DNA of 62,689 nt from Rhodoplanes sp. GTDB lineage: Bacteria; Pseudomonadota; Alphaproteobacteria; Rhizobiales; Xanthobacteraceae. The position numbers and the translations under genes are program-made. The stretch lies in contig NZ_JACAAX010000039.1 in the NCBI RefSeq assembly GCF_013377085.1, forward strand, positions 1 through 62,689, read 5' to 3'. The notes under the pieces are model-generated. The model worked only from the letters and a program-made list of their open reading frames with translations. It was not told the DNA's origin and did not search any database. The first letter of the stretch is position 1, and every line of letters starts with the position of its first letter. Positions 1 through 62,689 of the stretch are shown here, piece after piece.

Positions 1-719
1 CCGCCGGCCGCCGGCGCCGGCGCGCCGCCGCCCTCGGGGCGGGTCTGGCTGCCCGGCTGCAGCGTGGCGGACACGCGGCACTGGGTGTTGCCCTTGCCGC
101 ACTCCACCCGCGACACGCCCGTCGTCATGTCGACCACCAGCCGGTCGCCCTTCACGGCGTTGGGGCCCTGCGAGATGACGACATTGCCGATCAGCGTCAC
201 CGTGTTGGTCTTCATGTCGAAAATGCCGTTGTCGCCGATCGCGGTCTGATCCTTCTGGGTGACGACGACGTCGCCGCGCGCCTCGATGCGGCGGATCTGC
301 TGCGAGCCGGCCGGCCCGGCGGCTGCGCCGGCGGCCGGCTTGGCGCTCGCCGTCTGGGTGGCCTTCGGGTCGGCGGCTTTGGGATCGGGGGTTTTGGCGT
401 CGGGCTCGTAGAACACGACGAGGCTGCGGCATTTCAGGGTGACGTCGCCCTGCACCAGATGCACGTCGCCCGCAAAGGTCGCCATCTTCTCCTTGTCGCG
501 CACCTCGAGCGAGGCCGACTCGATCTTCACCGGCTTGTCGCGGTTCTGCGAGAAGCCCTGCAAGGCGTTCGGTGTGTTGTTGGCCGGCTGGGCCGCCGCC
601 GGCCCGATGGTCGCGCCGACCGCCAGCGGTGCGACCACCAGCGGGCTCACCGCGAGCAGGCCGGCGATGGCGGCGGCCGCGAGGGTCCCGCGATACGGGG
701 TTCGGGGTGGCGAGGACAT
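1..719 (-). CDS. lptA: LptA, periplasmic LPS transport protein (3' end cut by window edge)
   Basis: Periplasmic bridge protein that carries lipopolysaccharide from LptC to the outer membrane. About 239 codons are visible and the frame stays open to base 1, so the C-terminus lies outside. After the N-terminal signal peptide (hydrophobic stretch ending near GPAAAQP) comes an OstA/LptA beta-jellyroll with the alternating pattern of the family (KIESASLEVRDKEKMATF, then GDVHLVQGDV, then GNVVISQGPN). An Ala/Pro/Lys-rich linker interrupts the fold near residues 105-125, a common alphaproteobacterial feature. The ATG overlaps the lptC stop (ATGA), so the two genes are translationally coupled. lptB and rpoN usually follow; they would lie outside the window. 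Confidence 0.9.
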   Translation of the reverse strand, partial: MSSPPRTPYRGTLAAAAIAGLLAVSPLVVAPLAVGATIGPAAAQPANNTPNALQGFSQNRDKPVKIESASLEVRDKEKMATFAGDVHLVQGDVTLKCRSLVVFYEPDAKTPDPKAADPKATQTASAKPAAGAAAGPAGSQQIRRIEARGDVVVTQKDQTAIGDNGIFDMKTNTVTLIGNVVISQGPNAVKGDRLVVDMTTGVSRVECGKGNTQCRVSATLQPGSQTRPEGGGAPAPAAG

Positions 720-1525
720 CATCGGGCAATCGCCCGCGCCGCGGCGCTGGCTGTCGGCGTCCGGGTCACCGCGGGTGTCGGCACCGCGACCGGCGCCGGC
801 ACCGGTGCCGGCGCTGGCGTGGACGCGGTCAACCCGGCGGAATCCTTCGGAGCCTCCAAGTAGAGACGGGTGAGCACGCCTTTGCTGAATCGCACCACCG
901 CACCGCCCTCGGAGATGTCGAGCCGGTTGGCATCGACGGTTCCGTTCGGCAGCTTCACGGTGACGGGCGCCTCCGACACGATCGTCCCTTTCTTGACGTC
1001 GAGCACGGCCTCCTCCAGGCGCGCCTCGAAGCCCTTGCCGGTCCGCACCACGATGTTCTCGGTCAGCTTCAGATTGTCCTTCTTGGAGTCGTAGAGGCCG
1101 TTGACGGCCGTGATCGTGATGGCGCCCTGGTCGTCGGTCTGCACCTGGGCGCGGAGCTCCTTGAGCTCGAGCAGGCTGGGATTCGCGAGATCCTGGGCGG
1201 CCGCCTGGGCGGTCAGCTCGTAGGGCTTCTGGTCGTTGGTGAAGCCGGCGAGCCGCGGCAGCTCCATGGTGATCTTGGTGCCGCTGACGACCAGCTTGCC
1301 GGGATCGATCGCCGTGTCCATTTTCTTGAACGGGTTGAAGAACACGGCCACCACCAGCACCGCGAAGCCGGCCACGATGGCGACCGGGATGGTGACCCGC
1401 ATGACCCGGATGAACCGGCTGTGCCGGGCGGCGCGGCGGAACCGGCGATCGCTGTCGTCCGCCGGCAGGAACCGCGCGCGGGCGAAGTCTCGGTCCGTTG
1501 CGGCCACGGCGGTCAGGTGGTTCAT
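719..1525 (-). CDS. lptC: LptC, inner-membrane LPS export protein
   Basis: 268 aa. It anchors the LPS bridge to the inner membrane and passes LPS from LptBFG to LptA. One transmembrane helix lies at about residues 43-62 after a basic cytoplasmic tail, followed by a periplasmic LptC/YrbK beta-jellyroll (about 70-225). The last 40 residues are an Ala/Pro/Thr-rich tail of low complexity, likely disordered. It lies about 100 bp downstream of the RNase D-like gene on the same strand and overlaps lptA by ATGA. The gene order matches the conserved alphaproteobacterial rnd-lptC-lptA-lptB block. Confidence 0.92.
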   Translation of the reverse strand: MNHLTAVAATDRDFARARFLPADDSDRRFRRAARHSRFIRVMRVTIPVAIVAGFAVLVVAVFFNPFKKMDTAIDPGKLVVSGTKITMELPRLAGFTNDQKPYELTAQAAAQDLANPSLLELKELRAQVQTDDQGAITITAVNGLYDSKKDNLKLTENIVVRTGKGFEARLEEAVLDVKKGTIVSEAPVTVKLPNGTVDANRLDISEGGAVVRFSKGVLTRLYLEAPKDSAGLTASTPAPAPVPAPVAVPTPAVTRTPTASAAARAIAR

Positions 1526-1624
1526 CCCCAGCGTCTCGATCCGGAACCGCGCATCTCTCGCCCGGCCGAATACGGCCCGACAAGGTCGCCTTTGAATATG
1601 GCCGTCCCGCGGCGGCTGCGGATC

Positions 1625-2239
1625 TCACGAATGGGCGAAGATGTCCTCGCTCGCCCAGCCGGCGAGATCGAGCTTCGCCCGGGTGGGGAGAAACTCGAAG
1701 CAGGCCGCCGCGTAATCGGTCCGCCCCTCGCGCGCCAGCATCTCGTCGAGGCGCGTCTTCAGGGCATGCAGATGCAGCACGTCGGAGGCCGCATAGGCCA
1801 CCTGGGCGTCGGTCAGCTCGCTGGCGCCCCAGTCGGAGAGCTGCTGCTGCTTCGACACGTCGACGCCCAGAACCTCCTTGGTGAGGTCCTTGAGGCCGTG
1901 CTTGTCCGTGTAGGTGCGGGTGAGCCGCGAGGCGATCTTGGTGCAGTAGACCGGCGCCGGCATCACGCCGAAGGTCTTGTACAGGATCGCCAGGTCGAAG
2001 CGGGCGAAGTGGAAGATCTTCAGCTTTCGCGGATCGGCGAGCAGCGCCTCCAGGTTGGGCGCGCGCGGGTTCTCGCGCGGAATCTGCACGACGTCGGCAG
2101 AGCCGTCGCCGGGCGAGAGCTGCACGACACACAGCCGGTCACGTCCGGGGACGAGGCCCATGGTCTCGGTGTCGATGGCGACGGCGCCCTGATAGCGCGC
2201 CAGGTCGGGCAGGTCGCCGCGGTGGAGACGGATCGTCAT
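1625..2239 (-). CDS. RNase D-type 3'-5' exonuclease (DEDDy)
   Basis: 204 aa. Short RNase D-like exonuclease without HRDC domains. ExoI is seen as AIDTETMGL near residue 20 (acidic pair D-x-E), ExoII as FHFARFDL near residue 75, and ExoIII around YAASDVLHLHAL, where Y and D are the expected DEDDy residues. The start is the ATG at 2239 (MTIRLHRGD), because the upstream 10 in-frame residues look non-coding and the family begins here. The likely substrate is structured RNA 3' ends (family knowledge). It is the upstream gene of the lptC-lptA unit, so its transcription is probably shared. Confidence 0.85.
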   Translation of the reverse strand: MTIRLHRGDLPDLARYQGAVAIDTETMGLVPGRDRLCVVQLSPGDGSADVVQIPRENPRAPNLEALLADPRKLKIFHFARFDLAILYKTFGVMPAPVYCTKIASRLTRTYTDKHGLKDLTKEVLGVDVSKQQQLSDWGASELTDAQVAYAASDVLHLHALKTRLDEMLAREGRTDYAAACFEFLPTRAKLDLAGWASEDIFAHS

Positions 2240-2497
2240 GGGCTCGCTTCGTGGTCGGCCGCCGAACACCGGAGCGGCGGCCGCGGGACCCGCGCCGTAG
2301 CTCCAATCATCTGATCGACAAGCGCTTTTGCCTCAATTCGGCCACCTGTGTAGCACACAGGGAAACGTGGTCAACGGCGCGGGTTCCAACGGTGCGCCGA
2401 CGCCATGGGGGCAACGGCCTTCGGGCCGCACGAGGAACGGCTGCCGCGCCGACGACGTTGACGTCGGACGGGCGCACGGCCGTCGGGGGACATCGGC

Positions 2498-3142
2498 ATG
2501 GCAGCCTTGTCGGCGCGTGCATCGATCAGACGTGCGCTTTTGCTGTGTGCGGCGGCTTCGGCCGCCTCGGTCGGCTTGTCCGGCGGGCTGGTGCTGCCCG
2601 ACGCCACAGCGTCGGAGATCCGGCCGGCCCAGGCTCCCGTGCAACGGCTGGCCGCGGCCGAGCAGCTCTCCGCAGCCGAGACCGGCGACGACGTCGCGGC
2701 GGTTCCGATGCCGCGGCCCCGGCCGGCCGCCGCCGCCGCGCGGCCGGCGACAGAGCCCGTACCCGTCGCCCGAACCGCCTCCCTGGTTCCGCCGTCCATT
2801 CCGCTGCCGCGTGCTCGCCCGGCCGGCGCCACGGCGCCGATGCCGGGGCCGGCGGAAACCTCTCGCTGCGGCCCCAATGGCCGGCTGGTCCGCTCGGCCT
2901 ATTACTGGCAGGGCTCCCACACGGCGAGCGGCCAGCGCTTCAACCCGGACGGGTTCACGGCGGCGCACCGGACCCTGCCGTTCGGCACCAAGCTCAAAGT
3001 GACCAATCCGCGCACCGGCCGCTCCGTCGAGGTGGTGGTCAACGACCGCGGCCCCTACACGGCCGGCCTGCACATCGACATCAGCCGCGGGGCGGCGCGG
3101 GCCATCGGCCTCCAGGGCACCGGCACGGTCTGCCTGCTGTGA
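2498..3142 (+). CDS. RlpA-like septal ring / DPBB domain protein
   Basis: 214 aa secreted protein. Signal peptide at about residues 1-38, then an Ala/Pro/Arg-rich linker (about 45-125), then a double-psi beta-barrel of the RlpA family (about 130-212). The barrel shows SAYYWQGSHTASGQRFNPDG, LPFGTKLKVTN and VVVNDRGPY, where the Asp of DRGP is the catalytic acid in lytic RlpA proteins. Cysteines just before the domain and at the C-terminus (TVCLL) may pair. There is no SPOR domain, unlike E. coli RlpA. No lipobox is evident, so it is probably a soluble periplasmic glycan-cleaving enzyme. It stands alone, convergent with the tetR gene by 21 bp. Confidence 0.85.
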   Translation: MAALSARASIRRALLLCAAASAASVGLSGGLVLPDATASEIRPAQAPVQRLAAAEQLSAAETGDDVAAVPMPRPRPAAAAARPATEPVPVARTASLVPPSIPLPRARPAGATAPMPGPAETSRCGPNGRLVRSAYYWQGSHTASGQRFNPDGFTAAHRTLPFGTKLKVTNPRTGRSVEVVVNDRGPYTAGLHIDISRGAARAIGLQGTGTVCLL

Positions 3143-3163
3143 CGGCGAGACTGCCCCCCGCGG

Positions 3164-3721
3164 TCAGCGGCCGGCCGGCCTGACGCGGTCGAGTAGTGCC
3201 CGCCGGTAGGCGTCGCCGGGCGGCGATTCGTCGAACATGATCCGGTACACGATCGGCGCCACCACGTGGTCCATGACGGCGTCGATATCGACCGCCGGCT
3301 CGCCGCGCGCGGCGGCGCGCGCCGCGATGGTCTCGATCTGCCGGCGCGTGAAGGCCGAGCACTGCGGCGCCGCCCCGGCCGTGCAGGCCAGCACGTCGCG
3401 CGTCATCGCCCGACCCGGCGCCGAGGCCATCTCGTCGACGAACTGCTCCAGCCAGGCGTCGAGGTCGCCGCGCGCCGAGCCGGTGTCGGCGGGCTCGCCG
3501 TCCGGCCGCAGCCGCTCGACCGCGACGTCGGCGAGCAGGTCCTGGAGCGTGCCCCAGCGGCGATAGATGGTCGACGGCGTGACGCCCGCCCGCGCCGCCA
3601 CGGCCGGAATGGTCAGCTCGGACCGCTCCACCTCGCCCAGCAGATCCTTGACGGCCTGGTGCACCGAGGTCTGCACCCGGGCGCTGCGTCCGCCCGGTCT
3701 AAGGCTTTCTTTGATCGCCAT
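3164..3721 (-). CDS. TetR/AcrR family transcriptional repressor
   Basis: 185 aa from the ATG at 3721; an upstream ATG at 3751 would add 10 residues. The helix-turn-helix lies at about residues 36-59 (LTIPAVAARAGVTPSTIYRR), followed by an all-alpha ligand/dimerisation domain of the TetR_C type. It is divergent from the MFS gene, with two similar palindromes in the shared region, so it most likely represses the transporter and itself until a ligand binds. The ligand is unknown; drug-like molecules are usual for this pairing. Confidence 0.88.
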   Translation of the reverse strand: MAIKESLRPGGRSARVQTSVHQAVKDLLGEVERSELTIPAVAARAGVTPSTIYRRWGTLQDLLADVAVERLRPDGEPADTGSARGDLDAWLEQFVDEMASAPGRAMTRDVLACTAGAAPQCSAFTRRQIETIAARAAARGEPAVDIDAVMDHVVAPIVYRIMFDESPPGDAYRRALLDRVRPAGR

Positions 3722-3810
3722 ATTTTTTACTCCCAGCAGATCCGGGCGCATGTCTTCGCGGTGTCTGGCGCGCCCGGCTCCGTGCTGGCGTCAGTGCGTT
3801 TGGGGTCGCT

Positions 3811-3876
3811 AACGCAAAATATTTGCTTTTGTAGGCGGAGTGTCCTACATCCGGCGAACGCAAAGACTTTGCTTTA
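3811..3876. promoter_or_regulatory. Tandem TetR operator palindromes in the divergent promoter
   Basis: Two related 20-bp sites at 3811-3830 and 3857-3876, both beginning AACGCAAA and ending TTTGCTTT plus one base. Their cores, GCAAAATATTTGC and GCAAAGACTTTGC, are palindromes. Centres are 46 bp apart. Between them lies another inverted repeat, TGTAGG-N8-CCTACA (3830-3849). The sites are AT-rich in an otherwise GC-rich region and sit 16-82 bp upstream of the MFS start codon, as expected for operators of the adjacent TetR protein. Binding is inferred. Confidence 0.65.
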
Positions 3877-3892
3877 AGCCGCAGGAGCCCTC

Positions 3893-5179
3893 ATGTCCAC
3901 CCTGCCACGCCCCGATGCCGGCCCCGTGCGGCCCGATGATCTCCGTCGCGATGCGGAAACGCCCCGGCCGGGCGCCGCCCTGTTCTTCGCCGCCACGCTC
4001 GCCACCTTCATGGCTGCGTCGAGCGCACCGACGCCGCTCTACCGGCTCTACCAGGCCGAGTGGTCGTTCTCGCCGGCCGTGCTGACCGTGGTGTTCGGCA
4101 TCTATGCGCTCGGCCTCCTAGCGGCCCTGCTCACCGTCGGGGGGCTGTCCGACCATCTCGGGCGCCGCCCGGTGATCTTCGCGGCCCTGCTGCTGCAGGC
4201 CGCCGCCATCGCGCTGTTCATCGCGGCCGACTCGACCGCCGCCCTGATGGTCGCCCGCGCCGTGCAGGGTTTTGCCACCGGCGCCGCGACCGGGGCACTG
4301 GCCGCCGCCCTGCTCGATGCCGACCGGGACCGCGGGCCGCTGATCAACAGCCTGATCAACCCGGTCGGCATGGCGCTGGGCGCGCTCGGCGCCAGCGTCC
4401 TGGTCGACTACGCGCCGTGGCCCATGCGGCTCGTCTACGGGGTGCTGCTGGCGGCCTTCGTGGTCCAGGCCGGCCTCGTCTGGCTGGTGCCGGAGACACT
4501 TGCGTCCGAATCTCCGTCGTCCCGTCCCGGCGCGCTGGCCTCGCTGCGCCCGAAGATCGCCGTCCCGCCGAGAGCGCGCGAGACGCTCGCCCGGATCACG
4601 CCCGTCAATGTCGCGGTGTGGGGGCTCGGCGGCTTCTACCTGTCGCTCGCCCCGTCGCTGCTGCGGGCCGCGACCGACGTCACCTCGGCGCTCGCCGGCG
4701 GCAGTCTGGTCGCCACCCTGACGGCGAGCGGCGCGCTGGCCATCCTGGTCCTGCGCGGCCGGCCGGCGCATGCGGTCCTGACGGCCGGCGCGGCCGTGCT
4801 GGCCGCGGGCGTGGCGACGATCCTGCTCGGCGTCCACGCGCACCACCTCGCCCTGCTGTTCATCGGTACGATGGTGGCGGGGTTCGGCTGGGGCGGGGCG
4901 TTCCTCGGCGTGCTGCGGGTGCTGCTGCCGCTGGCGGCGCCGGCCGAGCGCGCCGGGCTGATGTCCGCCTATTTCGTGCAGAGCTACCTCGCCATGAGCG
5001 TGCCGGCGATCTTGGCCGGCGTCTTGGCGCGCTCGATCGGCCTCGTCCCGGCGACCGACGTCTACGCGGCCGGGCTGCTCGCCCTCGTGGCGCTGGCGCT
5101 TGCCGGCGCGATCCCGCGCCGGATCACGGCGCCGTCGTGCCCGGCAGCTCGGCATCTTCCTGGGCCAGAGTGCGGATGA
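3893..5179 (+). CDS. MFS transporter, probable drug/metabolite efflux pump
   Basis: 428 aa, about 12 transmembrane helices. The MFS motif A is seen as GGLSDHLGRRP after helix 2 (about residues 82-92), and an RAVQGFATGAATGA segment matches helix 4. The first 28 residues are hydrophilic. A typical RBS (GCAGGAG) lies before the ATG. The neighbouring divergent TetR gene and operators suggest inducible efflux, but the substrate cannot be read from sequence. Its last 56 bp overlap the 3' end of the convergent lysR gene. Confidence 0.85.
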   Translation: MSTLPRPDAGPVRPDDLRRDAETPRPGAALFFAATLATFMAASSAPTPLYRLYQAEWSFSPAVLTVVFGIYALGLLAALLTVGGLSDHLGRRPVIFAALLLQAAAIALFIAADSTAALMVARAVQGFATGAATGALAAALLDADRDRGPLINSLINPVGMALGALGASVLVDYAPWPMRLVYGVLLAAFVVQAGLVWLVPETLASESPSSRPGALASLRPKIAVPPRARETLARITPVNVAVWGLGGFYLSLAPSLLRAATDVTSALAGGSLVATLTASGALAILVLRGRPAHAVLTAGAAVLAAGVATILLGVHAHHLALLFIGTMVAGFGWGGAFLGVLRVLLPLAAPAERAGLMSAYFVQSYLAMSVPAILAGVLARSIGLVPATDVYAAGLLALVALALAGAIPRRITAPSCPAARHLPGPECG

Positions 5180-6056
5180 TCTTGGCGAAGCGCGCCGCGA
5201 TCGGCGACAGCTTCTCGCCGCGCCGCCACACCAGGCCGACCGGGCGCAGCGGCCCGACATCGTCCAGCCGGATCACCTTCAGCCGGCCGGCCGCCGCCTC
5301 GACCTCGACCAGCCGCGGCGAGATCACCGAGACGTAGCCGGACTTCATCACGATCGACTTGATCGCCAGGATCGAGTTGGTGCTGATGCCGCGGGCCGGC
5401 CAGTCGAGGCCGGCGGACGCGAATACCAGCTCCATCTGCTGGCGGAATGCGCTGCCGCCCGCCGGCAGCACCCATTGCACGTCCGCGAGGTCGCTCAACC
5501 GCACCGAGGCGCGCCCCGCGAGCGGGTGGTCGGGCGCCGTGATCAGCGACCAGTCGACGTCGAACAGCGGCTCTTCCTCGATGTCGGAATGCCGGGCTGC
5601 TATGCCGAGACGCCGCACCAGGAGGTCGAGCTGGCGGGTGCGCAGCATCTCGGTGATCTCCTGGTCGAGCCCGTCCACCACCGAGATGGCGATGGCGGGC
5701 GTCTCGCGGGTCAGGATCTCGATGCAGCGCGGCACCAGGTCGACGGCCGTGACCGGGGTGATCCCGATGGCGAGCGTGCCTTCGAGCCCCAGCGACCGCA
5801 TGCGGATTTCCTCGCCGGCGCGGCCGAGCAGCGATTCCAGCGCCTGGGCGTAGAAGACGAGTGCATTGCCGAAATCGTTGAGCCGGGCGCCCTGGCGGCC
5901 GCGCTCCAGCACCTTCACGCCGACCTCCCGCTCCAGGAGGGCGATGCTCTGGGAGAGCGCCGGCTGCGACATGTTGACGGCCTCGGCCGCCCCGCTGATG
6001 GAGCCGTGCCGCGCCACCGCCAGCAACTCCAGGAGCCGGCGTGGTTCGATCTTCAT
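5124..6056 (-). CDS. LysR-type transcriptional regulator of the catabolic cluster
   Basis: 310 aa. N-terminal winged HTH (about residues 5-64; ARHGSISGAAEAVNMSQPAL) and a C-terminal two-lobe periplasmic-binding-like effector domain (about 92-300). It is divergent from the FAH-family gene at 6338, with a 281-bp shared region. The classical LysR arrangement implies that it activates the downstream catabolic genes in response to a pathway intermediate (inference). The end overlaps the convergent MFS gene by 56 bp. Confidence 0.9.
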   Translation of the reverse strand: MKIEPRRLLELLAVARHGSISGAAEAVNMSQPALSQSIALLEREVGVKVLERGRQGARLNDFGNALVFYAQALESLLGRAGEEIRMRSLGLEGTLAIGITPVTAVDLVPRCIEILTRETPAIAISVVDGLDQEITEMLRTRQLDLLVRRLGIAARHSDIEEEPLFDVDWSLITAPDHPLAGRASVRLSDLADVQWVLPAGGSAFRQQMELVFASAGLDWPARGISTNSILAIKSIVMKSGYVSVISPRLVEVEAAAGRLKVIRLDDVGPLRPVGLVWRRGEKLSPIAARFAKIIRTLAQEDAELPGTTAP

Positions 6057-6337
6057 CGGGGGGTCATCCTGGTCGGCGGTCGCGTCCGTTGCGCGCCACT
6101 ATAATCCGGGCCGATAGCCTTGCCAAAAATCCGTATTGGACCTTCGTCGCACAACGCTCTTAATGTCCGCCCCGACGACGACCTTCAACCCCCGAAAGGT
6201 CGACATCGACAAGCCATTTCGAGCAGTCGGCGAACCACCGACGACGGTCGCCCCGCAGCGACCGTGACGACCGCTCCCGCGGTCGCCGGAGGTCGGGGAA
6301 AGTCACCGGAAACGCCTGCATTCGAGGAGAAGAGAGC
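6057..6337. promoter_or_regulatory. Divergent promoter region lysR / catabolic cluster
   Basis: 281 bp without a gene. It holds CCAA-N9-TTGG at 6123-6139, an inverted repeat of the size LysR proteins bind, and a TATAAT at 6100-6105. A purine-rich RBS (GAGGAGAAGAGAGC) precedes the ATG at 6338. No transcription start can be fixed from the sequence; the operator role is inferred from the divergent layout. Confidence 0.45.
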
Positions 6338-7234
6338 ATGAAGCTAGCCACATTCAAGGTCGGGTCCGAAGAGCTCGTCGGCGCCGTCGACGGCAACGAG
6401 ATCGTCGCGATCGACGTGCCGGACATGCGCACGCTGTTCGCCCTCGGCACCCCCGTGAAGGCGCAGGCCGAGAAGCGCATGACCAACCGCCGGTTCAAGC
6501 TCGCCGACGTGAAGCTGTGCGCCCCGATCCAGCCGAAGAAGATCTTCCACACGGCCGGCAACTATGCCGAGCACGCCCACGAGGGCGACCGTTCCAACTG
6601 GGTCGCGGCGATCAAGCCGTGGATCGTGTTCTTCCAGAACGTCGACGCCGTCATCGGGCCGGACGACCCGGTCGTCTATCCGCAGCACCTCACCAAGTGC
6701 CTCGACTACGAGCTCGAGCTGTGCGTCGTCCTCGCCAAGCCGGGCAAGTTCTTCACCGAGAAGGAAGCCCCGGACTACATCGGCGGCTACGTGATCTTCA
6801 ACGACATCACGGCGCGCGACATCCAGCGCCGCGAGATGGAATCGGCGAACTTCTGCTTCTCCAAGTCGATCGACACCTTCTGCCCGTTCGGTCCGTGGAT
6901 CGTCACGCCGGACGAGATTCCGGACCCGTACAATCTCCATCTCGAGCTGCGGGTGAACGGCGAGAAGCGCCAGATCTCCAATTCGAGTCACATGTCGGTG
7001 ACGATCCCGCAGCTTCTCTCGAAGTTCTCGCCGCTCGGCTACAACGCCGGCGACATCCTCACCACCGGCACGGTGTCGGGCGTGGCCGCCTTCAGCAAGG
7101 ATCCGGAGGCCTGGTATCTCAAGCCGGGCGACGTGATGGAGGCCGAGATCGAGAAGATCGGCGTGCTGCGCAACAAGGTGATCTCCTGGAAGGACGCCTA
7201 CGGCGTCGACGCCCCCGAATTCCAGCCGTTCTGA
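6338..7234 (+). CDS. Fumarylacetoacetate hydrolase (FAH) superfamily enzyme
   Basis: 298 aa. FAH-fold enzymes hydrolyse C-C bonds of diketo acids, decarboxylate, or hydrate oxo-dienoates in catabolism. The divalent-metal ligands are visible: E125 and E127 in YELELCVV and D156 in FNDITARD. A further family signature is GDILTTGTVSGV. The short N-terminal domain is about 60 residues, so the protein is a single-domain hydrolase/hydratase rather than true FAH (about 420 aa). First gene of the LysR-linked cluster, 9 bp before the DRE-TIM gene, so the two products probably act consecutively. The exact reaction is unknown. Confidence 0.85.
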   Translation: MKLATFKVGSEELVGAVDGNEIVAIDVPDMRTLFALGTPVKAQAEKRMTNRRFKLADVKLCAPIQPKKIFHTAGNYAEHAHEGDRSNWVAAIKPWIVFFQNVDAVIGPDDPVVYPQHLTKCLDYELELCVVLAKPGKFFTEKEAPDYIGGYVIFNDITARDIQRREMESANFCFSKSIDTFCPFGPWIVTPDEIPDPYNLHLELRVNGEKRQISNSSHMSVTIPQLLSKFSPLGYNAGDILTTGTVSGVAAFSKDPEAWYLKPGDVMEAEIEKIGVLRNKVISWKDAYGVDAPEFQPF

Positions 7235-7243
7235 GAGGTCGAC

Positions 7244-8422
7244 ATGATCGATCGTTCCAAAGTCTGGTCCGGCACCATCAACGACGTCGCCCTCGCCGGC
7301 CGTCCGAAGCGCACGGCTCGTTTCTACGACACCACGTTGCGTGACGGCGAGCAGGCGGTCGGCGCCGCCTTCGATCCCGAACAGAAGCTCGAGATCGCCA
7401 AGCTCGTCGACGGGCTCGGCGTCGGCCGCATCGAGGCCGGCTTCCCGCGCGTCTCCGACGAGGACAAGGAGGCGATCGGAGCGATCGCCAAGGCCGGCCT
7501 GAAGGCCGAGGTGTGGGGCTTCTCCCGCGCCCTGGTCGACGACGTCGCGGCCGTGGTCGAGCTCGGCCTGAAGTACTGCGTCATCGAGGCGCCGATCTCC
7601 GATCCCAAGCTGGCGGCGCTCGGCGTCACCCGCGAGGCCGTGCTGGAGCGCATCAAGAAGGCCGTCTCGTTCGGAACCGAGAACGGCATCCACGTCTGCT
7701 TCTTCGGGGTCGACTCGACCCGTGCCGACCTCGGCTTCTTCGAGCATGTCTACAAGACGGCGCTCGACGTCGGCGCCAAGGAGATCGCGGTCGTCGACAC
7801 GCTCGGCATCGCCACCCCCGAGGCGGTGTCGTTCCTGATCGGCAAGGCGCACGAGTGGGTCGGACCGAACGTGCCGATCCACTATCACGGCCACAACGAC
7901 TTCGGGCTCGCCACGGCGAGCGCGGTGGCGGCGATCTATGCCGGCGCGTCGTGGATTCACGGCACGGTCGACGGGATCGGCGAGCGCGGCGGCAACGCCA
8001 ACATCCCGGAAATCGCGCTCGCCCTCGAGCTGCTCTACGGGATCGATACCGGGCTCCGCCTCGATCTCGTGCGAAAAGCCTCCGAGCGGCTGCGGCAGAT
8101 CGCCCACTACGGGCTCGAGCCGTGGAAGCCGGTGGTCGGCGAGAACCTGTTCGTGCGCGAGACCGGCGCCGTCGCGGCGCAGTTCCACATCCCGCAGGCG
8201 ATCGAGCCCTACGCCGCCTCGCTGCTCGACACGCCGCGCGGCATCGTGCTCGGCAAGAAGAGCGGCGCCGCCTCGATCACGCTGAAATGCGAGGAGCTCG
8301 GGCTGAAGGCCGGGGACAACAAGATCCCGGTGCTGCTCGCCGAGGTCAAGAAGCTGGCGTTGCAGAAGCGCGGCCTCGTGACCAACGAGGAATTCGTCGA
8401 ACTCGTGAAGCGCCTCGGCTGA
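7244..8422 (+). CDS. DRE-TIM metallolyase (homocitrate/isopropylmalate synthase-like)
   Basis: 392 aa. TIM-barrel enzyme that makes or breaks a C-C bond between an acyl-CoA and a 2-oxo acid, or acts as an aldolase. Seen: DTTLRDGEQ at 29-37 and HGHNDFG with metal ligands H215 and H217. The C-terminal part carries VGENLFVRETG and GKKSG, close to the homocitrate synthase pattern. There is no LeuA regulatory domain (true LeuA exceeds 500 aa), so it is unlikely to be a feedback-controlled leucine enzyme. No nif or lysine genes are nearby. The position inside a CoA catabolic cluster suggests condensation or retro-aldol cleavage of a degradation intermediate. Confidence 0.82.
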   Translation: MIDRSKVWSGTINDVALAGRPKRTARFYDTTLRDGEQAVGAAFDPEQKLEIAKLVDGLGVGRIEAGFPRVSDEDKEAIGAIAKAGLKAEVWGFSRALVDDVAAVVELGLKYCVIEAPISDPKLAALGVTREAVLERIKKAVSFGTENGIHVCFFGVDSTRADLGFFEHVYKTALDVGAKEIAVVDTLGIATPEAVSFLIGKAHEWVGPNVPIHYHGHNDFGLATASAVAAIYAGASWIHGTVDGIGERGGNANIPEIALALELLYGIDTGLRLDLVRKASERLRQIAHYGLEPWKPVVGENLFVRETGAVAAQFHIPQAIEPYAASLLDTPRGIVLGKKSGAASITLKCEELGLKAGDNKIPVLLAEVKKLALQKRGLVTNEEFVELVKRLG

Positions 8423-8437
8423 GACGACTCCGTTTCC

Positions 8438-8514
8438 GCTCGTCCCCGCGAAGGCGGGGACCCAGGCGCCACCCGATGGGGCGCCCCTGGATGCCCGCTT
8501 TCGCGGGCATGAGC
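8438..8514. repeat. REP-like palindromic repeat, family A
   Basis: Composite palindrome between the DRE-TIM and SDR genes. CCCCGCGAAGGCGGGG forms one hairpin, CAGGCGCC pairs with GGCGCCCCTG, and ATGCCCGC pairs with GCGGGCAT. A half copy of the same family is at 49059-49086. Such elements are dispersed in Hyphomicrobiales genomes and may act as mRNA stabilisers or transcription attenuators. Confidence 0.75.
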
Positions 8515-8571
8515 GGAATGTGGGTCAAACTCGGCGAAGAACGCGCTCACGCCTCAAGAAGGAAGACTGAG

Positions 8572-9342
8572 ATGGGTCGTTTCCAGGACAAGAAGGTGCT
8601 CGTGACCGGTTCGGGTCGCGGCTTCGGCGCCGTGCTGGCGCTCGCTTTCGCGGACGAGGGCGCCGACGTCGTCGTCCACTACAACTCCTCCGCCAAGGGC
8701 GCCGAGGAGGTCGCGAACCAGATCCGCAAGCTCGGCCGCAAGGCCATCACGGTGAAGGGCGACATCGCCTCGCACGCCGACGTGCTGAAGATCGCCGAGA
8801 CCTGCTTCGGCGAGTTCGGCGGCTGCGACGTGCTGGTCAACAATGTCGGCGACATGGCGCTGGACCAGAAGTCCTGGCGCGAGTTCGACGAGAAGGTGAT
8901 CGACCACACGCTCGCGGTCGACATCAAGGGCACGATGTTCATGATCCACGAGATCGGCTCGCGCATGCTCGACTCAGGGCGCGGCGGCGCGATCGTCAAT
9001 ATCGGCTCGCAGGTGGTGATCGCCGGCTCGCCGCGCGCCCCCCAATATGCGGCGGCGAAATACGGTGTCATCGGCCTCACCAAGTCCTATGCCCGCGCGC
9101 TCGCGCCCCTGGTGCGGGTCAACACGCTCGGCGCCGCCTTCATGGAGACCGAGGCGCTCAAGAACCGCTATGACTGGCAGCACGGCCGCCGCGAGGAAGT
9201 GCTGCGGCAGACCCCGCTGGCTCGCATCGCCACCCCCGAGGACATGGTCGGACCGGTCATGTTCCTGGCGAGCGACGACTCCAAGCACATGACCGGCCAG
9301 TTCCTGCTCGCGAACGGCGGGCTGGCGATGGTCGGTGCCTGA
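8572..9342 (+). CDS. Short-chain dehydrogenase/reductase
   Basis: 256 aa classical SDR. Cofactor motif TGSGRGFG (about residues 12-19), the NN(V)G motif in LVNNVG, catalytic Ser in NIGSQVV and the YAAAK catalytic pair. The start is the ATG at 8572 after GAAGGAAGACTGAG; the frame extends far upstream but overlaps the DRE-TIM gene there. Acts on a hydroxy/keto group, likely a 3-hydroxyacyl-CoA or 3-oxoacyl intermediate in this context (inference). The C-terminus (NGGLAMVGA) is shorter than in FabG. Confidence 0.87.
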   Translation: MGRFQDKKVLVTGSGRGFGAVLALAFADEGADVVVHYNSSAKGAEEVANQIRKLGRKAITVKGDIASHADVLKIAETCFGEFGGCDVLVNNVGDMALDQKSWREFDEKVIDHTLAVDIKGTMFMIHEIGSRMLDSGRGGAIVNIGSQVVIAGSPRAPQYAAAKYGVIGLTKSYARALAPLVRVNTLGAAFMETEALKNRYDWQHGRREEVLRQTPLARIATPEDMVGPVMFLASDDSKHMTGQFLLANGGLAMVGA

Positions 9343-9361
9343 GCGGGGCTGACGCGCCGGA

Positions 9362-9396
9362 GGCGGGCCGCCGAATTCCTCCCACGGCGGCCCGCC
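9362..9396 (+). terminator. GC hairpin after the SDR gene (possible terminator)
   Basis: Perfect 12-bp stem, GGCGGGCCGCCG pairing with CGGCGGCCCGCC, with an 11-nt loop, 20 bp after the SDR stop. There is no U-tract, so it is either a weak or factor-assisted terminator or an RNA processing barrier. Confidence 0.4.
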
Positions 9397-9473
9397 GCCC
9401 CCGGCCGACTTGCGACGCGCGGATGCGGACCCGGTATGATCCTATGGACCCGCATCCACAGAAAGGCGCGATC

Positions 9474-10283
9474 ATGACTGCAAGCACTGCGAGCCTCGAG
9501 GTCTCCCGGAGCAACCATGTGATGCTCCTGAAGATCGTCGACCCCGGCACCCGCAACGCCCTGTCGGGCGAGAAGTTCTACCGGGCGATCGAGGAGGCGG
9601 TCCGGGTCGCCAACGCCGACATGGACATTCGCGCCGTGATCGTCACGGGCGACGGCAAGGCGTTCTCGTCGGGCGGCAACGTGCGCGACATGCACGGCCG
9701 CAAGGGCATGTTCGGCGGCACCCCCGAGCAGATCGCCGAGCAGTACCGCACCGGCATCCAGCGCATTCCGATGGCGTTCTGGAAGCTCGACGTGCCGGCC
9801 ATCGCGGCCGTCAACGGCCCGGCCATCGGGGCCGGCTGCGACCTCGCCTGCATGTGCGACATCCGCATCGCCTCCGACCGCGCCGTGTTCGCCGAGAGCT
9901 TCGTCAAGGTCGGCATCGTCCCGGGCGACGGCGGCTCCTGGCTGCTGCCGCGCGCCATCGGCTATGCGCGCGCCGCCGAGATGGCGTTCACGGGTGATCC
10001 GATCGACGCCGACGAGGCGCGCGAGATCGGCCTCGTCTCCCGGGTCGTGCCGCACGACCAGCTCATGACGGTCGCCTTCGAGCTCGCCGGCCGCATCGCT
10101 GCCAATCCGCCGCACGCGCTGCGCTGGAGCAAGCGGCTGCTGCGCGAATCCCAGACCGCCCGGCTCGACACCGTGCTGGAGATGGCGGCCGCCTACCAGG
10201 CGCTCACCCACACCACCGAGGACCATGCCGAAGCCGTGACGGCGCTTTTGGAAAAGCGACGCCCGGTGTTCAAGGGACGCTAG
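9474..10283 (+). CDS. Crotonase-fold protein lacking both hydratase glutamates
   Basis: 269 aa from the ATG at 9474 (AAAGGCG upstream); an earlier ATG at 9444 is possible. Crotonase fold with the oxyanion-hole segments GKAFSSGGNV and NGPAIGAGCD. In hydratases the two catalytic Glu lie in GGGCELA and FGQPEI. Here the first is Asp (GAGCDLA) and the second is replaced (FAESFV). An Asp appears instead in PGDGG, a position used by some dienoyl-CoA isomerases and dehalogenases of the superfamily. It is therefore probably an isomerase, hydrolase or C-C lyase on an acyl-CoA rather than a hydratase (inference). Confidence 0.82.
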   Translation: MTASTASLEVSRSNHVMLLKIVDPGTRNALSGEKFYRAIEEAVRVANADMDIRAVIVTGDGKAFSSGGNVRDMHGRKGMFGGTPEQIAEQYRTGIQRIPMAFWKLDVPAIAAVNGPAIGAGCDLACMCDIRIASDRAVFAESFVKVGIVPGDGGSWLLPRAIGYARAAEMAFTGDPIDADEAREIGLVSRVVPHDQLMTVAFELAGRIAANPPHALRWSKRLLRESQTARLDTVLEMAAAYQALTHTTEDHAEAVTALLEKRRPVFKGR

Positions 10284-10374
10284 AGGCTTCGATGAAACCG
10301 ATGCGACTCTTCTCTGCGCTCGTCCCCACGCAATCGCTCGGGCATGCGCATATCGGGCGCGACACACATGAGCT

Positions 10375-10467
10375 GTCATGCGCGGGCTCGACCCGCGCAT
10401 CCATCCCATGTCGCAACAACGCTTGTTTCGCAGAGAAATGGATCGCCGGGTCGAGCCCGGCGATGAC
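10375..10467. repeat. REP-like palindromic repeat ('RGLDPRIH' type)
   Basis: GTCATGCGCGGGCTCGACCC at one end mirrors a GGGTCGAGCCCGGCGATGAC end, with a spacer of about 35 bp. Translated in the wrong context it gives RGLDPRIH, a common spurious N-terminus in this order. It lies directly upstream of the next crotonase and explains the false in-frame extension of that gene back to 10378. Confidence 0.75.
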
Positions 10468-10485
10468 GCCGGGGGGACCTGCCGC

Positions 10486-11268
10486 ATGACCACCGACACC
10501 GAAAACCCCCTGCTCCTGGTCGAAAAGCCCACCGACGGGATCGCAGTCGTCCGCATCAACCGGCCGGAGGTGCGCAACGCTCTCAATCTCGCGCTGCGCC
10601 GCGCGCTCGCAGCGACGTTCCAGGATCTCGGCACCGATCCGGCCGTACGCTGCATCGTCATCACGGGCGACGACAAGGCGTTCTGCGCCGGCGCCGATCT
10701 CTCCGAATATGTCGACGCCTCGCCGGTCGATATTCTCGAACGCGACATGGGCCGGCTGTGGGATGCCATCGCCGACTGCCCGAAGCCCGTGATCGCGGCC
10801 GTCAACGGCTTCGCGCTCGGCGGCGGCTGCGAGCTCGCCATGCATGCCGACATCATCGTCGCCGGACGATCGGCCAGGTTCGGCCAGCCCGAGGTGCTGA
10901 TCGGCATCACGCCGGGCGGCGGCGCGACCCAGCGCCTGACCCGTGCGGTCGGCAAGTTCGTCGCCATGCGGCTGATGCTGACGGGCGAGATCATCGACGC
11001 CGAGGAGGCGCGCTCGGCCGGGCTGGTCAGCCGGCTGGTCGACGACGCCGCCGTGATGCCGGAGGCGCTGCGGCTCGCCGGCCTGATCGCCGGCGCCGCG
11101 CCGCTGGCGGTGCGAAAGACCAAGGAGCTGGTGATCGAAAGCATGAACGTGCCGCTCGCCGCCGGACTGCGCAGCGAGCGCTCGGCGTTCCAGCTCATGT
11201 TCGACACGCGCGACAAGACAGAGCGCATGCGGGCCTTTCTCGATCGCAAGAGGAGCCCGCGGCGATGA
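10486..11268 (+). CDS. Enoyl-CoA hydratase/isomerase (crotonase)
   Basis: 260 aa. Hydrates trans-2-enoyl-CoA to 3-hydroxyacyl-CoA. Both catalytic glutamates are present ([12 protein letters not shown] and FGQPEVLIGI), with the oxyanion hole in KAFCAGADL. The start at 10486 (MTTDTEN, after GGGGGGACC) is chosen because the upstream in-frame stretch is REP sequence. It probably works with the 3-hydroxyacyl-CoA dehydrogenase at 12860. Confidence 0.9.
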   Translation: MTTDTENPLLLVEKPTDGIAVVRINRPEVRNALNLALRRALAATFQDLGTDPAVRCIVITGDDKAFCAGADLSEYVDASPVDILERDMGRLWDAIADCPKPVIAAVNGFALGGGCELAMHADIIVAGRSARFGQPEVLIGITPGGGATQRLTRAVGKFVAMRLMLTGEIIDAEEARSAGLVSRLVDDAAVMPEALRLAGLIAGAAPLAVRKTKELVIESMNVPLAAGLRSERSAFQLMFDTRDKTERMRAFLDRKRSPRR

Positions 11269-11271
11269 GGC

Positions 11272-11320
11272 GGAGCATGTCCCGACGAAGCGGAAACCGG
11301 TTCGCCGCGAGGACATGCGA
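11272..11320. repeat. Palindromic intergenic repeat
   Basis: Outer arms GCATGTCC (11275-11282) and GGACATGC (11311-11318) enclose CGGAAACCGG-type inner sequence. The layout resembles the common Hyphomicrobiales element around a GAGCATG...CATGC core. It lies between the crotonase and the MHS importer. Confidence 0.6.
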
Positions 11321-11408
11321 CACGGACGAACGGAACGACGGGTGCAGGTTCAGGAGGGTTCACCCGCTGGACGATCGATAACCGGACCCCCTATTCGGAG
11401 AGGATGAC

Positions 11409-12746
11409 ATGTCTGAAACAACCGCGACCGCGGGCGGCGGAGCTATGCCCGGACCGGCCGCCAGCAGCAAGACGACGCCGGCCTTCCGGAAGCTGGTGGT
11501 GGCCTCGTCGCTGGGCTCGGCGATCGAGCACTACGACTTCTTCATCTACGCCTTCACGGCCCCGCTGGTGTTCGACCACTTCTTCTTCCCGAAGATGGAC
11601 TCGGTCGCCAGCATGATGGCCGTCTACGCCACCTTCGCGGTCGGCTTCGTGGCGCGGCCGCTGGGCGGCATGGTGTTCGGCCACTTCGGTGACAAGATCG
11701 GCCGCAAGGCGATGCTGATGATGACGTTCCTGATCATGGGCGTCGCCAGCTTCCTGATCGGCTGCCTGCCGAGCTACGACTCGGTCGGCCTGCTCGCCCC
11801 GCTCGGCCTGGTGTTCCTGCGTTTCATGCAGGGCTTCGCCTTCGGCGGCGAGTACATGAATGCCGTGTCGTTGACGCTGGAGAACGCGCCGCAGGCCAAG
11901 CGCGGCTTCTTCGCCTCCTGGGTCAACGCCTCCGGCCCGATCGGCATCATCGTCGCCTCCGGCCTGATCGCCCTGCTCAGCAGCTCCTACGGCCGCGACG
12001 AGTTCATCAACTGGGTGTGGCGCATCCCGTTCCTGTTCAGCTTCATCCTGGTCGTGCTCGGCACCTATATCCGCCACTCGGTGGACGAGTCGCTGCTGCT
12101 CAAGAAGAAGCAGGAGTCGTCGGGTACCGAGAAGGCCCCGATCCTCACGGCGTTGAAGTCGTGGAAGAAGTCGATCGTGCTCGGCTGTCTCGCCAACATG
12201 GTCCACTCCTCGTTCCAGTATCTGTCGACCGTGTTCGTCATCGGCTACGCGGTGCGGACGCTCGGCATGTCGCAGGGCAGCGTCACCTCGGGTCCGATGT
12301 TCGCCAACATCGCCGAGATGATCATGGTGCCGATCATCGCCCACTACAGCGACCGCTTCGGCCGCAAGCCGTTCATGATCCTCGGCATCGTGCTGGCGAT
12401 GATCTGGTTCCCGATCTTCTTCCAGATCCTGGCGCTCAAGGATCCGCTCCTGCTGATCGGCGGCCTGGTGGTCTCGATCGGCCTGATCCACGGCCTGATG
12501 TTTGCTCCCGAGGCGGCCTTCACGGCCGAGCTGTTCCCGACCGAGGTCCGCGTCTCCGGCTCGTCGCTGGGCAAGCAGTTCGGCATCATCTTCGGCGGCG
12601 GCATGGCGCCGCTGATCGCCACCTGGCTGATGGGCATGTGGGGCGGCAGCACCGTCCCGGTGATCGTCTATTTCGAGGTCATCGCCGTGCTCGCCTTCGT
12701 CGGCATGCTGCTCGCCCCGGAGAACTCCAAGAAGGTCCTGGACTGA
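11409..12746 (+). CDS. MFS metabolite:H+ symporter (MHS family) importer
   Basis: 445 aa, 12 predicted transmembrane helices. MHS features are seen: ASSLGSAIEHYDFFIYAF in helix 1 and GHFGDKIGRKAML after helix 2, with a mirrored SDRFGRKPFM after helix 8. Family members (ShiA, KgtP, ProP, CitA) import organic acids with protons. The gene sits within the CoA catabolic cluster and ends at a strong terminator, so it likely brings in the cluster's carboxylic acid substrate (inference). RBS GGAGAGGATGAC. Confidence 0.88.
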   Translation: MSETTATAGGGAMPGPAASSKTTPAFRKLVVASSLGSAIEHYDFFIYAFTAPLVFDHFFFPKMDSVASMMAVYATFAVGFVARPLGGMVFGHFGDKIGRKAMLMMTFLIMGVASFLIGCLPSYDSVGLLAPLGLVFLRFMQGFAFGGEYMNAVSLTLENAPQAKRGFFASWVNASGPIGIIVASGLIALLSSSYGRDEFINWVWRIPFLFSFILVVLGTYIRHSVDESLLLKKKQESSGTEKAPILTALKSWKKSIVLGCLANMVHSSFQYLSTVFVIGYAVRTLGMSQGSVTSGPMFANIAEMIMVPIIAHYSDRFGRKPFMILGIVLAMIWFPIFFQILALKDPLLLIGGLVVSIGLIHGLMFAPEAAFTAELFPTEVRVSGSSLGKQFGIIFGGGMAPLIATWLMGMWGGSTVPVIVYFEVIAVLAFVGMLLAPENSKKVLD

Positions 12747-12774
12747 AACGGCGAACGGGCGCACCACGCGCCGC

Positions 12775-12806
12775 GGAGCCGGGGATTCGCGCCCCGGCTC
12801 CTTTAT
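12775..12806 (+). terminator. Rho-independent terminator after the MHS importer
   Basis: 10-bp perfect stem, GGAGCCGGGG pairing with CCCCGGCTCC, a 7-nt loop, then TTTAT. It ends the first catabolic transcription unit (6338-12746). The gene at 12860 probably has its own promoter or depends on read-through. Confidence 0.75.
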
Positions 12807-12859
12807 CCCAGAGACTCCCGGCCGCAACGCGATGCGGCCGGCGAACCCGGACGACAACG

Positions 12860-14185
12860 ATGAGCCAAGACATTCGACCGGCCGATATTCGATCGGTGGC
12901 CGTGATCGGCGGCGGCACCATGGGGAGCGGCATCGCCGCGGCCTGCGCGGCGGCCGGCCGCGACGTGCTGCTGCTGGAGGCGAGCGACGCGCTCGCCGAC
13001 AAGGCGAAGGTGCGGGTCGATGCGCTGGCGGCGAACGACGCCGAGCGGTCGCTGTTCCGCGACAAGATCGCGGTCGGCACCATGGAGCGCGACCTGCCGC
13101 GGCTGTCCGCCTGCGATTGGATCTGCGAGGCCGTGATCGAGACGCTCGAGGCGAAGCGCGCCGTGCTGAGCGCCATCGAGCCGGTGCGACGCGACGGCTC
13201 GATCGTCTCCACCAACACGTCGGGCATTCCGCTGCGGGCGATCGTCGAGGACGCACCGGCGCGGCTCAAGCGCGACATGCTGGTAACTCACTTCTTCAAT
13301 CCGGTGCGGGTGATGCGTCTCCTGGAGATCGTCACCGGGCCGGACACCCGCCCCGACGCGTGCGAGACGCTTTCGGCCTTCCTGCGCGGCAAGCTCGGCA
13401 AGGGCCTGGTGACGGCCAAGGACACGCCGAACTTCATCGGCAACCGCATCGGCCTCTACTTCATCCTGTCGGGCCTGCATGCCGGCGCCGGCCATCGCGC
13501 CGCGGGCGTCGACATCGCCCGCATCGACGCGCTGCTCGGTGCGCCGGTCGGATTTCCCGGCACGGCGCTCTACGGCCTCGTCGACCTGATCGGCCTCGAC
13601 GTCATCGACTCGATCGCCAGGAACCTCGCCGCGACGCTGCCCGAGGGCGACCCGGGGCGCGCCGTCGCCTCGCTGCCGGCGGCGGAGCGTCGCATGGCGG
13701 AGCGCGGCCAGCACGGCCGCAAGAGCGGCGGCGGCTTCTATCGCATGCAGAAGGCGGCCGACGGCAGCAAGCTGAAGGAGATTTTCGATCCCGAGGCCGA
13801 GACCTGGAATGCCGCCCGCAAGGTCGCGCTCGGGCCCGACTCGGCCGATCTCGCCACGCTGTTCTTCGCCGACACGCCCGACGGCGCGCTGCTGCGCGAC
13901 GTGCTCGGCGGGACGCTGGTCTACGCCGCCGATCTGGTGCCCGACATCTCCGACGACATCGTCAATGTCGATCGCGCCATGCGCTGGGGCTTCGCCTGGG
14001 GCAAGGGTCCGTTCGAGCTGATCGACAGCATCGGCCCGGCCCGGCTGATCGCGCGGCTGCGCCAGGAGGGCCGCCCGGTCCCTCATATGCTCGCGGTGCT
14101 GGAGAAGGCCGGAGCGAAGAGCTTCTACGACGCACAGGGCTATCTCGGCATCGACGGGCGCGTCCGCCCGCTGCCGCCGGAGTGA
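12860..14185 (+). CDS. 3-hydroxyacyl-CoA dehydrogenase
   Basis: 441 aa. Oxidises 3-hydroxyacyl-CoA with NAD. The Rossmann motif GGGTMGSG is near residue 16. The catalytic His is in THFFNPVRVM, paired with the Glu of LLEIV, and NRIG follows. Two 3HCDH C-terminal helical domains are present, but there is no fused crotonase, unlike FadB/FadJ. A second, degenerate C-terminal domain (about 320-441) ends with FELIDSIGPARLIARL. The start at 12860 follows the terminator, in a frame otherwise open across the previous gene. Partner of the hydratases at 10486 and 15835. Confidence 0.88.
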   Translation: MSQDIRPADIRSVAVIGGGTMGSGIAAACAAAGRDVLLLEASDALADKAKVRVDALAANDAERSLFRDKIAVGTMERDLPRLSACDWICEAVIETLEAKRAVLSAIEPVRRDGSIVSTNTSGIPLRAIVEDAPARLKRDMLVTHFFNPVRVMRLLEIVTGPDTRPDACETLSAFLRGKLGKGLVTAKDTPNFIGNRIGLYFILSGLHAGAGHRAAGVDIARIDALLGAPVGFPGTALYGLVDLIGLDVIDSIARNLAATLPEGDPGRAVASLPAAERRMAERGQHGRKSGGGFYRMQKAADGSKLKEIFDPEAETWNAARKVALGPDSADLATLFFADTPDGALLRDVLGGTLVYAADLVPDISDDIVNVDRAMRWGFAWGKGPFELIDSIGPARLIARLRQEGRPVPHMLAVLEKAGAKSFYDAQGYLGIDGRVRPLPPE

Positions 14186-14552
14186 TCCAGGCCTCATGAA
14201 ACGTCTCACCCCCGGCGTGATGTGGCCGCGCGCGGAGCGCGTCGCGCCCCGTCCCGCGACCGACGGCACGACCTCGCTCTATCTCGTGCTGATGCGGGCC
14301 TCGCCCGGCACCCGCCGGCCCGCCGGACTGCGCCCGCCCGCGGGTGGGCGCATCGAGCCGTCGCGGCGATCCTATCGCGGATCACCGCCGTGACGGCGCG
14401 TCACCCCCGAACGAGAGCATGGGGCGACCTCGGCCGCTCTTTCGCAGGATCGACGGTCACGGTGCCGTCCGACATCGTGGCGGAGGGCCGGGTCGGCACC
14501 CGCGGATTCGGGCCTTTCGGATTGTCTCGGACATGCTGACGAGGAACACTCC
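14186..14552. other. Intergenic region, no supported gene
   Basis: 367 bp. Short open frames exist (for example 14196-14393) but have no recognisable family, Arg/Pro-rich composition and no clear RBS. The last part, GAGGAACACTCC, is the RBS of the TTG-started gene at 14553. It presumably contains that gene's promoter. Confidence 0.4.
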
Positions 14553-15773
14553 TTGACTATTCACAGACGAGACCTGCTGCTTACCGGGACCCTGGCGGCG
14601 ACCGCGGTCGCGGCGCACGCGACCACGTCGGTCGCCCAGGTCGACACCTCGGCCCGACCGTCCGCCCAGGCCGATGCGGCCGCGGTCCCCTATGTGGCGC
14701 CGTCCTCCGAACAGAAGATCAACGTCATCAATCTGCGCGACATCGCGGCCCAGGCCGAGAAGGTCCTTCCGCCGTTCGGGTTTCACTTCATCGCCGGCGG
14801 CAGCGGCGACGAATGGACGCTGCGCGAGAACGAGGCGGCGTTCGATCGGCTGGTGATCGAGCCGAGATTCCTGTCGGGCGTGAAGGCGCCGGATCTGACG
14901 ACCACCATCCTGGGCTCGAAGCTGTCGATGCCGGTCGTCGCCTCGCCGATGGGCATGCACGGCTTCGCCCATGCCGGGAAGGAGGCCGGAACCGTCAAGG
15001 GCACGGCCGCGGCCGGGGCCCTGTATGTGACTCCGTCGGTCTCCAACTTGTCGATGGAAGACATCGCGGCGGCGGCCGGCGCCGGTGCCAAGTGGTTCCA
15101 GATCTATTTTCCCGAAGACCCGGGCTATGCGCGCGAGCAGCTCCAGCGCGCCAAGGCGGCCGGCTACACGGCGATCGTGCTGACCGTCGACGCGACCTCG
15201 TTCGGCAACCGCGAGCGCGCCGCCAGGCTCGGCCTCAAGCCGCCGCCCCATCTCGGCTTCGGCAACATGCCCAAGTCGCCCGCGCTGGTCGGCCAGAATC
15301 CCGACCTGCAGAAGAAGGATCTCACCTTCGACGACGTCGCCTTCTGTCAGAAGGAATCCGGGCTGCCCGTCATCGTGAAGGGGGTCCTCACGCCGGGCCT
15401 CGCGGCCGACTGCGTGAAGCACGGCTGCGCCGGCGTCTGGGTGTCCAACCACGGCGGCCGTCAGCTCGACCATTCGCCGGCGACCATCTCGGTGCTGCCG
15501 CGGATCGCCGACGCGGTCGGCGGCAAGGCCCCGATCATCGTCGACAGCGGCATCCGGCGCGGCCAGGACGTGTTCCGGGCGATCGCGCTGGGCGCGTCGG
15601 TGGTCGGCATCGGTCGTCCGCTGCTCTACGGGCTCGCGCTGGGCGGCGCCCAGGGCGTCCAGGCGGTTTTCGATCGGCTTCGCGCCGAGCTCGCGATGAC
15701 CATGCAGCTCGCCGGTGTCGGGACGGTCGGAAAGATCACGTCCGACTACGTGGCCTCGACCGCGAAACTGTAG
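14553..15773 (+). CDS. FMN-dependent 2-hydroxyacid dehydrogenase/oxidase with Tat-type leader
   Basis: 406 aa, TTG start. FMN TIM-barrel of the lactate oxidase/glycolate oxidase/LldD family, oxidising (S)-2-hydroxy acids to 2-oxo acids. The active-site segment SNHGGRQLD carries the catalytic His; [11 protein letters not shown] and GRPLLYG bind FMN phosphate. The N-terminus HRRDLLLTG followed by a hydrophobic Ala-rich stretch to about residue 30 resembles a twin-arginine signal, implying periplasmic location with folded cofactor. This is unusual, as most relatives are cytosolic. A product 2-oxo acid could feed the DRE-TIM enzyme (inference). Confidence 0.85.
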
Positions 15774-15789
15774 TCACGACTGTCATCTC

Positions 15790-15813
15790 GGGTGGCCGGG
15801 CGGCCGGCCACCC
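15790..15813 (+). terminator. Hairpin after the 2-hydroxyacid dehydrogenase
   Basis: GGGTGGCCGG pairs with CCGGCCACCC over a very short loop, 17 bp after the stop. There is no U-tract, so at best an attenuator; the next gene starts 22 bp later. Confidence 0.35.
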
Positions 15814-15834
15814 GATCCAACGAGGATATCGGAA

Positions 15835-16650
15835 ATGGCCTACGAGACCCTGCTCATCGAGACCGTGGGGCGCGTGGGCGTCATCCGGCTGAACCGGCCG
15901 AAGGCGCTGAACGCGCTGAACTCGACGTTGGCGGAAGAGCTGCGGGTGGCGTTCGCGAACTTCGACCAGAACGACGAGATCGGCTGCGTGGTGATCACCG
16001 GCACGGACCGCGCCTTCGCGGCCGGGGCCGACATCAAGGAGATGCAGCCGAAGTCGTTCATCGACACCTTCACCAAGAACTACATGGCGAACTGGGACAG
16101 CCCGGCGCGCTCGCGCAAGCCGACGGTGGCGGCGGTGGCGGGTTTTGCGCTCGGCGGTGGTTGCGAGCTGGCGATGCAGTGCGACCTGATCATCGCGGCC
16201 GACAATGCCAAGTTCGGCCAGCCGGAGATCACGCTCGGCATCGTGCCCGGGCTCGGCGGCACGCAGCGGCTGACCCGGGCGGTCGGCAAGGCGAAGGCGA
16301 TGGACCTGGTGCTGACCGGCCGGATGATGGACGCCGTCGAGGCGGAGCGTTGCGGGCTGGTCTCGCGGGTCGTGCCGCTCGCCGAGCTGATGGACGTCGC
16401 CATGAAGGCGGCCGAGACCATCGCGTCGATGTCGCTGCCGGCCGTGATGACGGCGAAGGAGCTGGTGCAGCGCGCCCACGAGCTGCCGCTCGCGGAAGGG
16501 CTGCGGTTTGAGCGCCGCGCGTTTCACGCGCTGTTCGGCACCGACGGCCAGCGTGAGGGCATGACCGCCTTTTTGGAAAAGCGGCCGCCGCACTTCAACC
16601 AGCCGCACCACCAGCCGCCGCCCGACAACCTCTCAGATGCGGCGGAGTAA
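15835..16650 (+). CDS. Enoyl-CoA hydratase
   Basis: 271 aa. Typical short-chain crotonase: [12 protein letters not shown] oxyanion segment, [12 protein letters not shown] and [13 protein letters not shown] with both catalytic glutamates. Very similar in motif content to canonical mitochondrial-type enoyl-CoA hydratase. The C-terminus carries a short His/Pro-rich tail ([11 protein letters not shown]), which is unusual. It starts at the ATG at 15835 (GGAAATGG context); the frame upstream is not coding. Followed 120 bp later by the GcdA-like gene; crotonyl-CoA from a glutaconyl-CoA decarboxylase would be its natural substrate. Confidence 0.9.
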
Positions 16651-16770
16651 CGTCGAACAAGCCGCCCCGCCGCCGTTCTCTTGACGGTGGTTCGGCGGCG
16701 GTCGATTGCTCGTCAGGTCGGCGACCCGCCGTGGCGCGCCGGACGGTTTGGATCAGGTCAGGAGTGCAGC

Positions 16771-18504
16771 ATGCGACCCTATTTCGAGCGGATGCCCGGG
16801 TTCGGCAAGGTTCTCAAGGAAAACCGCATCGCCCGCACGACGGAGAGCCGGCACAGCCTCGAGGGCGTCGAGGCCGAGATCGGCAAGCTGCGCGAGGCGC
16901 GCCGCGAGGTCGGCATCCCGACCGCGGAGATCAACAAGCGCGGTGCCCTGACGGTGTGGCAGCGCCTCGGCTATCTGGTCGATCCCGGCACCTGGCATCC
17001 GCTGCACAGCCTCTATGATCCGGAGGAGAACGTCGAAGGCACCACCAACGTCGTCGACGGGCTGGCAAAAATCGCCGGCCGCTGGGCCGTGGTGATCGGC
17101 TTCGACAACAAGGTCTTGGCCGGCGCCTGGATTCCCGGCCAGTCGGAGAACATCCTCAAGGTCACGGACATCGCCAAGCGGCTGCGCGTTCCGCTCGTCT
17201 GGCTGGTCAACTGCAGCGGCGTGAAGATGCCCGAGCAGGAGCACTTCTACGGCGGGCGGCGCGGCAGCGGCACGCCGTTCTACCGCCACGCCGAGCTGGA
17301 GCAGCTCGGCATCCCGATTCTCGCCGGCGTCTACGGCACCAATCCGGCCGGCGGCGGCTACCAGGCCATCAGCCCGACCATCCTGATCGCCCACAAGGAC
17401 GCCAACATCGCGGTCGGCGGCGTCGGCATCGTCTCCGGCATGGCGCCCAAGGGCGGCTTCGACGTCGCCGTGCTGGAGGAGCTGATCGCCAAGACGCGCG
17501 ACATGCGCACCAATCCGCCCGGCAACATCGCCACCCATTTCGAGCACACCGGCTTCTTCACCCGCGTCTACGACGAGGAGACCGGCGTGCTCGACGGCAT
17601 CAAGGAGTACATGCGGGCGCTGCCCGCCTACGACCCGATGTTCTTCCGCGTCGCGGCGCCGGCCGAGCCGGTCTATCAGGCGTCCGACCTCTATCACCTG
17701 CTGCCCTTCGACCAGGGCGAGACCTATTCGTTCGACGACGTGCTGTCGCGTCTCGTCGACGGCAGCGAGGCGATGGAGTTCCGCCCCGGCTACGGCCCCG
17801 AGGTGTTCACCGGGCTGGTCAAGATCGACGGTTTTCCGATCGGCGTGATCGGCAACCGTCAGGGCCTGCTGCCACGCGGCTATCCCGAATACGCCGACTA
17901 CCCCGGCATCGGCGGCAAGCTCTACCGCCAGGGCCTGATCAAGATGAGCGAGTTCGTCACCCATTGCGGACGCGATCGCGTGCCCGTCATCTGGTTCCAG
18001 GACACCACCGGCATCGATGTCGGCGACGTCGCCGAGCGCGCCGAGCTCTTGGGGCTCGGTCAGTCGCTGATCTACTCGATCCAGTCGACCGACCTGCCGA
18101 TGATGCTCGTCGTGCTGCGCAAGGGCTCGGCCGCCGCGCACTACATCATGGGCGGCCCGACCGCGAACCGGCACAACGCCTTCACGCTCGGCACCGCGGC
18201 GACCGAGATCTACGTGATGCACGGGGAAACCGCGGCGGTGGCGAGCTACGCGCGCCGCGCCGTCAAGGACAAGGACGCCGGCAAGCCGCTGCAGCCGATC
18301 GCCGACAAGATGAACGAGATGGCCAAGAAGTACCACGACACCTCGCGCCCGGCCTGGTGTGCCAAGCACGGGCTGGTCGACGAGATCGTCGATCTCGGCA
18401 GCCTGCGCAGCTATCTGACGGCCTTCGCCGGTGCCGCCCACCAGAATCCGGGCTCGCTCTGCCCGCGCCACCAGATGCTGCTGCCCCGCCTGATCCGCGG
18501 CTGA
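16771..18504 (+). CDS. gcdA: Glutaconyl-CoA decarboxylase alpha-type carboxyltransferase
   Basis: 577 aa, the usual length of GcdA. It transfers the carboxyl group of glutaconyl-CoA (or a similar acyl-CoA) to biotin. Two crotonase-like carboxyltransferase domains: an N-domain (about 80-330) with NPAGGGYQAISPTILIAHKD and GGVGIVSGM, and a C-domain (about 340-577) with IPVIWFQDTTGIDVG-like CoA-binding sequence and KGSAAAHYIMGG. RBS AGGAG before the ATG at 16771. No biotin carrier, no membrane decarboxylase (GcdB) and no biotin carboxylase is encoded in the window, so partners must be elsewhere. True substrate uncertain. Confidence 0.82.
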   Translation: MRPYFERMPGFGKVLKENRIARTTESRHSLEGVEAEIGKLREARREVGIPTAEINKRGALTVWQRLGYLVDPGTWHPLHSLYDPEENVEGTTNVVDGLAKIAGRWAVVIGFDNKVLAGAWIPGQSENILKVTDIAKRLRVPLVWLVNCSGVKMPEQEHFYGGRRGSGTPFYRHAELEQLGIPILAGVYGTNPAGGGYQAISPTILIAHKDANIAVGGVGIVSGMAPKGGFDVAVLEELIAKTRDMRTNPPGNIATHFEHTGFFTRVYDEETGVLDGIKEYMRALPAYDPMFFRVAAPAEPVYQASDLYHLLPFDQGETYSFDDVLSRLVDGSEAMEFRPGYGPEVFTGLVKIDGFPIGVIGNRQGLLPRGYPEYADYPGIGGKLYRQGLIKMSEFVTHCGRDRVPVIWFQDTTGIDVGDVAERAELLGLGQSLIYSIQSTDLPMMLVVLRKGSAAAHYIMGGPTANRHNAFTLGTAATEIYVMHGETAAVASYARRAVKDKDAGKPLQPIADKMNEMAKKYHDTSRPAWCAKHGLVDEIVDLGSLRSYLTAFAGAAHQNPGSLCPRHQMLLPRLIRG

Positions 18505-18828
18505 GCCGCGACCCGACGTCGCGGCGAGTGCTGCGCCGCACGCGGGGGTGACGGATGCGGGCGACACGTCCCGTCGCTATCGCTTGACTTGCCTCGTCAA
18601 GTTCGCCTGACGACGCGCCGCACACCTTGCTGCGGCGCGGCATGCCGTCCACCACCCTGAGGCGTGCTTTAATAATCCATTAACCATTGGAATTTTAGTA
18701 TGTCAGCGGAATGTGTTAGTCATCATCTCTGATGTGATTCGTCAGAAGTTCACACGCCCGATCAAAGCTTTTCATGATCCGGGTGTCGCCCGTACCGTAG
18801 TCATTGTTTTACAGATGGAGACAGATCC
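18505..18828 (+). promoter_or_regulatory. AT-rich promoter region before the 18829 gene
   Basis: 324 bp without a gene. The inverted repeat CTTGAC-N7-GTCAAG is at 18583-18601. The stretch 18668-18760 is much more AT-rich than its surroundings and probably contains the promoter. RBS-like GGAGACAGATCC lies before the ATG. Precise promoter elements cannot be fixed. Confidence 0.4.
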
Positions 18829-19638
18829 ATGCCCTCAGAGTCGGCAATCCGCGGGTTCGATCGGACGTTCTGGACACGCGCCCTCGGTGCGGTCCTCCTG
18901 GTGTCCATCGCGGTCGGCAGCACGGCCGCCATGGCGGCGACGCCGGCTGATGCGTCCTTGGTCGAGGGATCGCAGCGGCTGCTGATCGCGAGCGTTCTCG
19001 TCTTTGCCGCGATCGGGTTCGTCGGTTATCGGATCGCCGGCGACTATGTCGAATCGCTGACCCACCACGACGAGGTCGCGATCGCCGAGCCGGCGAACGA
19101 CGACGTCCCGGCGACCCCGGCCCGCCGCACCGCCGAGCCGGTGCGCGCCGTCGCGCCTGTCGTCAGCCCGGTCGTGAGCCCGGTGCGCGCCCGCACAAAC
19201 GAGGACCGCTACGCCCGTCCGATCCGGGTCGCCCCGACCATCCCGGAGCCGCAACCCGTCCAGGGCCTGTTCATGCGGTCGTCGGAGCCGAGCCGCGCCG
19301 AGCCGCGCAGCCGGGTGGAACCGCGCAGCGCCGTCACCAGCCGGGTCGAGCCGCGCAGTGCGGTCGTCAGCCCGGTCGCCCCGCGCAGCACCGTCGCCGC
19401 CCCTGTGGCCGCCCGCAGCGCCCCGGTCACCCCGGTCGTCAGCCCGGTGCGAGGGCGCCAGCCCACGGACCGCTTCGCCGCTCGCACGGTCGCGCCGACT
19501 GCGAGCCCGAGCCGAGCCGAGCCGACCCGCAGCGAGGCGGCCCGCAGCGAAACCCGCAGCGTCCCGTCGACCCGCACCGTCACGACCCCGGTTCAGGGCG
19601 TCCGCGGCCGCGAGTCAGCGGTCCGCGCCAGAGCCTGA
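18829..19638 (+). CDS. Membrane protein with Arg/Ser/Pro/Val repeat tail, unknown function
   Basis: 269 aa, not recognised. A hydrophobic segment at about 17-37 (signal or first helix, AAMAA at its end) and a second helix at about 50-67 form a hairpin. The remaining 200 residues are low-complexity and basic, built of imperfect repeats such as RVEPRSAV, SPVAPRS and TPVVSPVRGR. These suggest a disordered, positively charged tail that could bind nucleic acid, acidic lipid or peptidoglycan (inference). It has its own AT-rich promoter region and a strong terminator, so it is monocistronic and probably well expressed. Confidence 0.6.
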   Translation: MPSESAIRGFDRTFWTRALGAVLLVSIAVGSTAAMAATPADASLVEGSQRLLIASVLVFAAIGFVGYRIAGDYVESLTHHDEVAIAEPANDDVPATPARRTAEPVRAVAPVVSPVVSPVRARTNEDRYARPIRVAPTIPEPQPVQGLFMRSSEPSRAEPRSRVEPRSAVTSRVEPRSAVVSPVAPRSTVAAPVAARSAPVTPVVSPVRGRQPTDRFAARTVAPTASPSRAEPTRSEAARSETRSVPSTRTVTTPVQGVRGRESAVRARA

Positions 19639-19747
19639 GTCGCGGTCGCGCGGTCGACGACCGGCCGCCACCGCGGCCGGTCCGCTCCAGCGGACATGCG
19701 AAGACGACGTGCGACGACTGTCGCACCGGACGGGATGCCCCCCGACC

Positions 19748-19791
19748 GACCCCCGTGCCGATCTGATGATCGGCCACGGGGGTCTTTTTTT
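19748..19791 (+). terminator. Strong rho-independent terminator
   Basis: GACCCCCGTG pairs perfectly with CACGGGGGTC, an inner CCGATC/GATCGG extends the stem, and seven T follow. It terminates the 18829 gene about 110 bp after its stop and lies just beyond the end of the convergent kinase gene. Confidence 0.88.
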
Positions 19792-19837
19792 GAGTCCGCT
19801 GCGATTTCTGTCCGCTGCGATCGGTATGCGGCGCGCC

Positions 19838-21397
19838 CTACGGCAGCGGGCGGCGGCGCGGCATCGGGACGTTCGACAGGGGAACGGCCGGCTCGGTGCG
19901 CGGCGCGGTGCCCGATCTGTCGGCTCCCCGGGTCTCCGGCGCCGCGCAGCGCCCGGCCGCCCGCGGGGCCGGCCCTTCCTCGGCCGGCTGGCGGGATTGC
20001 GGCGTCCAGCTCGGCGCGACGATGTCGGCGCACCCGCAGCCCGGGTCCCCCCCGCCCTCCGGGTCGGGACCGGACAGGCCGGGCGACCGGCCGCAGGCGG
20101 CCTCGTGCTCCGACATCCGCAGCGCCGGCTCGGCGCGATCCGCCGAACCCGCGTGCATCGGATCCGGATCGGTCGCCACCGGGCCCTCGGGCGCGCGGGG
20201 CGCGGCGACGGTCGGCACCGGTTCCGGCACGGGCACGGGCACCGGCACGGGTATTGCGATGGGTCCTGGAACCGGCGCCGGCGTCCGGGCCACAGGCTCG
20301 TCCGGCCGCAGATGGACGACGCCGGCATAGAGCGCGACGACGACGGCGGCCCACACCAACGGCCGCCAGGGGTCGAGACGCCGCACCCGAATGCCCTGCG
20401 GCGCCGCGGCCTCGCCGGCGAGTCCGGTCCGCGCCGGCGAGGCCGTCGACCGGAACAGCCCGCTCAGGGCCCGGGCGAGGTCGCCGATCCGCGACGTCCG
20501 CCGGCGCAGGTCGATGCCGGTCCGCGCGGCGAAATCCGACAGCGACGGCATCGCGTCGACGCTGCCCTGGCAGAGGGCGGAAAACGCCCGCGCGGCCCGC
20601 TCGAGCCCGCGGGTCCGGCGCAGCGCCGACAGGATCGCCGAGCGCGTCGGGTTCTCGAAATCCGCCTTGCTGAACAGCAGGCCGTTCTCGACGACATTGG
20701 ACCTGTACAGGTGCGGCGCCACGATCGCCGTGTAGAGGCAGAGATAGATGGCGATCGCCGGGAAGCGGTCGATCGTCGGCCCGAAGGCCTGCTGCCGCCG
20801 GCCCGGGTGCTGATAGTTCAGGTGGCCGTGCTCCGCCGCGGGGCGCCCCGCCAGCGCCGGGACATACATGCCATCGTAGTCGATGAGCCTCAGGCGATCC
20901 GAGATCCGGATGTTCTCGTGCTGGAGATCGCCATGGGCGAAGCCGTGCTGCTCGGTCAGATCCGCGAAGGCCAGCAGCTCCAGCGCGACCTTGCGGAGCG
21001 CCTCCGGCGTCTCGAGATTGTGGACGATGAAGGCGTCGAGCGTCGCGCCATGGGCCCAGTCCATCAGCAGGCCCGGATAGCGGACGTGCTCGATCTCCAC
21101 GGCCGTCTCGAGATAGGCGAAGCCGACGAAGCTCCGCGGTCCCAGCCGGCCGAGGAATTCGGCGATGGCGCCGTACCGCAGGCCGCGGTCGGCGATGTGG
21201 CGGGTGAACAGCTTCAGGGCCTTCGGCTCACCGTGCTGGTCTTCGAGTGCGAAGGTCGCCGAGAAATTCCCGGTGAACAGCACCGGCCGGGCGACCCGCT
21301 TCATCCGCCGGTAGTTCAGGCCGTCGAGGTGCCGATCGACGAAGGCTCGGCGCGCGACGGCGAGCGAGTAGTCGTTAGCGGTCGGCCAGGTGCTCAT
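19838..21397 (-). CDS. Protein kinase of a TerY-type (VWA-PP2C-kinase) triad
   Basis: 519 aa. Eukaryote-like Ser/Thr kinase domain at about residues 30-300. The glycine-rich loop is FTGNFSATFAL, ATP-binding Lys is K62 in KALKLF, catalytic HGDLQHENI has D157, and DYDG at 173-176 is the DFG equivalent. A C-terminal region contains one transmembrane helix (WAAVVVALYAGVVHL) and a Pro-rich tail. Its ATG overlaps the phosphatase stop (ATGA), so it is coupled to it. In known TerY-P triads such a kinase is paired with a PP2C phosphatase and a VWA protein and is thought to run a phosphorylation-dependent stress response. Targets unknown. Confidence 0.82.
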   Translation of the reverse strand: MSTWPTANDYSLAVARRAFVDRHLDGLNYRRMKRVARPVLFTGNFSATFALEDQHGEPKALKLFTRHIADRGLRYGAIAEFLGRLGPRSFVGFAYLETAVEIEHVRYPGLLMDWAHGATLDAFIVHNLETPEALRKVALELLAFADLTEQHGFAHGDLQHENIRISDRLRLIDYDGMYVPALAGRPAAEHGHLNYQHPGRRQQAFGPTIDRFPAIAIYLCLYTAIVAPHLYRSNVVENGLLFSKADFENPTRSAILSALRRTRGLERAARAFSALCQGSVDAMPSLSDFAARTGIDLRRRTSRIGDLARALSGLFRSTASPARTGLAGEAAAPQGIRVRRLDPWRPLVWAAVVVALYAGVVHLRPDEPVARTPAPVPGPIAIPVPVPVPVPEPVPTVAAPRAPEGPVATDPDPMHAGSADRAEPALRMSEHEAACGRSPGLSGPDPEGGGDPGCGCADIVAPSWTPQSRQPAEEGPAPRAAGRCAAPETRGADRSGTAPRTEPAVPLSNVPMPRRRPLP

Positions 21398-22119
21398 CGC
21401 CACGATCCGACGTCGACGATCATGACCGTGGTGTCGTCCCGGTGCAGACGTCCGGCCGCCCGCTGCTCGGTCACCAGCGCCGCGAACGTCGCCTCGGTCT
21501 CGATCGCCTGCAGACGGCCGATGGCGGCGGCCGGGTCGGCCAGGAACCAGGCGCCCAGCGCATCGGTCATGAGATAGAAGGCCGCGCGCCGGTGGAACCC
21601 GTAGCGGCCGAGGCTCCAGACAGACGCTCCCCGGAGGAGATGAAGCCCGTCGACGACGTTGGCGTGGTCGTTGGTCGACAGCAGGACGGGGTGTCGATTG
21701 AACTGATGCGGGTCGGCGAGCGGAAACGAGCTCACCACGTCCGGTCCGTCGGCAAGGACGCAGATCGAATCGCCGATCGCCTGGACGGCGTACAGGCGTT
21801 CCCTGGGCCAGATCATCAGTCCGGCGAAGGCGGCGTAGCTTCCCCGTCGATAGGCGTTGCGGCGATAGGGCGGCCACTTCCGCTGGTCGAAGGATCGCTC
21901 GTAATCGTGCCGCGCGCCGGCCAGCAAGGCGTCGTCGAGAGGCGGATGTCCGACGAACGAAGTGGCGAGCCCGCGCGCCCATCGGCCCGAGGCGAAGGAT
22001 TCGGTCGCGCCGTCGCACACGGCGAAACACGTGGCCTCCGCATTGACGGCGAACGCGTCCTCGTTCTCCGAGGGCGCGTCAAACCGCTTCGGGACGCTCC
22101 AGGCGCGAAGCCGCCGCAT
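21394..22119 (-). CDS. PP2C-family protein phosphatase of the TerY-type triad
   Basis: 241 aa, ATG at 22119, 17 bp after the VWA gene stop. Metal-binding PP2C motifs: ENEDAF at about 18-23, VCDGATES at about 33-40, AIGDSICVL, LMTDALGAW and RDDTTVMIVD near the C-terminus. Likely removes phosphate added by the downstream kinase, whose start codon it overlaps. The GG of the classical DGxGG motif is changed to DGATE, as is frequent in this triad subfamily as I recall it; this point needs an alignment. Confidence 0.82.
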   Translation of the reverse strand: MRRLRAWSVPKRFDAPSENEDAFAVNAEATCFAVCDGATESFASGRWARGLATSFVGHPPLDDALLAGARHDYERSFDQRKWPPYRRNAYRRGSYAAFAGLMIWPRERLYAVQAIGDSICVLADGPDVVSSFPLADPHQFNRHPVLLSTNDHANVVDGLHLLRGASVWSLGRYGFHRRAAFYLMTDALGAWFLADPAAAIGRLQAIETEATFAALVTEQRAAGRLHRDDTTVMIVDVGSWR

Positions 22120-22136
22120 CGTCGCGCAACACGCGA

Positions 22137-23054
22137 TCAGGCCGGCGCGGTCTCCACCGGTGCCGCTGCCGGAGCAGGGGCCGGTACCGGTGCCGGCGAG
22201 GTCGCCTCCGCCGGCGGCTGGAACACCGGCGCATTGGCCGGCCTCGTGCCGATCTGGAAGAACTTGGTGATCGTCTCCGCACCCGCCTTGAAGCCGAAGA
22301 ACCGCGAGGCGGGCGTGATCGGATAGGACTCCTGCGCGGCCGGCCGCAGCGGCTCGGGGATCACGCTCGACATCCGGAACAGCTTCTTGGCGTAGTCGCC
22401 CGGGAGCTGATCCTCGGCCGACGGGAAGACGACCTCCTCGCCGGGCTCGCGGCTGACATGGAGGTTGAACAGCAGGCAGGCGCCGTCCCGGGTCGTGATC
22501 TGCTTGATCTCCATCGCGGCCGGCTCGGGATCGCCGTCGGTCGGCTCGCCGTCGGTCACGTGGAAGATGATCGGCGGAAACGACGCCGGATGATCCTTCA
22601 CCCACGCCGCGACGATGTCGCGGGTCTTCTCCAGGGCCTTCACCATCGGGGTGTCGCCGACGGCGGACGCTTCGAACCAGACCTCGGATTCGACCTGCTC
22701 GATCCGGGTGATGCCGAACTCGTCCGGATACTTGAAGGTCACGACCTCCAGCCGGGCGGGCGCGTCGGCGATCTGCGAGATCGGCTGGAAACAGGCGCTC
22801 GTGTTTTTCCAGACGCTCTTCACCTCGCCGTCGGAATAACAGAGAGCGGCGACATGGAAGTAATCGCGAACGGACTCGTCGCCGCGGGTGCACTGGTTCA
22901 CGAGCTCGCGAAGAGCCTCGTTGACGCAGCTCGCCAGGAAGCTCGCCAATGTCTTTCGGGTCCCGTGCAGGGTCTCGCGCATCGACGACGACTGGTCGAG
23001 CAGGAAAATAAATGCGGCCGGATTGTTCCGGCTGATCTCGGCGTTGTATGGCAT
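22137..23054 (-). CDS. VWA-domain protein, TerY-like, first gene of the triad
   Basis: 305 aa. Von Willebrand A domain with a complete MIDAS: D20-x-S22-x-S24 in FLLDQSSSM, Thr in GDTPM, and Asp in VTDGEPTDGD. TerY proteins are cytosolic metal-dependent adaptor proteins; no signal peptide is visible. The C-terminal 35 residues are an Ala/Pro-rich tail. First gene of the VWA-phosphatase-kinase operon on the minus strand. No terC, terD or terB genes are in the window, so this is an isolated triad. Confidence 0.85.
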   Translation of the reverse strand: MPYNAEISRNNPAAFIFLLDQSSSMRETLHGTRKTLASFLASCVNEALRELVNQCTRGDESVRDYFHVAALCYSDGEVKSVWKNTSACFQPISQIADAPARLEVVTFKYPDEFGITRIEQVESEVWFEASAVGDTPMVKALEKTRDIVAAWVKDHPASFPPIIFHVTDGEPTDGDPEPAAMEIKQITTRDGACLLFNLHVSREPGEEVVFPSAEDQLPGDYAKKLFRMSSVIPEPLRPAAQESYPITPASRFFGFKAGAETITKFFQIGTRPANAPVFQPPAEATSPAPVPAPAPAAAPVETAPA

Positions 23055-23253
23055 GGTCAGTCTCGCAAGGGGTGTGGCCGGTCATAATGGACCGCAAGCC
23101 CATCCATGATACCGTCCCGGCCGTCGTTTCCCGACAGTAAATCGACGGATCAGCACGACGTGATCGCGCGTGGCGTCAGGCGGCCTCGCCATGGCCGGTG
23201 CGATGGTCTGCGGCGGACGTTCGACATGCCTGGGCGGGCGCGATGTGGGTGGA

Positions 23254-23487
23254 GTGCCTCAGCCGGGGCGGCCATGATCCGCCTTGACGTGAGCCGCGCC
23301 CGGCTTTCCTGCAGGACAACGTACGTTGCGGCGAAACACACGACGAAAATGAAACCCGCGGCCGGCTCAGCCCACCATCCGAATCCGTCTGGCCGCGTGT
23401 GGAGGCCCCGGTGTCGGGCGCCAGCAATCGTCTCGTCTGTCGGGAAAATCAGGGGCTTGGGCTGGGCTTGGTGCCCAGGAAAGGACT
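23254..23487. repeat. Left direct repeat carrying the tRNA-Leu 3' end
   Basis: 234 bp copy of the sequence flanking tRNA-Leu (25171-25401). The final 72 bp (23416-23487) are identical to 25330-25401 and finish with 19 bp of the tRNA 3' end including CCA. Upstream the two copies differ by scattered substitutions and small indels. After 23487 the homology stops abruptly. It looks like the distal attachment scar of an element that once used the tRNA, or a partial duplication. Confidence 0.75.
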
Positions 23488-23537
23488 GGGCGGGCACCTG
23501 CCGAGGCCACTGATTTCTTGAACTAATCCGCCCTGCC

Positions 23538-23671
23538 GGAATTACGGTGACAGTGCACTCAATTGCGGGAATTACGGTGACAGATTACAGTGACAGTGCA
23601 CTTAACTCCGATGCGCTCTACGTCGCGAACTCCGTGCCGTCGTAAATTTAGTGCACTGTCACCGTAATTCC
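23538..23671. repeat. Cluster of GGAATTACGGTGACAG repeats, direct and inverted
   Basis: A 22-bp unit starting GGAATTACGGTGACAGTG occurs at 23538-23559. A truncated copy is at 23568-23583, a variant at 23585-23602, and a perfect inverted copy at 23650-23671, followed by short CCGTAATTC reiterations to 23697. The same unit recurs at 25142-25163 with the same following bases (CAATTGCG). The outward pair could form a hairpin and resembles RAYT-mobilised REP elements, but no matching transposase is adjacent. Confidence 0.7.
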
Positions 23672-23700
23672 CCGTAATTCCCGTAATTCCGTAATTCTGC

Positions 23701-23832
23701 GGCCTGCCAACCGATGATCTGGTCCCGCTCGCCGGCGAGCTTCTCGGGGTCGACCGCGAGCTGATCCGGACGTTGGAATTGCCTGAGGCACGCCTTGCTG
23801 GACATGCTCTTCGGCGGCAGTTGAGGGCTTAA
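23701..23832 (+). pseudogene. Possible C-terminal gene remnant
   Basis: An open frame begins immediately after the repeat cluster and runs 43 codons to TAA at 23830. It encodes GLPTDDLVPLAGELLGVDRE and then TLELPEARLAGHALRRQLRA. It has the composition of a real protein C-terminus but no start codon. It may be the end of a gene cut by the repeat insertion. Family not identified. Confidence 0.3.
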
Positions 23833-24010
23833 CAAGGAGCAACTCTTTCGGACCGGTCGAGTGCCGCAGCGCGAGGGGTCCTGGTTCAATCCGCGCACCC
23901 GCACCCGTTCCGCCCCGGTCTTAACAAAACCTCCGGTTCCCGACGGTTACGGACCCAGAGGTTCCGCCGCTGCGACGAACGCCCGCCAACGATGCGTCGC
24001 CGTTGATGTA

Positions 24011-24049
24011 GCGCTTGAACGCGGTGCTGTGCGAACGGTGTCTGGCCAT
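24011..24049 (-). pseudogene. N-terminal remnant of an IS transposase (IS3-type orfA-like)
   Basis: Reading from ATG at 24049 gives MARHRSHSTAFKR, matching the start of a common small transposase OrfA (MARxRxHSxxFKR). The continuation does not resemble the family. No inverted repeats or orfB are visible. A small fragment, consistent with past insertion and decay in this islet. Confidence 0.35.
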
Positions 24050-24278
24050 GGGCTTCCATCCTTGGAAAGCCCGGCGCCCCGGTCAATCGTCCGCCGTCAC
24101 AATGTCCGGCTCGAGGGGCGCACTCCATTTGAACGCCGATTGACAACCGAATTTACCATCGACACAAGAGGTTCGGCCTTCGTCCGCAGTCGTGGCATTA
24201 TCCAGATCACTTGCCGGCGTGGCGCGTCGTGTGCGCGCTCGGTTCGTCGGCCCTCATGAACGGGGAGGATTGGCAGTC

Positions 24279-25043
24279 ATGGCGGTGCATCTCTATTTCT
24301 CTTTGATTCCCGAAGCGCTGATCGCGTCGATGCTCCCGCCGGAAAAGTTCGGGCAGTACTACGCGACCGGCCACAAGTACAAGTCGAAGGGCCAGGAGAT
24401 CTTCTTCGAGATCGACCCCGCGTTCCGGCATCCGTTTTTCGAGATCGACACCGCAGTCTCGCGCTGCGTCCCGCATCCGGACGGTGCGCCGAAGAACTCG
24501 GTCTACGTGTCGGTCTACCGCGTGCTTGAACACATTCCTGTGAGCGCCATCGGCAAGATCTACCTCACTACCGCGTACGGTGCGACCATCGGCCTCGACC
24601 GCGGCACGCTCCCGACCGAGTGGCCGCGGTGCCTGCACTTTTACCAGGATCTGGCGCCCGTCAACAGCCTCGTCGTCAGCAACCAGGATCCGGTCGGCTA
24701 CTACGAGGGCGTGACGAGCAAGGCGCCGAAGTTCATCCGCTTCCCGGGCCTGTGCTTCGTCGAGCTGCAGCTGGGCGCGCTCGCGACCGACCCCGAGGGC
24801 GGCGCCGTGGGCGACCTGCCGTACTCGTTCATGCACCACTTGCGCGAAGCGCTGCTGACGCTGGAGCCCGGCGCGAAGGAGAGCAAGCTCGTCCACCGCG
24901 TGCACTCGCTCGAGTTCCCGTACCGGATGGTCAAGGGCGGCTTTTACATCGGCAACGGGCGCGACATCGCGCACTACCCGATGCCAACCGTCGCCGAGCT
25001 GCAGCGCGATCACCCGAGCTGGTGGCGCTCGGCGAACATGTAG
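24279..25043 (+). CDS. Conserved-looking protein of unknown function in the tRNA-Leu islet
   Basis: 254 aa, not assigned to a family. Soluble, no signal peptide or transmembrane helix. Rich in aromatic residues, with segments HLYFSLIPEALIASMLPPE, GHKYKSKGQEIFFEID, VYVSVYRVLEHIP and YRMVKGGFYIGNGRDIAHYP. The start at 24279 follows a good RBS (GGGGAGGAT). Codon use includes more CTC/GCG and TTT than its neighbours. Flanked on both sides by the same 22-bp repeat and by tRNA-derived direct repeats, so it is probably horizontally acquired. It may be an effector or an enzyme; nothing in the sequence decides. Confidence 0.65.
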   Translation: MAVHLYFSLIPEALIASMLPPEKFGQYYATGHKYKSKGQEIFFEIDPAFRHPFFEIDTAVSRCVPHPDGAPKNSVYVSVYRVLEHIPVSAIGKIYLTTAYGATIGLDRGTLPTEWPRCLHFYQDLAPVNSLVVSNQDPVGYYEGVTSKAPKFIRFPGLCFVELQLGALATDPEGGAVGDLPYSFMHHLREALLTLEPGAKESKLVHRVHSLEFPYRMVKGGFYIGNGRDIAHYPMPTVAELQRDHPSWWRSANM

Positions 25044-25141
25044 CCGCAGCCGGGACTGCGCCGAATGCGAAGGCGGCCGCGTCGGAAGGCGCGGCCGCTT
25101 TGCCTTGCGGCCGCCCCCGGCGGGGCGCGGACGGGGGCGAC

Positions 25142-25163
25142 GGAATTACGGTGACAGTGCACT
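25142..25163. repeat. Right copy of the 22-bp GGAATTACGGTGACAG repeat
   Basis: Perfect copy of the unit at 23538-23559, in the same orientation and followed by the same CAATTGCG. It lies 8 bp before the right direct repeat. With the left cluster it brackets the 24279 gene. Confidence 0.75.
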
Positions 25164-25170
25164 CAATTGC

Positions 25171-25382
25171 GTGCCGCAGCCGGGGCGGCCGTGATCCGCC
25201 TTGACGTGACGCGCCCGGCTTTCCTGCAGGACAACGCGCGTCGCGGCGAAACACACGACGGAAAAGAAACCCGCGGCCGGCTCGGCCCACCATCCGAATC
25301 CGTCGGACCGCGCTCCGCGCGTCCCGTCAGGGCGCCAGCAATCGTCTCGTCTGTCGGGAAAATCAGGGGCTTGGGCTGGGCT

Positions 25383-25401
<19 letters not shown>
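25171..25401. repeat. Right direct repeat overlapping the tRNA-Leu 3' end
   Basis: 231 bp, homologous to 23254-23487 and identical over its last 72 bp. It covers the downstream flank of tRNA-Leu and the last 19 nt of the tRNA. The intervening 1.7 kb carries the unknown gene and repeats. No integrase gene is present. Confidence 0.75.
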
Positions 25402-25469
<68 letters not shown>

Positions 25470-25481
25470 CCAAGGGCGCAC

Positions 25482-25510
25482 ACATAAGGGTCCGGATTCT
25501 GTCTTGTCAA
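25482..25510 (-). promoter_or_regulatory. Promoter of tRNA-Leu
   Basis: On the minus strand TTGACA (25510-25505), a 17-bp spacer, then TTATGT (25487-25482), ending 12 bp before the mature tRNA 5' end. This is a near-consensus housekeeping sigma factor promoter with ideal spacing. Confidence 0.75.
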
Positions 25511-25765
25511 CGGCGCAGGCGCCGGGAGCGCCGCGGCCGTCGCAATCGCGTCATGCGGGCGGGCCGCGGCGGGCCGGTTCCGACGGTCCCGGATCGGGCT
25601 CGGATGCCGCCGGGCCGGCGCGCATCCCGGCTCCGGCGGGTGGCGTCGGAGGGAGTCAGGCGCCGCCTCCCCTGTACAGCCGCGCCGCCATCCTGTATTC
25701 CGCCGGAACGCCCGTTCGCGCCGCCCCGGCGCGGTTTTTCGCGCGAATCGCAGGACCCCGTGGCC

Positions 25766-26740
25766 ATGGCGATGACCAGCTCCGACACCCTCGTCACCCT
25801 TTTCGGCGGCTCCGGCTTTCTCGGCCGGCATGTGGTCCGGGCGCTGGCGCCCGACATCGCCCGCATGCGCATCGCGGTGCGCCGGCCGGACCTCGCCGGC
25901 CACCTGCAGCCGCTCGGCCGGGTCGGGCAGATCCACGCCGTCCAGGCGAACCTGCGCAACGCCGAATCGGTCGCCGCCGCGGTGCGCGACTCGGCCGTGG
26001 TGATCAACCTGGTCGGCGTCCTGTTCGAGCGCGGCAAGCAGTCCTTCGAGGCCGTGCATGTCGAGGGCGCCGCCAATGTCGCCCGCGCGGCCGCGGCGCA
26101 GGGCGCCCGGCTGATCCATGTCTCGGCGATCGGGGCCGATCCGAACGCCGCCGCCCTCTATGCCCGCACCAAGGGCCGGGCCGAGCAGGCCGTGCTCGAT
26201 GCGGCGCCCGACGCCGTGATCCTGCGCCCCTCGGTGATCTTTGGACCCGACGACGCCTTCTTCAACAAGTTCGCCGCCATGGCCCGCATCGCCCCGGCCC
26301 TGCCGCTGATCGGCGGCGGCCACACCCGTTTCCAGCCGGTGTTCGCCGGCGACGTCGCCGACGCGGTCCACAAGGCGGTCGCCGGCGACGTTCCGGGCGG
26401 CACCGTCTACGAGCTCGGCGGACCCGACGTCGCCACCTTCAGGGAGCTGATGCGGCTGGTGCTCGACATCACCCAGCGTCGGCGCCTCTTGCTGCCGGTG
26501 CCGTTCTGGGCCGCCAGGCTGTTGGGCGGCGTCCTGAAGTTCCTGCCCAACCCGCCGCTGACGCCCGACCAGGCCGAGCTTCTGAAGAGCGACAACGTGG
26601 TCTCGGAGTCCGCCTTGCGCGAAAACCGCACGCTCGCGGGGCTCGGCATCGAGGCGCGCACCATGGCGGCGATCGTGCCGTCCTATCTGTGGCGCTACCG
26701 CAAGACCGGCCAGTTCAAGAACCGCCGCAGCCTCGCCTGA
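25766..26740 (+). CDS. NDUFA9-like atypical SDR (complex I NDUFA9 subunit family)
   Basis: 324 aa. NAD(P)-binding atypical SDR of the NmrA/NDUFA9 group: GGSGFLGRHVVRAL at the N-terminus, LIHVSAIGADPNAAALYARTKG (Tyr and Lys in place) and FGPDDAFFNKF. Alphaproteobacterial relatives are named after the mitochondrial complex I accessory subunit; their own role is unsettled, perhaps quinone- or lipid-related. Starts at ATG 25766; ATG 25772 and GTG 25760 are alternatives. The frame open upstream to 25382 is antisense to the tRNA and not coding. Followed 37 bp later by lldD. Confidence 0.85.
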   Translation: MAMTSSDTLVTLFGGSGFLGRHVVRALAPDIARMRIAVRRPDLAGHLQPLGRVGQIHAVQANLRNAESVAAAVRDSAVVINLVGVLFERGKQSFEAVHVEGAANVARAAAAQGARLIHVSAIGADPNAAALYARTKGRAEQAVLDAAPDAVILRPSVIFGPDDAFFNKFAAMARIAPALPLIGGGHTRFQPVFAGDVADAVHKAVAGDVPGGTVYELGGPDVATFRELMRLVLDITQRRRLLLPVPFWAARLLGGVLKFLPNPPLTPDQAELLKSDNVVSESALRENRTLAGLGIEARTMAAIVPSYLWRYRKTGQFKNRRSLA

Positions 26741-26777
26741 TCCGGCTCCGCCGGACCGAGGGGGCGGGGGCCCGGCA

Positions 26778-27941
26778 ATGACGCCGATCACCAGCATCGC
26801 CGATCTGCGCGCCGTCGCGTCGCGAAAAATTCCGCGCGCCCTGTTCGGCTATGTCGACAGCGGCTCCTACGACGAGATCACCAAAGAGGCCAATGCGGCC
26901 GAGCTGGCACGGCTGCGCTTCCGCCAGCGCGTGCTGGTCGACACTTCGGGCCGCTCGATGGCGGGCGAGATTCTGGGCCGGCCCGTCGCCATGCCGATGG
27001 CGATCGCGCCGACCGGCCTCACCGGCCTGCTGCACGGCGACGGCGAGATTCTCGGCGCCCGCGCCGCCGAAAAGGCCGGCATCCCGTTCTGCCTGTCGAC
27101 CATGTCGATCGCCACCATCGAGGACGTCCGGGCCGCCACCCAGGCGCCGTTCTGGTTCCAGCTCTATGTGCTGCGCGACCGCGACTTCAGCCGGTCGATG
27201 ATCGAGCGGGCGCGGGCGGCCGAATGCCCCGTGCTGGTCGTCACCGTCGACCTGCCGCTGCGCGGCCAACGCCACGCCGATTTGAAGAACGGCCTGACGG
27301 TGCCGCCGCGCGTCACGCTGCGGAACGTCTTCGATGTCGCCACCAAGCCGCGCTGGGCGCTCGGCGTGCTGCGCGGCAAGCGCCGGACCTTCGGCAATAT
27401 CGAGGCCTATCTGAAGGGCCGGGTCGGCCTGATGGGCGCCGGCGAATGGTCGTCCAATCATTTCGACCAGACGCTGACCTGGACCGACATGGCGTGGATC
27501 CGCGACCTATGGCCCGGCAAGCTGGTGCTCAAGGGCATTCTCGATGTCGAGGACGCCCGAAAGGCGGTGGAGATCGGGGCCGACGCCATCGTCGTCTCCA
27601 ATCACGGCGGCCGCCAGCTCGACGGCGCACCGGCCACCATCACGGTGCTGCCCGAGATCGTCCGCGCCGTCGGCGACCGGCTGGAGGTGCTGTTCGACGG
27701 CGGCATCCGCTCCGGGCAGGACGTGATGAAGGCGCTGGCGCTCGGCGCCCGCGGCGTGCTCATCGGCCGCGCCTGGCTGTACGGGCTCGCGGCCTTCGGC
27801 GAGCGCGGCTGCACCATGGCGCTCGACATCATCCGCCGCGAGCTGGAGATCACCATGATGCTCACCGGCGTGACGGATCTCCGCACCATCGGCCCCGAGG
27901 TGCTGTACGGGGTCGAGGCGAAGGCGGAGGCGGAGGAGTAG
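26778..27941 (+). CDS. lldD: L-lactate dehydrogenase (quinone, FMN)
   Basis: 387 aa, the standard LldD length. Oxidises L-lactate to pyruvate and passes electrons to quinone at the inner membrane. FMN TIM barrel with MAIAPTGLTGLLHGDGE, FQLYVLRDRDF, active-site [13 protein letters not shown] and FDGGIRSGQDVMKALALGA. No signal peptide, so cytoplasmic face, in contrast to the leader-bearing relative at 14553. Probably cotranscribed with the NDUFA9-like gene. No LldR regulator is adjacent. Confidence 0.88.
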   Translation: MTPITSIADLRAVASRKIPRALFGYVDSGSYDEITKEANAAELARLRFRQRVLVDTSGRSMAGEILGRPVAMPMAIAPTGLTGLLHGDGEILGARAAEKAGIPFCLSTMSIATIEDVRAATQAPFWFQLYVLRDRDFSRSMIERARAAECPVLVVTVDLPLRGQRHADLKNGLTVPPRVTLRNVFDVATKPRWALGVLRGKRRTFGNIEAYLKGRVGLMGAGEWSSNHFDQTLTWTDMAWIRDLWPGKLVLKGILDVEDARKAVEIGADAIVVSNHGGRQLDGAPATITVLPEIVRAVGDRLEVLFDGGIRSGQDVMKALALGARGVLIGRAWLYGLAAFGERGCTMALDIIRRELEITMMLTGVTDLRTIGPEVLYGVEAKAEAEE

Positions 27942-27983
27942 CGGGCGCGTTTTAGCCTCCCCCTGGGTCGCGCGGAGAACCAT

Positions 27984-28022
27984 TGTAGGGTGGGCAAAGG
28001 CGCGCAGCGCCGTGCCCACGCG
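27984..28022. repeat. Left 39-bp inverted repeat of the RAYT element
   Basis: Begins TGTAGGGTGGGCAAAGG and ends GTGCCCACGCG. It is the exact reverse complement of 28578-28616. Each copy is itself an imperfect hairpin (GGGCAAAGGCGC / GGCACG...GTGCCC), the REP structure recognised by RAYT enzymes. Confidence 0.88.
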
Positions 28023-28045
28023 GACGACAATGCAGGGCGTCCTCC

Positions 28046-28576
28046 ATGTCGCGCTATCGCCGCGCAAGGATCGAAGGCGGCTTGTTCTTCTTCACGGTCG
28101 CGCTTGCGGATCGCTCGACCGACCTTCTTGTGCGCCACATCGACCGGTTACGCCGAGCCTATCGCGTGGTCCAGGAGCGACGGCCGTTCGGGACCATTGC
28201 GATTTGCATCCTGCCTGACCACCTGCATGCGCTCTGGTCGCTTCCCGAAGGGGATGCCGACTTCGCGTCCCGCTGGGCGATGATCAAGATCGGCTTTTCG
28301 CGCGGGCTTTCGCCGGCGGTCGGTCGGTCGGCCAGCAAGGTCGCCAGACGCGAGAAGGGCTTGTGGCAGCGACGCTTCTGGGAGCACGCGATCCGCGACG
28401 ACTCCGATTTCGCGCGGCATGTCGACTACATCCACTATAACCCGGTCAAGCACGGCCACGTCTCCGCCGTTGCCGACTGGCCGTACAGCAGCTTTCATCG
28501 CTGGGTCGATCAAGGTCTCCTTCCTCTCGACTGGGGCGGCGACGTCGCAGATCTCCCGGGATGCTTCGGTGAATAG
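28046..28576 (+). CDS. REP-associated tyrosine transposase (RAYT, Y1 family)
   Basis: 176 aa. Single-strand HUH endonuclease related to IS200/IS605 TnpA that mobilises REP palindromes. The HUH metal motif is seen as ILPDHLHALW, and a tyrosine-bearing YIHYNPVKHG segment follows a typical RAYT WQRRFWEHAIRDDSDFARHV stretch. Flanked by perfect 39-bp inverted REPs, 24 bp before its start and 1 bp after its stop. The structure is intact, so the enzyme may be active. It may be responsible for the same repeat family elsewhere in the genome. Confidence 0.92.
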   Translation: MSRYRRARIEGGLFFFTVALADRSTDLLVRHIDRLRRAYRVVQERRPFGTIAICILPDHLHALWSLPEGDADFASRWAMIKIGFSRGLSPAVGRSASKVARREKGLWQRRFWEHAIRDDSDFARHVDYIHYNPVKHGHVSAVADWPYSSFHRWVDQGLLPLDWGGDVADLPGCFGE

Positions 28577-28577
28577 T

Positions 28578-28616
28578 CGCGTGGGCACGGCGCTGCGCGC
28601 CTTTGCCCACCCTACA
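28578..28616. repeat. Right 39-bp inverted repeat of the RAYT element
   Basis: Perfect reverse complement of 27984-28022, beginning CGCGTGGGCACGG. It lies between the RAYT stop codon and the end of the convergent GNAT gene, and could also fold as a terminator for both. Confidence 0.88.
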
Positions 28617-28619
28617 ACG

Positions 28620-29168
28620 CTACAGCATCCGCACCATGAACCGCGCCGCTGCGCCATAGCTCGCCAGCTTCTCCGCCAGCGCCGGATCGTCGATAGCCAA
28701 AAATCCCTGCCGTCCCCAGAAGCCGGCCGAGTTGCCGACCGCGACCAGCGACATCGTCTTGAAACCGGCGTCGCCGGCGTGCCGCGCCAGCGTGTCGACC
28801 ATCGCGGCGCCGGTGCCGTTCTGTCGCGCGGCGGGCATGAGTGCGAGGTCGTGCAGGTAGACCGTGTCGGCGCCGTCCGGCAGCGTGCCCAAAAGACTGT
28901 TCAGGGCGGGCGGCGATCCGGCCCGCCAGGGATGGCTCACCACATAGCCGGCGAGCGGCGTCGGCGCGTCGGCCGCGGCCAGCACGAAGCATCCGGCCGG
29001 CCACAGCCGCAGCCGCTCGGCGAACACGCAGGCGTCCTCGGGGAAATCGGGATGCACCACGGCCGCGACGGCCAGGACCGCGGCGAGGTCGGCCTCGGCC
29101 ATGGGGCGCCAGACGGCTGTCGGGGCGGCCGTCCGGGGTGTCGACTGATCGGGCATAACGAAGGTCAT
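28620..29168 (-). CDS. GNAT family N-acetyltransferase
   Basis: 182 aa from ATG 29168 (MTFVMPDQS). Acetyl-CoA-dependent acetyltransferase fold. The CoA pyrophosphate-binding region is PAARQNGTGAAMVDTLARH, a fair match to Q/RxxGxG/A, followed by VAVGNSAGFWGRQGF, the classical beta5-alpha4 segment. Substrate unknown. The gene ends 4 bp from the RAYT repeat and is divergent from the small membrane protein gene at 29273. Confidence 0.82.
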   Translation of the reverse strand: MTFVMPDQSTPRTAAPTAVWRPMAEADLAAVLAVAAVVHPDFPEDACVFAERLRLWPAGCFVLAAADAPTPLAGYVVSHPWRAGSPPALNSLLGTLPDGADTVYLHDLALMPAARQNGTGAAMVDTLARHAGDAGFKTMSLVAVGNSAGFWGRQGFLAIDDPALAEKLASYGAAARFMVRML

Positions 29169-29272
29169 GGCTGGTGGTGAGCGACGGATCGGGCGATGAT
29201 GTATCCGTATTTTGCCGTTGCGCGGCGTTTCGCCACTGGCGCGACGCAGGGCGCCAACCACATTTTTACGCC

Positions 29273-29653
29273 ATGAGCGATCATCCAACCGACGAGTTTC
29301 GCCAAAACCGGTCAGAGCGTCCCCGCGCCGAGCCCGAGATCATCCCGCCGGGCGCGCCCGATCCGCGCCGCCCGGGCGCCCAACCCGGGCACAATGCCGG
29401 GCCGGAGGACTTTTCCGGCACCGTGTTCATCACGGTCGATCAGGACGGCCGCACCCACTACACCAAGATCGAGCCGCCCGGCCCGTTCGCCGTCGCCATG
29501 GGCCTGATCGTGCTGGGCGTCATCGTCGGCGCCATTCTTCTGGTCGCCCTCGGCATGGTGCTGTTCTGGGTGCCCGTGGTGGTGATCACCATCGCCGTGC
29601 TGGTGTTCTCCAGCTACCTGAAGGCGGCGTGGGCGCGCTTCATGGGGCGGTGA
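29273..29653 (+). CDS. Small membrane protein, hypothetical
   Basis: 126 aa from ATG 29273. A hydrophilic, Pro/Arg-rich cytoplasmic N-terminus (about 1-60) includes FSGTVFITVDQDGRTHYTKI. Two adjacent transmembrane helices follow (about 71-115), then a short basic tail. No family recognised; similar short proteins occur near housekeeping genes in related bacteria. Convergent with the EVE gene by 17 bp. Confidence 0.6.
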   Translation: MSDHPTDEFRQNRSERPRAEPEIIPPGAPDPRRPGAQPGHNAGPEDFSGTVFITVDQDGRTHYTKIEPPGPFAVAMGLIVLGVIVGAILLVALGMVLFWVPVVVITIAVLVFSSYLKAAWARFMGR

Positions 29654-29670
29654 GGCGCGCGTCCCGCCGA

Positions 29671-30093
29671 TCAGGCCTTCACGCCGCCCATCCTGCAGAT
29701 CGTCTTCCACTCGGCCGCCGTCACGGGCTGCACGGACAGACGTGACTGCTTCAGCAGCGCCATCTCGGCCAGGCTCTTCTCCGCCTTGATGGCGGCGAGC
29801 GTCACCGGCGTCTTCAGCGGCTCGACGGCCTTCAGATCCACCACCACCCACGGGTCGCCCGGCTGTGCGGTCGGGTCCGGATAGTGCTCGCGGATGATGT
29901 CCACGACGCCGACGATCCGCTTCTCGTCGACCGAGTGGTAGAAGAAAGCGCGGTCGCCGGCCTTCATCTTCATCAGGTTGAGCTTGGCCGTGTGATTGCG
30001 CACCCCGGTCCACGGCTCGCCCTTGGCGCCGCGCTTCACCTGGTCGTCCCATGACCAGGTCGAGGGCTCGGACTTCACCAGCCAGTACGCCAT
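29671..30093 (-). CDS. EVE-domain protein
   Basis: 140 aa, near the usual length of stand-alone EVE proteins. PUA-like fold that binds modified bases in RNA or DNA. Signature segments: YWLVKSEPSTWSWDDQ at the start, GVRNHTAKLNLMKMKAGDRA, FYHSVDEKRIVGVV and DPWVVVDLKAV. The start at 30093 fits the family; the upstream 23 residues are REP-derived. In many alphaproteobacteria this gene follows tsaD-gpsA, as here, although a REP element now separates it. Confidence 0.9.
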   Translation of the reverse strand: MAYWLVKSEPSTWSWDDQVKRGAKGEPWTGVRNHTAKLNLMKMKAGDRAFFYHSVDEKRIVGVVDIIREHYPDPTAQPGDPWVVVDLKAVEPLKTPVTLAAIKAEKSLAEMALLKQSRLSVQPVTAAEWKTICRMGGVKA

Positions 30094-30121
30094 CGGTTGC
30101 TCCACCTTCGTGCCTTCTTCT

Positions 30122-30243
30122 GTCGTTCCGGGGCGGCCCGAAGGGCCGAGCCCGGAACCCATAACCCCTGTCTTTCGTGAGTCACCGAAGCAGGGCGTAT
30201 GGATTCCGGGCTCGCGGACCTGAAGGTCCGCGCCCCGGAATGA
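30122..30243. repeat. REP-like palindrome pair, family B
   Basis: GTCGTTCCGGGGC...CCCGGAACCC and GGATTCCGGG...CCCCGGAATGAC face each other around a short spacer. A second copy of the same arrangement is at 47189-47289, sharing GGAACCCATAACCCC and GCGTATGGATTCCGGG. It separates gpsA from the EVE gene. Confidence 0.78.
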
Positions 30244-30253
30244 CGATGAACAC

Positions 30254-31243
30254 TCAATGCTCCGCCCGGAACGGCCGGGTCATCAGCGCCTCGATCGCCT
30301 GGTCGACGCTGAGATGGCCGTCCAGCACGGCGGCGACCGCGCCGGCGATCGGCATGTCGACGTCGCGCTCGCGCGCCATCTCGACCAGCACGGGCGCCGT
30401 GAAGGCGCCCTCGGCCAATAGGCCGCCGCGCCGCGCCTCGTCGGGCGACACTCCTTCGCCGAGCGCGATGCCGAGCGAAAAATTGCGCGACTGGCGGCTC
30501 GAGCAGGTGAGGATCAGGTCGCCGAGGCCGGACAGGCCGGTGAGCGTCTCCGTGCGGGCGCCGTAGGCGCGGCCGAACCGCACCAGCTCGGCGAAGCCGC
30601 GCGTGGTCAGCGCCGCCGCGGCGCTGACGCCGAGCCGGCGGCCGCGCACGATGCCGACCGCGATGGCGAGCACGTTCTTGGCGGCGCCGCCGATCTCGAC
30701 GCCGCGCGTGTCGATCGCGTGATAGGGCCGGAACGTGGTGGTGCCGAGCGAATGGGCGAGCGCGGTCGCGACCTGCTCGTCGGCGGCCGCCAGCGTCACG
30801 GCGGTCGGCAGGCCGCGCGCCACGTCGGCCGCGAAGCTCGGCCCCGACAGGATCGCCGGCGTCGCGCCGGGCAGCGCCGCGGCGATCACCTCGGTCATGA
30901 AGCGGCGGGTGCCGCGCTCGATCCCCTTGGCGCAGGCGACCACCGGCACGCCTGGCCGCAGCACGCCCGCGAGCGTCGCGGCAACGGCGCCATGCGCCTG
31001 CGCCGGCACCACCAGCAGCACCGCGTCGGCGTCGGCGACGGCCGCCGGGCCGGCCGCGATCTCGATCGTGGCGTCGAGCGCCACGTCGGGCAGGTGCGGC
31101 GAGGCGCCGGCCGCGCGCAGTGCGGCAGCGGCCGTGTCGTCACGGGCGATCAGCACGGTGCGGCGCCCGGCCCGCGCCGCCACATTGGCGAGCGCCGCGC
31201 CCCAGGCGCCGGCTCCGACCACGGCAATCCGCTCGTACGTCAT
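30254..31243 (-). CDS. gpsA: Glycerol-3-phosphate dehydrogenase [NAD(P)+]
   Basis: 329 aa. Reduces dihydroxyacetone phosphate to sn-glycerol-3-phosphate for phospholipid synthesis; cytosolic. The nucleotide motif [10 protein letters not shown] is at the N-terminus, followed by [22 protein letters not shown] with the catalytic Lys, and [18 protein letters not shown]. The ATG at 31243 is chosen. A GTG at 31255 would overlap the tsaD stop as GTGA and is equally possible. Second gene of the tsaD-gpsA unit. Confidence 0.93.
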
Positions 31244-31251
31244 GGGAGAGG

Positions 31252-32337
31252 TCACGCAGGGGTGGGGTCGAAGGTCGGATCGAGACGCGGCTCATCGGCC
31301 GGCTTGCTCACCTGGTCGAGCGGCCAGCGCGGCTTCGGGGCGGTGTCGAGCGTGTCGGTGAGCCCGTAGGCGAGCCGCTCGGCCCCGGCCCAGGCGATCA
31401 TGGCGCCGTTGTCGGTGCACAGATCCGGGCGCGGCAGCACCAGCACGGTGCCGCCGTCGAGTGCGCAGGCGTTGAGGAGCTTGCGGATCGCCTGGTTGGA
31501 GGCGACGCCGCCGGCCGCGACCAGCGCCATCGGCGGGCCGAATTTTTCGCGAAAAAGCTTCAGGCCGGCCCGCAGCCGGTCCTTCACCATATCGGCCACA
31601 GCCTGCTGGAACGAGGCGCACAGATCGCTGACGTCCTGGTCGGACAGCGGCGCGCATTTCTCGGCCTCGAGCCGCAGCGCGGTCTTCAGGCCGGACAACG
31701 AGAAATTGGCGTCGGGGCGGCCGACCATCGGGCGTGGCAGCGCGAAGCGGGCCGGGTCGCCATCGCGGGCGGCGCGCTCCACCGCCGGTCCGCCCGGATA
31801 GGCGAGGCCCAGGATCTTGGCGGTCTTGTCGAAGGCCTCGCCGATGGCGTCGTCGAGCGTGGTGCCCAGCCGGACATAGTCGCCCACGCCCAGGATCGCG
31901 ACGATCTGGGTGTGGCCGCCGGAGGCGAGGAACAGGCAATAGGGGAACGGCAGGTCGTTGGTCAGCCGCGCCGTCAGGGCGTGCGCTTCGAGATGGTTGA
32001 CGGCGATCAGCGGCTTCTCGTGCACGAGGGCGATCGCCTTGGCGGTGGTGAGGCCGACGATCAGGCCGCCGATCAGCCCGGGCCCGGCCGCCGCGGCGAC
32101 GCCGTCGAGGCTGGCGAAGCTCTTCCCGGCCTCCTGCATGGCCTGGGCGATCAGGCCGTCGAGAATCTCCACATGGGCGCGGGCGGCGATCTCCGGCACC
32201 ACGCCGCCGAAGGCCGCGTGCTCGTCGATCTGGGAGAACACCACGTTGGAGAGAATGCGGCCGCGCCCGTCGTCGTCGCGCTCGACCACGGCGGCGGCAG
32301 TTTCGTCGCAGGTCGTCTCCAGCCCGAGAACGATCAT
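31252..32337 (-). CDS. tsaD: tRNA N6-adenosine threonylcarbamoyltransferase TsaD
   Basis: 361 aa. Essential enzyme that adds threonylcarbamoyl to A37 of ANN-decoding tRNAs together with TsaB/TsaE. ASKHA ATPase fold with [15 protein letters not shown], the metal-binding HLEAH motif, ASGGHTQ and [13 protein letters not shown] Pro/Asp-rich C-terminal extension of about 20 residues ends DPTFDPTPA. Divergent from hemC with 120 bp between the starts, an arrangement conserved in alphaproteobacteria. Confidence 0.95.
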
Positions 32338-32457
32338 GGATACCGGCGACTACTCACTTCGCCTCCGTCCCCTTCCCTCGCGCGGAGCCCGCTCTTATAA
32401 CGGCGTCGTGCGCGGACCCGCTTCCATTAGGGTTTCGGCGTAGCATTGTGAGGTCCC

Positions 32458-33393
32458 ATGGCGCAATCCTCGTCCCCGCCGTTCGTCCGTATCGGCACAC
32501 GCGGCAGCCCGCTCGCCCTCTGGCAGGCCCATGAGACGCAGAAGCGCCTCGCCGCCGCCCATGGGGTGCCGCTCGACGCGATCGCCATCACCATCATCAA
32601 GACCTCGGGCGACATCATCCAGGATCGCCCGCTCTCCGAGGTGGGCGGCAAGGGCCTGTTCACCAAGGAGATCGAGCAGGCGCTGTTCGACGAGACGGTC
32701 GACCTCGCGGTCCATTCGGCCAAGGACATGGAGACGGCGCTGCCGGACGGCCTCGTCCTCACCGCCTGCCTGCCGCGCGAGGATGTTCGCGATGCCTTCA
32801 TCTGCAAGAAGGTGAGGACGCTCGCCGAGCTGCCGGCCGGCGCCGTGGTCGGCACCGCGTCGCTGCGGCGCGGCGCCATGGTCAAGCGGCTGCGGCCCGA
32901 CATCACGGTGGTGTCGATCCGCGGCAATGTCGACACCCGCATCCGCAAGGTCGAATCCGGCGAGGTCGACGCGACCCTGCTGGCGCTCGCCGGGCTCAAG
33001 CGGCTCGGCCTCGCCGACCATGCGACCTCGCTGTTCGACCCCGAACAGTTCCTCCCCGCCGTCGGCCAGGGTGCCGTGGCGATCGAGTGCCGCGAGAACG
33101 ACACCCGCACCCGCGAGCTGCTCGCTGCCATCGACGACGGCGTCACCCGCACGGCGCTGACGGCCGAGCGGGCTTTCCTGGGCGCGCTCGACGGCTCCTG
33201 CCGCACCCCGATCGCCGGCCACGCGACCCTGTCGGGCGACCGCCTGTTTCTGCGCGGCCTGATCGTCAAGACCGATGGCAGCGTCGCCCACGAGACCTCG
33301 CGCGAGGGGGCTGCGGCCGATGCCGCGGCGCTCGGCGCCGACGCCGGGCGCGAGCTCAAAGTCCGCGGCGGGCCGGACTTCTTCGCCGCCTGA
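32458..33393 (+). CDS. hemC: Porphobilinogen deaminase (hydroxymethylbilane synthase)
   Basis: 311 aa. Polymerises four porphobilinogens into hydroxymethylbilane on a dipyrromethane cofactor. Seen: [13 protein letters not shown] at the N-terminus, [29 protein letters not shown] (Arg residues for carboxylates), and the cofactor cysteine in [13 protein letters not shown]. First gene of hemC-hemD-mic60-hemY, all on the plus strand with short gaps. Confidence 0.95.
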
Positions 33394-33407
33394 ACGGAGG
33401 AGAGCCG

Positions 33408-34115
33408 TTGCGGCTTCTGGTCACCAGGCCGGATCCGGACGGCGCCCGCACGGCGGCGGCCTTGCGCGAGCGCGGCCATGCCGTGCTGGCGGCGCCGCTG
33501 CTGCGAATCGAATCGATCGACGAGCCGCCGATCGGCGAGGGTCCGTTCGCCGCCGTCGCGGTCACCAGCACGAACGCGGTCAGTGCCATAGTGTCGCATC
33601 GGGCCGGCGGGGCGCTCGCGGCCGTGCCGGTCTTCGCGGTCGGCGGCAAGACGGCGCGGGCGGTGCGCGAGGCCGGGCTCGCCGACGTGCACTCGGCCGA
33701 CGGCGACGTCGAATCGCTAGCCGGCCTGATCGCGGCGACGCTCGCCGGTGCGACCGATCCGGTGCTCTATCTGGCCGGCGAGGACCGGGCCGGCGACCTC
33801 GAGGGGCTGCTGGCGGCGCACGGGCTGGTGGTCCGCACCGTCGTGGTCTATCGCGCCGTGGCGGAAGCCCGCTTTCCCGTGGACGTCAGCGCCGCCCTCG
33901 CGTCGGGCGCGGTCGATGCCGTGCTGCACTACTCGCGCCGCACCGCCGAGGCTTTTCTGGCCGCCTGCGCCGTCGATGGCCTCGACTCGGCCGTCCGAAA
34001 TGTCCGCCATCTCTGCCTGTCGGCCCAGGTTGCGGCGCCGCTTCTCGCCGCCGGCGCCACCGACGTGGTCGCGGCGGCGAGGCCGGATCAGCCGAGCCTG
34101 TTCGGACTTCTTTAG
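33408..34115 (+). CDS. hemD: Uroporphyrinogen-III synthase
   Basis: 235 aa. Closes hydroxymethylbilane to uroporphyrinogen III. HemD is poorly conserved; here LLVTRPDPDGARTAAALRERG at the start, VAVTSTNAVSAI, VFAVGGKTARAVREAG and VLHYSRRTAEAFL fit the two-domain fold. No ATG fits, so TTG at 33408 is taken as start, 14 bp after hemC and just downstream of GGAGGAGAG, a strong RBS. The TTG may lower expression relative to hemC. Confidence 0.88.
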   Translation: MRLLVTRPDPDGARTAAALRERGHAVLAAPLLRIESIDEPPIGEGPFAAVAVTSTNAVSAIVSHRAGGALAAVPVFAVGGKTARAVREAGLADVHSADGDVESLAGLIAATLAGATDPVLYLAGEDRAGDLEGLLAAHGLVVRTVVVYRAVAEARFPVDVSAALASGAVDAVLHYSRRTAEAFLAACAVDGLDSAVRNVRHLCLSAQVAAPLLAAGATDVVAAARPDQPSLFGLL

Positions 34116-34227
34116 CGATCCGGCAGCGAACCGGGGGATGGCGTTGTTGCCGTCACCAAACCGGCGCAGTATGCCGGTGTGATCCGCATTGCCGCGGAAT
34201 GGTCCGCAATTGCAGCGGGAGGGGTGG

Positions 34228-35493
34228 ATGGCCGACGACAAGACGCCACCGAACGACAAGCCAGACAATCAAGCTCCGCCGCCTCCGCAGGGTGCGTCGT
34301 CGCTCGACGCCACTGCAGCGAAGGCCGGTACGGGTCCCAAGCCCGCAGACAAGCCGGACAGCGCCTTGGCGGCGCGCCCCGCCGAACCGGCGGGCCGCAC
34401 CAGCCCACCGCCGGGTCCAAGCCGAGAGGACACCACGATGGCGCGGTCGACGCGCACGCAATCGAACTGGGGATCTGCGCTGACGGCCGGCGTGGTCGGG
34501 GGCGCCGTGGTTGCGCTCGCCGCCGGCTTCGCCTGGATCACCCTGAAGCCCGGCGACGAGGGTGCCGTCAGCGAGGCGAACGCCAAGCTGGCCGCGCTGG
34601 AGCTGCGCCTCGGCGAGCTCGCCGCCCGTCCGGTCGCCTCCGGCCCGGCGCAGGTGCCGGCCGAACTCGCCGGCCGCCTCGGCCGCGTCGAGGCGGCGGT
34701 CGCCGCCGCGGCGCGCCAGACGGGCGGAGATCCGGGACTGACCGGCCGCGTCGCCGCGCTCGATGCGGCGATCGCCAAGCTGAACGAGCAGCTCGCCCGT
34801 GCCGACAAGCGGATCGACGAGACCGCCAAGAGCGGCGTCGGCGGAGCCGCTCCGGCGCCCGCCGCGCCGGGCGTGCAGCCGGCCGAGCTCGACGCCGTCG
34901 CCGGCCGCGTCACCGCGCTCGAGCGCACCCTCACGGCCCTGCAGCAGCAGGTGACCCAGCGCGCCAATGCGCCGGTCTCCGACAAAGGGGTCCGCCTCGC
35001 CGTGCTGACCTCGGGCCTGCGCATGCTGGTCGAGCGTGGCGCGCCCTATGCGGGCGAGCTGGCCGCCGCCAAGCAGCTCGTCAGCGATCCGCAGACCTTC
35101 GGGCCGCTGGAGCCGTTCGCGGCGTCGGGCGTGCCCAGCGCCCTGGTGCTCGGCCGCGAGCTCGGCGACATCGGCCCGGCGATGCTGAAGGCCGGCGACC
35201 TCCCGGCTCCCGACGACTATCTCGAGCGCCTGCAGTCCCGGGCCGAAAGGCTGGTGCGGGTGCGGCCCGTCAAGGACGCGCCCGGAGACGACCTCGCCGC
35301 TCTGATCGGCCGGGCCGAGGCGAAGGCCCGCCAGGCCGATCTCGCCGGGGCGCTGGCCGAGCTCGCCAAGCTGCCGGCGCCGGTCCGCGCGCCGGCGGAG
35401 CCGTGGATCAAGAAGGCCGAGGCCCGTCAGGCCGCCGTCGCCGCCGCCCAGCGTGTGGCTTCCGCCGCCCTCGCCGCCCTCGCCACGCCATAG
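34228..35493 (+). CDS. Mitofilin/Mic60-like inner-membrane protein
   Basis: 421 aa. Alphaproteobacterial homologue of mitochondrial Mic60, which shapes inner-membrane invaginations. Layout: a disordered Pro/Ala/Lys cytoplasmic N-terminus (1-84), one transmembrane helix (about 85-106), a periplasmic coiled coil (about 115-270) and a C-terminal mitofilin-like helical domain with SGLRMLVERGAPYAGELAAAKQL. RBS GGGAGGGG before ATG 34228. Location between hemD and hemY is the conserved context of this family. Membrane-curving function is known from relatives (Rhodobacter), not proven here. Confidence 0.88.
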   Translation: MADDKTPPNDKPDNQAPPPPQGASSLDATAAKAGTGPKPADKPDSALAARPAEPAGRTSPPPGPSREDTTMARSTRTQSNWGSALTAGVVGGAVVALAAGFAWITLKPGDEGAVSEANAKLAALELRLGELAARPVASGPAQVPAELAGRLGRVEAAVAAAARQTGGDPGLTGRVAALDAAIAKLNEQLARADKRIDETAKSGVGGAAPAPAAPGVQPAELDAVAGRVTALERTLTALQQQVTQRANAPVSDKGVRLAVLTSGLRMLVERGAPYAGELAAAKQLVSDPQTFGPLEPFAASGVPSALVLGRELGDIGPAMLKAGDLPAPDDYLERLQSRAERLVRVRPVKDAPGDDLAALIGRAEAKARQADLAGALAELAKLPAPVRAPAEPWIKKAEARQAAVAAAQRVASAALAALATP

Positions 35494-35504
35494 GACCGCA
35501 TCCG

Positions 35505-37295
35505 ATGATCCGTGTTCTTTTATTCCTTGTCGCGGTCACCGCGCTGTCGTTCGGCGCCGTCTGGCTCGCCGACCGGCCCGGTGACGTCGCCATCACCTGG
35601 CTCGGTTATCAGCTCGAAACCTCCATCATGGTGGCGCTCGCCGCGCTCGCCGCGCTGGTGGTCGCCGTCATCCTGGTGTGGTCGATCCTGCGGGCCATCG
35701 TGCGCGCGCCCGCGGCTTGGTCGGCCCATCGGCTCGATAAGCGGTCGCGGAAGGCCTACAAGGCGATCTCCAACGGCATCGTGGCGATCGGGGCGGGCGA
35801 CGCGATGTCGGCCCGGCGCTTCGCCAACGAGGCGCAGCGGCTCGCCCCCAAGGAGCCGCTGGCGCTGCTGCTCGGCGCCCAGGCGGCCCAGCTCGGCGGC
35901 AATCCGGCCGAGGCCGAGCGCACCTTCCGGGCCATGGCGGCCCGCGAGGACACCAAGCTCCTGGGCCTGCACGGGCTGTTCATCGAGGCCCAGCGCAGCG
36001 ACAACGGGGCCGCCGCCCGCACCTATGCGGAGGATGCCGCGCGGGCGTCGCCGTCGCTCGCCTGGGCGGCAGAGGCGGTGCTGCAGTATCGCTGCGCCGC
36101 CGGCGACTGGACCGGCGCGCTCGCCGCGCTCGAGCGCAACATGCGCAGCGGTCTGGTCGGCAAGGACACCTACAAGCGCCAGCGCGCCGTGCTGCTGACC
36201 GGCCGCGCCCTGTCGGGCGAGGTCGATCCCGAGGGCTCCAAGGCGCTGGTGATGGAGGCCCTGAAGCTGTCGCCCGGCCTGGTGCCGGCGGCGTCGCTGG
36301 CCGGGCGGCTGCTCACCGAGAGCGGCCAGACCCGCAAGGCGGCCAAGGTGGTCGAGGCGGCGTGGACCATCAACCCGCATCCCGACCTCGCCGAGACCTA
36401 CGCCGACATCTTCCCCAACGAGTCGAACCGCGAGCGGCTCGGCCGCATCCGCGCGCTCGCCAAGCTGGCGCCGAACCATCCGGAAAGCGCCGTGACGATG
36501 GCCCGCGCCGCCATGGACGCCCAGGAGTTCGCGACCGCGCGCACCAGCCTCACCCCGATGCTGGCGATGCCGACCCAGCGCATGGCGGCCCTGATGGCCG
36601 AGCTGGAGGAGAAGGAAGGCGGCGACGTCGGACGGGCCCGCGAGTGGATGCGGCGCGCCCTGCAGGCGACCCGCGATCCGACCTGGACGGCGGACGGGAT
36701 GGTTTCCGCCAAGTGGATGCCGGCCTCGCCGATCTCGGGCCGCATCGATGCCTTCGAATGGCGGATTCCGCTCGCCGATCTCGCCGGGCCGGTGATCGAG
36801 CACGACAAGCCCCGCCGCGGGCAGATCGCACCGGCCCCGGCCCCGGCTCCGGCCCCGGCTGCGGCGCCGAAGCCGTCGCCGGCCCCGCCCGCCAAGGCGG
36901 CCGAACCGCCGGCCCCGCCTGCGGCTCCGCTCGATCGGGCTGCCGCCGCCAAGCCGGTGTCGCCGCCGCCGGTGGCCGAGAAACCGATCCCGCTGCCGCC
37001 GCCGCCCAGCAAGGCGTCGGGGCGTCCGGTTCCACCGCCCCCCGCCCCGCCGGCGCCCCCGCCCGTCATCGACGCCTCGTCGCCACCGCCGGTGGTGGAG
37101 ACGCCGGTCCCGCGCGCCGGCCGTTCCAGCCGGCGTGACGCAACGGCCGGCACCGAGTCGGAGACGGCCGAGAACGTGATCCCGCTGCCGCAGCCGCCCG
37201 ACGTCGCAGCGTCGGGATCGAAGCCGGCCGGCGAGGTCGAAGCCGAGAAAAAGGCCGCTTCAGCCAAGCCGGAACGGCGCCCGTTCTTCCGCTGA
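35505..37295 (+). CDS. hemY: HemY-like TPR membrane protein
   Basis: 596 aa. N-terminal HemY domain with two transmembrane helices (about 4-22 and 40-62) and the signature DRPGDVAITWLGYQLETS. TPR-like helical repeats follow at about 85-410. The last 170 residues form a Pro/Ala-rich tail with poly-PAP and PPP runs, then an EKKAASAKPERRPFFR end. This is the alpha/gammaproteobacterial 'HemY' linked to hem operons, not the protoporphyrinogen oxidase of Gram-positives; its biochemical role is unsettled. Starts 11 bp after mic60. Confidence 0.88.
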   Translation: MIRVLLFLVAVTALSFGAVWLADRPGDVAITWLGYQLETSIMVALAALAALVVAVILVWSILRAIVRAPAAWSAHRLDKRSRKAYKAISNGIVAIGAGDAMSARRFANEAQRLAPKEPLALLLGAQAAQLGGNPAEAERTFRAMAAREDTKLLGLHGLFIEAQRSDNGAAARTYAEDAARASPSLAWAAEAVLQYRCAAGDWTGALAALERNMRSGLVGKDTYKRQRAVLLTGRALSGEVDPEGSKALVMEALKLSPGLVPAASLAGRLLTESGQTRKAAKVVEAAWTINPHPDLAETYADIFPNESNRERLGRIRALAKLAPNHPESAVTMARAAMDAQEFATARTSLTPMLAMPTQRMAALMAELEEKEGGDVGRAREWMRRALQATRDPTWTADGMVSAKWMPASPISGRIDAFEWRIPLADLAGPVIEHDKPRRGQIAPAPAPAPAPAAAPKPSPAPPAKAAEPPAPPAAPLDRAAAAKPVSPPPVAEKPIPLPPPPSKASGRPVPPPPAPPAPPPVIDASSPPPVVETPVPRAGRSSRRDATAGTESETAENVIPLPQPPDVAASGSKPAGEVEAEKKAASAKPERRPFFR

Positions 37296-37305
37296 TCGGC
37301 AGCCG

Positions 37306-38703
37306 ATGCCGATGCGGTGGCGGTCCGCGGCTGCTCGGTTGGGGTTCGGACTGATCGTGATCGCCGTCCTCGCGGCGGCGATCACGACGCGGCCGGCGAA
37401 ACGTCTGATCGACTTCGATCAGACGTTCTATCTCGCCATCGCCTACGACCTCGTCCACCACGGGGTGTTCAGCAACGGCATCTTCGATGCCGTCGACGGC
37501 ACCCGCGCGGCGCCGCCGCCCGGCATGTTCTTCGCGCCGCTCTATCCGTGGGCCGTGGCCGCCGTCACGGCGGTCGACCCGCGCTTCGCCCGGGCACTGG
37601 ACTGCGCCGTCGAGGCGAACGAGAAGCACCGCGATCTCTCCACCTGCGAGATCTACGCGACTCCGATGCTGCTCCTGCATGCGCTGCTGCTGGCGATCGG
37701 CGTGATCGCGATCGGCCGCGCCGGCGAGATCGCGACCGGCGAGCCTCGCGTGCTCTACGCCGCCGGGGCCATCGCGACGGCGGGCTTCGCCGCCGAGGCC
37801 GAGCTCTTCTCCTACGTGATGACCGAGAGCCTGAGCGTCGCGGGCTTCAGCCTGTTCGGCCTCGCGCTGGTCGCGGCGCTGGCACGCTGGCGCACCGCGA
37901 CCTTCGCGCTGTGCGGCCTCGCGCTCGGCCTCGCCTGCCTGACGCGGCCGACCTATCTGATCCTCGCGCCGGTGACGCTGATGATCGTCGCCGTGGTCGG
38001 GCGCTGGTTCTCCGGGCCGGAGCGCCGCCCGTTCTTCCGCCCGGCGGCGACGCTTTGTGCCGCGCTCGCCGTGATGCTGGCGCCGTGGCTCGCCCGCAAC
38101 GCCGTCTCGGTCGGCAAGCTCGGGTTCACCGAGGAGTACGGCAGCGTCGCGGTGATCGAGCGCTTCGCCTTCAACGACATGACGCTGCGCGAATACGTCT
38201 GGGCGTTTCCGGCCTGCGTCCCGCTGGTCGGCCCGGCCGTGGTGGCGCGGCTCGCCGGCCCCGACGCGATCGCGCGCTTTGCCTGGGATTCGCCCGGCAG
38301 CTTCTTCGAGCGCGGGCGGGCGCGCCGCAACGCGCTGGTCGCCGAGCACGGACGGCTCGATCCGATCATGGGGGCGCTCACCCGCGAGGAGCTCGCGCGC
38401 GACGGGTGGCGGCATCTGGCGACGTCGGTGCCGCTCGCCTGGTGCGGCCTGTGGGTCGGCGGCGCCTTCAGCCTGCTCGTGCTGCCGCTCGCCGCCGCCG
38501 GGCTGGTCCGCGCCGCGCGCCGCGGCCGGCCGCTGGTGATCGCCTATGCGGTGCCGGCGCTGCTGCTGGTCGGCGTGCACGGCCTGCTCGCCAACCACTA
38601 TCCCCGCTACAATCTCGGCTTGGTCGGCCCGATGGCGGTCGCGGCCGCGTGGCTCGTCATGGACGCGGCTGCGCGGCGGACCGGGGCTCGCCCGGCGCGG
38701 TGA
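37306..38703 (+). CDS. GT-C type membrane glycosyltransferase (PMT/ArnT-like)
   Basis: 465 aa with about 10-11 transmembrane helices. GT-C enzymes move a sugar from a polyprenyl-phosphate donor to an acceptor on the periplasmic face. The acidic motif in the first large loop is LIDFDQTFYLAIAYDL; CLTRPTYLIL and APWLARN match the PMT/ArnT group. Acceptor unknown. It starts 10 bp after hemY but belongs functionally with the opposing GT2, DUF2304 and EamA-like genes. Its 3' end overlaps the DUF2304 gene by 47 bp. Confidence 0.78.
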   Translation: MPMRWRSAAARLGFGLIVIAVLAAAITTRPAKRLIDFDQTFYLAIAYDLVHHGVFSNGIFDAVDGTRAAPPPGMFFAPLYPWAVAAVTAVDPRFARALDCAVEANEKHRDLSTCEIYATPMLLLHALLLAIGVIAIGRAGEIATGEPRVLYAAGAIATAGFAAEAELFSYVMTESLSVAGFSLFGLALVAALARWRTATFALCGLALGLACLTRPTYLILAPVTLMIVAVVGRWFSGPERRPFFRPAATLCAALAVMLAPWLARNAVSVGKLGFTEEYGSVAVIERFAFNDMTLREYVWAFPACVPLVGPAVVARLAGPDAIARFAWDSPGSFFERGRARRNALVAEHGRLDPIMGALTREELARDGWRHLATSVPLAWCGLWVGGAFSLLVLPLAAAGLVRAARRGRPLVIAYAVPALLLVGVHGLLANHYPRYNLGLVGPMAVAAAWLVMDAAARRTGARPAR

Positions 38704-39022
38704 GCGTGCGGGCCGCCTCGGCGAGCGCGATCGAGCGGGCCAGCCGGGTGATCTCCTCCATCTGGGCGCGCAGCTTGAGGTGCAGGTTCAGCAGCATCAG
38801 CAGGCTGATCACCACCCAGGTGTAGACGACGAGGTCGCTGCCGCGGCCGATGCCGGCGGCATGCGCCAGCCAGGTCGCGTGGCCCGGCAACCAGACCAGA
38901 TAGAGGCCCGCGAGCGCGGCGGCGACGGCCAGGAAGCCGACCACGGGCGCCTTGCGGTGCGCGCTCCAGGCGTACAGCACGACCAGCGACAGCAGCACGG
39001 TGAGGAAGAGTTGCGCGATCAT
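38657..39022 (-). CDS. DUF2304 small membrane protein
   Basis: 121 aa with three to four transmembrane helices and a C-terminal amphipathic segment, VISLLMLLNLHLKLRAQMEE, that is characteristic of DUF2304. Such proteins routinely accompany polyprenyl-phosphate GT2 enzymes and may anchor or assist them (family context). Its start overlaps the GT2 stop (ATGA). Confidence 0.8.
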   Translation of the reverse strand: MIAQLFLTVLLSLVVLYAWSAHRKAPVVGFLAVAAALAGLYLVWLPGHATWLAHAAGIGRGSDLVVYTWVVISLLMLLNLHLKLRAQMEEITRLARSIALAEAARTLTAPGEPRSAAQPRP

Positions 39023-39705
39023 CGGTGCATCCGGTGCGCGAACAGATCGACCAGGATGGTGAAGGCGTCGCCCATGCGCTGGCCCTTGGCGAGCGAGTAG
39101 GCGCTGTACTCGATGGTGATCGGCGTCTCGATCCAGGCGAGGCCGCTCTTGGCGATCTGGTGCAGGATCTCGGAGGCGTGCGCCATCCGGTTCTGCCGCA
39201 GCCGCAGCCGCGACACGCCACGGCGCGTCATCGCGCGCAGGCCGTTGTGGGTGTCGGTGACGGCGAGCCCGGTGGTGATCCGCGTGAAGGCGGTGGCGGC
39301 GGCGAGCAGCAGGCGCCGCGCCGCCGGCAGGGCAATGGTGTCGCCGAGGAAACGGCTGCCGAGCGCGTAGTCGGCCCCGCTCGCCTGCAGCGCATCGACC
39401 AGGCGGGCGATGTCGGCGACGCGGTGCTGGCCGTCGGCGTCGAACGTCACGACGATATCGGCGTCCTGCGCCATCGCCCAGTCGAAGCCGGTCTGCAGCG
39501 CGGCGCCCTGGCCGAGATTGATCGGATGGACGACGACCATGGCGCCGGCGGCGCGCGCCAGCGCGCCGGTGCCGTCGGCCGAGCCGTCGTCCACCACGAC
39601 GACCCGCCAGCCGGCCTGCACGACGCCGGCGACGACGCCGGCGATCACGGACGCCTCGTTGAAGGCGGCGATCACGACGCAGACGGAGGGAGCGGATGTC
39701 GGCAT
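39019..39705 (-). CDS. GT2 glycosyltransferase, dolichol/polyprenyl-phosphate sugar synthase-like
   Basis: 228 aa. GT-A fold: CVVIAAFNEASVI, VVDDGSADGT, FDADGQH with the metal-binding DxD, and NGLRAMTRRG. No transmembrane tail, so it is a peripheral membrane enzyme that loads a sugar onto polyprenyl phosphate. The partner DUF2304 and EamA-like genes suggest that the lipid-linked sugar is then flipped and used by the GT-C enzyme at 37306. ATG at 39705. Confidence 0.87.
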   Translation of the reverse strand: MPTSAPSVCVVIAAFNEASVIAGVVAGVVQAGWRVVVVDDGSADGTGALARAAGAMVVVHPINLGQGAALQTGFDWAMAQDADIVVTFDADGQHRVADIARLVDALQASGADYALGSRFLGDTIALPAARRLLLAAATAFTRITTGLAVTDTHNGLRAMTRRGVSRLRLRQNRMAHASEILHQIAKSGLAWIETPITIEYSAYSLAKGQRMGDAFTILVDLFAHRMHR

Positions 39706-39710
39706 GGCGT

Positions 39711-40079
39711 CTACCCCGCCACCAGCACCAGCCCGCCGGCGATCACGGCGATGCCGACGAGAAGCCGCAGCGACAGCGGCTCGGCGAAGACCAGGCCGGC
39801 GACAAGCGGCGTCACCGCGAAGGCGAGCGCGACGAACGGATAGGCGCGGGCGAGCGGCGTGAAGGTGAGGACCCACACCCACATCACCGAGAGCACGCCG
39901 TAGAGCAGCAGCGCGGCGATGAACCAGCCGTTCTGCGCGAGTCCGGCGAGGCGCGCGCCCGTTCCCGCGTCTGCGGGAACCCGCAGGGCCGCGAGCTTGA
40001 ACAGCATCTGGCCGGCCACCATGCCGAGCGCGTAGCCGACCAGGACGAGGATCTGAAAGGTGCCGAGCGTCTCCTTCAT
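39711..40079 (-). CDS. EamA/SMR-like small transporter (possible lipid-linked sugar flippase)
   Basis: 122 aa, four transmembrane helices, one half of a DMT transporter, comparable to ArnE/ArnF and EmrE. The segment ARAYPFVALAFAVTPLVAGL matches the conserved EamA helix 3-4 region. Placed between a GT2 and a methyltransferase, it may flip the polyprenyl-phosphate sugar (inference). It would need to dimerise. Confidence 0.78.
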   Translation of the reverse strand: MKETLGTFQILVLVGYALGMVAGQMLFKLAALRVPADAGTGARLAGLAQNGWFIAALLLYGVLSVMWVWVLTFTPLARAYPFVALAFAVTPLVAGLVFAEPLSLRLLVGIAVIAGGLVLVAG

Positions 40080-40086
40080 GGGGCCC

Positions 40087-40944
40087 TCAGGGCTTGCGCA
40101 GCACGACGCGAATGGCGTCGAACAGGTTGACGGGGAGGCCGAGCCGGCTCGCCGCCGGCACGGTCCGGGCGCCGAGCCCGGTCATCCGGCCGAGCTGGTG
40201 CAGGATCAGCGACGCCGGCACGATCTTCCAGGGATGGTCGACATGCGCGACCACGAGCCCGTGCGCGGCGGCGAGGCGGTGCAGGCTCTCCACCGTGAAG
40301 AACCACAGGTGCTGCGGCGGAGTCATCAGGCGCCAGCCGCCGCCGGCGAGCCGCGCGACGGCCGAGCCGAAGTCGCCGGTGGTGAGCACGACGATCCCGC
40401 CCGGGGCGAGCCGCTCCGCGATCAGCGACAGCGTGTCGTCCGGCGCCGGCAGGTGCTCGATCACGTCGAGCATCACCACGGCGTCCGGCGTCCCGAGCCG
40501 GTCGAGGGTCGCCGGCTCGACCACGCCGGTGACCACGTCGAGGCCGCGGCTGCGGCAGAAGGCGGCGGCGTCCTCGGCGATCTCGATCCCGGCGACGTCG
40601 TAATGGTGCGCCGCCTCGGCCAGAAAGAAGCCGTAGGCGCAGCCGGCCTCGATCAGCCGGCCGTGGTTACGGAAGCGGCGGATGAAATCGACCGTGCGGG
40701 CGAACTCGCGCCGCAGCACCGGCTCGGCGCCGCGATAGTCGGCATAGCCGTCGGCATGCTCGCCCGAGAAATAGCCGTCGGTATAGTACGTGGCGGGATC
40801 GAAGCCGGCGGTCTCGGTGCGGCCGAGGCCGCAGCCCTCGCAGCGCAGGATGGCGCAGCCGTGCTTGCGGTAGAGCAGGCGCTGGCGCGTGAGCCCGCCG
40901 CAGGCGGGACAGGCGAGCGTGTCGGGCACGGACCTCTGCAGCAC
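40087..40944 (-). CDS. SAM-dependent methyltransferase with N-terminal zinc ribbon
   Basis: 285 aa. N-terminal four-Cys ribbon (CPACGG and CEGCGLG, residues about 12-40), as in sugar-nucleotide C-methyltransferases of cell-surface pathways. A class I SAM domain follows with LIEAGCAYGFFLAEA as motif I and VMLDVIEHLPAP as motif III region. Probably modifies a sugar or polyprenyl-linked glycan together with the downstream GT genes. First gene of the minus-strand block 40944-38657. Confidence 0.83.
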   Translation of the reverse strand: MLQRSVPDTLACPACGGLTRQRLLYRKHGCAILRCEGCGLGRTETAGFDPATYYTDGYFSGEHADGYADYRGAEPVLRREFARTVDFIRRFRNHGRLIEAGCAYGFFLAEAAHHYDVAGIEIAEDAAAFCRSRGLDVVTGVVEPATLDRLGTPDAVVMLDVIEHLPAPDDTLSLIAERLAPGGIVVLTTGDFGSAVARLAGGGWRLMTPPQHLWFFTVESLHRLAAAHGLVVAHVDHPWKIVPASLILHQLGRMTGLGARTVPAASRLGLPVNLFDAIRVVLRKP

Positions 40945-41141
40945 GCGAAACCCTCGGACGGAACGGCGGATGGGTGCGTCGGCGTCGGAAAACGACGTCG
41001 GGATCTGCGAAATCTGCCGAAAAGGCGGCCCCTGCGCTGAATGCGCGGCCGGGAGACAAGCCTAGGGGGCCGTCGCACTGCAGCGCAATCGCGGAGGGTG
41101 CGGCAATACGGCGCATCGCGGCGGGATATCCGCCGGCTCGC

Positions 41142-41696
41142 CTACCCGAAGAGGTCGGCGACCTCGACCACGAGACCGGGCGGATCGAGCCGTAACGCGC
41201 CGGCGGTGAGCGTGCTCGCCACGATGATGCTGTCGGCGGCGCGAGCGTGGTGGGTCACGATCCTCCCGTCCGGGTCGATGACCAGATAATGCCGCACGCT
41301 GGCGAGCTTGAAATAGCCGATCAGCTTGGCGCCGGTGTCGCGCTGCGCCGAGCGCGGCGAGACCACCTCGGCGACGATCACCGGGTCCGTCACGATCATG
41401 CCGGCGCCGGGCAGCGGCGCGCCGCAGCGGACCATCGCGTCGGGCTCGTAGGCCGTGCCGGCATCGATCGGCACCAGCATGCCGTTGGTGAAGGTCTCGC
41501 CGGCGAGCCCGGCTGCGTCGAGCGCGTGCTGCAGCACCCGCGCGGTCTTGAACTTGGTGCGATTGTGCGCCGATCCCTCCGGGGCGACCGCAACGATCTG
41601 CCCGTCGATCAGTTCGACATGCGGCGGTTCGGCATGGGCTTCGGCCCAGGCCAGGAAGGCCGACACCGTGATGGGGCGGGGTGTCGTCGCGGTCAT
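41142..41696 (-). CDS. Uma2-family (DUF820) PD-(D/E)XK nuclease-like protein
   Basis: 184 aa. Restriction-endonuclease-like fold: PPHVELIDGQIV, PDAMVRCG, IVAEVVSPRSAQRDTGAKLIGYFKL (E...D/K core) and VRHYLVIDPDGRIVTHH. Mainly abundant in cyanobacteria and actinobacteria; role unknown. Starts at ATG 41696. Tandem paralogue of the gene at 41789, sharing most motif segments, with 92 bp between them. Confidence 0.83.
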   Translation of the reverse strand: MTATTPRPITVSAFLAWAEAHAEPPHVELIDGQIVAVAPEGSAHNRTKFKTARVLQHALDAAGLAGETFTNGMLVPIDAGTAYEPDAMVRCGAPLPGAGMIVTDPVIVAEVVSPRSAQRDTGAKLIGYFKLASVRHYLVIDPDGRIVTHHARAADSIIVASTLTAGALRLDPPGLVVEVADLFG

Positions 41697-41788
41697 GGAC
41701 CGCGAATAGCACCCAAAACCGTGGAGCGGTAGGGGCCGGCGGATATCGGATTCATTGGCTGGGACGCTCGGCCCGGCCGAGGCCGGTG

Positions 41789-42343
41789 TCAGGCCAGGAG
41801 ATCGGCCACCTCGACCGCCAGTCCGGGCGGATCGAGCAGCAAGCGACCCGCCGAGAGCGTTCGCGCCGCGATGCTGCCGTCGGCGCTGCGGGCATGGTGC
41901 ATCACCGTACGGGTGTCCGGATCGATCACCAGATAGTGCCGCACGCTCGGCAGCTTGAAATAGCCGATCAGCTTCGCCGAGGTGTCGCTGTGCGCCGACG
42001 ACGGCGAGATCACCTCGACGACGATCACCGGGTCGGCCACGATCATGCCGTCGCCTGGCAGCGGCGTGCCGCAGCGGACCAGCGCATCGGGCTCGTAGGC
42101 CGTGAAGCTGTCGATCGGCACGGTCGGACCGTCCGGAAAGACCTCGCCGATCACGGCGGCCTTCGCCAGGGCCTCGCGCAAGGCGACGTAAGCCGAGGCC
42201 TTGATTCTGGTATGGACCAGGCGCTCGGACGCCATCATGACGATCTGCCCGTTGATCAGCTCGGCGCGCTGCGGCTCCTCCTGGGACGCGGCCCAGGCGA
42301 GAAACGCGTCCACGGTCATCATCGTGCGCAGCGGGATGTTCAT
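41789..42343 (-). CDS. Uma2-family (DUF820) protein, tandem paralogue
   Basis: 184 aa, ATG 42343. Same fold and length as its neighbour: QRAELINGQIVMM, PDALVRCGTPLPG, IVVEVISPSSAHSDTSAKLI and VRHYLVIDPDTRTVMHH. The pair probably arose by local duplication and has diverged in the N-terminal third. Possible DNA-processing or toxin-like activity is speculative. Confidence 0.83.
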   Translation of the reverse strand: MNIPLRTMMTVDAFLAWAASQEEPQRAELINGQIVMMASERLVHTRIKASAYVALREALAKAAVIGEVFPDGPTVPIDSFTAYEPDALVRCGTPLPGDGMIVADPVIVVEVISPSSAHSDTSAKLIGYFKLPSVRHYLVIDPDTRTVMHHARSADGSIAARTLSAGRLLLDPPGLAVEVADLLA

Positions 42344-42418
42344 GGGGCAAAGACTAGCATCCGCAACCGCGCGGCGGTAGGTGCGGCGGGTTCGGGATTC
42401 CATCGACGCCCGTCACTG

Positions 42419-42519
42419 TCGTCGTCCGCGCAGGCGGACGACCCAGCAATCCCAGTATCCCAGGTGTTACGACGCAGCGCCGGGATTACTGGGTGCTCCG
42501 CCTTCGCGGAGCACGACGG
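42419..42519. repeat. REP-like palindrome pair, family C
   Basis: TCGTCGTCCGCGCAGGCGGA and GTGCTCCGCCTTCGCGGAGC-type ends face each other, with CCCAG/CTGGG at the inner borders. The same family is at 55542-55645. It lies just after typA and could act as a terminator. Confidence 0.72.
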
Positions 42520-42561
42520 AGCGAGGTGGTTCGCCGCCGGGCGTGAAAAGTGCGCCCAGCC

Positions 42562-44388
42562 TCACACGCCCTCGGCGACCTTGCGGCGCTCTTCCTTCTT
42601 GCGGTCGTTGGGGTCGAGGATGCGCTTGCGCAGGCGGATCGACTTCGGCGTCACCTCGACCAGCTCGTCGTTCTGGATGTAGGCGAGCGCCTTCTCCAGG
42701 CTCATCCGGATCGGCGGGGTGAGGCGCACGGCCTCGTCCTTCGACGTGGTGCGGATGTTGGTGAGCTTCTTGCCCTTGAGGACGTTGACCTCGAGGTCGT
42801 TGTCGCGGGTGTGCTCGCCGACGATCATGCCCTGATAGACCTTCCAGCCCGGCTCGATCATCATCGGGCCGCGGTCCTCCAGGTTCCACAATGCGTAGGC
42901 GACGGCCTCGCCGGCATCGGTGGAGATCAGCACGCCGGTGCGCCGGCCCTGCACCTCCCCCTTGTAGGGCGCGTACTGGTGGAACAGCCGGTTCATCACC
43001 GCGGTGCCGCGGCTGTCGGTCAGAAGCTCGCCCTGGTAGCCGATCAGGCCGCGGGTCGGCGCGTAGAACACCAGCCGGGTGCGGCCGCCGCCGGAGGGGC
43101 GCATCTCGATCATCTCGGCCTTGCGCTCCGACATCTTCTGCACGACGACGCCCGAGTACTGCTCGTCGACGTCGATCACCACCTCCTCGATCGGCTCGTT
43201 GATCTCGCCCGTCGCCTCGTCGCGCTGCATCAGCACGCGCGGGCGCGACACCGAGAGCTCGTAGCCCTCGCGCCGCATGGTCTCGATCAGAATGCCGAGC
43301 TGCAGCTCGCCGCGCCCGGCGACCTCCATCGAATCCTTCTCGTCCGACTCGCTGACCTTGAGCGCCACGTTCCCTTCCGCCTCGCGAAGCAGGCGGTCGC
43401 GGATCATGCGGCCCGTCACCTTGTCGCCCTCGGTGCCGGCGAGCGGCGAGTCGTTGACCCGGAACGTCATCGACAGGGTCGGCGGGTCGATCGGCTGGGC
43501 CGGCAGCGGCTCGGAGACCTCGAGGGCGCAGATCGTGTGGGCGACGGTCGCCTCCGGCAGACCGGCGACCGAGACGATGTCGCCGGCGACGCCCTCGTCG
43601 ACCGGCACGCGCTCCAGCCCGCGGAAGGCCAGCACCTTGGAGATGCGGCCGGTCTCGATGGTCTTGCCGTTGTGGTCGAGCACCTTGGCGGGCTGGTTCG
43701 GCTTGATGGTGCCGGACGTGATGCGGCCGGTGACGACGCGGCCTAGATACGGGTTCGCCTCCAGGATGGTGCCGAGCATGCGGAACGGGCCGTGCTCGAT
43801 GGTCGGCTCCGGCACGTGCTTGAGCACGAGATCGAGCAGCGGCGTCATCGTCTCCTTCGGGCCGTCGATGTTCGCCGCCATCCAGCCTTCCTTGGCGGAG
43901 CCGTAGAGCACCGGGAAGTCGAGCTGTTCGTCCGAGGCGTCGAGCGCCGCGAACAGGTCGAACACCTCGCTCGCCACCACGTCGGGCCGCGCGTCGCTGC
44001 GGTCGACCTTGTTGATGGCGACGATCGGCCGAAGGCCGATCTTCAGCGCCTTGGAGACCACGAACTTGGTCTGTGGCAGCGGGCCCTCGGCGGCGTCGAC
44101 CAGCACGATGGCGCCGTCCACCATGTTGAGGATGCGCTCGACCTCGCCGCCGAAATCGGCATGGCCCGGGGTGTCGACGATGTTGATGCGGACGCCCTTC
44201 CAGACGATCGAGGTCGCCTTGGCCAGGATGGTGATGCCGCGCTCGCGCTCCAGGTCGTTGGAGTCCATGGCGCGCTCGGCGACCCGCTGGTTCTCGCGGA
44301 AGGAGCCCGATTGCTGCAACAGCCGGTCGACCAAGGTGGTTTTCCCGTGGTCGACGTGGGCGATGATGGCGACGTTGCGGAGCTTCAT
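42562..44388 (-). CDS. typA: Translational GTPase TypA/BipA
   Basis: 608 aa, the expected length. Ribosome-binding GTPase that supports 50S assembly and stress growth. G1 AHVDHGKTT, switch region RERGITI, G3 DTPGHADF and G4 NKVD are intact. Domains II, III and V and the BipA-specific C-terminus ([20 protein letters not shown]) follow. Starts at ATG 44388 after a clear RBS; the 28 upstream in-frame residues are not conserved. Monocistronic. Confidence 0.95.
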
Positions 44389-44526
44389 GGGGGTCCCTTG
44401 AGAAACGGAAAGCGGGCCCCCGGGGCCCGCGAAACTTTGGGCGGAATATAGTCGAGGGCGGGCGAGAGGCAATGGCCCGGCTGGGACGAAACGTGAATCT
44501 GGCTGGCGCAGCAGCCCTGCGGAGGG

Positions 44527-44757
44527 TCACGGACCGCCGCCGGCACCCTCGATCGGCATGCGGCGCCGCCGCCAGCCGGCCCGGATGGTCGCCACGCCGC
44601 CGGCCGCGATGGCCACGCAGACGACCCACAGCAGCATCAGCGCCGGCTCGGCGAAGCTCTTCGGGTCGCTGATCCCGATGCCGACCGCGAAGGCGACCGC
44701 GCACACCCCGGGCAGCACCAGGATGGCCCCGACGATGATCAGAAGGACGGCCAGCAT
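44527..44757 (-). CDS. Small membrane protein downstream of the radical SAM operon
   Basis: 76 aa from ATG 44757. Two hydrophobic helices (about 3-25 and 36-58) and a basic tail (RAGWRRRRMP). No family recognised. It lies 28 bp after another small membrane protein gene at the end of the Lgt-like/radical SAM operon and is probably cotranscribed. Function unknown. Confidence 0.55.
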   Translation of the reverse strand: MLAVLLIIVGAILVLPGVCAVAFAVGIGISDPKSFAEPALMLLWVVCVAIAAGGVATIRAGWRRRRMPIEGAGGGP

Positions 44758-44785
44758 TCGGGGCTCCCCCGTTTGTGCGACGGTA

Positions 44786-45049
44786 TCATGACGCATCGCC
44801 CGGCGGCGCCCGATCAGCCTCCACCGGGCTCCGGCGCAACCGGCGGGCGCCCAGCAGCACCACGATACAGAAGATCCAGCCGATCGCCGACCCGATCAGC
44901 ATGACGACCGATACGCTCTGCGCGAGGGGATCCTTGTCGAACAGCAGCGCGCCGCCCGAAATGGTGAAAAACGCCGAGCACAGGCCGGATGGCAGCGCCA
45001 AGAGGCCGATCAGCACGGTGAGCACGACCTTTCGGCCGGTCTCGGTCAT
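44786..45049 (-). CDS. Small membrane protein coupled to the radical SAM gene
   Basis: 87 aa. Two transmembrane helices (about 9-31 and 46-68), then a basic tail RRLRRSPVEAD. Its ATG overlaps the radical SAM stop (ATGA), so it is translationally coupled and likely a membrane partner or anchor for that enzyme. No known family. Confidence 0.65.
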   Translation of the reverse strand: MTETGRKVVLTVLIGLLALPSGLCSAFFTISGGALLFDKDPLAQSVSVVMLIGSAIGWIFCIVVLLGARRLRRSPVEADRAPPGDAS

Positions 45050-46476
45050 GCGGGCGCTTCGGCGCGGGCGGTCGCGGCGAGCCGCGCCCGGATGCCGTCG
45101 ATCGCGCCGTCGCGATAGAGCAGGTTGTAGGTGTCGAACGGGATGATTTGCCCGGCCGGCGTGACGAAGTGGATGCAGGAACGCTTGACGCCGCCGAGAC
45201 AGAAGTTGAAGCGGTCCATGAACTGCACGATCGCCACCCGGAAGACGTTCTCGTAGGACAGGCCGGCCGGCACCGTCGCCTTCGGCAGGCAGCACAGGAA
45301 CTCGGCCAGCCGCTCGGGCGCGTTGAGCGCGCCCGACGACAGCGAGAACAGCTCGATGAACTTCTGCTGCAGGGCCGGCTGCTTCTCGAAATTGATGGTG
45401 TTCGGCATCACGGCGACCAGATCCTCGCGCGACAGCATCGCGGTCACGGGCAGCACGCGCTCGCCGTTGCGCAAGCCATAGCCGATCGAGATCGTCTCCG
45501 GATTGCACGGCAGCGGGATCATGTCGGCGTCGCCGAACACGCCGGAGTCCTCGATCACGCGGCGCCTGATCTCGGACAGCACGATGCGGTTTCGTTTCGA
45601 GTCGAAGCTCTCGTTGCGGCCGGCGTCCTGGACGGGCTGGAACGTCACGCCGCGCACGCAGCGCCAGGTCAGCGCATGCTTCACGATGGCGCCGACCTCG
45701 TGATCGTTGACGCCGCGCTTCACCGTGACGACCAGGGTGGTCGAGAGACCGTGCCGCTCCAGATTCTCCAACGCCTCCCGGCGCACACGCCGCAGATCGG
45801 CGCCGCGCAGATCCATCAGGGCGTCGCGCGTCAGCGAATCGAACTGCAGATAGATTTCCAGCCCGCGCTTCCTCTCGGCAAGCCGGGCACAAAAATCCGG
45901 GTCGCGCGCCAGCAAAAGCCCGTTGGTGTTGACCATCACGTGGCGGATCGGCCGCTTTCGCGCCGCGTCCAGGATGGCGAAAAAGTCCGGATGCAGGGTC
46001 GGCTCGCCGCCGGAGATCTGCAGCAGATCCGGCTCGCCTTCGCTCGCGACCAGCGCGTCGAGCATGCGCTCGATCGTCGCCAGCGGCAGATGCGTCGTGT
46101 GCTGCGGCGACGAGCCGGCGAAGCACACCGGGCAGGTGAGATTGCAGTGGTCGTTGATCTCGATGAGGGCGAGGCACGAGTGCTGCTCGTGGTCGGGGCA
46201 CAGGCCGCAGTCGTACGGGCAGCCGTGCTCGGTGCGGCCCTGGAACACGAGCGGCTTGTCGCCCGGCTTGATGTAATCCTTGCAGCGCTTCCAGTAGGCG
46301 GCGTCGGTCGAGATCAGGGTCGACTGCACGCCGTGCCTGTCGCAACGCTTCTCGTACCAGACCTCGTCCCCAAAGATCTGAATCTTGGCCGGCACCAGCG
46401 CCAGGCAGGTCTCGCACAGCGACGTGGTCTGGCCCCAGAACACATAGGGCCGCGATCTACGCGACGGTGCGGTCAT
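45046..46476 (-). CDS. Radical SAM enzyme resembling the tetraether synthase (Tes/MJ0619) family
   Basis: 476 aa. Canonical radical SAM ligands C111-x3-C115-x2-C118 (HCNLTCPVC). Before them are C21-x2-C24 and C45 in a rubredoxin-like zone, then GCPYDCGLCPDH (C86, C90, C93) and C101, suggesting extra metal sites. Further Cys lie in LPCNPETI, FLCCLPK and SCIHFV. This layout matches the archaeal enzyme family that joins lipid chains to make membrane-spanning tetraethers, as I recall it; bacterial relatives are thought to couple or modify acyl chains. It overlaps the Lgt-like gene by 20 bp. Start chosen at ATG 46476. Confidence 0.82.
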   Translation of the reverse strand: MTAPSRRSRPYVFWGQTTSLCETCLALVPAKIQIFGDEVWYEKRCDRHGVQSTLISTDAAYWKRCKDYIKPGDKPLVFQGRTEHGCPYDCGLCPDHEQHSCLALIEINDHCNLTCPVCFAGSSPQHTTHLPLATIERMLDALVASEGEPDLLQISGGEPTLHPDFFAILDAARKRPIRHVMVNTNGLLLARDPDFCARLAERKRGLEIYLQFDSLTRDALMDLRGADLRRVRREALENLERHGLSTTLVVTVKRGVNDHEVGAIVKHALTWRCVRGVTFQPVQDAGRNESFDSKRNRIVLSEIRRRVIEDSGVFGDADMIPLPCNPETISIGYGLRNGERVLPVTAMLSREDLVAVMPNTINFEKQPALQQKFIELFSLSSGALNAPERLAEFLCCLPKATVPAGLSYENVFRVAIVQFMDRFNFCLGGVKRSCIHFVTPAGQIIPFDTYNLLYRDGAIDGIRARLAATARAEAPA

Positions 46477-47176
46477 TCGGGTCTCCCGGTTCGGGCGCGG
46501 TCGCCAGCATGACGACGGCCCAGACGACGAGCGCGGCGGAGAGCAGGTGGAACACCGTGAACGGGCCGACCAGCGTGCCATAGGGCTTGAGGAATTCCCA
46601 GGCGAAGCGCTGCGCCCCGTAGAACCCGACCGCCGCATAGAACCCTCGGTCGATCCAGGCGGTGTCGCGGTTCATCACCTTGACCACGTAGAGGAGCGCG
46701 AACGTCGTCATGGCGGCGCTCTCATAGAGCTGCACGGGATGGCGAAGAACACCGTCGCCGAAATCGTGGCCCCACGGCAGCGTCGTCGGCGTGCCGTGGG
46801 TGAAATCCTCGATGCCGGCGAGGTGGCAGCCGATGCGGCCGACCGCGACGCCGACGGCGAGCGGCAGGGCGAAGCGTGCGCCGGTGCGCAAGCGCAGGCC
46901 GGTGGCGTATTTGTAGAGCTCGACCGCGACAATGCCGCCGGCGATCGCGCCCTCGATCGAGCGGCCGGCGCCCGGCATGCCCGAGACCGTCATGTTGAGC
47001 GTGCCGAACAGCACGGCGCCGAGGCCGGCGCCCAGCACGACGGCGGCGATGTAGGGCAGGTCGGTGGTCGCGGCCGGAAAGGCGATCTTTTGCACGCGTG
47101 TCAGCCACAGGGCGGCGAGCCCCGCGGCCATCCAGGCGAAAACGTCGAAGACGGTGTGGAGGACAAGTCCGGACAT
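46457..47176 (-). CDS. Diverged prolipoprotein diacylglyceryl transferase (Lgt)-like protein
   Basis: 239 aa, about seven transmembrane helices; shorter than Lgt (about 290). Lgt moves diacylglyceryl from phosphatidylglycerol to lipoproteins. Kept here: GRIGCHLAG (R114, equivalent to the essential Arg of GRIGN) and RHPVQLYES. Changed: the segment matching HGG of Lgt reads IEGAIAGG, so the position of the essential His is Glu (E75). The protein is therefore probably not the housekeeping Lgt but a paralogue acting on a glycerolipid. It is the first gene of the operon with the Tes-like radical SAM enzyme. Confidence 0.78.
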   Translation of the reverse strand: MSGLVLHTVFDVFAWMAAGLAALWLTRVQKIAFPAATTDLPYIAAVVLGAGLGAVLFGTLNMTVSGMPGAGRSIEGAIAGGIVAVELYKYATGLRLRTGARFALPLAVGVAVGRIGCHLAGIEDFTHGTPTTLPWGHDFGDGVLRHPVQLYESAAMTTFALLYVVKVMNRDTAWIDRGFYAAVGFYGAQRFAWEFLKPYGTLVGPFTVFHLLSAALVVWAVVMLATAPEPGDPNDRTVA

Positions 47177-47188
47177 CGCCTCGCTTCC

Positions 47189-47289
47189 GTCGTTCCGGGG
47201 CGCGGGCGTCAGCCCGCGAGCCCGGAACCCATAACCCCGGCTGGGCGTATGGATTCCGGGATCGCGTCGGTGGCGCGCCCCGGAATGAC
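47189..47289. repeat. REP-like palindrome pair, family B (second copy)
   Basis: GTCGTTCCGGGGCGCGGGCG and GCGCGCCCCGGAATGAC-type arms flank GGAACCCATAACCCCGGCTG. Same family as 30122-30243. Lies between the TAXI and Lgt-like genes. Confidence 0.78.
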
Positions 47290-47306
47290 CGAGAGCATGC
47301 TCTTTG

Positions 47307-48923
47307 TCACGCCCCCTCGGGGCCCGTGGTGGCGATGCGCAGCCGCGTCACGCCGCTCGCGGTGCCGCCCGCGGCCGGATCGGGACGGGCGGGCGGACCC
47401 GCCACGGTGGCCGTCTCGGGCGCGTCCTCGCCGGACGCCAGCGCGGCACGGCGGGCCGCGACTGCGGCGCGGGCCTGATCGAGGGCGAGCCCGTAGGCGG
47501 CGAGCGACGTCTGGTCGAGGGCGTTGCGGTCGCCGAGCAGCAGGATTTCGGACAGGATCCCGTCGATCTCCTGGTCGAGCTGGGCGAGGTCGTCGCGGCT
47601 CACCGCCTCGCGGGCGCTCCTCAGGATCCCGACCAGCCGCTCCAGCAGCTTGAGGCGCCGCACCCGCGTGTCGGCGCGGAAATGGCCGGCCAGCCAGGCG
47701 AGGCCGGAGCCGATGCCCGACACCGCCATCACGCCGAGATAGATGAGATCACTGTAGCGGTCGAAGAAGGTTTTCTGCTCGTCGTCGATATAGGCGGCGG
47801 CGCCCGGATGGGCCGGCACGGCGGCGTCGCGGTCGGTGTCGGGCTTCTCGATGCGGGCCGCCATCGGGAACTCGCCGGAGAGCGTCTGTCGCACCGCGAA
47901 GAGCTGCCGGGTGAGGTCGGCGATGGTGTCCTCGGGCACGCTGCGGCGGGCGACGATGTAGTGCTTGAACGCGATCGTCTCGACAGTCTCGGGCGGCTGC
48001 GGGGTCTGGCCGCCGAACACGCCGGCCTTCAGCTCGGCCTCCTCGTAGACCGGCGAGCGCGCCGCGATCGCCTCGGAGGCGCCGATCTCCAGGAAGGTCG
48101 GGCCGGTGCGGCCGTTGCTCGATGCCGCGATCACGGCGGCGACATGCGGGCTCGCCACCGGGCCGAGCGCCAGGATGGCGTCGACCGGGGCGTTGCGCAG
48201 CGAGGTGGCGACGTCGCGCGGATCGAGCGGCACCACCGTCACCTTGTCGGGCAGCACCTGGTACTGGCGCAGGATCGCGTCGAGCACCTCGCGGTCGCCC
48301 ATGCCGGGGCCGACCAGGCCGATCCGGCGGCCGGCCAGATCCTCGATGCTGTCGATCTTCTCGGGGGCGGGCGGCGGAGGCGGGGCAGGCGGGGCCTTGC
48401 CGCCGCGCTTGCGGCGCTGGGCCGTCGCGGCGGGCGGCGGGGCGGGCTTAGGGCCGCCGGCCGCGATCGAGCCCTCGGCCGGCACCACCAGCACGGCGAT
48501 ATTGTCGTGCAGCACCACCACGGCCTGGCCGGAGACCGGATAGCCGACGTCGCGCCGCACCACCGCGAGGTCGACCTCGCGGGCCTGCAGGGCGCGGGCC
48601 GCCGCCCCCGGTCCCTCCTTGATCACGGGCGTTAGCCGAACGCTGCTGCCGCGCTCGCGGCCGAATTGCTGGGCGATGGCGTGGACGAGCCGCGCGTCCT
48701 CGCTGCCCGGCGGCCCGACGGCGATCCGCAGGGTGCTGGGCCGGTCGTTGAAATAGAAGACCGCGCCGGCCAGGCCGGTGACGATGAAGACGCCGAGCAG
48801 CAGGATCAGGGGCGTCTGCCGCAGCATCAGGCGCAGCCGGCGGCGGGTGCGGCCCGAACGGGTCCCTGTCAGCCGGTCGCGGGCCACCATGGTGGCAGCG
48901 ATGCGGCGAAGCGGCGAGGGCAT
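47307..48923 (-). CDS. TAXI-family TRAP substrate-binding protein with C-terminal membrane segment
   Basis: 538 aa. N-terminal transmembrane anchor (about 33-52), then a TAXI-type binding domain split by a Pro/Arg-rich insertion (PPPAATAQRRKRGGKAPPAP). Seen: LRIAVGPPGSEDARLVHAIA, VDLAVVRRD, SIEDLAGRRIGLVGPGMG and ILRQYQVLPDKV. After about residue 400 comes a second helix (IYLGVMAVSGIGSGLAWLAG) and a cytoplasmic helical region to the end. Ordinary TAXI receptors lack this tail, and no TRAP permease is nearby. It may be a membrane sensor rather than a transporter subunit (inference). Confidence 0.8.
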   Translation of the reverse strand: MPSPLRRIAATMVARDRLTGTRSGRTRRRLRLMLRQTPLILLLGVFIVTGLAGAVFYFNDRPSTLRIAVGPPGSEDARLVHAIAQQFGRERGSSVRLTPVIKEGPGAAARALQAREVDLAVVRRDVGYPVSGQAVVVLHDNIAVLVVPAEGSIAAGGPKPAPPPAATAQRRKRGGKAPPAPPPPPAPEKIDSIEDLAGRRIGLVGPGMGDREVLDAILRQYQVLPDKVTVVPLDPRDVATSLRNAPVDAILALGPVASPHVAAVIAASSNGRTGPTFLEIGASEAIAARSPVYEEAELKAGVFGGQTPQPPETVETIAFKHYIVARRSVPEDTIADLTRQLFAVRQTLSGEFPMAARIEKPDTDRDAAVPAHPGAAAYIDDEQKTFFDRYSDLIYLGVMAVSGIGSGLAWLAGHFRADTRVRRLKLLERLVGILRSAREAVSRDDLAQLDQEIDGILSEILLLGDRNALDQTSLAAYGLALDQARAAVAARRAALASGEDAPETATVAGPPARPDPAAGGTASGVTRLRIATTGPEGA

Positions 48924-49058
48924 GCGGGAGCGTCTCCGGACGGGGGCAGTCTCGGTTGTATGTGGGCACGCCGGTGCGGCGGCGCCAAGGCATAACGCCG
49001 TCGCGGCGGGATCTTCGCTCCGGACGGTAAAAGCAGTGTCGTCGGGACCCGCCAGTCC

Positions 49059-49086
49059 GCTCGTCCGCGAAGGCGGGGACCCAGGA
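49059..49086. repeat. REP-like half-palindrome, family A
   Basis: GCTCGTCCGCGAAGGCGGGG followed by ACCCAGG, the left half of the 8438-8514 element, at the 3' end of the binding-protein gene. Confidence 0.6.
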
Positions 49087-49090
49087 CGGC

Positions 49091-50485
49091 TCACCGGCTG
49101 GCGCGCTCGAACTGCCGCAACAGATCGTTGCCGCGGCGCACCGCGGCGTCGAGCGCCTCGCCCGCCGTCGCCTTGCCGGCGAAGGCGAGCTCGAGCTCCT
49201 CCTCGATGACGTCGCGGACCAGGATGAAGGAGCCGAGCCGCACCGCACGCGAATTGTCGGTCGGCGGATGCAGCGTGATCTGCTCGATGGCGATCGCGGC
49301 ACCCGGATTGCGCTCGTAGAAGCCCTGCGCCCGGCTGTGCTCCCAGGCGGCCCGGGTGAGCGGCAGATAGCCGGTGGCCTGGTGCCAGCGCGCCTGCACC
49401 TCGGGCCTCGCCAGATAGGCGAAGAGCCGCGCCGCGCCGCGATACTCCGCCTCCGGCCGGTTTCGCAGCACCCACAGGCTGGCGCCGCCGATCATCGAGT
49501 TCTGCGGCGCGCCGGGCACGTCCGGCCAGTAGGGCAGCATGCCGTAGCCGACCTCGAACCTCGCCTTGGCGCGGATGTCGGCGACCAGCCCGGACGAGCC
49601 GAGAAAGATGCCGCACTCGCCGGCATGCAGCATCGGCTCGGCCTTGGTGCCGCGTCCGCCATAAGCGAAGAGCCGCGTCTTCTGCCACTCGGCGAGCGCC
49701 GCGACATGGCGCACCAGCACGGGATTGTTCAGCGTCAGCTCGGCGTCGGGCCCCAAGAGGCCGTTGGCGCGCGTGGCGATCGGCAGGTTGTGGAAAGCCG
49801 AGAAGTTCTCGACGTTCACCCAGGACGGCCAATGCGTCGAGAACCCGCAGGGCACGCCGGCCTGGCGCAGCCGCCGCGCCGCCTCCTCGACCTCCGGCCA
49901 GGTCCGCGGCGCCTTGTCGTCGAGCCCGACGGCGCGGAACAGAGTGCGGTTGTAGTAGAGGATCGGGGTCGAGGCGTTGAACGGGTAGGACAGCAGATTG
50001 CCCGCCGTGTCCGAGTAGAAGCCGGATACCGCCGGCAGGATCGCGCCGGCGTCGAAGCGCTCGCCGGCCGCCGCCATCAGCTCGTGGACCGGATAGATGG
50101 CGCCCTTCGCCGCCATCATGGTGGCGGTGCCGATCTCGTTGACCTGGACGATCGCCGGGTGGGTTCGGGTGCGCACCGCGAAGATCGCCGCCGTCACGGT
50201 CTCGGTGTAGCTGCCCTTGAACACCGGGACGACCCGGAGCTCGCTCTGCTCGGCATTGAACGCGGCGACGATGCTCTCGATCTGCCGGCCGAGCTCGCCC
50301 GCCATGGCGTGCCAGAGCTGGATCTCGGTGGCGGCCTGCGCCGGACGCGCGATCAGGGCCGCGCCGAGCCCGGCCAGCACGGCGCGCCGGTCCGGCCCGT
50401 GGAGGCGCCGGCCCCACGGGGCCCGTCCCGGACGGGCCGCCACAGGATCACCACGGAACACCGGCATGGACATCGGGAAGGCCAC
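49091..50485 (-). CDS. Orphan ABC-type sugar/glycerol-phosphate binding protein (UgpB-like)
   Basis: 464 aa. Family 1 periplasmic binding protein with a Tat-type leader: DRRAVLAGLGAALIARPAQA at about 32-51, the twin arginines just before the hydrophobic core. Binding-protein segments ATEIQLWHAMAGELGRQIES, SYTETVTAAI, STPILYYNRTLF and NSMIGGASLWVL match UgpB. There are no ABC permease or ATPase genes in the window, so it is either an orphan supplier or a sensor. Divergent from the DctP gene at 50550 with only 64 bp between them, implying a shared control region. ATG 50473 is an alternative start. Confidence 0.82.
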   Translation of the reverse strand: MAFPMSMPVFRGDPVAARPGRAPWGRRLHGPDRRAVLAGLGAALIARPAQAATEIQLWHAMAGELGRQIESIVAAFNAEQSELRVVPVFKGSYTETVTAAIFAVRTRTHPAIVQVNEIGTATMMAAKGAIYPVHELMAAAGERFDAGAILPAVSGFYSDTAGNLLSYPFNASTPILYYNRTLFRAVGLDDKAPRTWPEVEEAARRLRQAGVPCGFSTHWPSWVNVENFSAFHNLPIATRANGLLGPDAELTLNNPVLVRHVAALAEWQKTRLFAYGGRGTKAEPMLHAGECGIFLGSSGLVADIRAKARFEVGYGMLPYWPDVPGAPQNSMIGGASLWVLRNRPEAEYRGAARLFAYLARPEVQARWHQATGYLPLTRAAWEHSRAQGFYERNPGAAIAIEQITLHPPTDNSRAVRLGSFILVRDVIEEELELAFAGKATAGEALDAAVRRGNDLLRQFERASR

Positions 50486-50549
50486 CAGATTCGCAACTCA
50501 CATGCGGCCCGCGGACTGCGGCCCGGCCGATCAGGATGGCCATCCGACC

Positions 50550-51641
50550 ATGGTTTCGCTAAAATTTCGAGATTCACGACGACGAGCCCCGATGGTCCGA
50601 CCACAAGGCGGTGCAAATTTGTCGCCAGCATGGAGCCTCCGCGTCCGCGCTCCGGGCCTGCCGGTTCGGGCCGTCGCGGTCCTCGCCGCAGCCCTCGCCG
50701 CGATGCTCGGCGCCGCTGTCGGGCCGGGCGTGGCGCGCGAGTTCCGGGTCGCCGACACCCAGGTCGAGGACTATCCGACCGTGCAGGCGGTGAACCATAT
50801 GGGCCGCCTGATCGAGGAGCAGACCGGCGGCCGCCATCGCCTGCGGGTGTTCCATTCGCGCCAGCTCGGCGAGGAGCAGGACACCATCGAGCAGACCCGT
50901 GTCGGCGCCATCGACCTCAACCGCACCAATGTGGCGCCGATCGGGGCCATCGTGCCGGCCGCCAACGTGCTGGCGCTGCCGTTCCTGTTCCGCTCGACGG
51001 CGCATCTGCACACCGTGCTGGACGGACCGATCGGCGACGAGATCCTGGCGAGCTTCGAGCCCTACGGCTTCATCGGCCTGACCTTCTACGATTCCGGGGC
51101 GCGGTCGATCTACACGCGCAACCGCGAGGTCCGCAGCCTCGCCGACCTGAAGGGCCTGCGCATCCGGGTCCAGCAGTCGGACCTCATGGTCGCGATGATC
51201 AAGGCGCTCGGCGCCACACCCGTGCAGCTTCCCTACGGGCAGGTGGAGACCGGCCTCACCACCGGGCTGATCGACGGCGCCGAGAACAACTGGCCGTCCT
51301 ATGTCACCACCGGCCATTACAAGGTGGCGCCCTACTACACGCTGACCGAGCAAACCATGAGCCCGGAGGTTCTGGTGATGTCGCTGCGCGCCTGGCAGAG
51401 CCTGTCGGACGAGGACAAGGCGACCTTCCGCAGCGCCGCGCGGGCCTCCAACCGGATCATGCGCGAGCAGTGGAACGCCCTCGAGGAGCGCTCGCGCCAG
51501 CAGGCCCGGGCGGCCGGCACCACGATCATCGCGACCTACGACCGCGCCCCCTTCGTCGAGGCGATGAGCGGCGTCTATGCCGGCGTCATGGCGAACCCGC
51601 TGCTGCGCCGGCTGGTCGAGCGCATCCGCGAGAGCGAGTGA
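50550..51641 (+). CDS. TRAP-type DctP solute receptor coupled to a sensor kinase
   Basis: 363 aa from ATG 50550; ATG 50592 (349 aa) is also plausible. Signal peptide around VAVLAAALAAMLGAAVGPGVA. DctP features: LGEEQDTIEQTRVGAIDLN, LPFLFRSTAHLH, IRVQQSDLMVAMIKALGATP with the carboxylate-binding Arg, and GLIDGAENNWPSY. Binds an organic acid in the periplasm. dctQ and dctM are absent; instead its stop overlaps the GTG of a histidine kinase gene. It therefore probably presents the ligand to that kinase (inference, with precedent for binding-protein-assisted sensors). Confidence 0.85.
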   Translation: MVSLKFRDSRRRAPMVRPQGGANLSPAWSLRVRAPGLPVRAVAVLAAALAAMLGAAVGPGVAREFRVADTQVEDYPTVQAVNHMGRLIEEQTGGRHRLRVFHSRQLGEEQDTIEQTRVGAIDLNRTNVAPIGAIVPAANVLALPFLFRSTAHLHTVLDGPIGDEILASFEPYGFIGLTFYDSGARSIYTRNREVRSLADLKGLRIRVQQSDLMVAMIKALGATPVQLPYGQVETGLTTGLIDGAENNWPSYVTTGHYKVAPYYTLTEQTMSPEVLVMSLRAWQSLSDEDKATFRSAARASNRIMREQWNALEERSRQQARAAGTTIIATYDRAPFVEAMSGVYAGVMANPLLRRLVERIRESE

Positions 51642-53737
51642 CCGTGTCGTTCTCCCCGACGGTGCCGAGCGAGCCGCCGACCCAGGTCGTCAACCACGCC
51701 GTCGACCAGGCGTCCGGCGCAGCCGCGCCGGGACGGCGCTTCGATCTCGAACGCCTCGTCCGGGCGCTGCCGATCCGTTGGCGGATCCTGTCGATCGCGG
51801 TGCTGAACTCGGCCGTCGTGATCATCCTGGCCGGGCTGATCTGGAACGGCGCCATGGCCCTCGGCCGCGCCTGGGACGAGGTGCGCGAGGTCCGCGAATC
51901 CGACATCGTGCTGGTGCTGCTCGAAGGCGAGGCCGGGCGGCTGCAGAACCTCATCCACCGCTACATCAACGAGCCGAGCCCGGAGATCTTCGCCGAGATC
52001 CTGCTGGTGCGCGAGGCCGTGCTCGGCACGCTGCGGACCCGCAAGCCGGCCGATCCGATGCTGGCCGACGCCATGGAAGGGCTCGCCGGCGTCACCGAGC
52101 GCTTCCTCGACGGCTTCGGCGATCTGCGCGCCGTGCAGGCCGCCATCACCGGCGTCTACGAGAACGAGGTGCTGCGGCCCGCCCGCGAGATGGCCGGCCT
52201 CTACTCGATCGTCGAGGGGGCGGCCGGCCGCCGCGAGGCGCTGATCTGGCCGGCGCTCTCCAAGTCCCGCGAGGCCTTCACGGCGAGCCTCGTCGCCGCC
52301 AATGCCTATTATCTCTCGCTCGCCTCGTCGGCCGCCGACGAGGCTCGGCGCAATCTCGAGACCATCGAGCGCACCATCCCGGTGCTGTCGGATCTCGCCG
52401 AGGACGACATGCAGCGCGCCGCCCTGGAGGCGCTCGGGCAGCGCGCCAGCGCCTTCCGCAAGGGGCTCACCGCGCTCGGCGAGCGGTTCGCGGCGCGAAC
52501 CCATATCCTGCGGACCGCCATCGACGGCAACCAGGCCTCGATGATCTCCACCATCGACGAGCTGCAGAGCGAGATGCGCCGCCGCGAGAACCGCGCCCAG
52601 GCGACGCTGGAGCGGACATTGGCGGCCATCTTTCGCCAGGTCCTGCTGGTCGCGACCGGCTTCCTGCTCGCCATCCTGGTCGGCGCCGCCATCGTGACGC
52701 GCAGCATCCGCAATCCGCTGAAAGAGCTGATGTCGGCCATGCACGCCATCGTGGCCGGCCATTACGGGCAGGTGATCCGCTCGACCCGCGAGCGCGACGA
52801 GATCGGCGCCATGGCGCGCGCCGTCGAGGTGTTCCGCGAGAACGCCATCGCCAAACGCCAGGCCGAGAACGATCTTCGCGCCGCGAAGGAAAACGCCGAG
52901 ACGGCGCTCACCGAGCTGCGCGAGGCTCAGAAGAGCCTGATCGACGCCGAGAAGCTCGCCGCGCTCGGCGGGCTCGTCGCCGGCGTCGCCCACGAGGTCA
53001 ACAATCCGGTCGGCATCAGCCTGACGGTGGCGTCGAGCCTGGTGCGGCGCTCCGAGGTGTTCGCCGAAGAGATCGCGAAGGGGCCGCTGCGGCGCTCCAA
53101 GCTCGACGACTTCGTCTCCGGCACGAACGACGCGGCCCAGCAGCTCGTCGCCAACCTGCACCGCGCCGGCGAGCTGATCCAGTCGTTCAAGCAGGTGGCG
53201 GTCGACCGCAGCCATGCCGAGCTGCGCGACTTCGACCTGCACGAGGCGACCGAGCAGATCGCCGCCAGCGTCCGCCCGGTGCTGCGCAAGGCGCAGATCA
53301 CGCTCGCCGTCGAGGTGCCGGACGGCATCGTCATGGACAGCTTTCCTGGCTCCTACGGCCAGGTGCTGACCAACCTGTTCCTCAACTCCGTCGCCCATGC
53401 CTTCCCGGACGGCCAGGCAGGCATGATCGAAGTCCGCGCCCGCCAGCTCGGCGCCAACCATGCGGAGGTCATCGTGTCGGACGACGGCGTCGGCATGACC
53501 GAGGACGTGCGCCGTCGCGCCTTCGATCCTTTCTTCACCACGCGGCGCGGCCAGGGCGGCACCGGCCTCGGTCTGCACATCATCCACAGCCTGGTGACCC
53601 AGAGCCTCGGCGGCAAGCTGACGCTCGACACCGCGCTCGGCCACGGGACGACCTTCCGCATGGTGCTGCCGCGCCGCGTGTCGCGCGCGAGCGCCGACGT
53701 CCCCGTTCTCCAGATCACGGACCGAACCCATGGTTGA
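51638..53737 (+). CDS. Membrane sensor histidine kinase linked to the DctP receptor
   Basis: 699 aa. The GTG start at 51638 overlaps the dctP stop (GTGA). TM1 about 50-70, a large periplasmic helical sensor (about 72-332), TM2 about 333-352, HAMP, a coiled coil (KENAETALTELREAQKSLID), then a DctB-like kinase core. The phospho-acceptor is H452 in GVAHEVNNPVG. ATPase boxes: LFLNSVAHAF (N), DDGVGMTEDVR (G1), GTGLGLHI (G2). Signals to the adjacent REC protein or to an unlinked regulator. The last 8 bp overlap the next gene. Confidence 0.87.
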   Translation: MTVSFSPTVPSEPPTQVVNHAVDQASGAAAPGRRFDLERLVRALPIRWRILSIAVLNSAVVIILAGLIWNGAMALGRAWDEVREVRESDIVLVLLEGEAGRLQNLIHRYINEPSPEIFAEILLVREAVLGTLRTRKPADPMLADAMEGLAGVTERFLDGFGDLRAVQAAITGVYENEVLRPAREMAGLYSIVEGAAGRREALIWPALSKSREAFTASLVAANAYYLSLASSAADEARRNLETIERTIPVLSDLAEDDMQRAALEALGQRASAFRKGLTALGERFAARTHILRTAIDGNQASMISTIDELQSEMRRRENRAQATLERTLAAIFRQVLLVATGFLLAILVGAAIVTRSIRNPLKELMSAMHAIVAGHYGQVIRSTRERDEIGAMARAVEVFRENAIAKRQAENDLRAAKENAETALTELREAQKSLIDAEKLAALGGLVAGVAHEVNNPVGISLTVASSLVRRSEVFAEEIAKGPLRRSKLDDFVSGTNDAAQQLVANLHRAGELIQSFKQVAVDRSHAELRDFDLHEATEQIAASVRPVLRKAQITLAVEVPDGIVMDSFPGSYGQVLTNLFLNSVAHAFPDGQAGMIEVRARQLGANHAEVIVSDDGVGMTEDVRRRAFDPFFTTRRGQGGTGLGLHIIHSLVTQSLGGKLTLDTALGHGTTFRMVLPRRVSRASADVPVLQITDRTHG

Positions 53738-55511
53738 CCCCGACGACATCGTCGACATCGTCGACGACAGCGACGATGTGCCGGTCGAAACCGGGCCGCG
53801 GTGGAAGATCCTGGTGATCGACGACGAGCCGGCCGTGCACGACGGCACCCGCTTCGCGCTCGCCGACTACTCGCTCAACGGCCAGGGCCTGGAGATCGTC
53901 TCGGCCTACTCGGCCGCGGAGGGCCGCGCGCTCTTGTGCGCCCATCCGGACACGGCCGTGGTGCTGCTCGACGTCATCATGGAGAGCGACACCGCCGGCC
54001 TCGACCTGGTCGGCTTCATCCGCACCGAGCTCGCCAACGAGACGGTCCGCATCATCCTGCGCACCGGCCAGCCCGGGCAGGCGCCGGAGCGGCGCATCAT
54101 CGTCGACTACGACATCAACGACTACAAGGCCAAGACCGAGCTGACCGCCGACAAGCTGTTCACCTCGCTCACCGCGGCGCTGCGCAGCTATCAGCAGCTC
54201 GAGCGCATGGTGGAGACGCGCCGCGGCCTCGAGATCATCGTCGACGCGGCCTCGACGCTCTACGACTTCCAGTCGATTCAGCGCCTCGCAGAGGGCGTGC
54301 TGGTGCAGCTCGCCTCGCTGCTCAATGTCGACTGCGACGGCATCCTGGTGTTCCACGACGGCGGCCGCGAGCGCCCCGTCTCGGTGCTCGCCGCCGCCGG
54401 CTGCTACACCAAGCTCGTCGGCGCCGACGGCGTCTCTGCGCTCGCCCCCGAGCTGCGCGAGGTGGTCGAGGAGGCATTCCGCCGCCGCGCCCACCAGTTC
54501 ATGCCGCGCTGGTCGGCGCTCTACATCCGCACCGGCAGCGGCCGCGAGGTGGTGGTGGTGCTGCATGTCTGCCGGCCGCTGTCCGACACCGACCGCACGC
54601 TGGTCGAGATCTTCACCAGCAAGCTGTCGATCGCCTTCGACAACGTCATTCTCTACGAGCAGCTCCAGGAGGCCAACAGCCGGCTCGAGGACCGCGTCAA
54701 CCAGCGCACCCGCGAGCTGACCTCGGCGAACCGCCGGCTCGCCTCGCAATGGGCACGGCTGCAGCGCGCCAACGCCTTCAAGACCGAGATCCTCGGCACG
54801 GTCGCGCACGACCTCAGGAACCCGCTGTCGGTGATCATCGGCCGTGCCGAGATCCTCGAGCGGATGGTGACGGGGCCGGCCGTCAATCCGGAGGCCGCCA
54901 AGACGCAGATCAAGCACATCCACAACGCGGCCGACCGGGTCGCCGACATGGTGGAGAGCCTGATCGCCGACGCCATGACGGACGCGCTCGACATCACGAT
55001 CCGGCGGGACCAGGCCGATCTCGCCAGCGTCCTCGAGGAGGTCGCCGAGGCGAACCAGCCGCTCGCCGCCAAGAAGGAGCAGGTGATCGCCGTCACGGCC
55101 GAGACCGGCGCGCCGGTGGTCTGCGACGTCGACCGCATCCGCGAGGCGGTCGACAATCTGGTCAGCAACGCCGTGAAGTACAGCGCCATCGGCGGCCGCA
55201 TCGAGGTCGGCCTCGCCCATCTGCCGGACGGTGCGCGCATCAGCGTCAAGGATGCCGGGCCCGGCATGACGCCGGAGGATCTCAAGCGCCTCTACGGGCG
55301 CTTCCAGCGCCTCTCGGCCAAGCCGACCGGCGGCGAGAGCTCGATCGGGCTCGGCCTCTCCATCGTCAAGCGCATCGTCGACCTGCACGGCGGCACCATC
55401 ATGGCCGAGAGCGCCGGCGAAGGGCTGGGCACCACCTTCACGCTGATCCTGCCGCTCAAGCCACCCGAGAGCGACGCTGAAGCGCCGGCCACGCCACCGC
55501 CTGAGGGGTGA
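53730..55511 (+). CDS. Hybrid REC-DUF3369-histidine kinase
   Basis: 593 aa, cytoplasmic. REC domain at about 25-150 with acidic pair DDE, phospho-acceptor D81 (VLLDVIME) and the Lys of NDYKAKTEL. A DUF3369 sensor region is at about 165-320, then a coiled coil and a kinase core with H360 in TVAHDLRNPLSVIIG, N-box NLVSNAVKYS and G2 SIGLGLSIVK. The upstream kinase probably phosphorylates the REC domain, giving a two-kinase relay. No DNA-binding domain, so the final output regulator lies elsewhere. Confidence 0.87.
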   Translation: MVDPDDIVDIVDDSDDVPVETGPRWKILVIDDEPAVHDGTRFALADYSLNGQGLEIVSAYSAAEGRALLCAHPDTAVVLLDVIMESDTAGLDLVGFIRTELANETVRIILRTGQPGQAPERRIIVDYDINDYKAKTELTADKLFTSLTAALRSYQQLERMVETRRGLEIIVDAASTLYDFQSIQRLAEGVLVQLASLLNVDCDGILVFHDGGRERPVSVLAAAGCYTKLVGADGVSALAPELREVVEEAFRRRAHQFMPRWSALYIRTGSGREVVVVLHVCRPLSDTDRTLVEIFTSKLSIAFDNVILYEQLQEANSRLEDRVNQRTRELTSANRRLASQWARLQRANAFKTEILGTVAHDLRNPLSVIIGRAEILERMVTGPAVNPEAAKTQIKHIHNAADRVADMVESLIADAMTDALDITIRRDQADLASVLEEVAEANQPLAAKKEQVIAVTAETGAPVVCDVDRIREAVDNLVSNAVKYSAIGGRIEVGLAHLPDGARISVKDAGPGMTPEDLKRLYGRFQRLSAKPTGGESSIGLGLSIVKRIVDLHGGTIMAESAGEGLGTTFTLILPLKPPESDAEAPATPPPEG

Positions 55512-55541
55512 GGCGCGGGTTTTCAGCGACAGGACTCCCCA

Positions 55542-55645
55542 TCGTCGTCGCCCGCGCAGGCGGGCGACCCAGTATCCACTGACGTCGATGTTCCAATCGG
55601 GAAGCTGCGGCGTACTGGGTGCCCCGCCTGCGCGGGGCACGACGG
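55542..55645. repeat. REP-like palindrome pair, family C (second copy)
   Basis: CGTCGTCGCCCGCGCAGGCG followed by CGACCCAGTA, mirrored by TACTGGGTGCCCCGCCTGCG and CGGGGCACGACGG. Same design as 42419-42519, with a spacer of about 40 bp. Confidence 0.74.
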
Positions 55646-55726
55646 TTGAGGTGCCTTACCGCCCTACCCGATTCGTTAAGCGGCGCCTTGTAGCCTGCGC
55701 CCGAGACCCGATCCCGCGGACCCGTG

Positions 55727-57379
55727 ATGCTCGCCCGCAGCGCCCTCGCCGCCCTTGCGCTTCTCGCCGCCAGCGTATGCACGGCCGCGGTCATGACCGC
55801 GCTGCGGCTGCCGACGGGACTGCTGCCGCCGGTTTTCGCGCTGCTGCTCGTCGCCGGCGCCGTCGCGTTCAGCCGGCTGCCGCTGGTCGCCGATGCGAGC
55901 GGCCCGCGCTGGTTCGAGGGCGCACTGATCGGCTGGGCGGCGCTGATCCAGCTCGTCCGCCTGGTGCCCTACACGGCCCAGTATGTCACAGGACATCTCG
56001 GCGCGGCCGTCAACTACGACGACAACTGGCATTTTCAGGAACTCGCCAGCCTGGTCCACGGCGCGCGGTTTCCGCCGCTGCTGAACTATCAGCCCGACAC
56101 CCATCTCCACTTCTATTACGTCGCCTGGATGCCGGCCGCCGCATTGGGCGAGCTGTTCGGGCTCGCCGGCGTGTCGTGGCTGAAGATCGCCTACGGGGCC
56201 GGAACCTTGCTGCTCGGCGTCGCCGCCGCCGTGATCCTGATCGTGTTCCTGCGCCATGCGCTCGAGCAACGGCAGCGCGGCCCGGCGCTCACCGCGCTCC
56301 TTCTCGCCGGCGCCGTGCCGGACGGCATCGCCGTGCTGGCCCGCTGGATCGGCGGCCTCGCCGCAACGCCGGCCGACTGGCTCGCCCATGCCGAATGGTG
56401 GCAGCTCGAATTTGGCATCCCCAACCAGATTTCATCGCTGACCACCCTGCTGATCTGGGTGCCGCATCATCTGATCTCCGGCATGGCGCTGTTGCTCGCC
56501 GTCGTGGTCGCGACCGAGCCGCGAACGCTGGCGCCGCGCGCCTCGCTGGTCGCCATGGCGGCGGCCGGACTGCTGGTCGGCTTCTCGGCCTTCTCGTCGG
56601 TGTTCGCCTGCATGGGCGGACTCTTCGCGCTGTCGCCGCTGTTCGCGCGCTTCGTCGTGCGACGACGAACGTTTCTCGCGAGCCTGACCGCGATCGCGGC
56701 GGCGGCCGTGGTCGCGGCGCCGCTCGCTTATCTGTATCTCAACGCGGATTCGTCCGGCGGCTTCCGGCTCTTCCTGATCTTCACGCGATGGCGGGGGCAG
56801 TTCGGCAGCGCGGCTGCAGGCTTTGCGGGCCTCGGCCTCGCCGCCGCCTTCGTGATGGCGGAGGTCGGCTGGCTCGCCTGGCTGGCGCTGCGCCCACCGC
56901 CCTCGCCGCTCGAGAGCCCGCTCGGCCGCTGCGCCGTCGCCGCCACGATCTGGCTTGCCGCCACCGTGGTGGTGAGCTTCTCGGGCGCCAACAATCTCGC
57001 AATGCGGGGATCGATCGTACCGGTCGTGCTGATCGCGACATACTGGGCACAGGCCCGCGTCGCCGCGTCCGCATCCGGCGAGCCGCGATGGTCGAGACCG
57101 GCCCTGGCCGCCGCGGCGCTCGTCGCCCTGCTCGCCGGCGCGACGCATCTCAACGAGGCGCTCCGCCACGGCCGCAACAGCCTCGACGCCATCGCCTATG
57201 CGGCCGAGACCGAAGCCTGCAAGGCGCGCATCATGGCTGCCAATGCGGGCGCACCGGGCGAGGTCGACCCGTCGGCCTGGGGCTGCCGCGACACCTACAG
57301 CGTCTACGGCCTGGAGCGGCCGTTCCACAAGCGCGACCTCGGCGAGCCCGACCGCGAGCTGATGGGCCGCGGACCGTGA
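55727..57379 (+). CDS. Polytopic membrane protein, possible GT-C glycosyltransferase
   Basis: 550 aa with about 12-13 transmembrane helices. The first large loop has NYDDNWHFQELASL, an acidic/aromatic motif of the kind found in GT-C enzymes. A second loop has a Cys-containing C-terminus (ACKARIM, WGCRDTYS). No named family recognised with confidence. GTG at 55724 immediately precedes the ATG used. It is separated from the kinase genes by a REP element and is convergent with the GST gene by 33 bp. Confidence 0.6.
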   Translation: MLARSALAALALLAASVCTAAVMTALRLPTGLLPPVFALLLVAGAVAFSRLPLVADASGPRWFEGALIGWAALIQLVRLVPYTAQYVTGHLGAAVNYDDNWHFQELASLVHGARFPPLLNYQPDTHLHFYYVAWMPAAALGELFGLAGVSWLKIAYGAGTLLLGVAAAVILIVFLRHALEQRQRGPALTALLLAGAVPDGIAVLARWIGGLAATPADWLAHAEWWQLEFGIPNQISSLTTLLIWVPHHLISGMALLLAVVVATEPRTLAPRASLVAMAAAGLLVGFSAFSSVFACMGGLFALSPLFARFVVRRRTFLASLTAIAAAAVVAAPLAYLYLNADSSGGFRLFLIFTRWRGQFGSAAAGFAGLGLAAAFVMAEVGWLAWLALRPPPSPLESPLGRCAVAATIWLAATVVVSFSGANNLAMRGSIVPVVLIATYWAQARVAASASGEPRWSRPALAAAALVALLAGATHLNEALRHGRNSLDAIAYAAETEACKARIMAANAGAPGEVDPSAWGCRDTYSVYGLERPFHKRDLGEPDRELMGRGP

Positions 57380-57412
57380 AACGGACGGCTGCCGCAGCCT
57401 CGCCCCGCCGGC

Positions 57413-58180
57413 TCAGCAGGCGGCGAGCTGCTCGCGCAGATGCGGGTACTTTTCGGTGAGCAGCGATCCCGCATAGTAGGTCGGCCCGAACGCCGGCTGC
57501 GCCCGGATGGCGTCGAGCCAGGCCGCGACCGCCGGCCGCGAGGCCCACAGTCGGGCGAGGCGGATGTCGTCCATGCGGACGATCACGGGCATCAGCGAGA
57601 TGTCGGCGAGGCTCGGATCGCGACCGAGCAGGAACGGGCCGCCGCTCGCCGCGATCGCCTCGTCCATGCGCACCACCGTCTGCTCGAGCCTTTTCACCGC
57701 GAGAGTCATCTCGGCCTCGGGAAAGCCGGTGCGGCCCATGGCGAGCAGGAACTCGCGGCGCAGCGGCTTGGAGTCCGCCATGGCGCGGAACGCCTCCTCG
57801 CTCATCGCCTGGAAGTGCGGCAGGAAGGCGAGGTTGTAGCTCGGCACCCGGATCGCCGGCGCCGGCACCTCGTCGATGAAGCGCATCAGCGAGCGCATGC
57901 GGGCCCGCACCACCGGGTCGGCCGGCACGAAGCGCGGCCCTTCGGCAAACACCTCGCCGAGATATTCCATGATGACCGAGGAATCGATCACCACGGCGCC
58001 GTCATGCACGAGGGTCGGCACGACGCCGTTCGGATTGAGCGCGAGATAGCTCGGCTTCAACTGGTCGCCGGCGAACAGGTCGAGCCGGTGCTCCTCGAAG
58101 GCGAGCCGCTTGGCGGCGAGCACGAACCGCACCCGCTGGCTGCAGGTGGATTGCGGCGCGTTGAAGAGGGTCAGGGCCAT
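57413..58180 (-). CDS. Glutathione S-transferase family protein
   Basis: 255 aa. Thioredoxin-fold N-domain with [20 protein letters not shown] (Ser/Cys active-site region), [13 protein letters not shown] (cis-Pro) and [11 protein letters not shown] (gamma-Glu binding). The helical C-domain (about 95-250) has [18 protein letters not shown] (N-capping box S-x-x-D). Likely cytosolic detoxification or thiol chemistry; substrate unknown. Monocistronic. Confidence 0.88.
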
Positions 58181-58326
58181 CGGCGTCTCGCTCCCGGTCT
58201 TTTTGTCGGGCGCAAGGCTCGCAGGACCACGGCAGCGCCGTCAACCCGGCGTGGCGGCGACGGCGCGTGGCGTTTCGTTGGCCGAACCCGTATCGTTTTC
58301 GGCTCGGCCGCGCGGAAGCCGCTGCC

Positions 58327-59445
58327 TCACACGCCTGCGGCCGGGCCCCAAGGTCCGAAGCGCGTGCCCTTGGGCAGCGCCTCGCTCACCATCAGCATCT
58401 CGCCGACCGTCTCCGAGGTGACCAGGCCGACCAGCCGGCCGGTCGGGTCGACGATGCCGACGGCCGGCTTCTGTTTCTCCTGCAGGATGGCGAAGGCCTG
58501 CTCGAGCCGGCCGCGATGGCTCATCACCGGGATCTCGGTGGTCATCACGGTCGCCACCGGCGCTTGCGGCCCGACCTCCTTGAGGGCACGGATCATGTCG
58601 GCGCGGCTGAGCACGCCGGCGAGGCGCCGCGCCTCGTCGACCACCGGAAACTCCTGCTGGCTGGTGCGCAGCAGCGTCTCGATCGCCGCCTCGATCGGTT
58701 CGTCCGGCGTCAGGGTCGCGAACTCGGTGATCATGGCGGCCGAGACCGGCACGTCGCGCGACATCGCCCTGATGGCGACGAGCTGCGCCTCGGAGGTGGC
58801 GGCCAGATAGACGAAGATGGCGATGAAGATCAGCATCGGGTTGGTGAACAGGCCGATGAAGCCGAACGCGAAGGCGGCCGCCTGGCCGATCGCCGCGGCG
58901 ATCTCGGTCGCCCGCACATGGCCGAGCTTGATGGAGAGCAACGCGCGCAGCACCCGGCCGCCGTCCATCGGGAAGGCCGGGATCATGTTGAACAGCACCA
59001 GAAAGATGTTCACGGCGGCGAGCTTGTCGGCGAGCGAGGTCGTCGTGCTCTCCACCGCGGCGAGGTTGCCGATCGACGGATCGGCGCCGAACAGCACCAT
59101 CAGCGCCGCCGCGATGACCACATTGACCATCGGTCCGGCGATGGCGACCAGGAACTCCTCGCCGGGCTCCTCGGGGATGCGCTCCAGCCGGGCGACGCCG
59201 CCGATCGGCAGCAGCGTCACGTCCGGCGTCGCCACCCCGAAGACGCGGGCCGCGAGGATGTGGCCGAACTCGTGGGCGAGCACGCAGGCGAACAGGGCCA
59301 CCATGAAGACGAGGCCGCTCCACGCCGCCTCGGCGCCGCCCTGCGCCCAGCTCGCTGCGAAGATCCACACCAGGAACAGGACGAAGGTGACGTGGATCCG
59401 CACCGCCGTTCCGGCGATCGACCCGATATTGACGGACCACGGCAT
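58327..59445 (-). CDS. Site-2 protease family (M50) zinc metalloprotease with CBS pair
   Basis: 372 aa. Intramembrane protease. Zinc ligands in [12 protein letters not shown] (HExxH) and [18 protein letters not shown] (the distal Asp). About six transmembrane helices occupy residues 1-220. A cytoplasmic CBS-domain pair follows (about 235-355), which usually binds adenine nucleotides and tunes activity. ATG 59445 fits the family; the frame upstream runs antisense through the next genes. Substrate unknown. Confidence 0.9.
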
Positions 59446-59577
59446 GGGCGTCTCCCCGGATGGTCGCCGGCCCGGTCTGGCACGCGGCGACTCCGATGCA
59501 GATATGATGGCCGAGCCCTGCCCACCAGACGCGGGGCCGGCGGCGGATGCGCCGGAGAAGAGGAACGGGAGGACAGA

Positions 59578-59880
59578 ATGACGGAACGACTGACCGAGGA
59601 GCGGCGCCGGCAGGCGCTCGCCGGCCTGCCAGGCTGGCAGGAGGTGGCCGGGCGCGACGCCATCGCCAAGACCTTCACGTTCGCCGACTTCAACGCCGCG
59701 TTCGGGTTCATGACCCGGGCCGCGCTCACCGCCGAGAAGCTCGACCATCACCCCGAATGGTCGAACGTCTACAAGACCGTCGCCGTGACGCTGTCGACCC
59801 ACGACGCCGGCGGCGTCACCGAGCGCGACATCGCGCTGGCGACCGCGATGGACAAGATCGCCGGTGGCAGCGGCGGCTGA
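59578..59880 (+). CDS. phhB: 4a-hydroxytetrahydrobiopterin dehydratase (pterin-4a-carbinolamine dehydratase)
   Basis: 100 aa, standard length. Recycles the pterin cofactor of aromatic amino acid hydroxylases. Seen: [37 protein letters not shown] with the two active-site His, and [33 protein letters not shown] before the ATG. No hydroxylase gene is in the window. Confidence 0.92.
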
Positions 59881-59977
59881 CCCCCGGTCGGGCGGCTTGC
59901 GTTCGGGCGCCGTGTACCCAACTCTAGGGGCAACCTTCAAGGGACGGCGCGCAGGGCCGCCGGTCGAGGACGAAGCG

Positions 59978-60370
59978 ATGAGCCACAGCGGTGCGGGATT
60001 CGGGAATCCGGAATTCGGCCTCGATACGGCCGCCGCCGATTCGCGTGAAAAGCGCGACGAGGAGACGGTGCGGCGCGGCTTCTGGCCGAAAATCCGGCGG
60101 GTGGTCGCCAAGGTGCCGTTCGCCGAGGACCTGCTGGCCGCCTATTACTGCGCCTTCGACCGCGCCACGCCGCATCATGTGCGGGTGGCGCTGTTCGGCG
60201 CGCTCGCCTATTTCGTGCTGCCCACCGATCTGGTGCCCGACGTCGTGCCGGCGCTCGGGTTCACCGACGATGCCGTCGTGCTGGCGACCGTGGTGCGGCT
60301 GTTCTTCACCCATCTGTCGCCCGACCATCGCGCCGCCGCCCGCCACGCCCTCGACGAAATGGGGCGCTAG
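59978..60370 (+). CDS. YkvA/DUF1232 family small membrane protein
   Basis: 130 aa from ATG 59978. DUF1232 core in ALFGALAYFVLPTDLVPDVV followed by GFTDDAVVLATVV, the family signature. One or two transmembrane segments with a hydrophilic N-terminus. Function unknown; common in alphaproteobacteria. Confidence 0.85.
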   Translation: MSHSGAGFGNPEFGLDTAAADSREKRDEETVRRGFWPKIRRVVAKVPFAEDLLAAYYCAFDRATPHHVRVALFGALAYFVLPTDLVPDVVPALGFTDDAVVLATVVRLFFTHLSPDHRAAARHALDEMGR

Positions 60371-60591
60371 AGAGGCCCGAATCGGGGCATGACGGCGCGG
60401 GGGCGCCGGGGCGTTCGACACATGCGGCTCGCCAATCGCCGACGGCGCCCTAGGCGCCCGTCGCGGCTTGGAGTAGCATGCCGGCCGCACGGGATTGTGG
60501 TGGGCTGATAATGGGATACGATGTTCGCAGCGGCCCGTCCGCGGGGGCGGGTGCAGACGTTTCGGAGCCAGGCTTGTCCGAGCGAGGACCG

Positions 60592-61275
60592 ATGACGACC
60601 GTCCGGGGCACGACCGTTCGCCGGCTCACTGCTCTCCTCACTCTTCCGCTGGCGACCGCGCTGGCGCTGACATTCGCGGCCTTCTCGCCCGCCGCCGCCC
60701 AGCAGCCCGCCGCGCCGAGCGCGCCGGCGGCGCCGCGTCCGGCCCAGCCACCCAAGCCGAAGCCGGCGCCGCGGCCCGCCGCGACCGCGCCGGCCCCGGC
60801 TCAGCCGCCGGCTTCGATGACGGGCGGCGTGCAGCCGCAACTGCTCGGCCAGTTCGGCGGATGGGGCGCCTACACGGCGAGCCCGGGCGGCCGAAAAGTG
60901 TGCTTCGCGCTCGCCAAGCCGAGCAAGGCCGACACCGACCCGCCCAACCGGCCGCGCGACCCGACCTTCCTGTTCGTGTCGTCGCGCCCGTCCGAGCGGG
61001 TCAAGGACGAGATCTCGGTGATCTTCGGCTACGGCTTCAAGCCGAACGCCGACGCCTCGCTGGAGGTCGGCGGCGCCAGCTTCGCCATGTACACCCAGGC
61101 CGACGGCGGCTGGATCAAGAACGCCGCCGAGGAGCCGCGCCTGATCGAGTCGCTGCGCCGCGCCGGCGACGCCGTCATCAAGGGCGTGTCGGCGCGCGGC
61201 ACCGGCTCGACCGACGTCTATGTCCTGAAGGGCCTCGCCCAGGCGCTCGACCGCGTCGCCCAGGAGTGCCGGTAG
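60592..61275 (+). CDS. Invasion-associated locus B (IalB)-like periplasmic protein
   Basis: 227 aa from ATG 60592 (RBS GAGGACC). Signal peptide to about residue 35 (AAFSPAAAQQ), a Pro/Ala/Lys linker, then an IalB-like beta domain: GQFGGWGAYTASPGGRKVCF, FVSSRPSERVKDEISVIF and a C-terminal Cys near the end (AQECR). The two Cys probably pair. The family was named from Bartonella but is widespread in free-living Hyphomicrobiales, so a virulence role should not be assumed. Confidence 0.8.
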   Translation: MTTVRGTTVRRLTALLTLPLATALALTFAAFSPAAAQQPAAPSAPAAPRPAQPPKPKPAPRPAATAPAPAQPPASMTGGVQPQLLGQFGGWGAYTASPGGRKVCFALAKPSKADTDPPNRPRDPTFLFVSSRPSERVKDEISVIFGYGFKPNADASLEVGGASFAMYTQADGGWIKNAAEEPRLIESLRRAGDAVIKGVSARGTGSTDVYVLKGLAQALDRVAQECR

Positions 61276-61340
61276 GCGGTGCGGGTGAGCAGTGCCGGTG
61301 AGCAGCGCCGGCCTGGGCACCACGGCACAGATGATCCATC

Positions 61341-61379
61341 GTCACCACCGGCCGGCCCGTCGGGTCGGCCGGTGGTGAC
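61341..61379. terminator. Bidirectional hairpin between convergent genes
   Basis: Perfect 13-bp stem, GTCACCACCGGCC with GGCCGGTGGTGAC, and a 13-nt loop, in the gap between the IalB-like gene and the 61404 gene. No T-tract on either side. Probably blocks antisense read-through. Confidence 0.5.
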
Positions 61380-61403
61380 GCGGAGCCGGTGCCGCGCGAC
61401 ACC

Positions 61404-61718
61404 TTACCGGATGTAGCCCTTCGCCGGATCGGTCAGCACGCTCGACATCATCCGGCCGTCGCCCATGCGCTTGTCCTTGATCGCGTAGAAGCTGCTGCCG
61501 CTGCGGACGATCAGCGTGCCGGCCGGGAGCTTCCTGGCTCCCTTCATCACCATGGTCATGCCGGCCTCGGTGAGCTGCATGGTCTTGAGCTGGCCGGCGG
61601 AGTCGATCATGACGAGGTTGCCGGACCCCAGTTCGGACGAGAACGATTGGGCATGCGCCGCGATGGTCGGGGCGGCGCTCAGAGCCAAAGTCACAAGGGC
61701 AATCTTGGCGAAGGACAT
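61404..61718 (-). CDS. Small secreted protein, hypothetical
   Basis: 104 aa from ATG 61718. Signal peptide MSFAKIALVTLALSAAP to about residue 24 (AAHAQ), then an 80-residue hydrophilic domain, NLVMIDSAGQLKTMQLTEAG and LPAGTLIVRSGSSFYAIKDK. No family recognised. Divergent from the ECF sigma gene with about 175 bp between, possibly a member of its regulon (speculative). Confidence 0.62.
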   Translation of the reverse strand: MSFAKIALVTLALSAAPTIAAHAQSFSSELGSGNLVMIDSAGQLKTMQLTEAGMTMVMKGARKLPAGTLIVRSGSSFYAIKDKRMGDGRMMSSVLTDPAKGYIR

Positions 61719-61894
61719 GGCGATTCTCCGTGAAGCGTTGTTCCGTGGATCGGATGGACCCGCCAACCTAGGTCGCAGCAGCACGGTCTTTGAAATACCG
61801 GTTCGCTATCGAATCCATAGCGCGGCGGTATTTCCGGTCGCGGTCCGGCGCCGTTACAGACAGAGCCTGTCGACGGAGGGAGCCGACCGTTTCG

Positions 61895-62512
61895 ATGCTG
61901 CAAGGATCAAACCCGCGCCCCGACGATCGCGGACGCCGTGCCGGGGCACGCGCCCCGCGGGCGGATCAGCAGTGGGCGACATGGATGAAGGCCGCATTGG
62001 CCGGCGACGCCCTCGCCTATCGTTCGTTTCTCGCCGCCGTGACCCCGACGCTGCGCTCGATGGTTCGTCACGACTGTCAGGGCTTCGGCGCCCGCGTCTG
62101 CGATGTCGAGGACATCGTCCAGGACGTGCTGCTCACCATCCATCTCAAGGGCGGCACCTGGGACCAGTCGCGTCCGCTCGGGCCGTGGCTCTCGACCATC
62201 GTCCGCAACAAGCTGATCGACACGCTGCGCCGGCGCGGCCGCCACGTCATCATTCCGCTGGAGGACGTGATGGAGAGACTGCCGGCACCGGAAGAAACGG
62301 AATGCCTGCCGGCCTACGATGTCGGGCGCCTGATCGGCCGGCTGCGCGACTCCCAACGGGAAATCGTTCGCGCGGTGACGATTGACGGCTCCAGCGTGCG
62401 GGAGACCGCGCAACGGCTGAACATGACGGAAGGGGCCGTTCGCGTCGCGCTGCACCGGGCCCTGCGGGTCCTGGCCATGGCCTGCGCGGAAACGCGGGAA
62501 TCCGGGGCCTGA
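61895..62512 (+). CDS. ECF-type RNA polymerase sigma factor
   Basis: 205 aa from ATG 61895; starts at 61790 or the internal Met of WMKAALAGD are alternatives. Region 2 (about 35-100) shows CDVEDIVQDVLLTIHLK and PLGPWLSTIVRNKLIDTLRR. Region 4 (about 140-195) shows LRDSQREIVRAVTIDGSSVRETAQ with a GAVRVALHRAL recognition helix. It redirects polymerase to stress promoters. An anti-sigma gene usually follows but is not seen in the remaining 170 bp of this strand. Confidence 0.87.
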   Translation: MLQGSNPRPDDRGRRAGARAPRADQQWATWMKAALAGDALAYRSFLAAVTPTLRSMVRHDCQGFGARVCDVEDIVQDVLLTIHLKGGTWDQSRPLGPWLSTIVRNKLIDTLRRRGRHVIIPLEDVMERLPAPEETECLPAYDVGRLIGRLRDSQREIVRAVTIDGSSVRETAQRLNMTEGAVRVALHRALRVLAMACAETRESGA

Positions 62513-62624
62513 CCAGGCGGCTCGCGCCGCGCGGCGATCGGCGCCGGCCTCGTGCACAAGGCGGCGCGGACGTCGCGGCGCGCGCCCCGGCCGGAGCCGA
62601 GACGCAGGCCGGACCGTCGCCGCC

Positions 62625-62689
62625 TCACCATTTTCCGGCGATCGGCAGCTCCTCGGCCGGGAACAGGGTGATCAGCCGGCAGCCCTTGT
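62625..62689 (-). CDS. C-terminal end of an unidentified minus-strand gene (cut by window edge)
   Basis: The last 21 codons before a TGA at 62627-62625 read KGCRLITLFPAEELPIAGKW, which looks like protein rather than noise. Too short to name; the gene is convergent with the sigma factor. Confidence 0.4.
   Translation of the reverse strand, partial: KGCRLITLFPAEELPIAGKW

Follow-up and report, generated by a model that had tools for sequence, protein, structure and literature searches.

Our analysis supports a conserved operon in which a diverged Lgt paralogue is paired with a radical SAM protein of the Tes superfamily. Three parts, namely this Lgt paralogue, the radical SAM protein, which belongs to a distinct clade beside Tes, and one to six cysteine-bearing membrane proteins, co-occur across many phyla. 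We tentatively favour, at slightly less than even confidence, the interpretation that they make up a dedicated cysteine-lipidation system for the co-encoded membrane proteins. The window, i.e. the whole stretch of 62,689 nt that was analysed, comes from the Rhodoplanes-like genome of a soil bacterium and carries four intact, overlapping ORFs on the minus strand: lgt-like and tes-like overlap by 20 nt, tes-like and small-1 are coupled by ATGA, and small-1 and small-2 overlap by 11 nt. This layout, including the ATGA coupling, is the one described by the first-pass annotation of this DNA. Searches of the literature for an lgt-like/tes-like operon, or for a published link between the two genes, returned no description, in agreement with that annotation, which knew of no described system with this combination.

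The linkage of lgt-like and tes-like is real and goes beyond chance. An even draw from a larger group gave 249 genomes of the order; among these, tes-like matches were found in 13 and lgt-like matches in 11, all of them among the 13, and in 11/11 the two matches overlap or lie no more than about 460 nt apart. An Lgt-like ORF is present at 65 of the 80 kept loci (of 134 confirmed), overlapping tes-like or located at most 0.8 kb away from it in all 65 cases; the 15 kept loci without it are 12 distant Chloroflexi loci (L071-L082), two beginning right at a contig end (L006, L031) and one gap (L058). The pair is spread over Proteobacteria, Paenibacillus, Bacteroidota, Acidobacteria, Chloroflexi and Actinobacteria, and over Thermoplasmatota among the archaea. 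In the last group, five of 194 genomes carry an LGT-family gene (80-97 bits), followed by a tes-like gene in 5/5, which the contig end cuts in L132 and L209; no LGT-family gene other than this paralogue was found in the five genomes. In L141 the radical SAM protein belongs to the other clade, yet an Lgt-like gene is still there, with a membrane protein in between. A lack of conserved linkage, which the first-pass annotation had named as an argument against its proposal, is excluded by all three counts, from the order genomes, the kept loci and the archaea.

The tes-like radical SAM protein (476 aa, minus strand, 45046..46476) was assessed by NCBIfam, PDB match, cysteine columns, tree and AF2/Foldseek. 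Its cysteines are C21/C24/C45, C86/C90/C93, C101, C111/C115/C118, C324, C395/C396 and C434, and all groups listed earlier, the C-terminal cysteines included, are present. The Tes-type motifs (CX2CX20CX2H, CX3CX2C with a His, and the radical SAM CX3CX2C) are all found, as a rubredoxin-type site C21/C24/C45/H48, an N-terminal cluster C86/C90/C93/H96 and the radical SAM motif C111/C115/C118; C101, C324, C395, C396 and C434 are specific to the family. The nearest characterised enzyme is Tes, with E 5.2e-62 to PDB 7tol in the sequence search. The structural comparison with Tes that had been proposed as a check agrees with this, as the AF2 model (pLDDT 84.0, residues 349-377 and 395-404 below 50) matches 7tom with a Foldseek TM-score of 0.81, the next neighbours being the RiPP enzymes SkfB and SuiB at 0.33-0.37. 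In pairwise alignment Met439 of Tes corresponds to Val417, with a numbering offset that we derived ourselves. The dN/dS of tes-like is about 0.23.

Membership of Tes itself was rejected on three grounds. Both NCBIfam scores are below cut-off, the best being TrsS with 301.8 bits over residues 16-457 (cut-off 490), against 267.1 bits for Tes (cut-off 450). The three C-terminal cysteines conserved in archaeal Tes are mostly missing: window columns 328/433/448, assumed here to be the ligands of the Tes C-terminal cluster, hold C in 24, 24 and 23 of 24 Tes rows, but in only 14, 7 and 7 of the 78 rows of the Lgt-linked set, which includes L006, L031 and L058 (no Lgt seen) and L141 (other clade). Duplicate or clipped loci (L002, L083, L086, L116, L122, L124) were left out of the Lgt and small-protein counts, and L114, L115, L117, L120 and L123 were further left out of these cysteine column counts. 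Finally, in a tree of 84 rows, which like those of 126 and 79 rows was built on rows of our choosing, Tes with its acidobacterial members forms a clade of 30 rows (100/100), apart from the Lgt-linked clade holding 36 of 37 rows (100/98; L058 and L141 are among the 37). The likeness to Tes seen in the first-pass annotation thus stands for fold and superfamily, but not for clade or C-terminal cysteines, and the placement away from Tes that it had named as counter-evidence was found in part, the clades being separate and the fold still that of Tes.

These data bear on the interpretation given in the first-pass annotation, according to which the radical SAM enzyme would join or alter phospholipid tails, the Lgt paralogue would bind or exchange phosphatidylglycerol head groups, and the small proteins would be accessory or anchoring. 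We regard it as possible but unlikely: Tes is the nearest characterised enzyme by sequence and fold, yet the radical SAM proteins lie outside its clade and have few of the three archaeal cysteines, and in Acidobacteria true Tes is a separate family, above cut-off in 24 of 119 genomes. Extracts of three publications are in its favour, reading a density in Tes as bacterial phosphatidic acid (PMC9433317), proposing bacterial Tes homologues for brGDGTs (PMC8941075) and giving phosphatidylglycerol as the Lgt donor (PMC4728403); why the small proteins keep one Cys and little else is left unexplained by it. Membrane-spanning or ether-modified lipids are accordingly not favoured as products, because the enzymes form their own clade and have mostly lost the Tes C-terminal cysteines.

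The cysteine-lipidation system that we prefer would depend on the lgt-like protein (239 aa, minus strand, 46457..47176), which was assessed by Pfam LGT, alignments, a profile-profile match and an AF2 model. Homology to the Lgt core was found both with Pfam LGT (66.7 bits, cut-off 24.9) and with hhalign against unlinked Lgts (probability 99.9, E 1.1e-32, 219 columns). The AF2 model (pLDDT 91.8, seven long helices) gave no PDB match with E ≤ 0.001 in Foldseek, the top match having E 0.43; no solved Lgt is among the best 50 of its 159 matches. Residues R114, R190, Y186 and G128 of the window protein correspond to R143, R239, Y235 and G154 of E. coli Lgt, each conserved in 74/74 paralogues (75 linked loci minus one Lgt-like row of 170 aa or less), and the R114 singled out earlier is indeed in the R143 column. 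Changed are H7 for Y26, E75 for H103 and C117 for N146. Across the paralogues the Y26 column holds His in 72/74 rows (one gap, one Tyr), the N146 column Cys in 73/74 and Asp in 1/74, and R246 is mostly K. The H103 column is without His in all 74 (V 33, A 16, E 10, L 10, M 3, T 1, I 1), and Y/W/F as in other Lgts was found in 0/74 rows. Two of the changes are not unique to the paralogue, as N146 is Cys in 3/18 and Y26 is His in 1/18 unlinked Lgts (18 of 21 kept, over 200 aa; L166 and L168, with 142 and 161 bits, are second copies in their genomes).

E75 does align with H103, as the first-pass annotation implied, but we rejected Glu as a catalytic stand-in: it is confined to the Rhodoplanes/Bradyrhizobium branch with L005, in 10/74 rows, with other residues elsewhere, and is therefore better described as a lost histidine without conserved replacement. 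Since Y26, H103 and N146 are reported as essential in E. coli Lgt in an extract of PMC13251419, the paralogue may lack transferase activity. The paralogues form one clade of 60 rows (100/99) in the tree of 79 rows, and the dN/dS of lgt-like is about 0.34. That lgt-like could be the only functional Lgt of its genome, another objection named beforehand, was rejected, as a canonical Lgt with 249.5 bits is located on a different contig and 33 of the 34 pair-carrying genomes tested have a separate canonical Lgt; lgt-like is a paralogue.

The small cysteine proteins are the conserved third part of the system. In the window these are two minus-strand genes for proteins with two predicted TM helices, small-1 (87 aa, 44786..45049; motif LPSGLC-S, C24, codon 44980-44978) and small-2 (89 aa, 44527..44796; motif LPGVC-A, C32, codon 44703-44701). 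Both had been noted before, but they are no mere addition to the pair: such proteins were found at 72 of 75 linked loci with 103 ORFs, 100 of them with a scored Cys, and two of the other three do have a Cys, but so close to the chosen start (within ten residues) that the scoring script ignores it. The Cys lies late in a predicted TM helix, at a median of 19 residues past the last K/R (quartiles 16 and 20, n=100), with Gly at -2 in 67/100 and, at -1, L 43, A 14, V 12, I 6, T 6, S 5, G 5, F 4, M 3 and Q 2. The canonical lipobox [LVI][ASTVI][GAS]C is thus not matched by these proteins, G/A/S occupying -1 in 24/100 and the window motifs being SGLC and PGVC. In a stricter first pass a Cys was present in 83 of 85 small ORFs; for control small 2-TM ORFs, which are unproven as genes, the figure was 41 of 94. 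Related loci do not count as independent cases. Among 26 sister loci without Lgt, three had a small 2-TM ORF and two a [GAS]xC. When 14 such proteins are aligned, G23 and C32 (numbered as in small-2) are the sole invariant positions. Compared with L004, small-1 has dN 0.223 and dS 0.736 and small-2 dN 0.408 and dS 0.62, the latter being weakly constrained (dN/dS 0.66-0.80).

In a profile search of 119 family genomes, with a profile built from this same family and at most 45 candidates scored per genome, strong small-protein matches (<1e-6) were found in the same nine genomes as lgt-like, always on the contig that carries lgt-like and no more than about 3 kb away; six other genomes gave merely 1.2e-4 to 6.9e-4. 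The order sample and the family sample have genomes in common and are not independent of one another. No Pfam family scored above cut-off for small-1. We set aside a holin reading because the Phage_holin_3_6 matches (E 3.7e-4 to 0.28) are all sub-threshold and the genes track lgt-like. Six tandem copies, all with PGxC, are present in L212, which is the same contig as L005, so that they are no independent case. The archaeal loci with sequence past tes-like (L049, L208, L210) have a larger third gene with a terminal helix carrying FGC, GLC or GFC. A fourth ORF in L015 is without Cys, and at L045 the pair is present and no small protein was found at the locus. Within loci, Cys fell on Cys in 27 of 44 pairwise alignments of small proteins, a set that includes doubtful ORFs and is too loose to count as support.

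Lgt moves diacylglycerol from phosphatidylglycerol to the lipobox cysteine at the periplasmic face. By analogy to its Lgt relatives, the paralogue, with a putatively rewired active site (Y26 replaced by His, N146 by Cys, and H103 lost), would put a glycerolipid onto the cysteine of the small proteins, which we infer to be the substrates. This Cys, about 19 residues past the last Lys/Arg, resembles a lipobox that should escape cleavage: signal peptidase II would be kept from cleaving by the residue that precedes it (often G-L-C), and the small protein would therefore stay in the membrane as a lipidated two-helix protein. The presumably cytosolic radical SAM enzyme, with its Tes fold and other C-terminal cysteines, may activate an unreactive C-H bond of either the lipid tail or the small protein, and this step, guessed from family chemistry, may join or alter the attached chain. 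In its boldest form, which we think improbable, this would be a second cysteine-lipidation pathway in bacteria and some archaea, yielding permanently embedded lipidated mini-proteins with a glycerolipid on an uncleaved intramembrane lipobox, in which a Tes-like C-C or C-S bond would fuse the lipid to a neighbouring chain and give protein-anchored, possibly membrane-spanning lipids.

The Lgt paralogue might instead only present the small protein without lipid transfer, and the radical SAM enzyme modify that protein, e.g. by a thioether at the Cys, as in a membrane-bound RiPP. Loss of H103, N146 and Y26, the tandem small ORFs (up to six) and the rank of SkfB/SuiB directly after Tes, at low TM-scores, are consistent with this, but R143, R239 and Y235 kept in 74/74 would be odd for a mere scaffold, the Cys is predicted (topology and "outer end" being estimates from hydropathy) on the outer face, away from the cytosolic enzyme, and Pfam scans gave no RiPP-recognition domain, so we hold this rather improbable. 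An ordinary reading, in which lgt-like is a decayed copy next to an unrelated radical SAM gene, or the small proteins are common membrane filler, would fit the lost catalytic histidine, the sporadic distribution (11/249 genomes) and the weakly constrained small-2, but is scarcely credible in view of co-occurrence and adjacency across phyla including archaea, the low dN/dS of lgt-like and tes-like, the single paralogue clade, the order-sample linkage and the small-protein matches in the same 9/119 genomes.

Known lipoprotein lipidation consists of Lgt acting on lipobox signal peptides. An Lgt paralogue that is accompanied by a Tes-superfamily radical SAM protein and two-helix Cys proteins, and that in five Thermoplasmatota genomes is the sole LGT-family gene found, points to a separate pathway, and the gene set hints at a hitherto undescribed modification of membrane proteins or lipids. 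The cysteine-lipidation reading makes a concrete prediction about a single cysteine in an 80-residue protein. Moreover, the bacterial "Tes homologues", put forward as markers of organisms that make membrane-spanning lipids, split into at least two families, and producer counts with loose cut-offs may therefore be too high.

With E. coli Lgt (5AZB/5AZC) the paralogue shares the family by hhalign and R143, R239, G154 and Y235, but differs in Y26H, the missing H103, N146C and mostly R246K, in its own clade, in its position next to a radical SAM gene in all 11 order-sample genomes and in coexisting with a separate Lgt. Y26H and N146C are shared by MSMEG_5408, the second Lgt homologue of M. smegmatis, presumed to have low activity in an extract of PMC13251419; the same extract reports Lgt as absent from archaea and the two known archaeal lipoprotein enzymes as not homologous to the bacterial ones. 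Tes (GDGT-MAS, MJ0619, 7TOL/7TOM) and tes-like have the fold, the rubredoxin-type site, the N-terminal cluster and the radical SAM motif in common, but tes-like is in a separate clade with a different conserved cysteine set and reaches 267.1 of the 450 bits required. TrsS (NCBIfam NF045646), a radical SAM (seleno)protein, scores best and yet below cut-off, and tes-like lacks the methyltransferase neighbour seen at the haloarchaeal and Mycolicibacterium sister loci. Compared with bacterial lipoproteins, the small proteins show the same succession: positive residues come first, then a stretch lacking polar side chains (median 16 residues) and then the Cys, after which S, G or A is commonest, as in lipobox proteins; unlike them they have a second helix and little soluble domain, and with G/A/S at -1 in only 24/100 their motif breaks the published rule of [GAS] at this position (extract of PMC4728403).

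The four genes are intact ORFs on the minus strand: the diverged Lgt paralogue (lgt-like, 47176-46457), the radical SAM protein resembling tetraether synthase (tes-like, 46476-45046) and the two-TM proteins small-1 (45049-44786) and small-2 (44796-44527). Each gene overlaps its neighbour, which indicates a single operon. The host genome measures 6.48 Mb and is 99.6% complete; the closest named relatives of the radical SAM protein are found in Rhodoplanes elegans (86% identity) and R. tepidamans (87%). A large minus-strand gene resembling TypA/BipA lies 54 bp past small-2 (42562-44472). In L212 (the contig of MAG L005) a similar start, at 4097-4429, seems to come after the small genes, so the insertion site may be common to both. 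Two adjoining minus-strand ORFs at 41142-42403, possibly Uma2-like, have a common stretch like 'FLAWA....EP...ELI.GQIV' and are apparently tandem copies of one family.

The linkage of lgt-like and tes-like noted in the first-pass annotation proved to be conserved: among the best 80 of 134 loci, 65 contain an Lgt-like ORF that overlaps the tes-like ORF or lies within 0.8 kb of it, and the other 15 comprise 12 distant Chloroflexi, two loci starting at a contig end and one gap (L058). In 249 genomes of the order we found lgt-like in 11 and tes-like in 13; lgt-like adjoins tes-like in 11/11, and the two surplus matches to tes-like are remote, at 34% and 39% identity. Plasmid-collection records contain the pair too, from Mycobacterium branderi, M. 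avium, Nonomuraea and Persicobacter. On the M. branderi and M. avium plasmids two small hypothetical genes stand between the Lgt-like and the radical SAM gene in one run (L148 4232-7452; L211 2111-5431). PMC13251419 reports that archaea have no Lgt. An LGT-family gene is present in 5 of 194 Thermoplasmatota genomes, one each and all at 80-97 bits, with tes-like next after it in all five, although in two of them the contig stops within tes-like (pairs at L049 3395-5700; L132 5408-7395; L208 4247-6471; L209 1980-3001; L210 4529-6789). As to misbinning, the pair recurs in five genomes, and those of them included in the trees group in a joint clade.

The lgt-like protein scores 66.7 bits with Pfam LGT; against a profile built from 18 unlinked Lgts (the genome's own and 17 others) its match has probability 99.9 and E 1.1e-32. 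That it might be the only Lgt of the genome is contradicted by a canonical Lgt (249.5 bits) on another contig. We examined 36 genomes for a separate Lgt, 34 with the linked pair and two Chloroflexi without; 33 of the 34 have one that scores 174 bits or more, and the archaeal MAG G019 is the exception. The paralogues form one clade separate from the unlinked Lgts (60 rows, 100/99). The alignment shows that all 74 paralogues retain the equivalents of R143, G154, Y235 and R239 (E. coli numbering), while the Y26 position is His in 72, the N146 position is Cys in 73 and the H103 position is His in none. As Y26, H103 and N146 are, with R143, G154 and R239, required by E. coli Lgt (PMC13251419, available part), the active site is, judging from the alignment, rebuilt and not simply retained. 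Among the unlinked Lgts N146 is Cys in 3/18 and Y26 is His in 1/18, so neither change alone is diagnostic of the paralogue. The AlphaFold model is confident (pLDDT 91.8); Foldseek returned no match at E <= 0.001, and the 50 matches listed include no Lgt.

The tes-like protein scores highest with the NCBIfam models TrsS, at 301.8 bits (cut-off 490), and Tes, at 267.1 bits (cut-off 450); among solved structures it is closest to Tes 7TOL (E 5.2e-62). Of the proposed Tes-like identity the fold stands, the AlphaFold model (pLDDT 84.0; <50 at 349-377 and 395-404) reaching a TM-score of 0.81 to 7TOM, but the clade is distinct from Tes and the C-terminal Tes cysteines are mostly absent. The protein has the rubredoxin-type site, N-terminal cluster and radical SAM site known from Tes. 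Three further cysteines are present in 24/24, 24/24 and 23/24 Thermoplasmatota Tes rows versus 14/78, 7/78 and 7/78 Lgt-linked rows, in which C101 (78/78), C324 (78/78), C395 (76/78), C396 (71/78) and C434 (77/78) are conserved instead. We infer that the three cysteines bind the C-terminal cluster of Tes, for which PMC9433317, as far as available, names only Met439 and proposes a sulphur-carbon intermediate with the lipid. Because this cluster, with its putative cysteine ligands, would form the lipid intermediate, Tes chemistry cannot be assumed for the Lgt-linked proteins. The enzyme would need an unreactive C-H bond; the candidates to offer one are the small protein and a lipid chain attached to it. 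With the fold shared and these cysteines mostly absent, we retain action on phospholipid tails as an unlikely reading.

A tree of 84 radical SAM rows unites archaeal and acidobacterial Tes in a clade of 30 rows (100/100). A second clade (100/98) takes in 36 of the 37 Lgt-linked rows; the outlier L141 falls in the Chloroflexi group. L061, a contig filed as Nitrospirota, sits within the alphaproteobacterial branch and may therefore be misbinned or recently transferred. Acidobacteria (L173-L202) have true Tes, above cut-off in 24/119 genomes; they also have a further branch, with longer stop-to-stop frames, which is nested within Tes and distinct from the Lgt-linked family. The Chloroflexi loci L073 and L074 have ORFs with a common E-I-x-A-C-C-A start directly or one ORF past the radical SAM gene. 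In four haloarchaeal sister members and one from Mycolicibacterium, all on plasmids, an annotated methyltransferase takes the place of Lgt directly after this gene (L147, L149, L151, L152, L146); nearby, by locus, are redoxin or thioredoxin, DUF547, DsrE, TauE, CcdA or disulfide-oxidoreductase genes. Such neighbours hint at thiol or metalloid chemistry. A small 2-TM ORF occurs in 3/26 sister loci without Lgt, and [GAS]xC in 2/26.

A cluster scan yielded 103 small 2-TM ORFs in 72 of 75 loci with both genes; the others are L045, L051, where lgt lies close to the contig end, and L132, whose contig stops within tes-like. The small genes lie downstream of tes in Alphaproteobacteria, Paenibacillus and Bacteroidota. 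In Massilia and Collimonas they precede lgt or overlap it, and in Mycobacterium they stand between the two. A Cys was scored in 100/103, a median of 19 residues past the last Lys/Arg (quartiles 16, 20); 67 of the 100 have Gly at -2. A stricter first pass (85 ORFs, 55/75 loci) gave Cys in 83/85 and [GAS]xC in 76/85, compared with 41/94 and 19/94 in controls, small 2-TM ORFs from other parts of these loci. These counts come from related, non-independent loci; the case rests mainly on co-occurrence, seen across phyla and in the genome samples. Among 119 genomes of the family, matches <1e-6 to a profile of 14 small proteins (aligned below) were found in nine, all near lgt-like and exactly the nine genomes with lgt-like; marginal best matches (1.2e-4 to 6.9e-4) occur in six others, and weaker relatives could be missed because at most 45 candidates per genome were scored with a profile built from the same family. 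In the three archaeal loci with sequence past tes-like, the third gene encodes a larger membrane protein, otherwise unlike the small proteins, whose terminal helix carries FGC, GLC or GFC.

Constraint is clear for small-1 (dN/dS 0.30 and 0.46) and weak for small-2 (0.66 and 0.80). In an alignment of 14 small proteins (window, Rhodoplanes, Bradyrhizobium, MAG L005) a single Gly and the Cys are the sole invariant residues. Modification of the small protein by the radical SAM enzyme is retained as the more doubtful alternative. Lgt-family enzymes lipidate a Cys at the outer end of a hydrophobic segment; as the small proteins have such a Cys, are genetically tied to lgt-like and retain little else, we tentatively propose them as its likely substrates, the paralogue lipidating their Cys. 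The residue at -1 deviates from the lipobox rule given in PMC4728403 (available part), which would fit a specialised enzyme and no cleavage.

Bacterial Tes homologues of putative function are listed, in the accessible portions, by Zeng et al. (PMC8941075) and a Black Sea survey (PMC11868695). No published mention of the pair or the small proteins was found in the literature covered, which includes few subscription papers, so a description may still exist. Duplicate and variant Lgts are described in the accessible text of a 2026 survey (PMC13251419), among them MSMEG_5408, which has Y26H and N146C, the changes seen in nearly all lgt-like paralogues.
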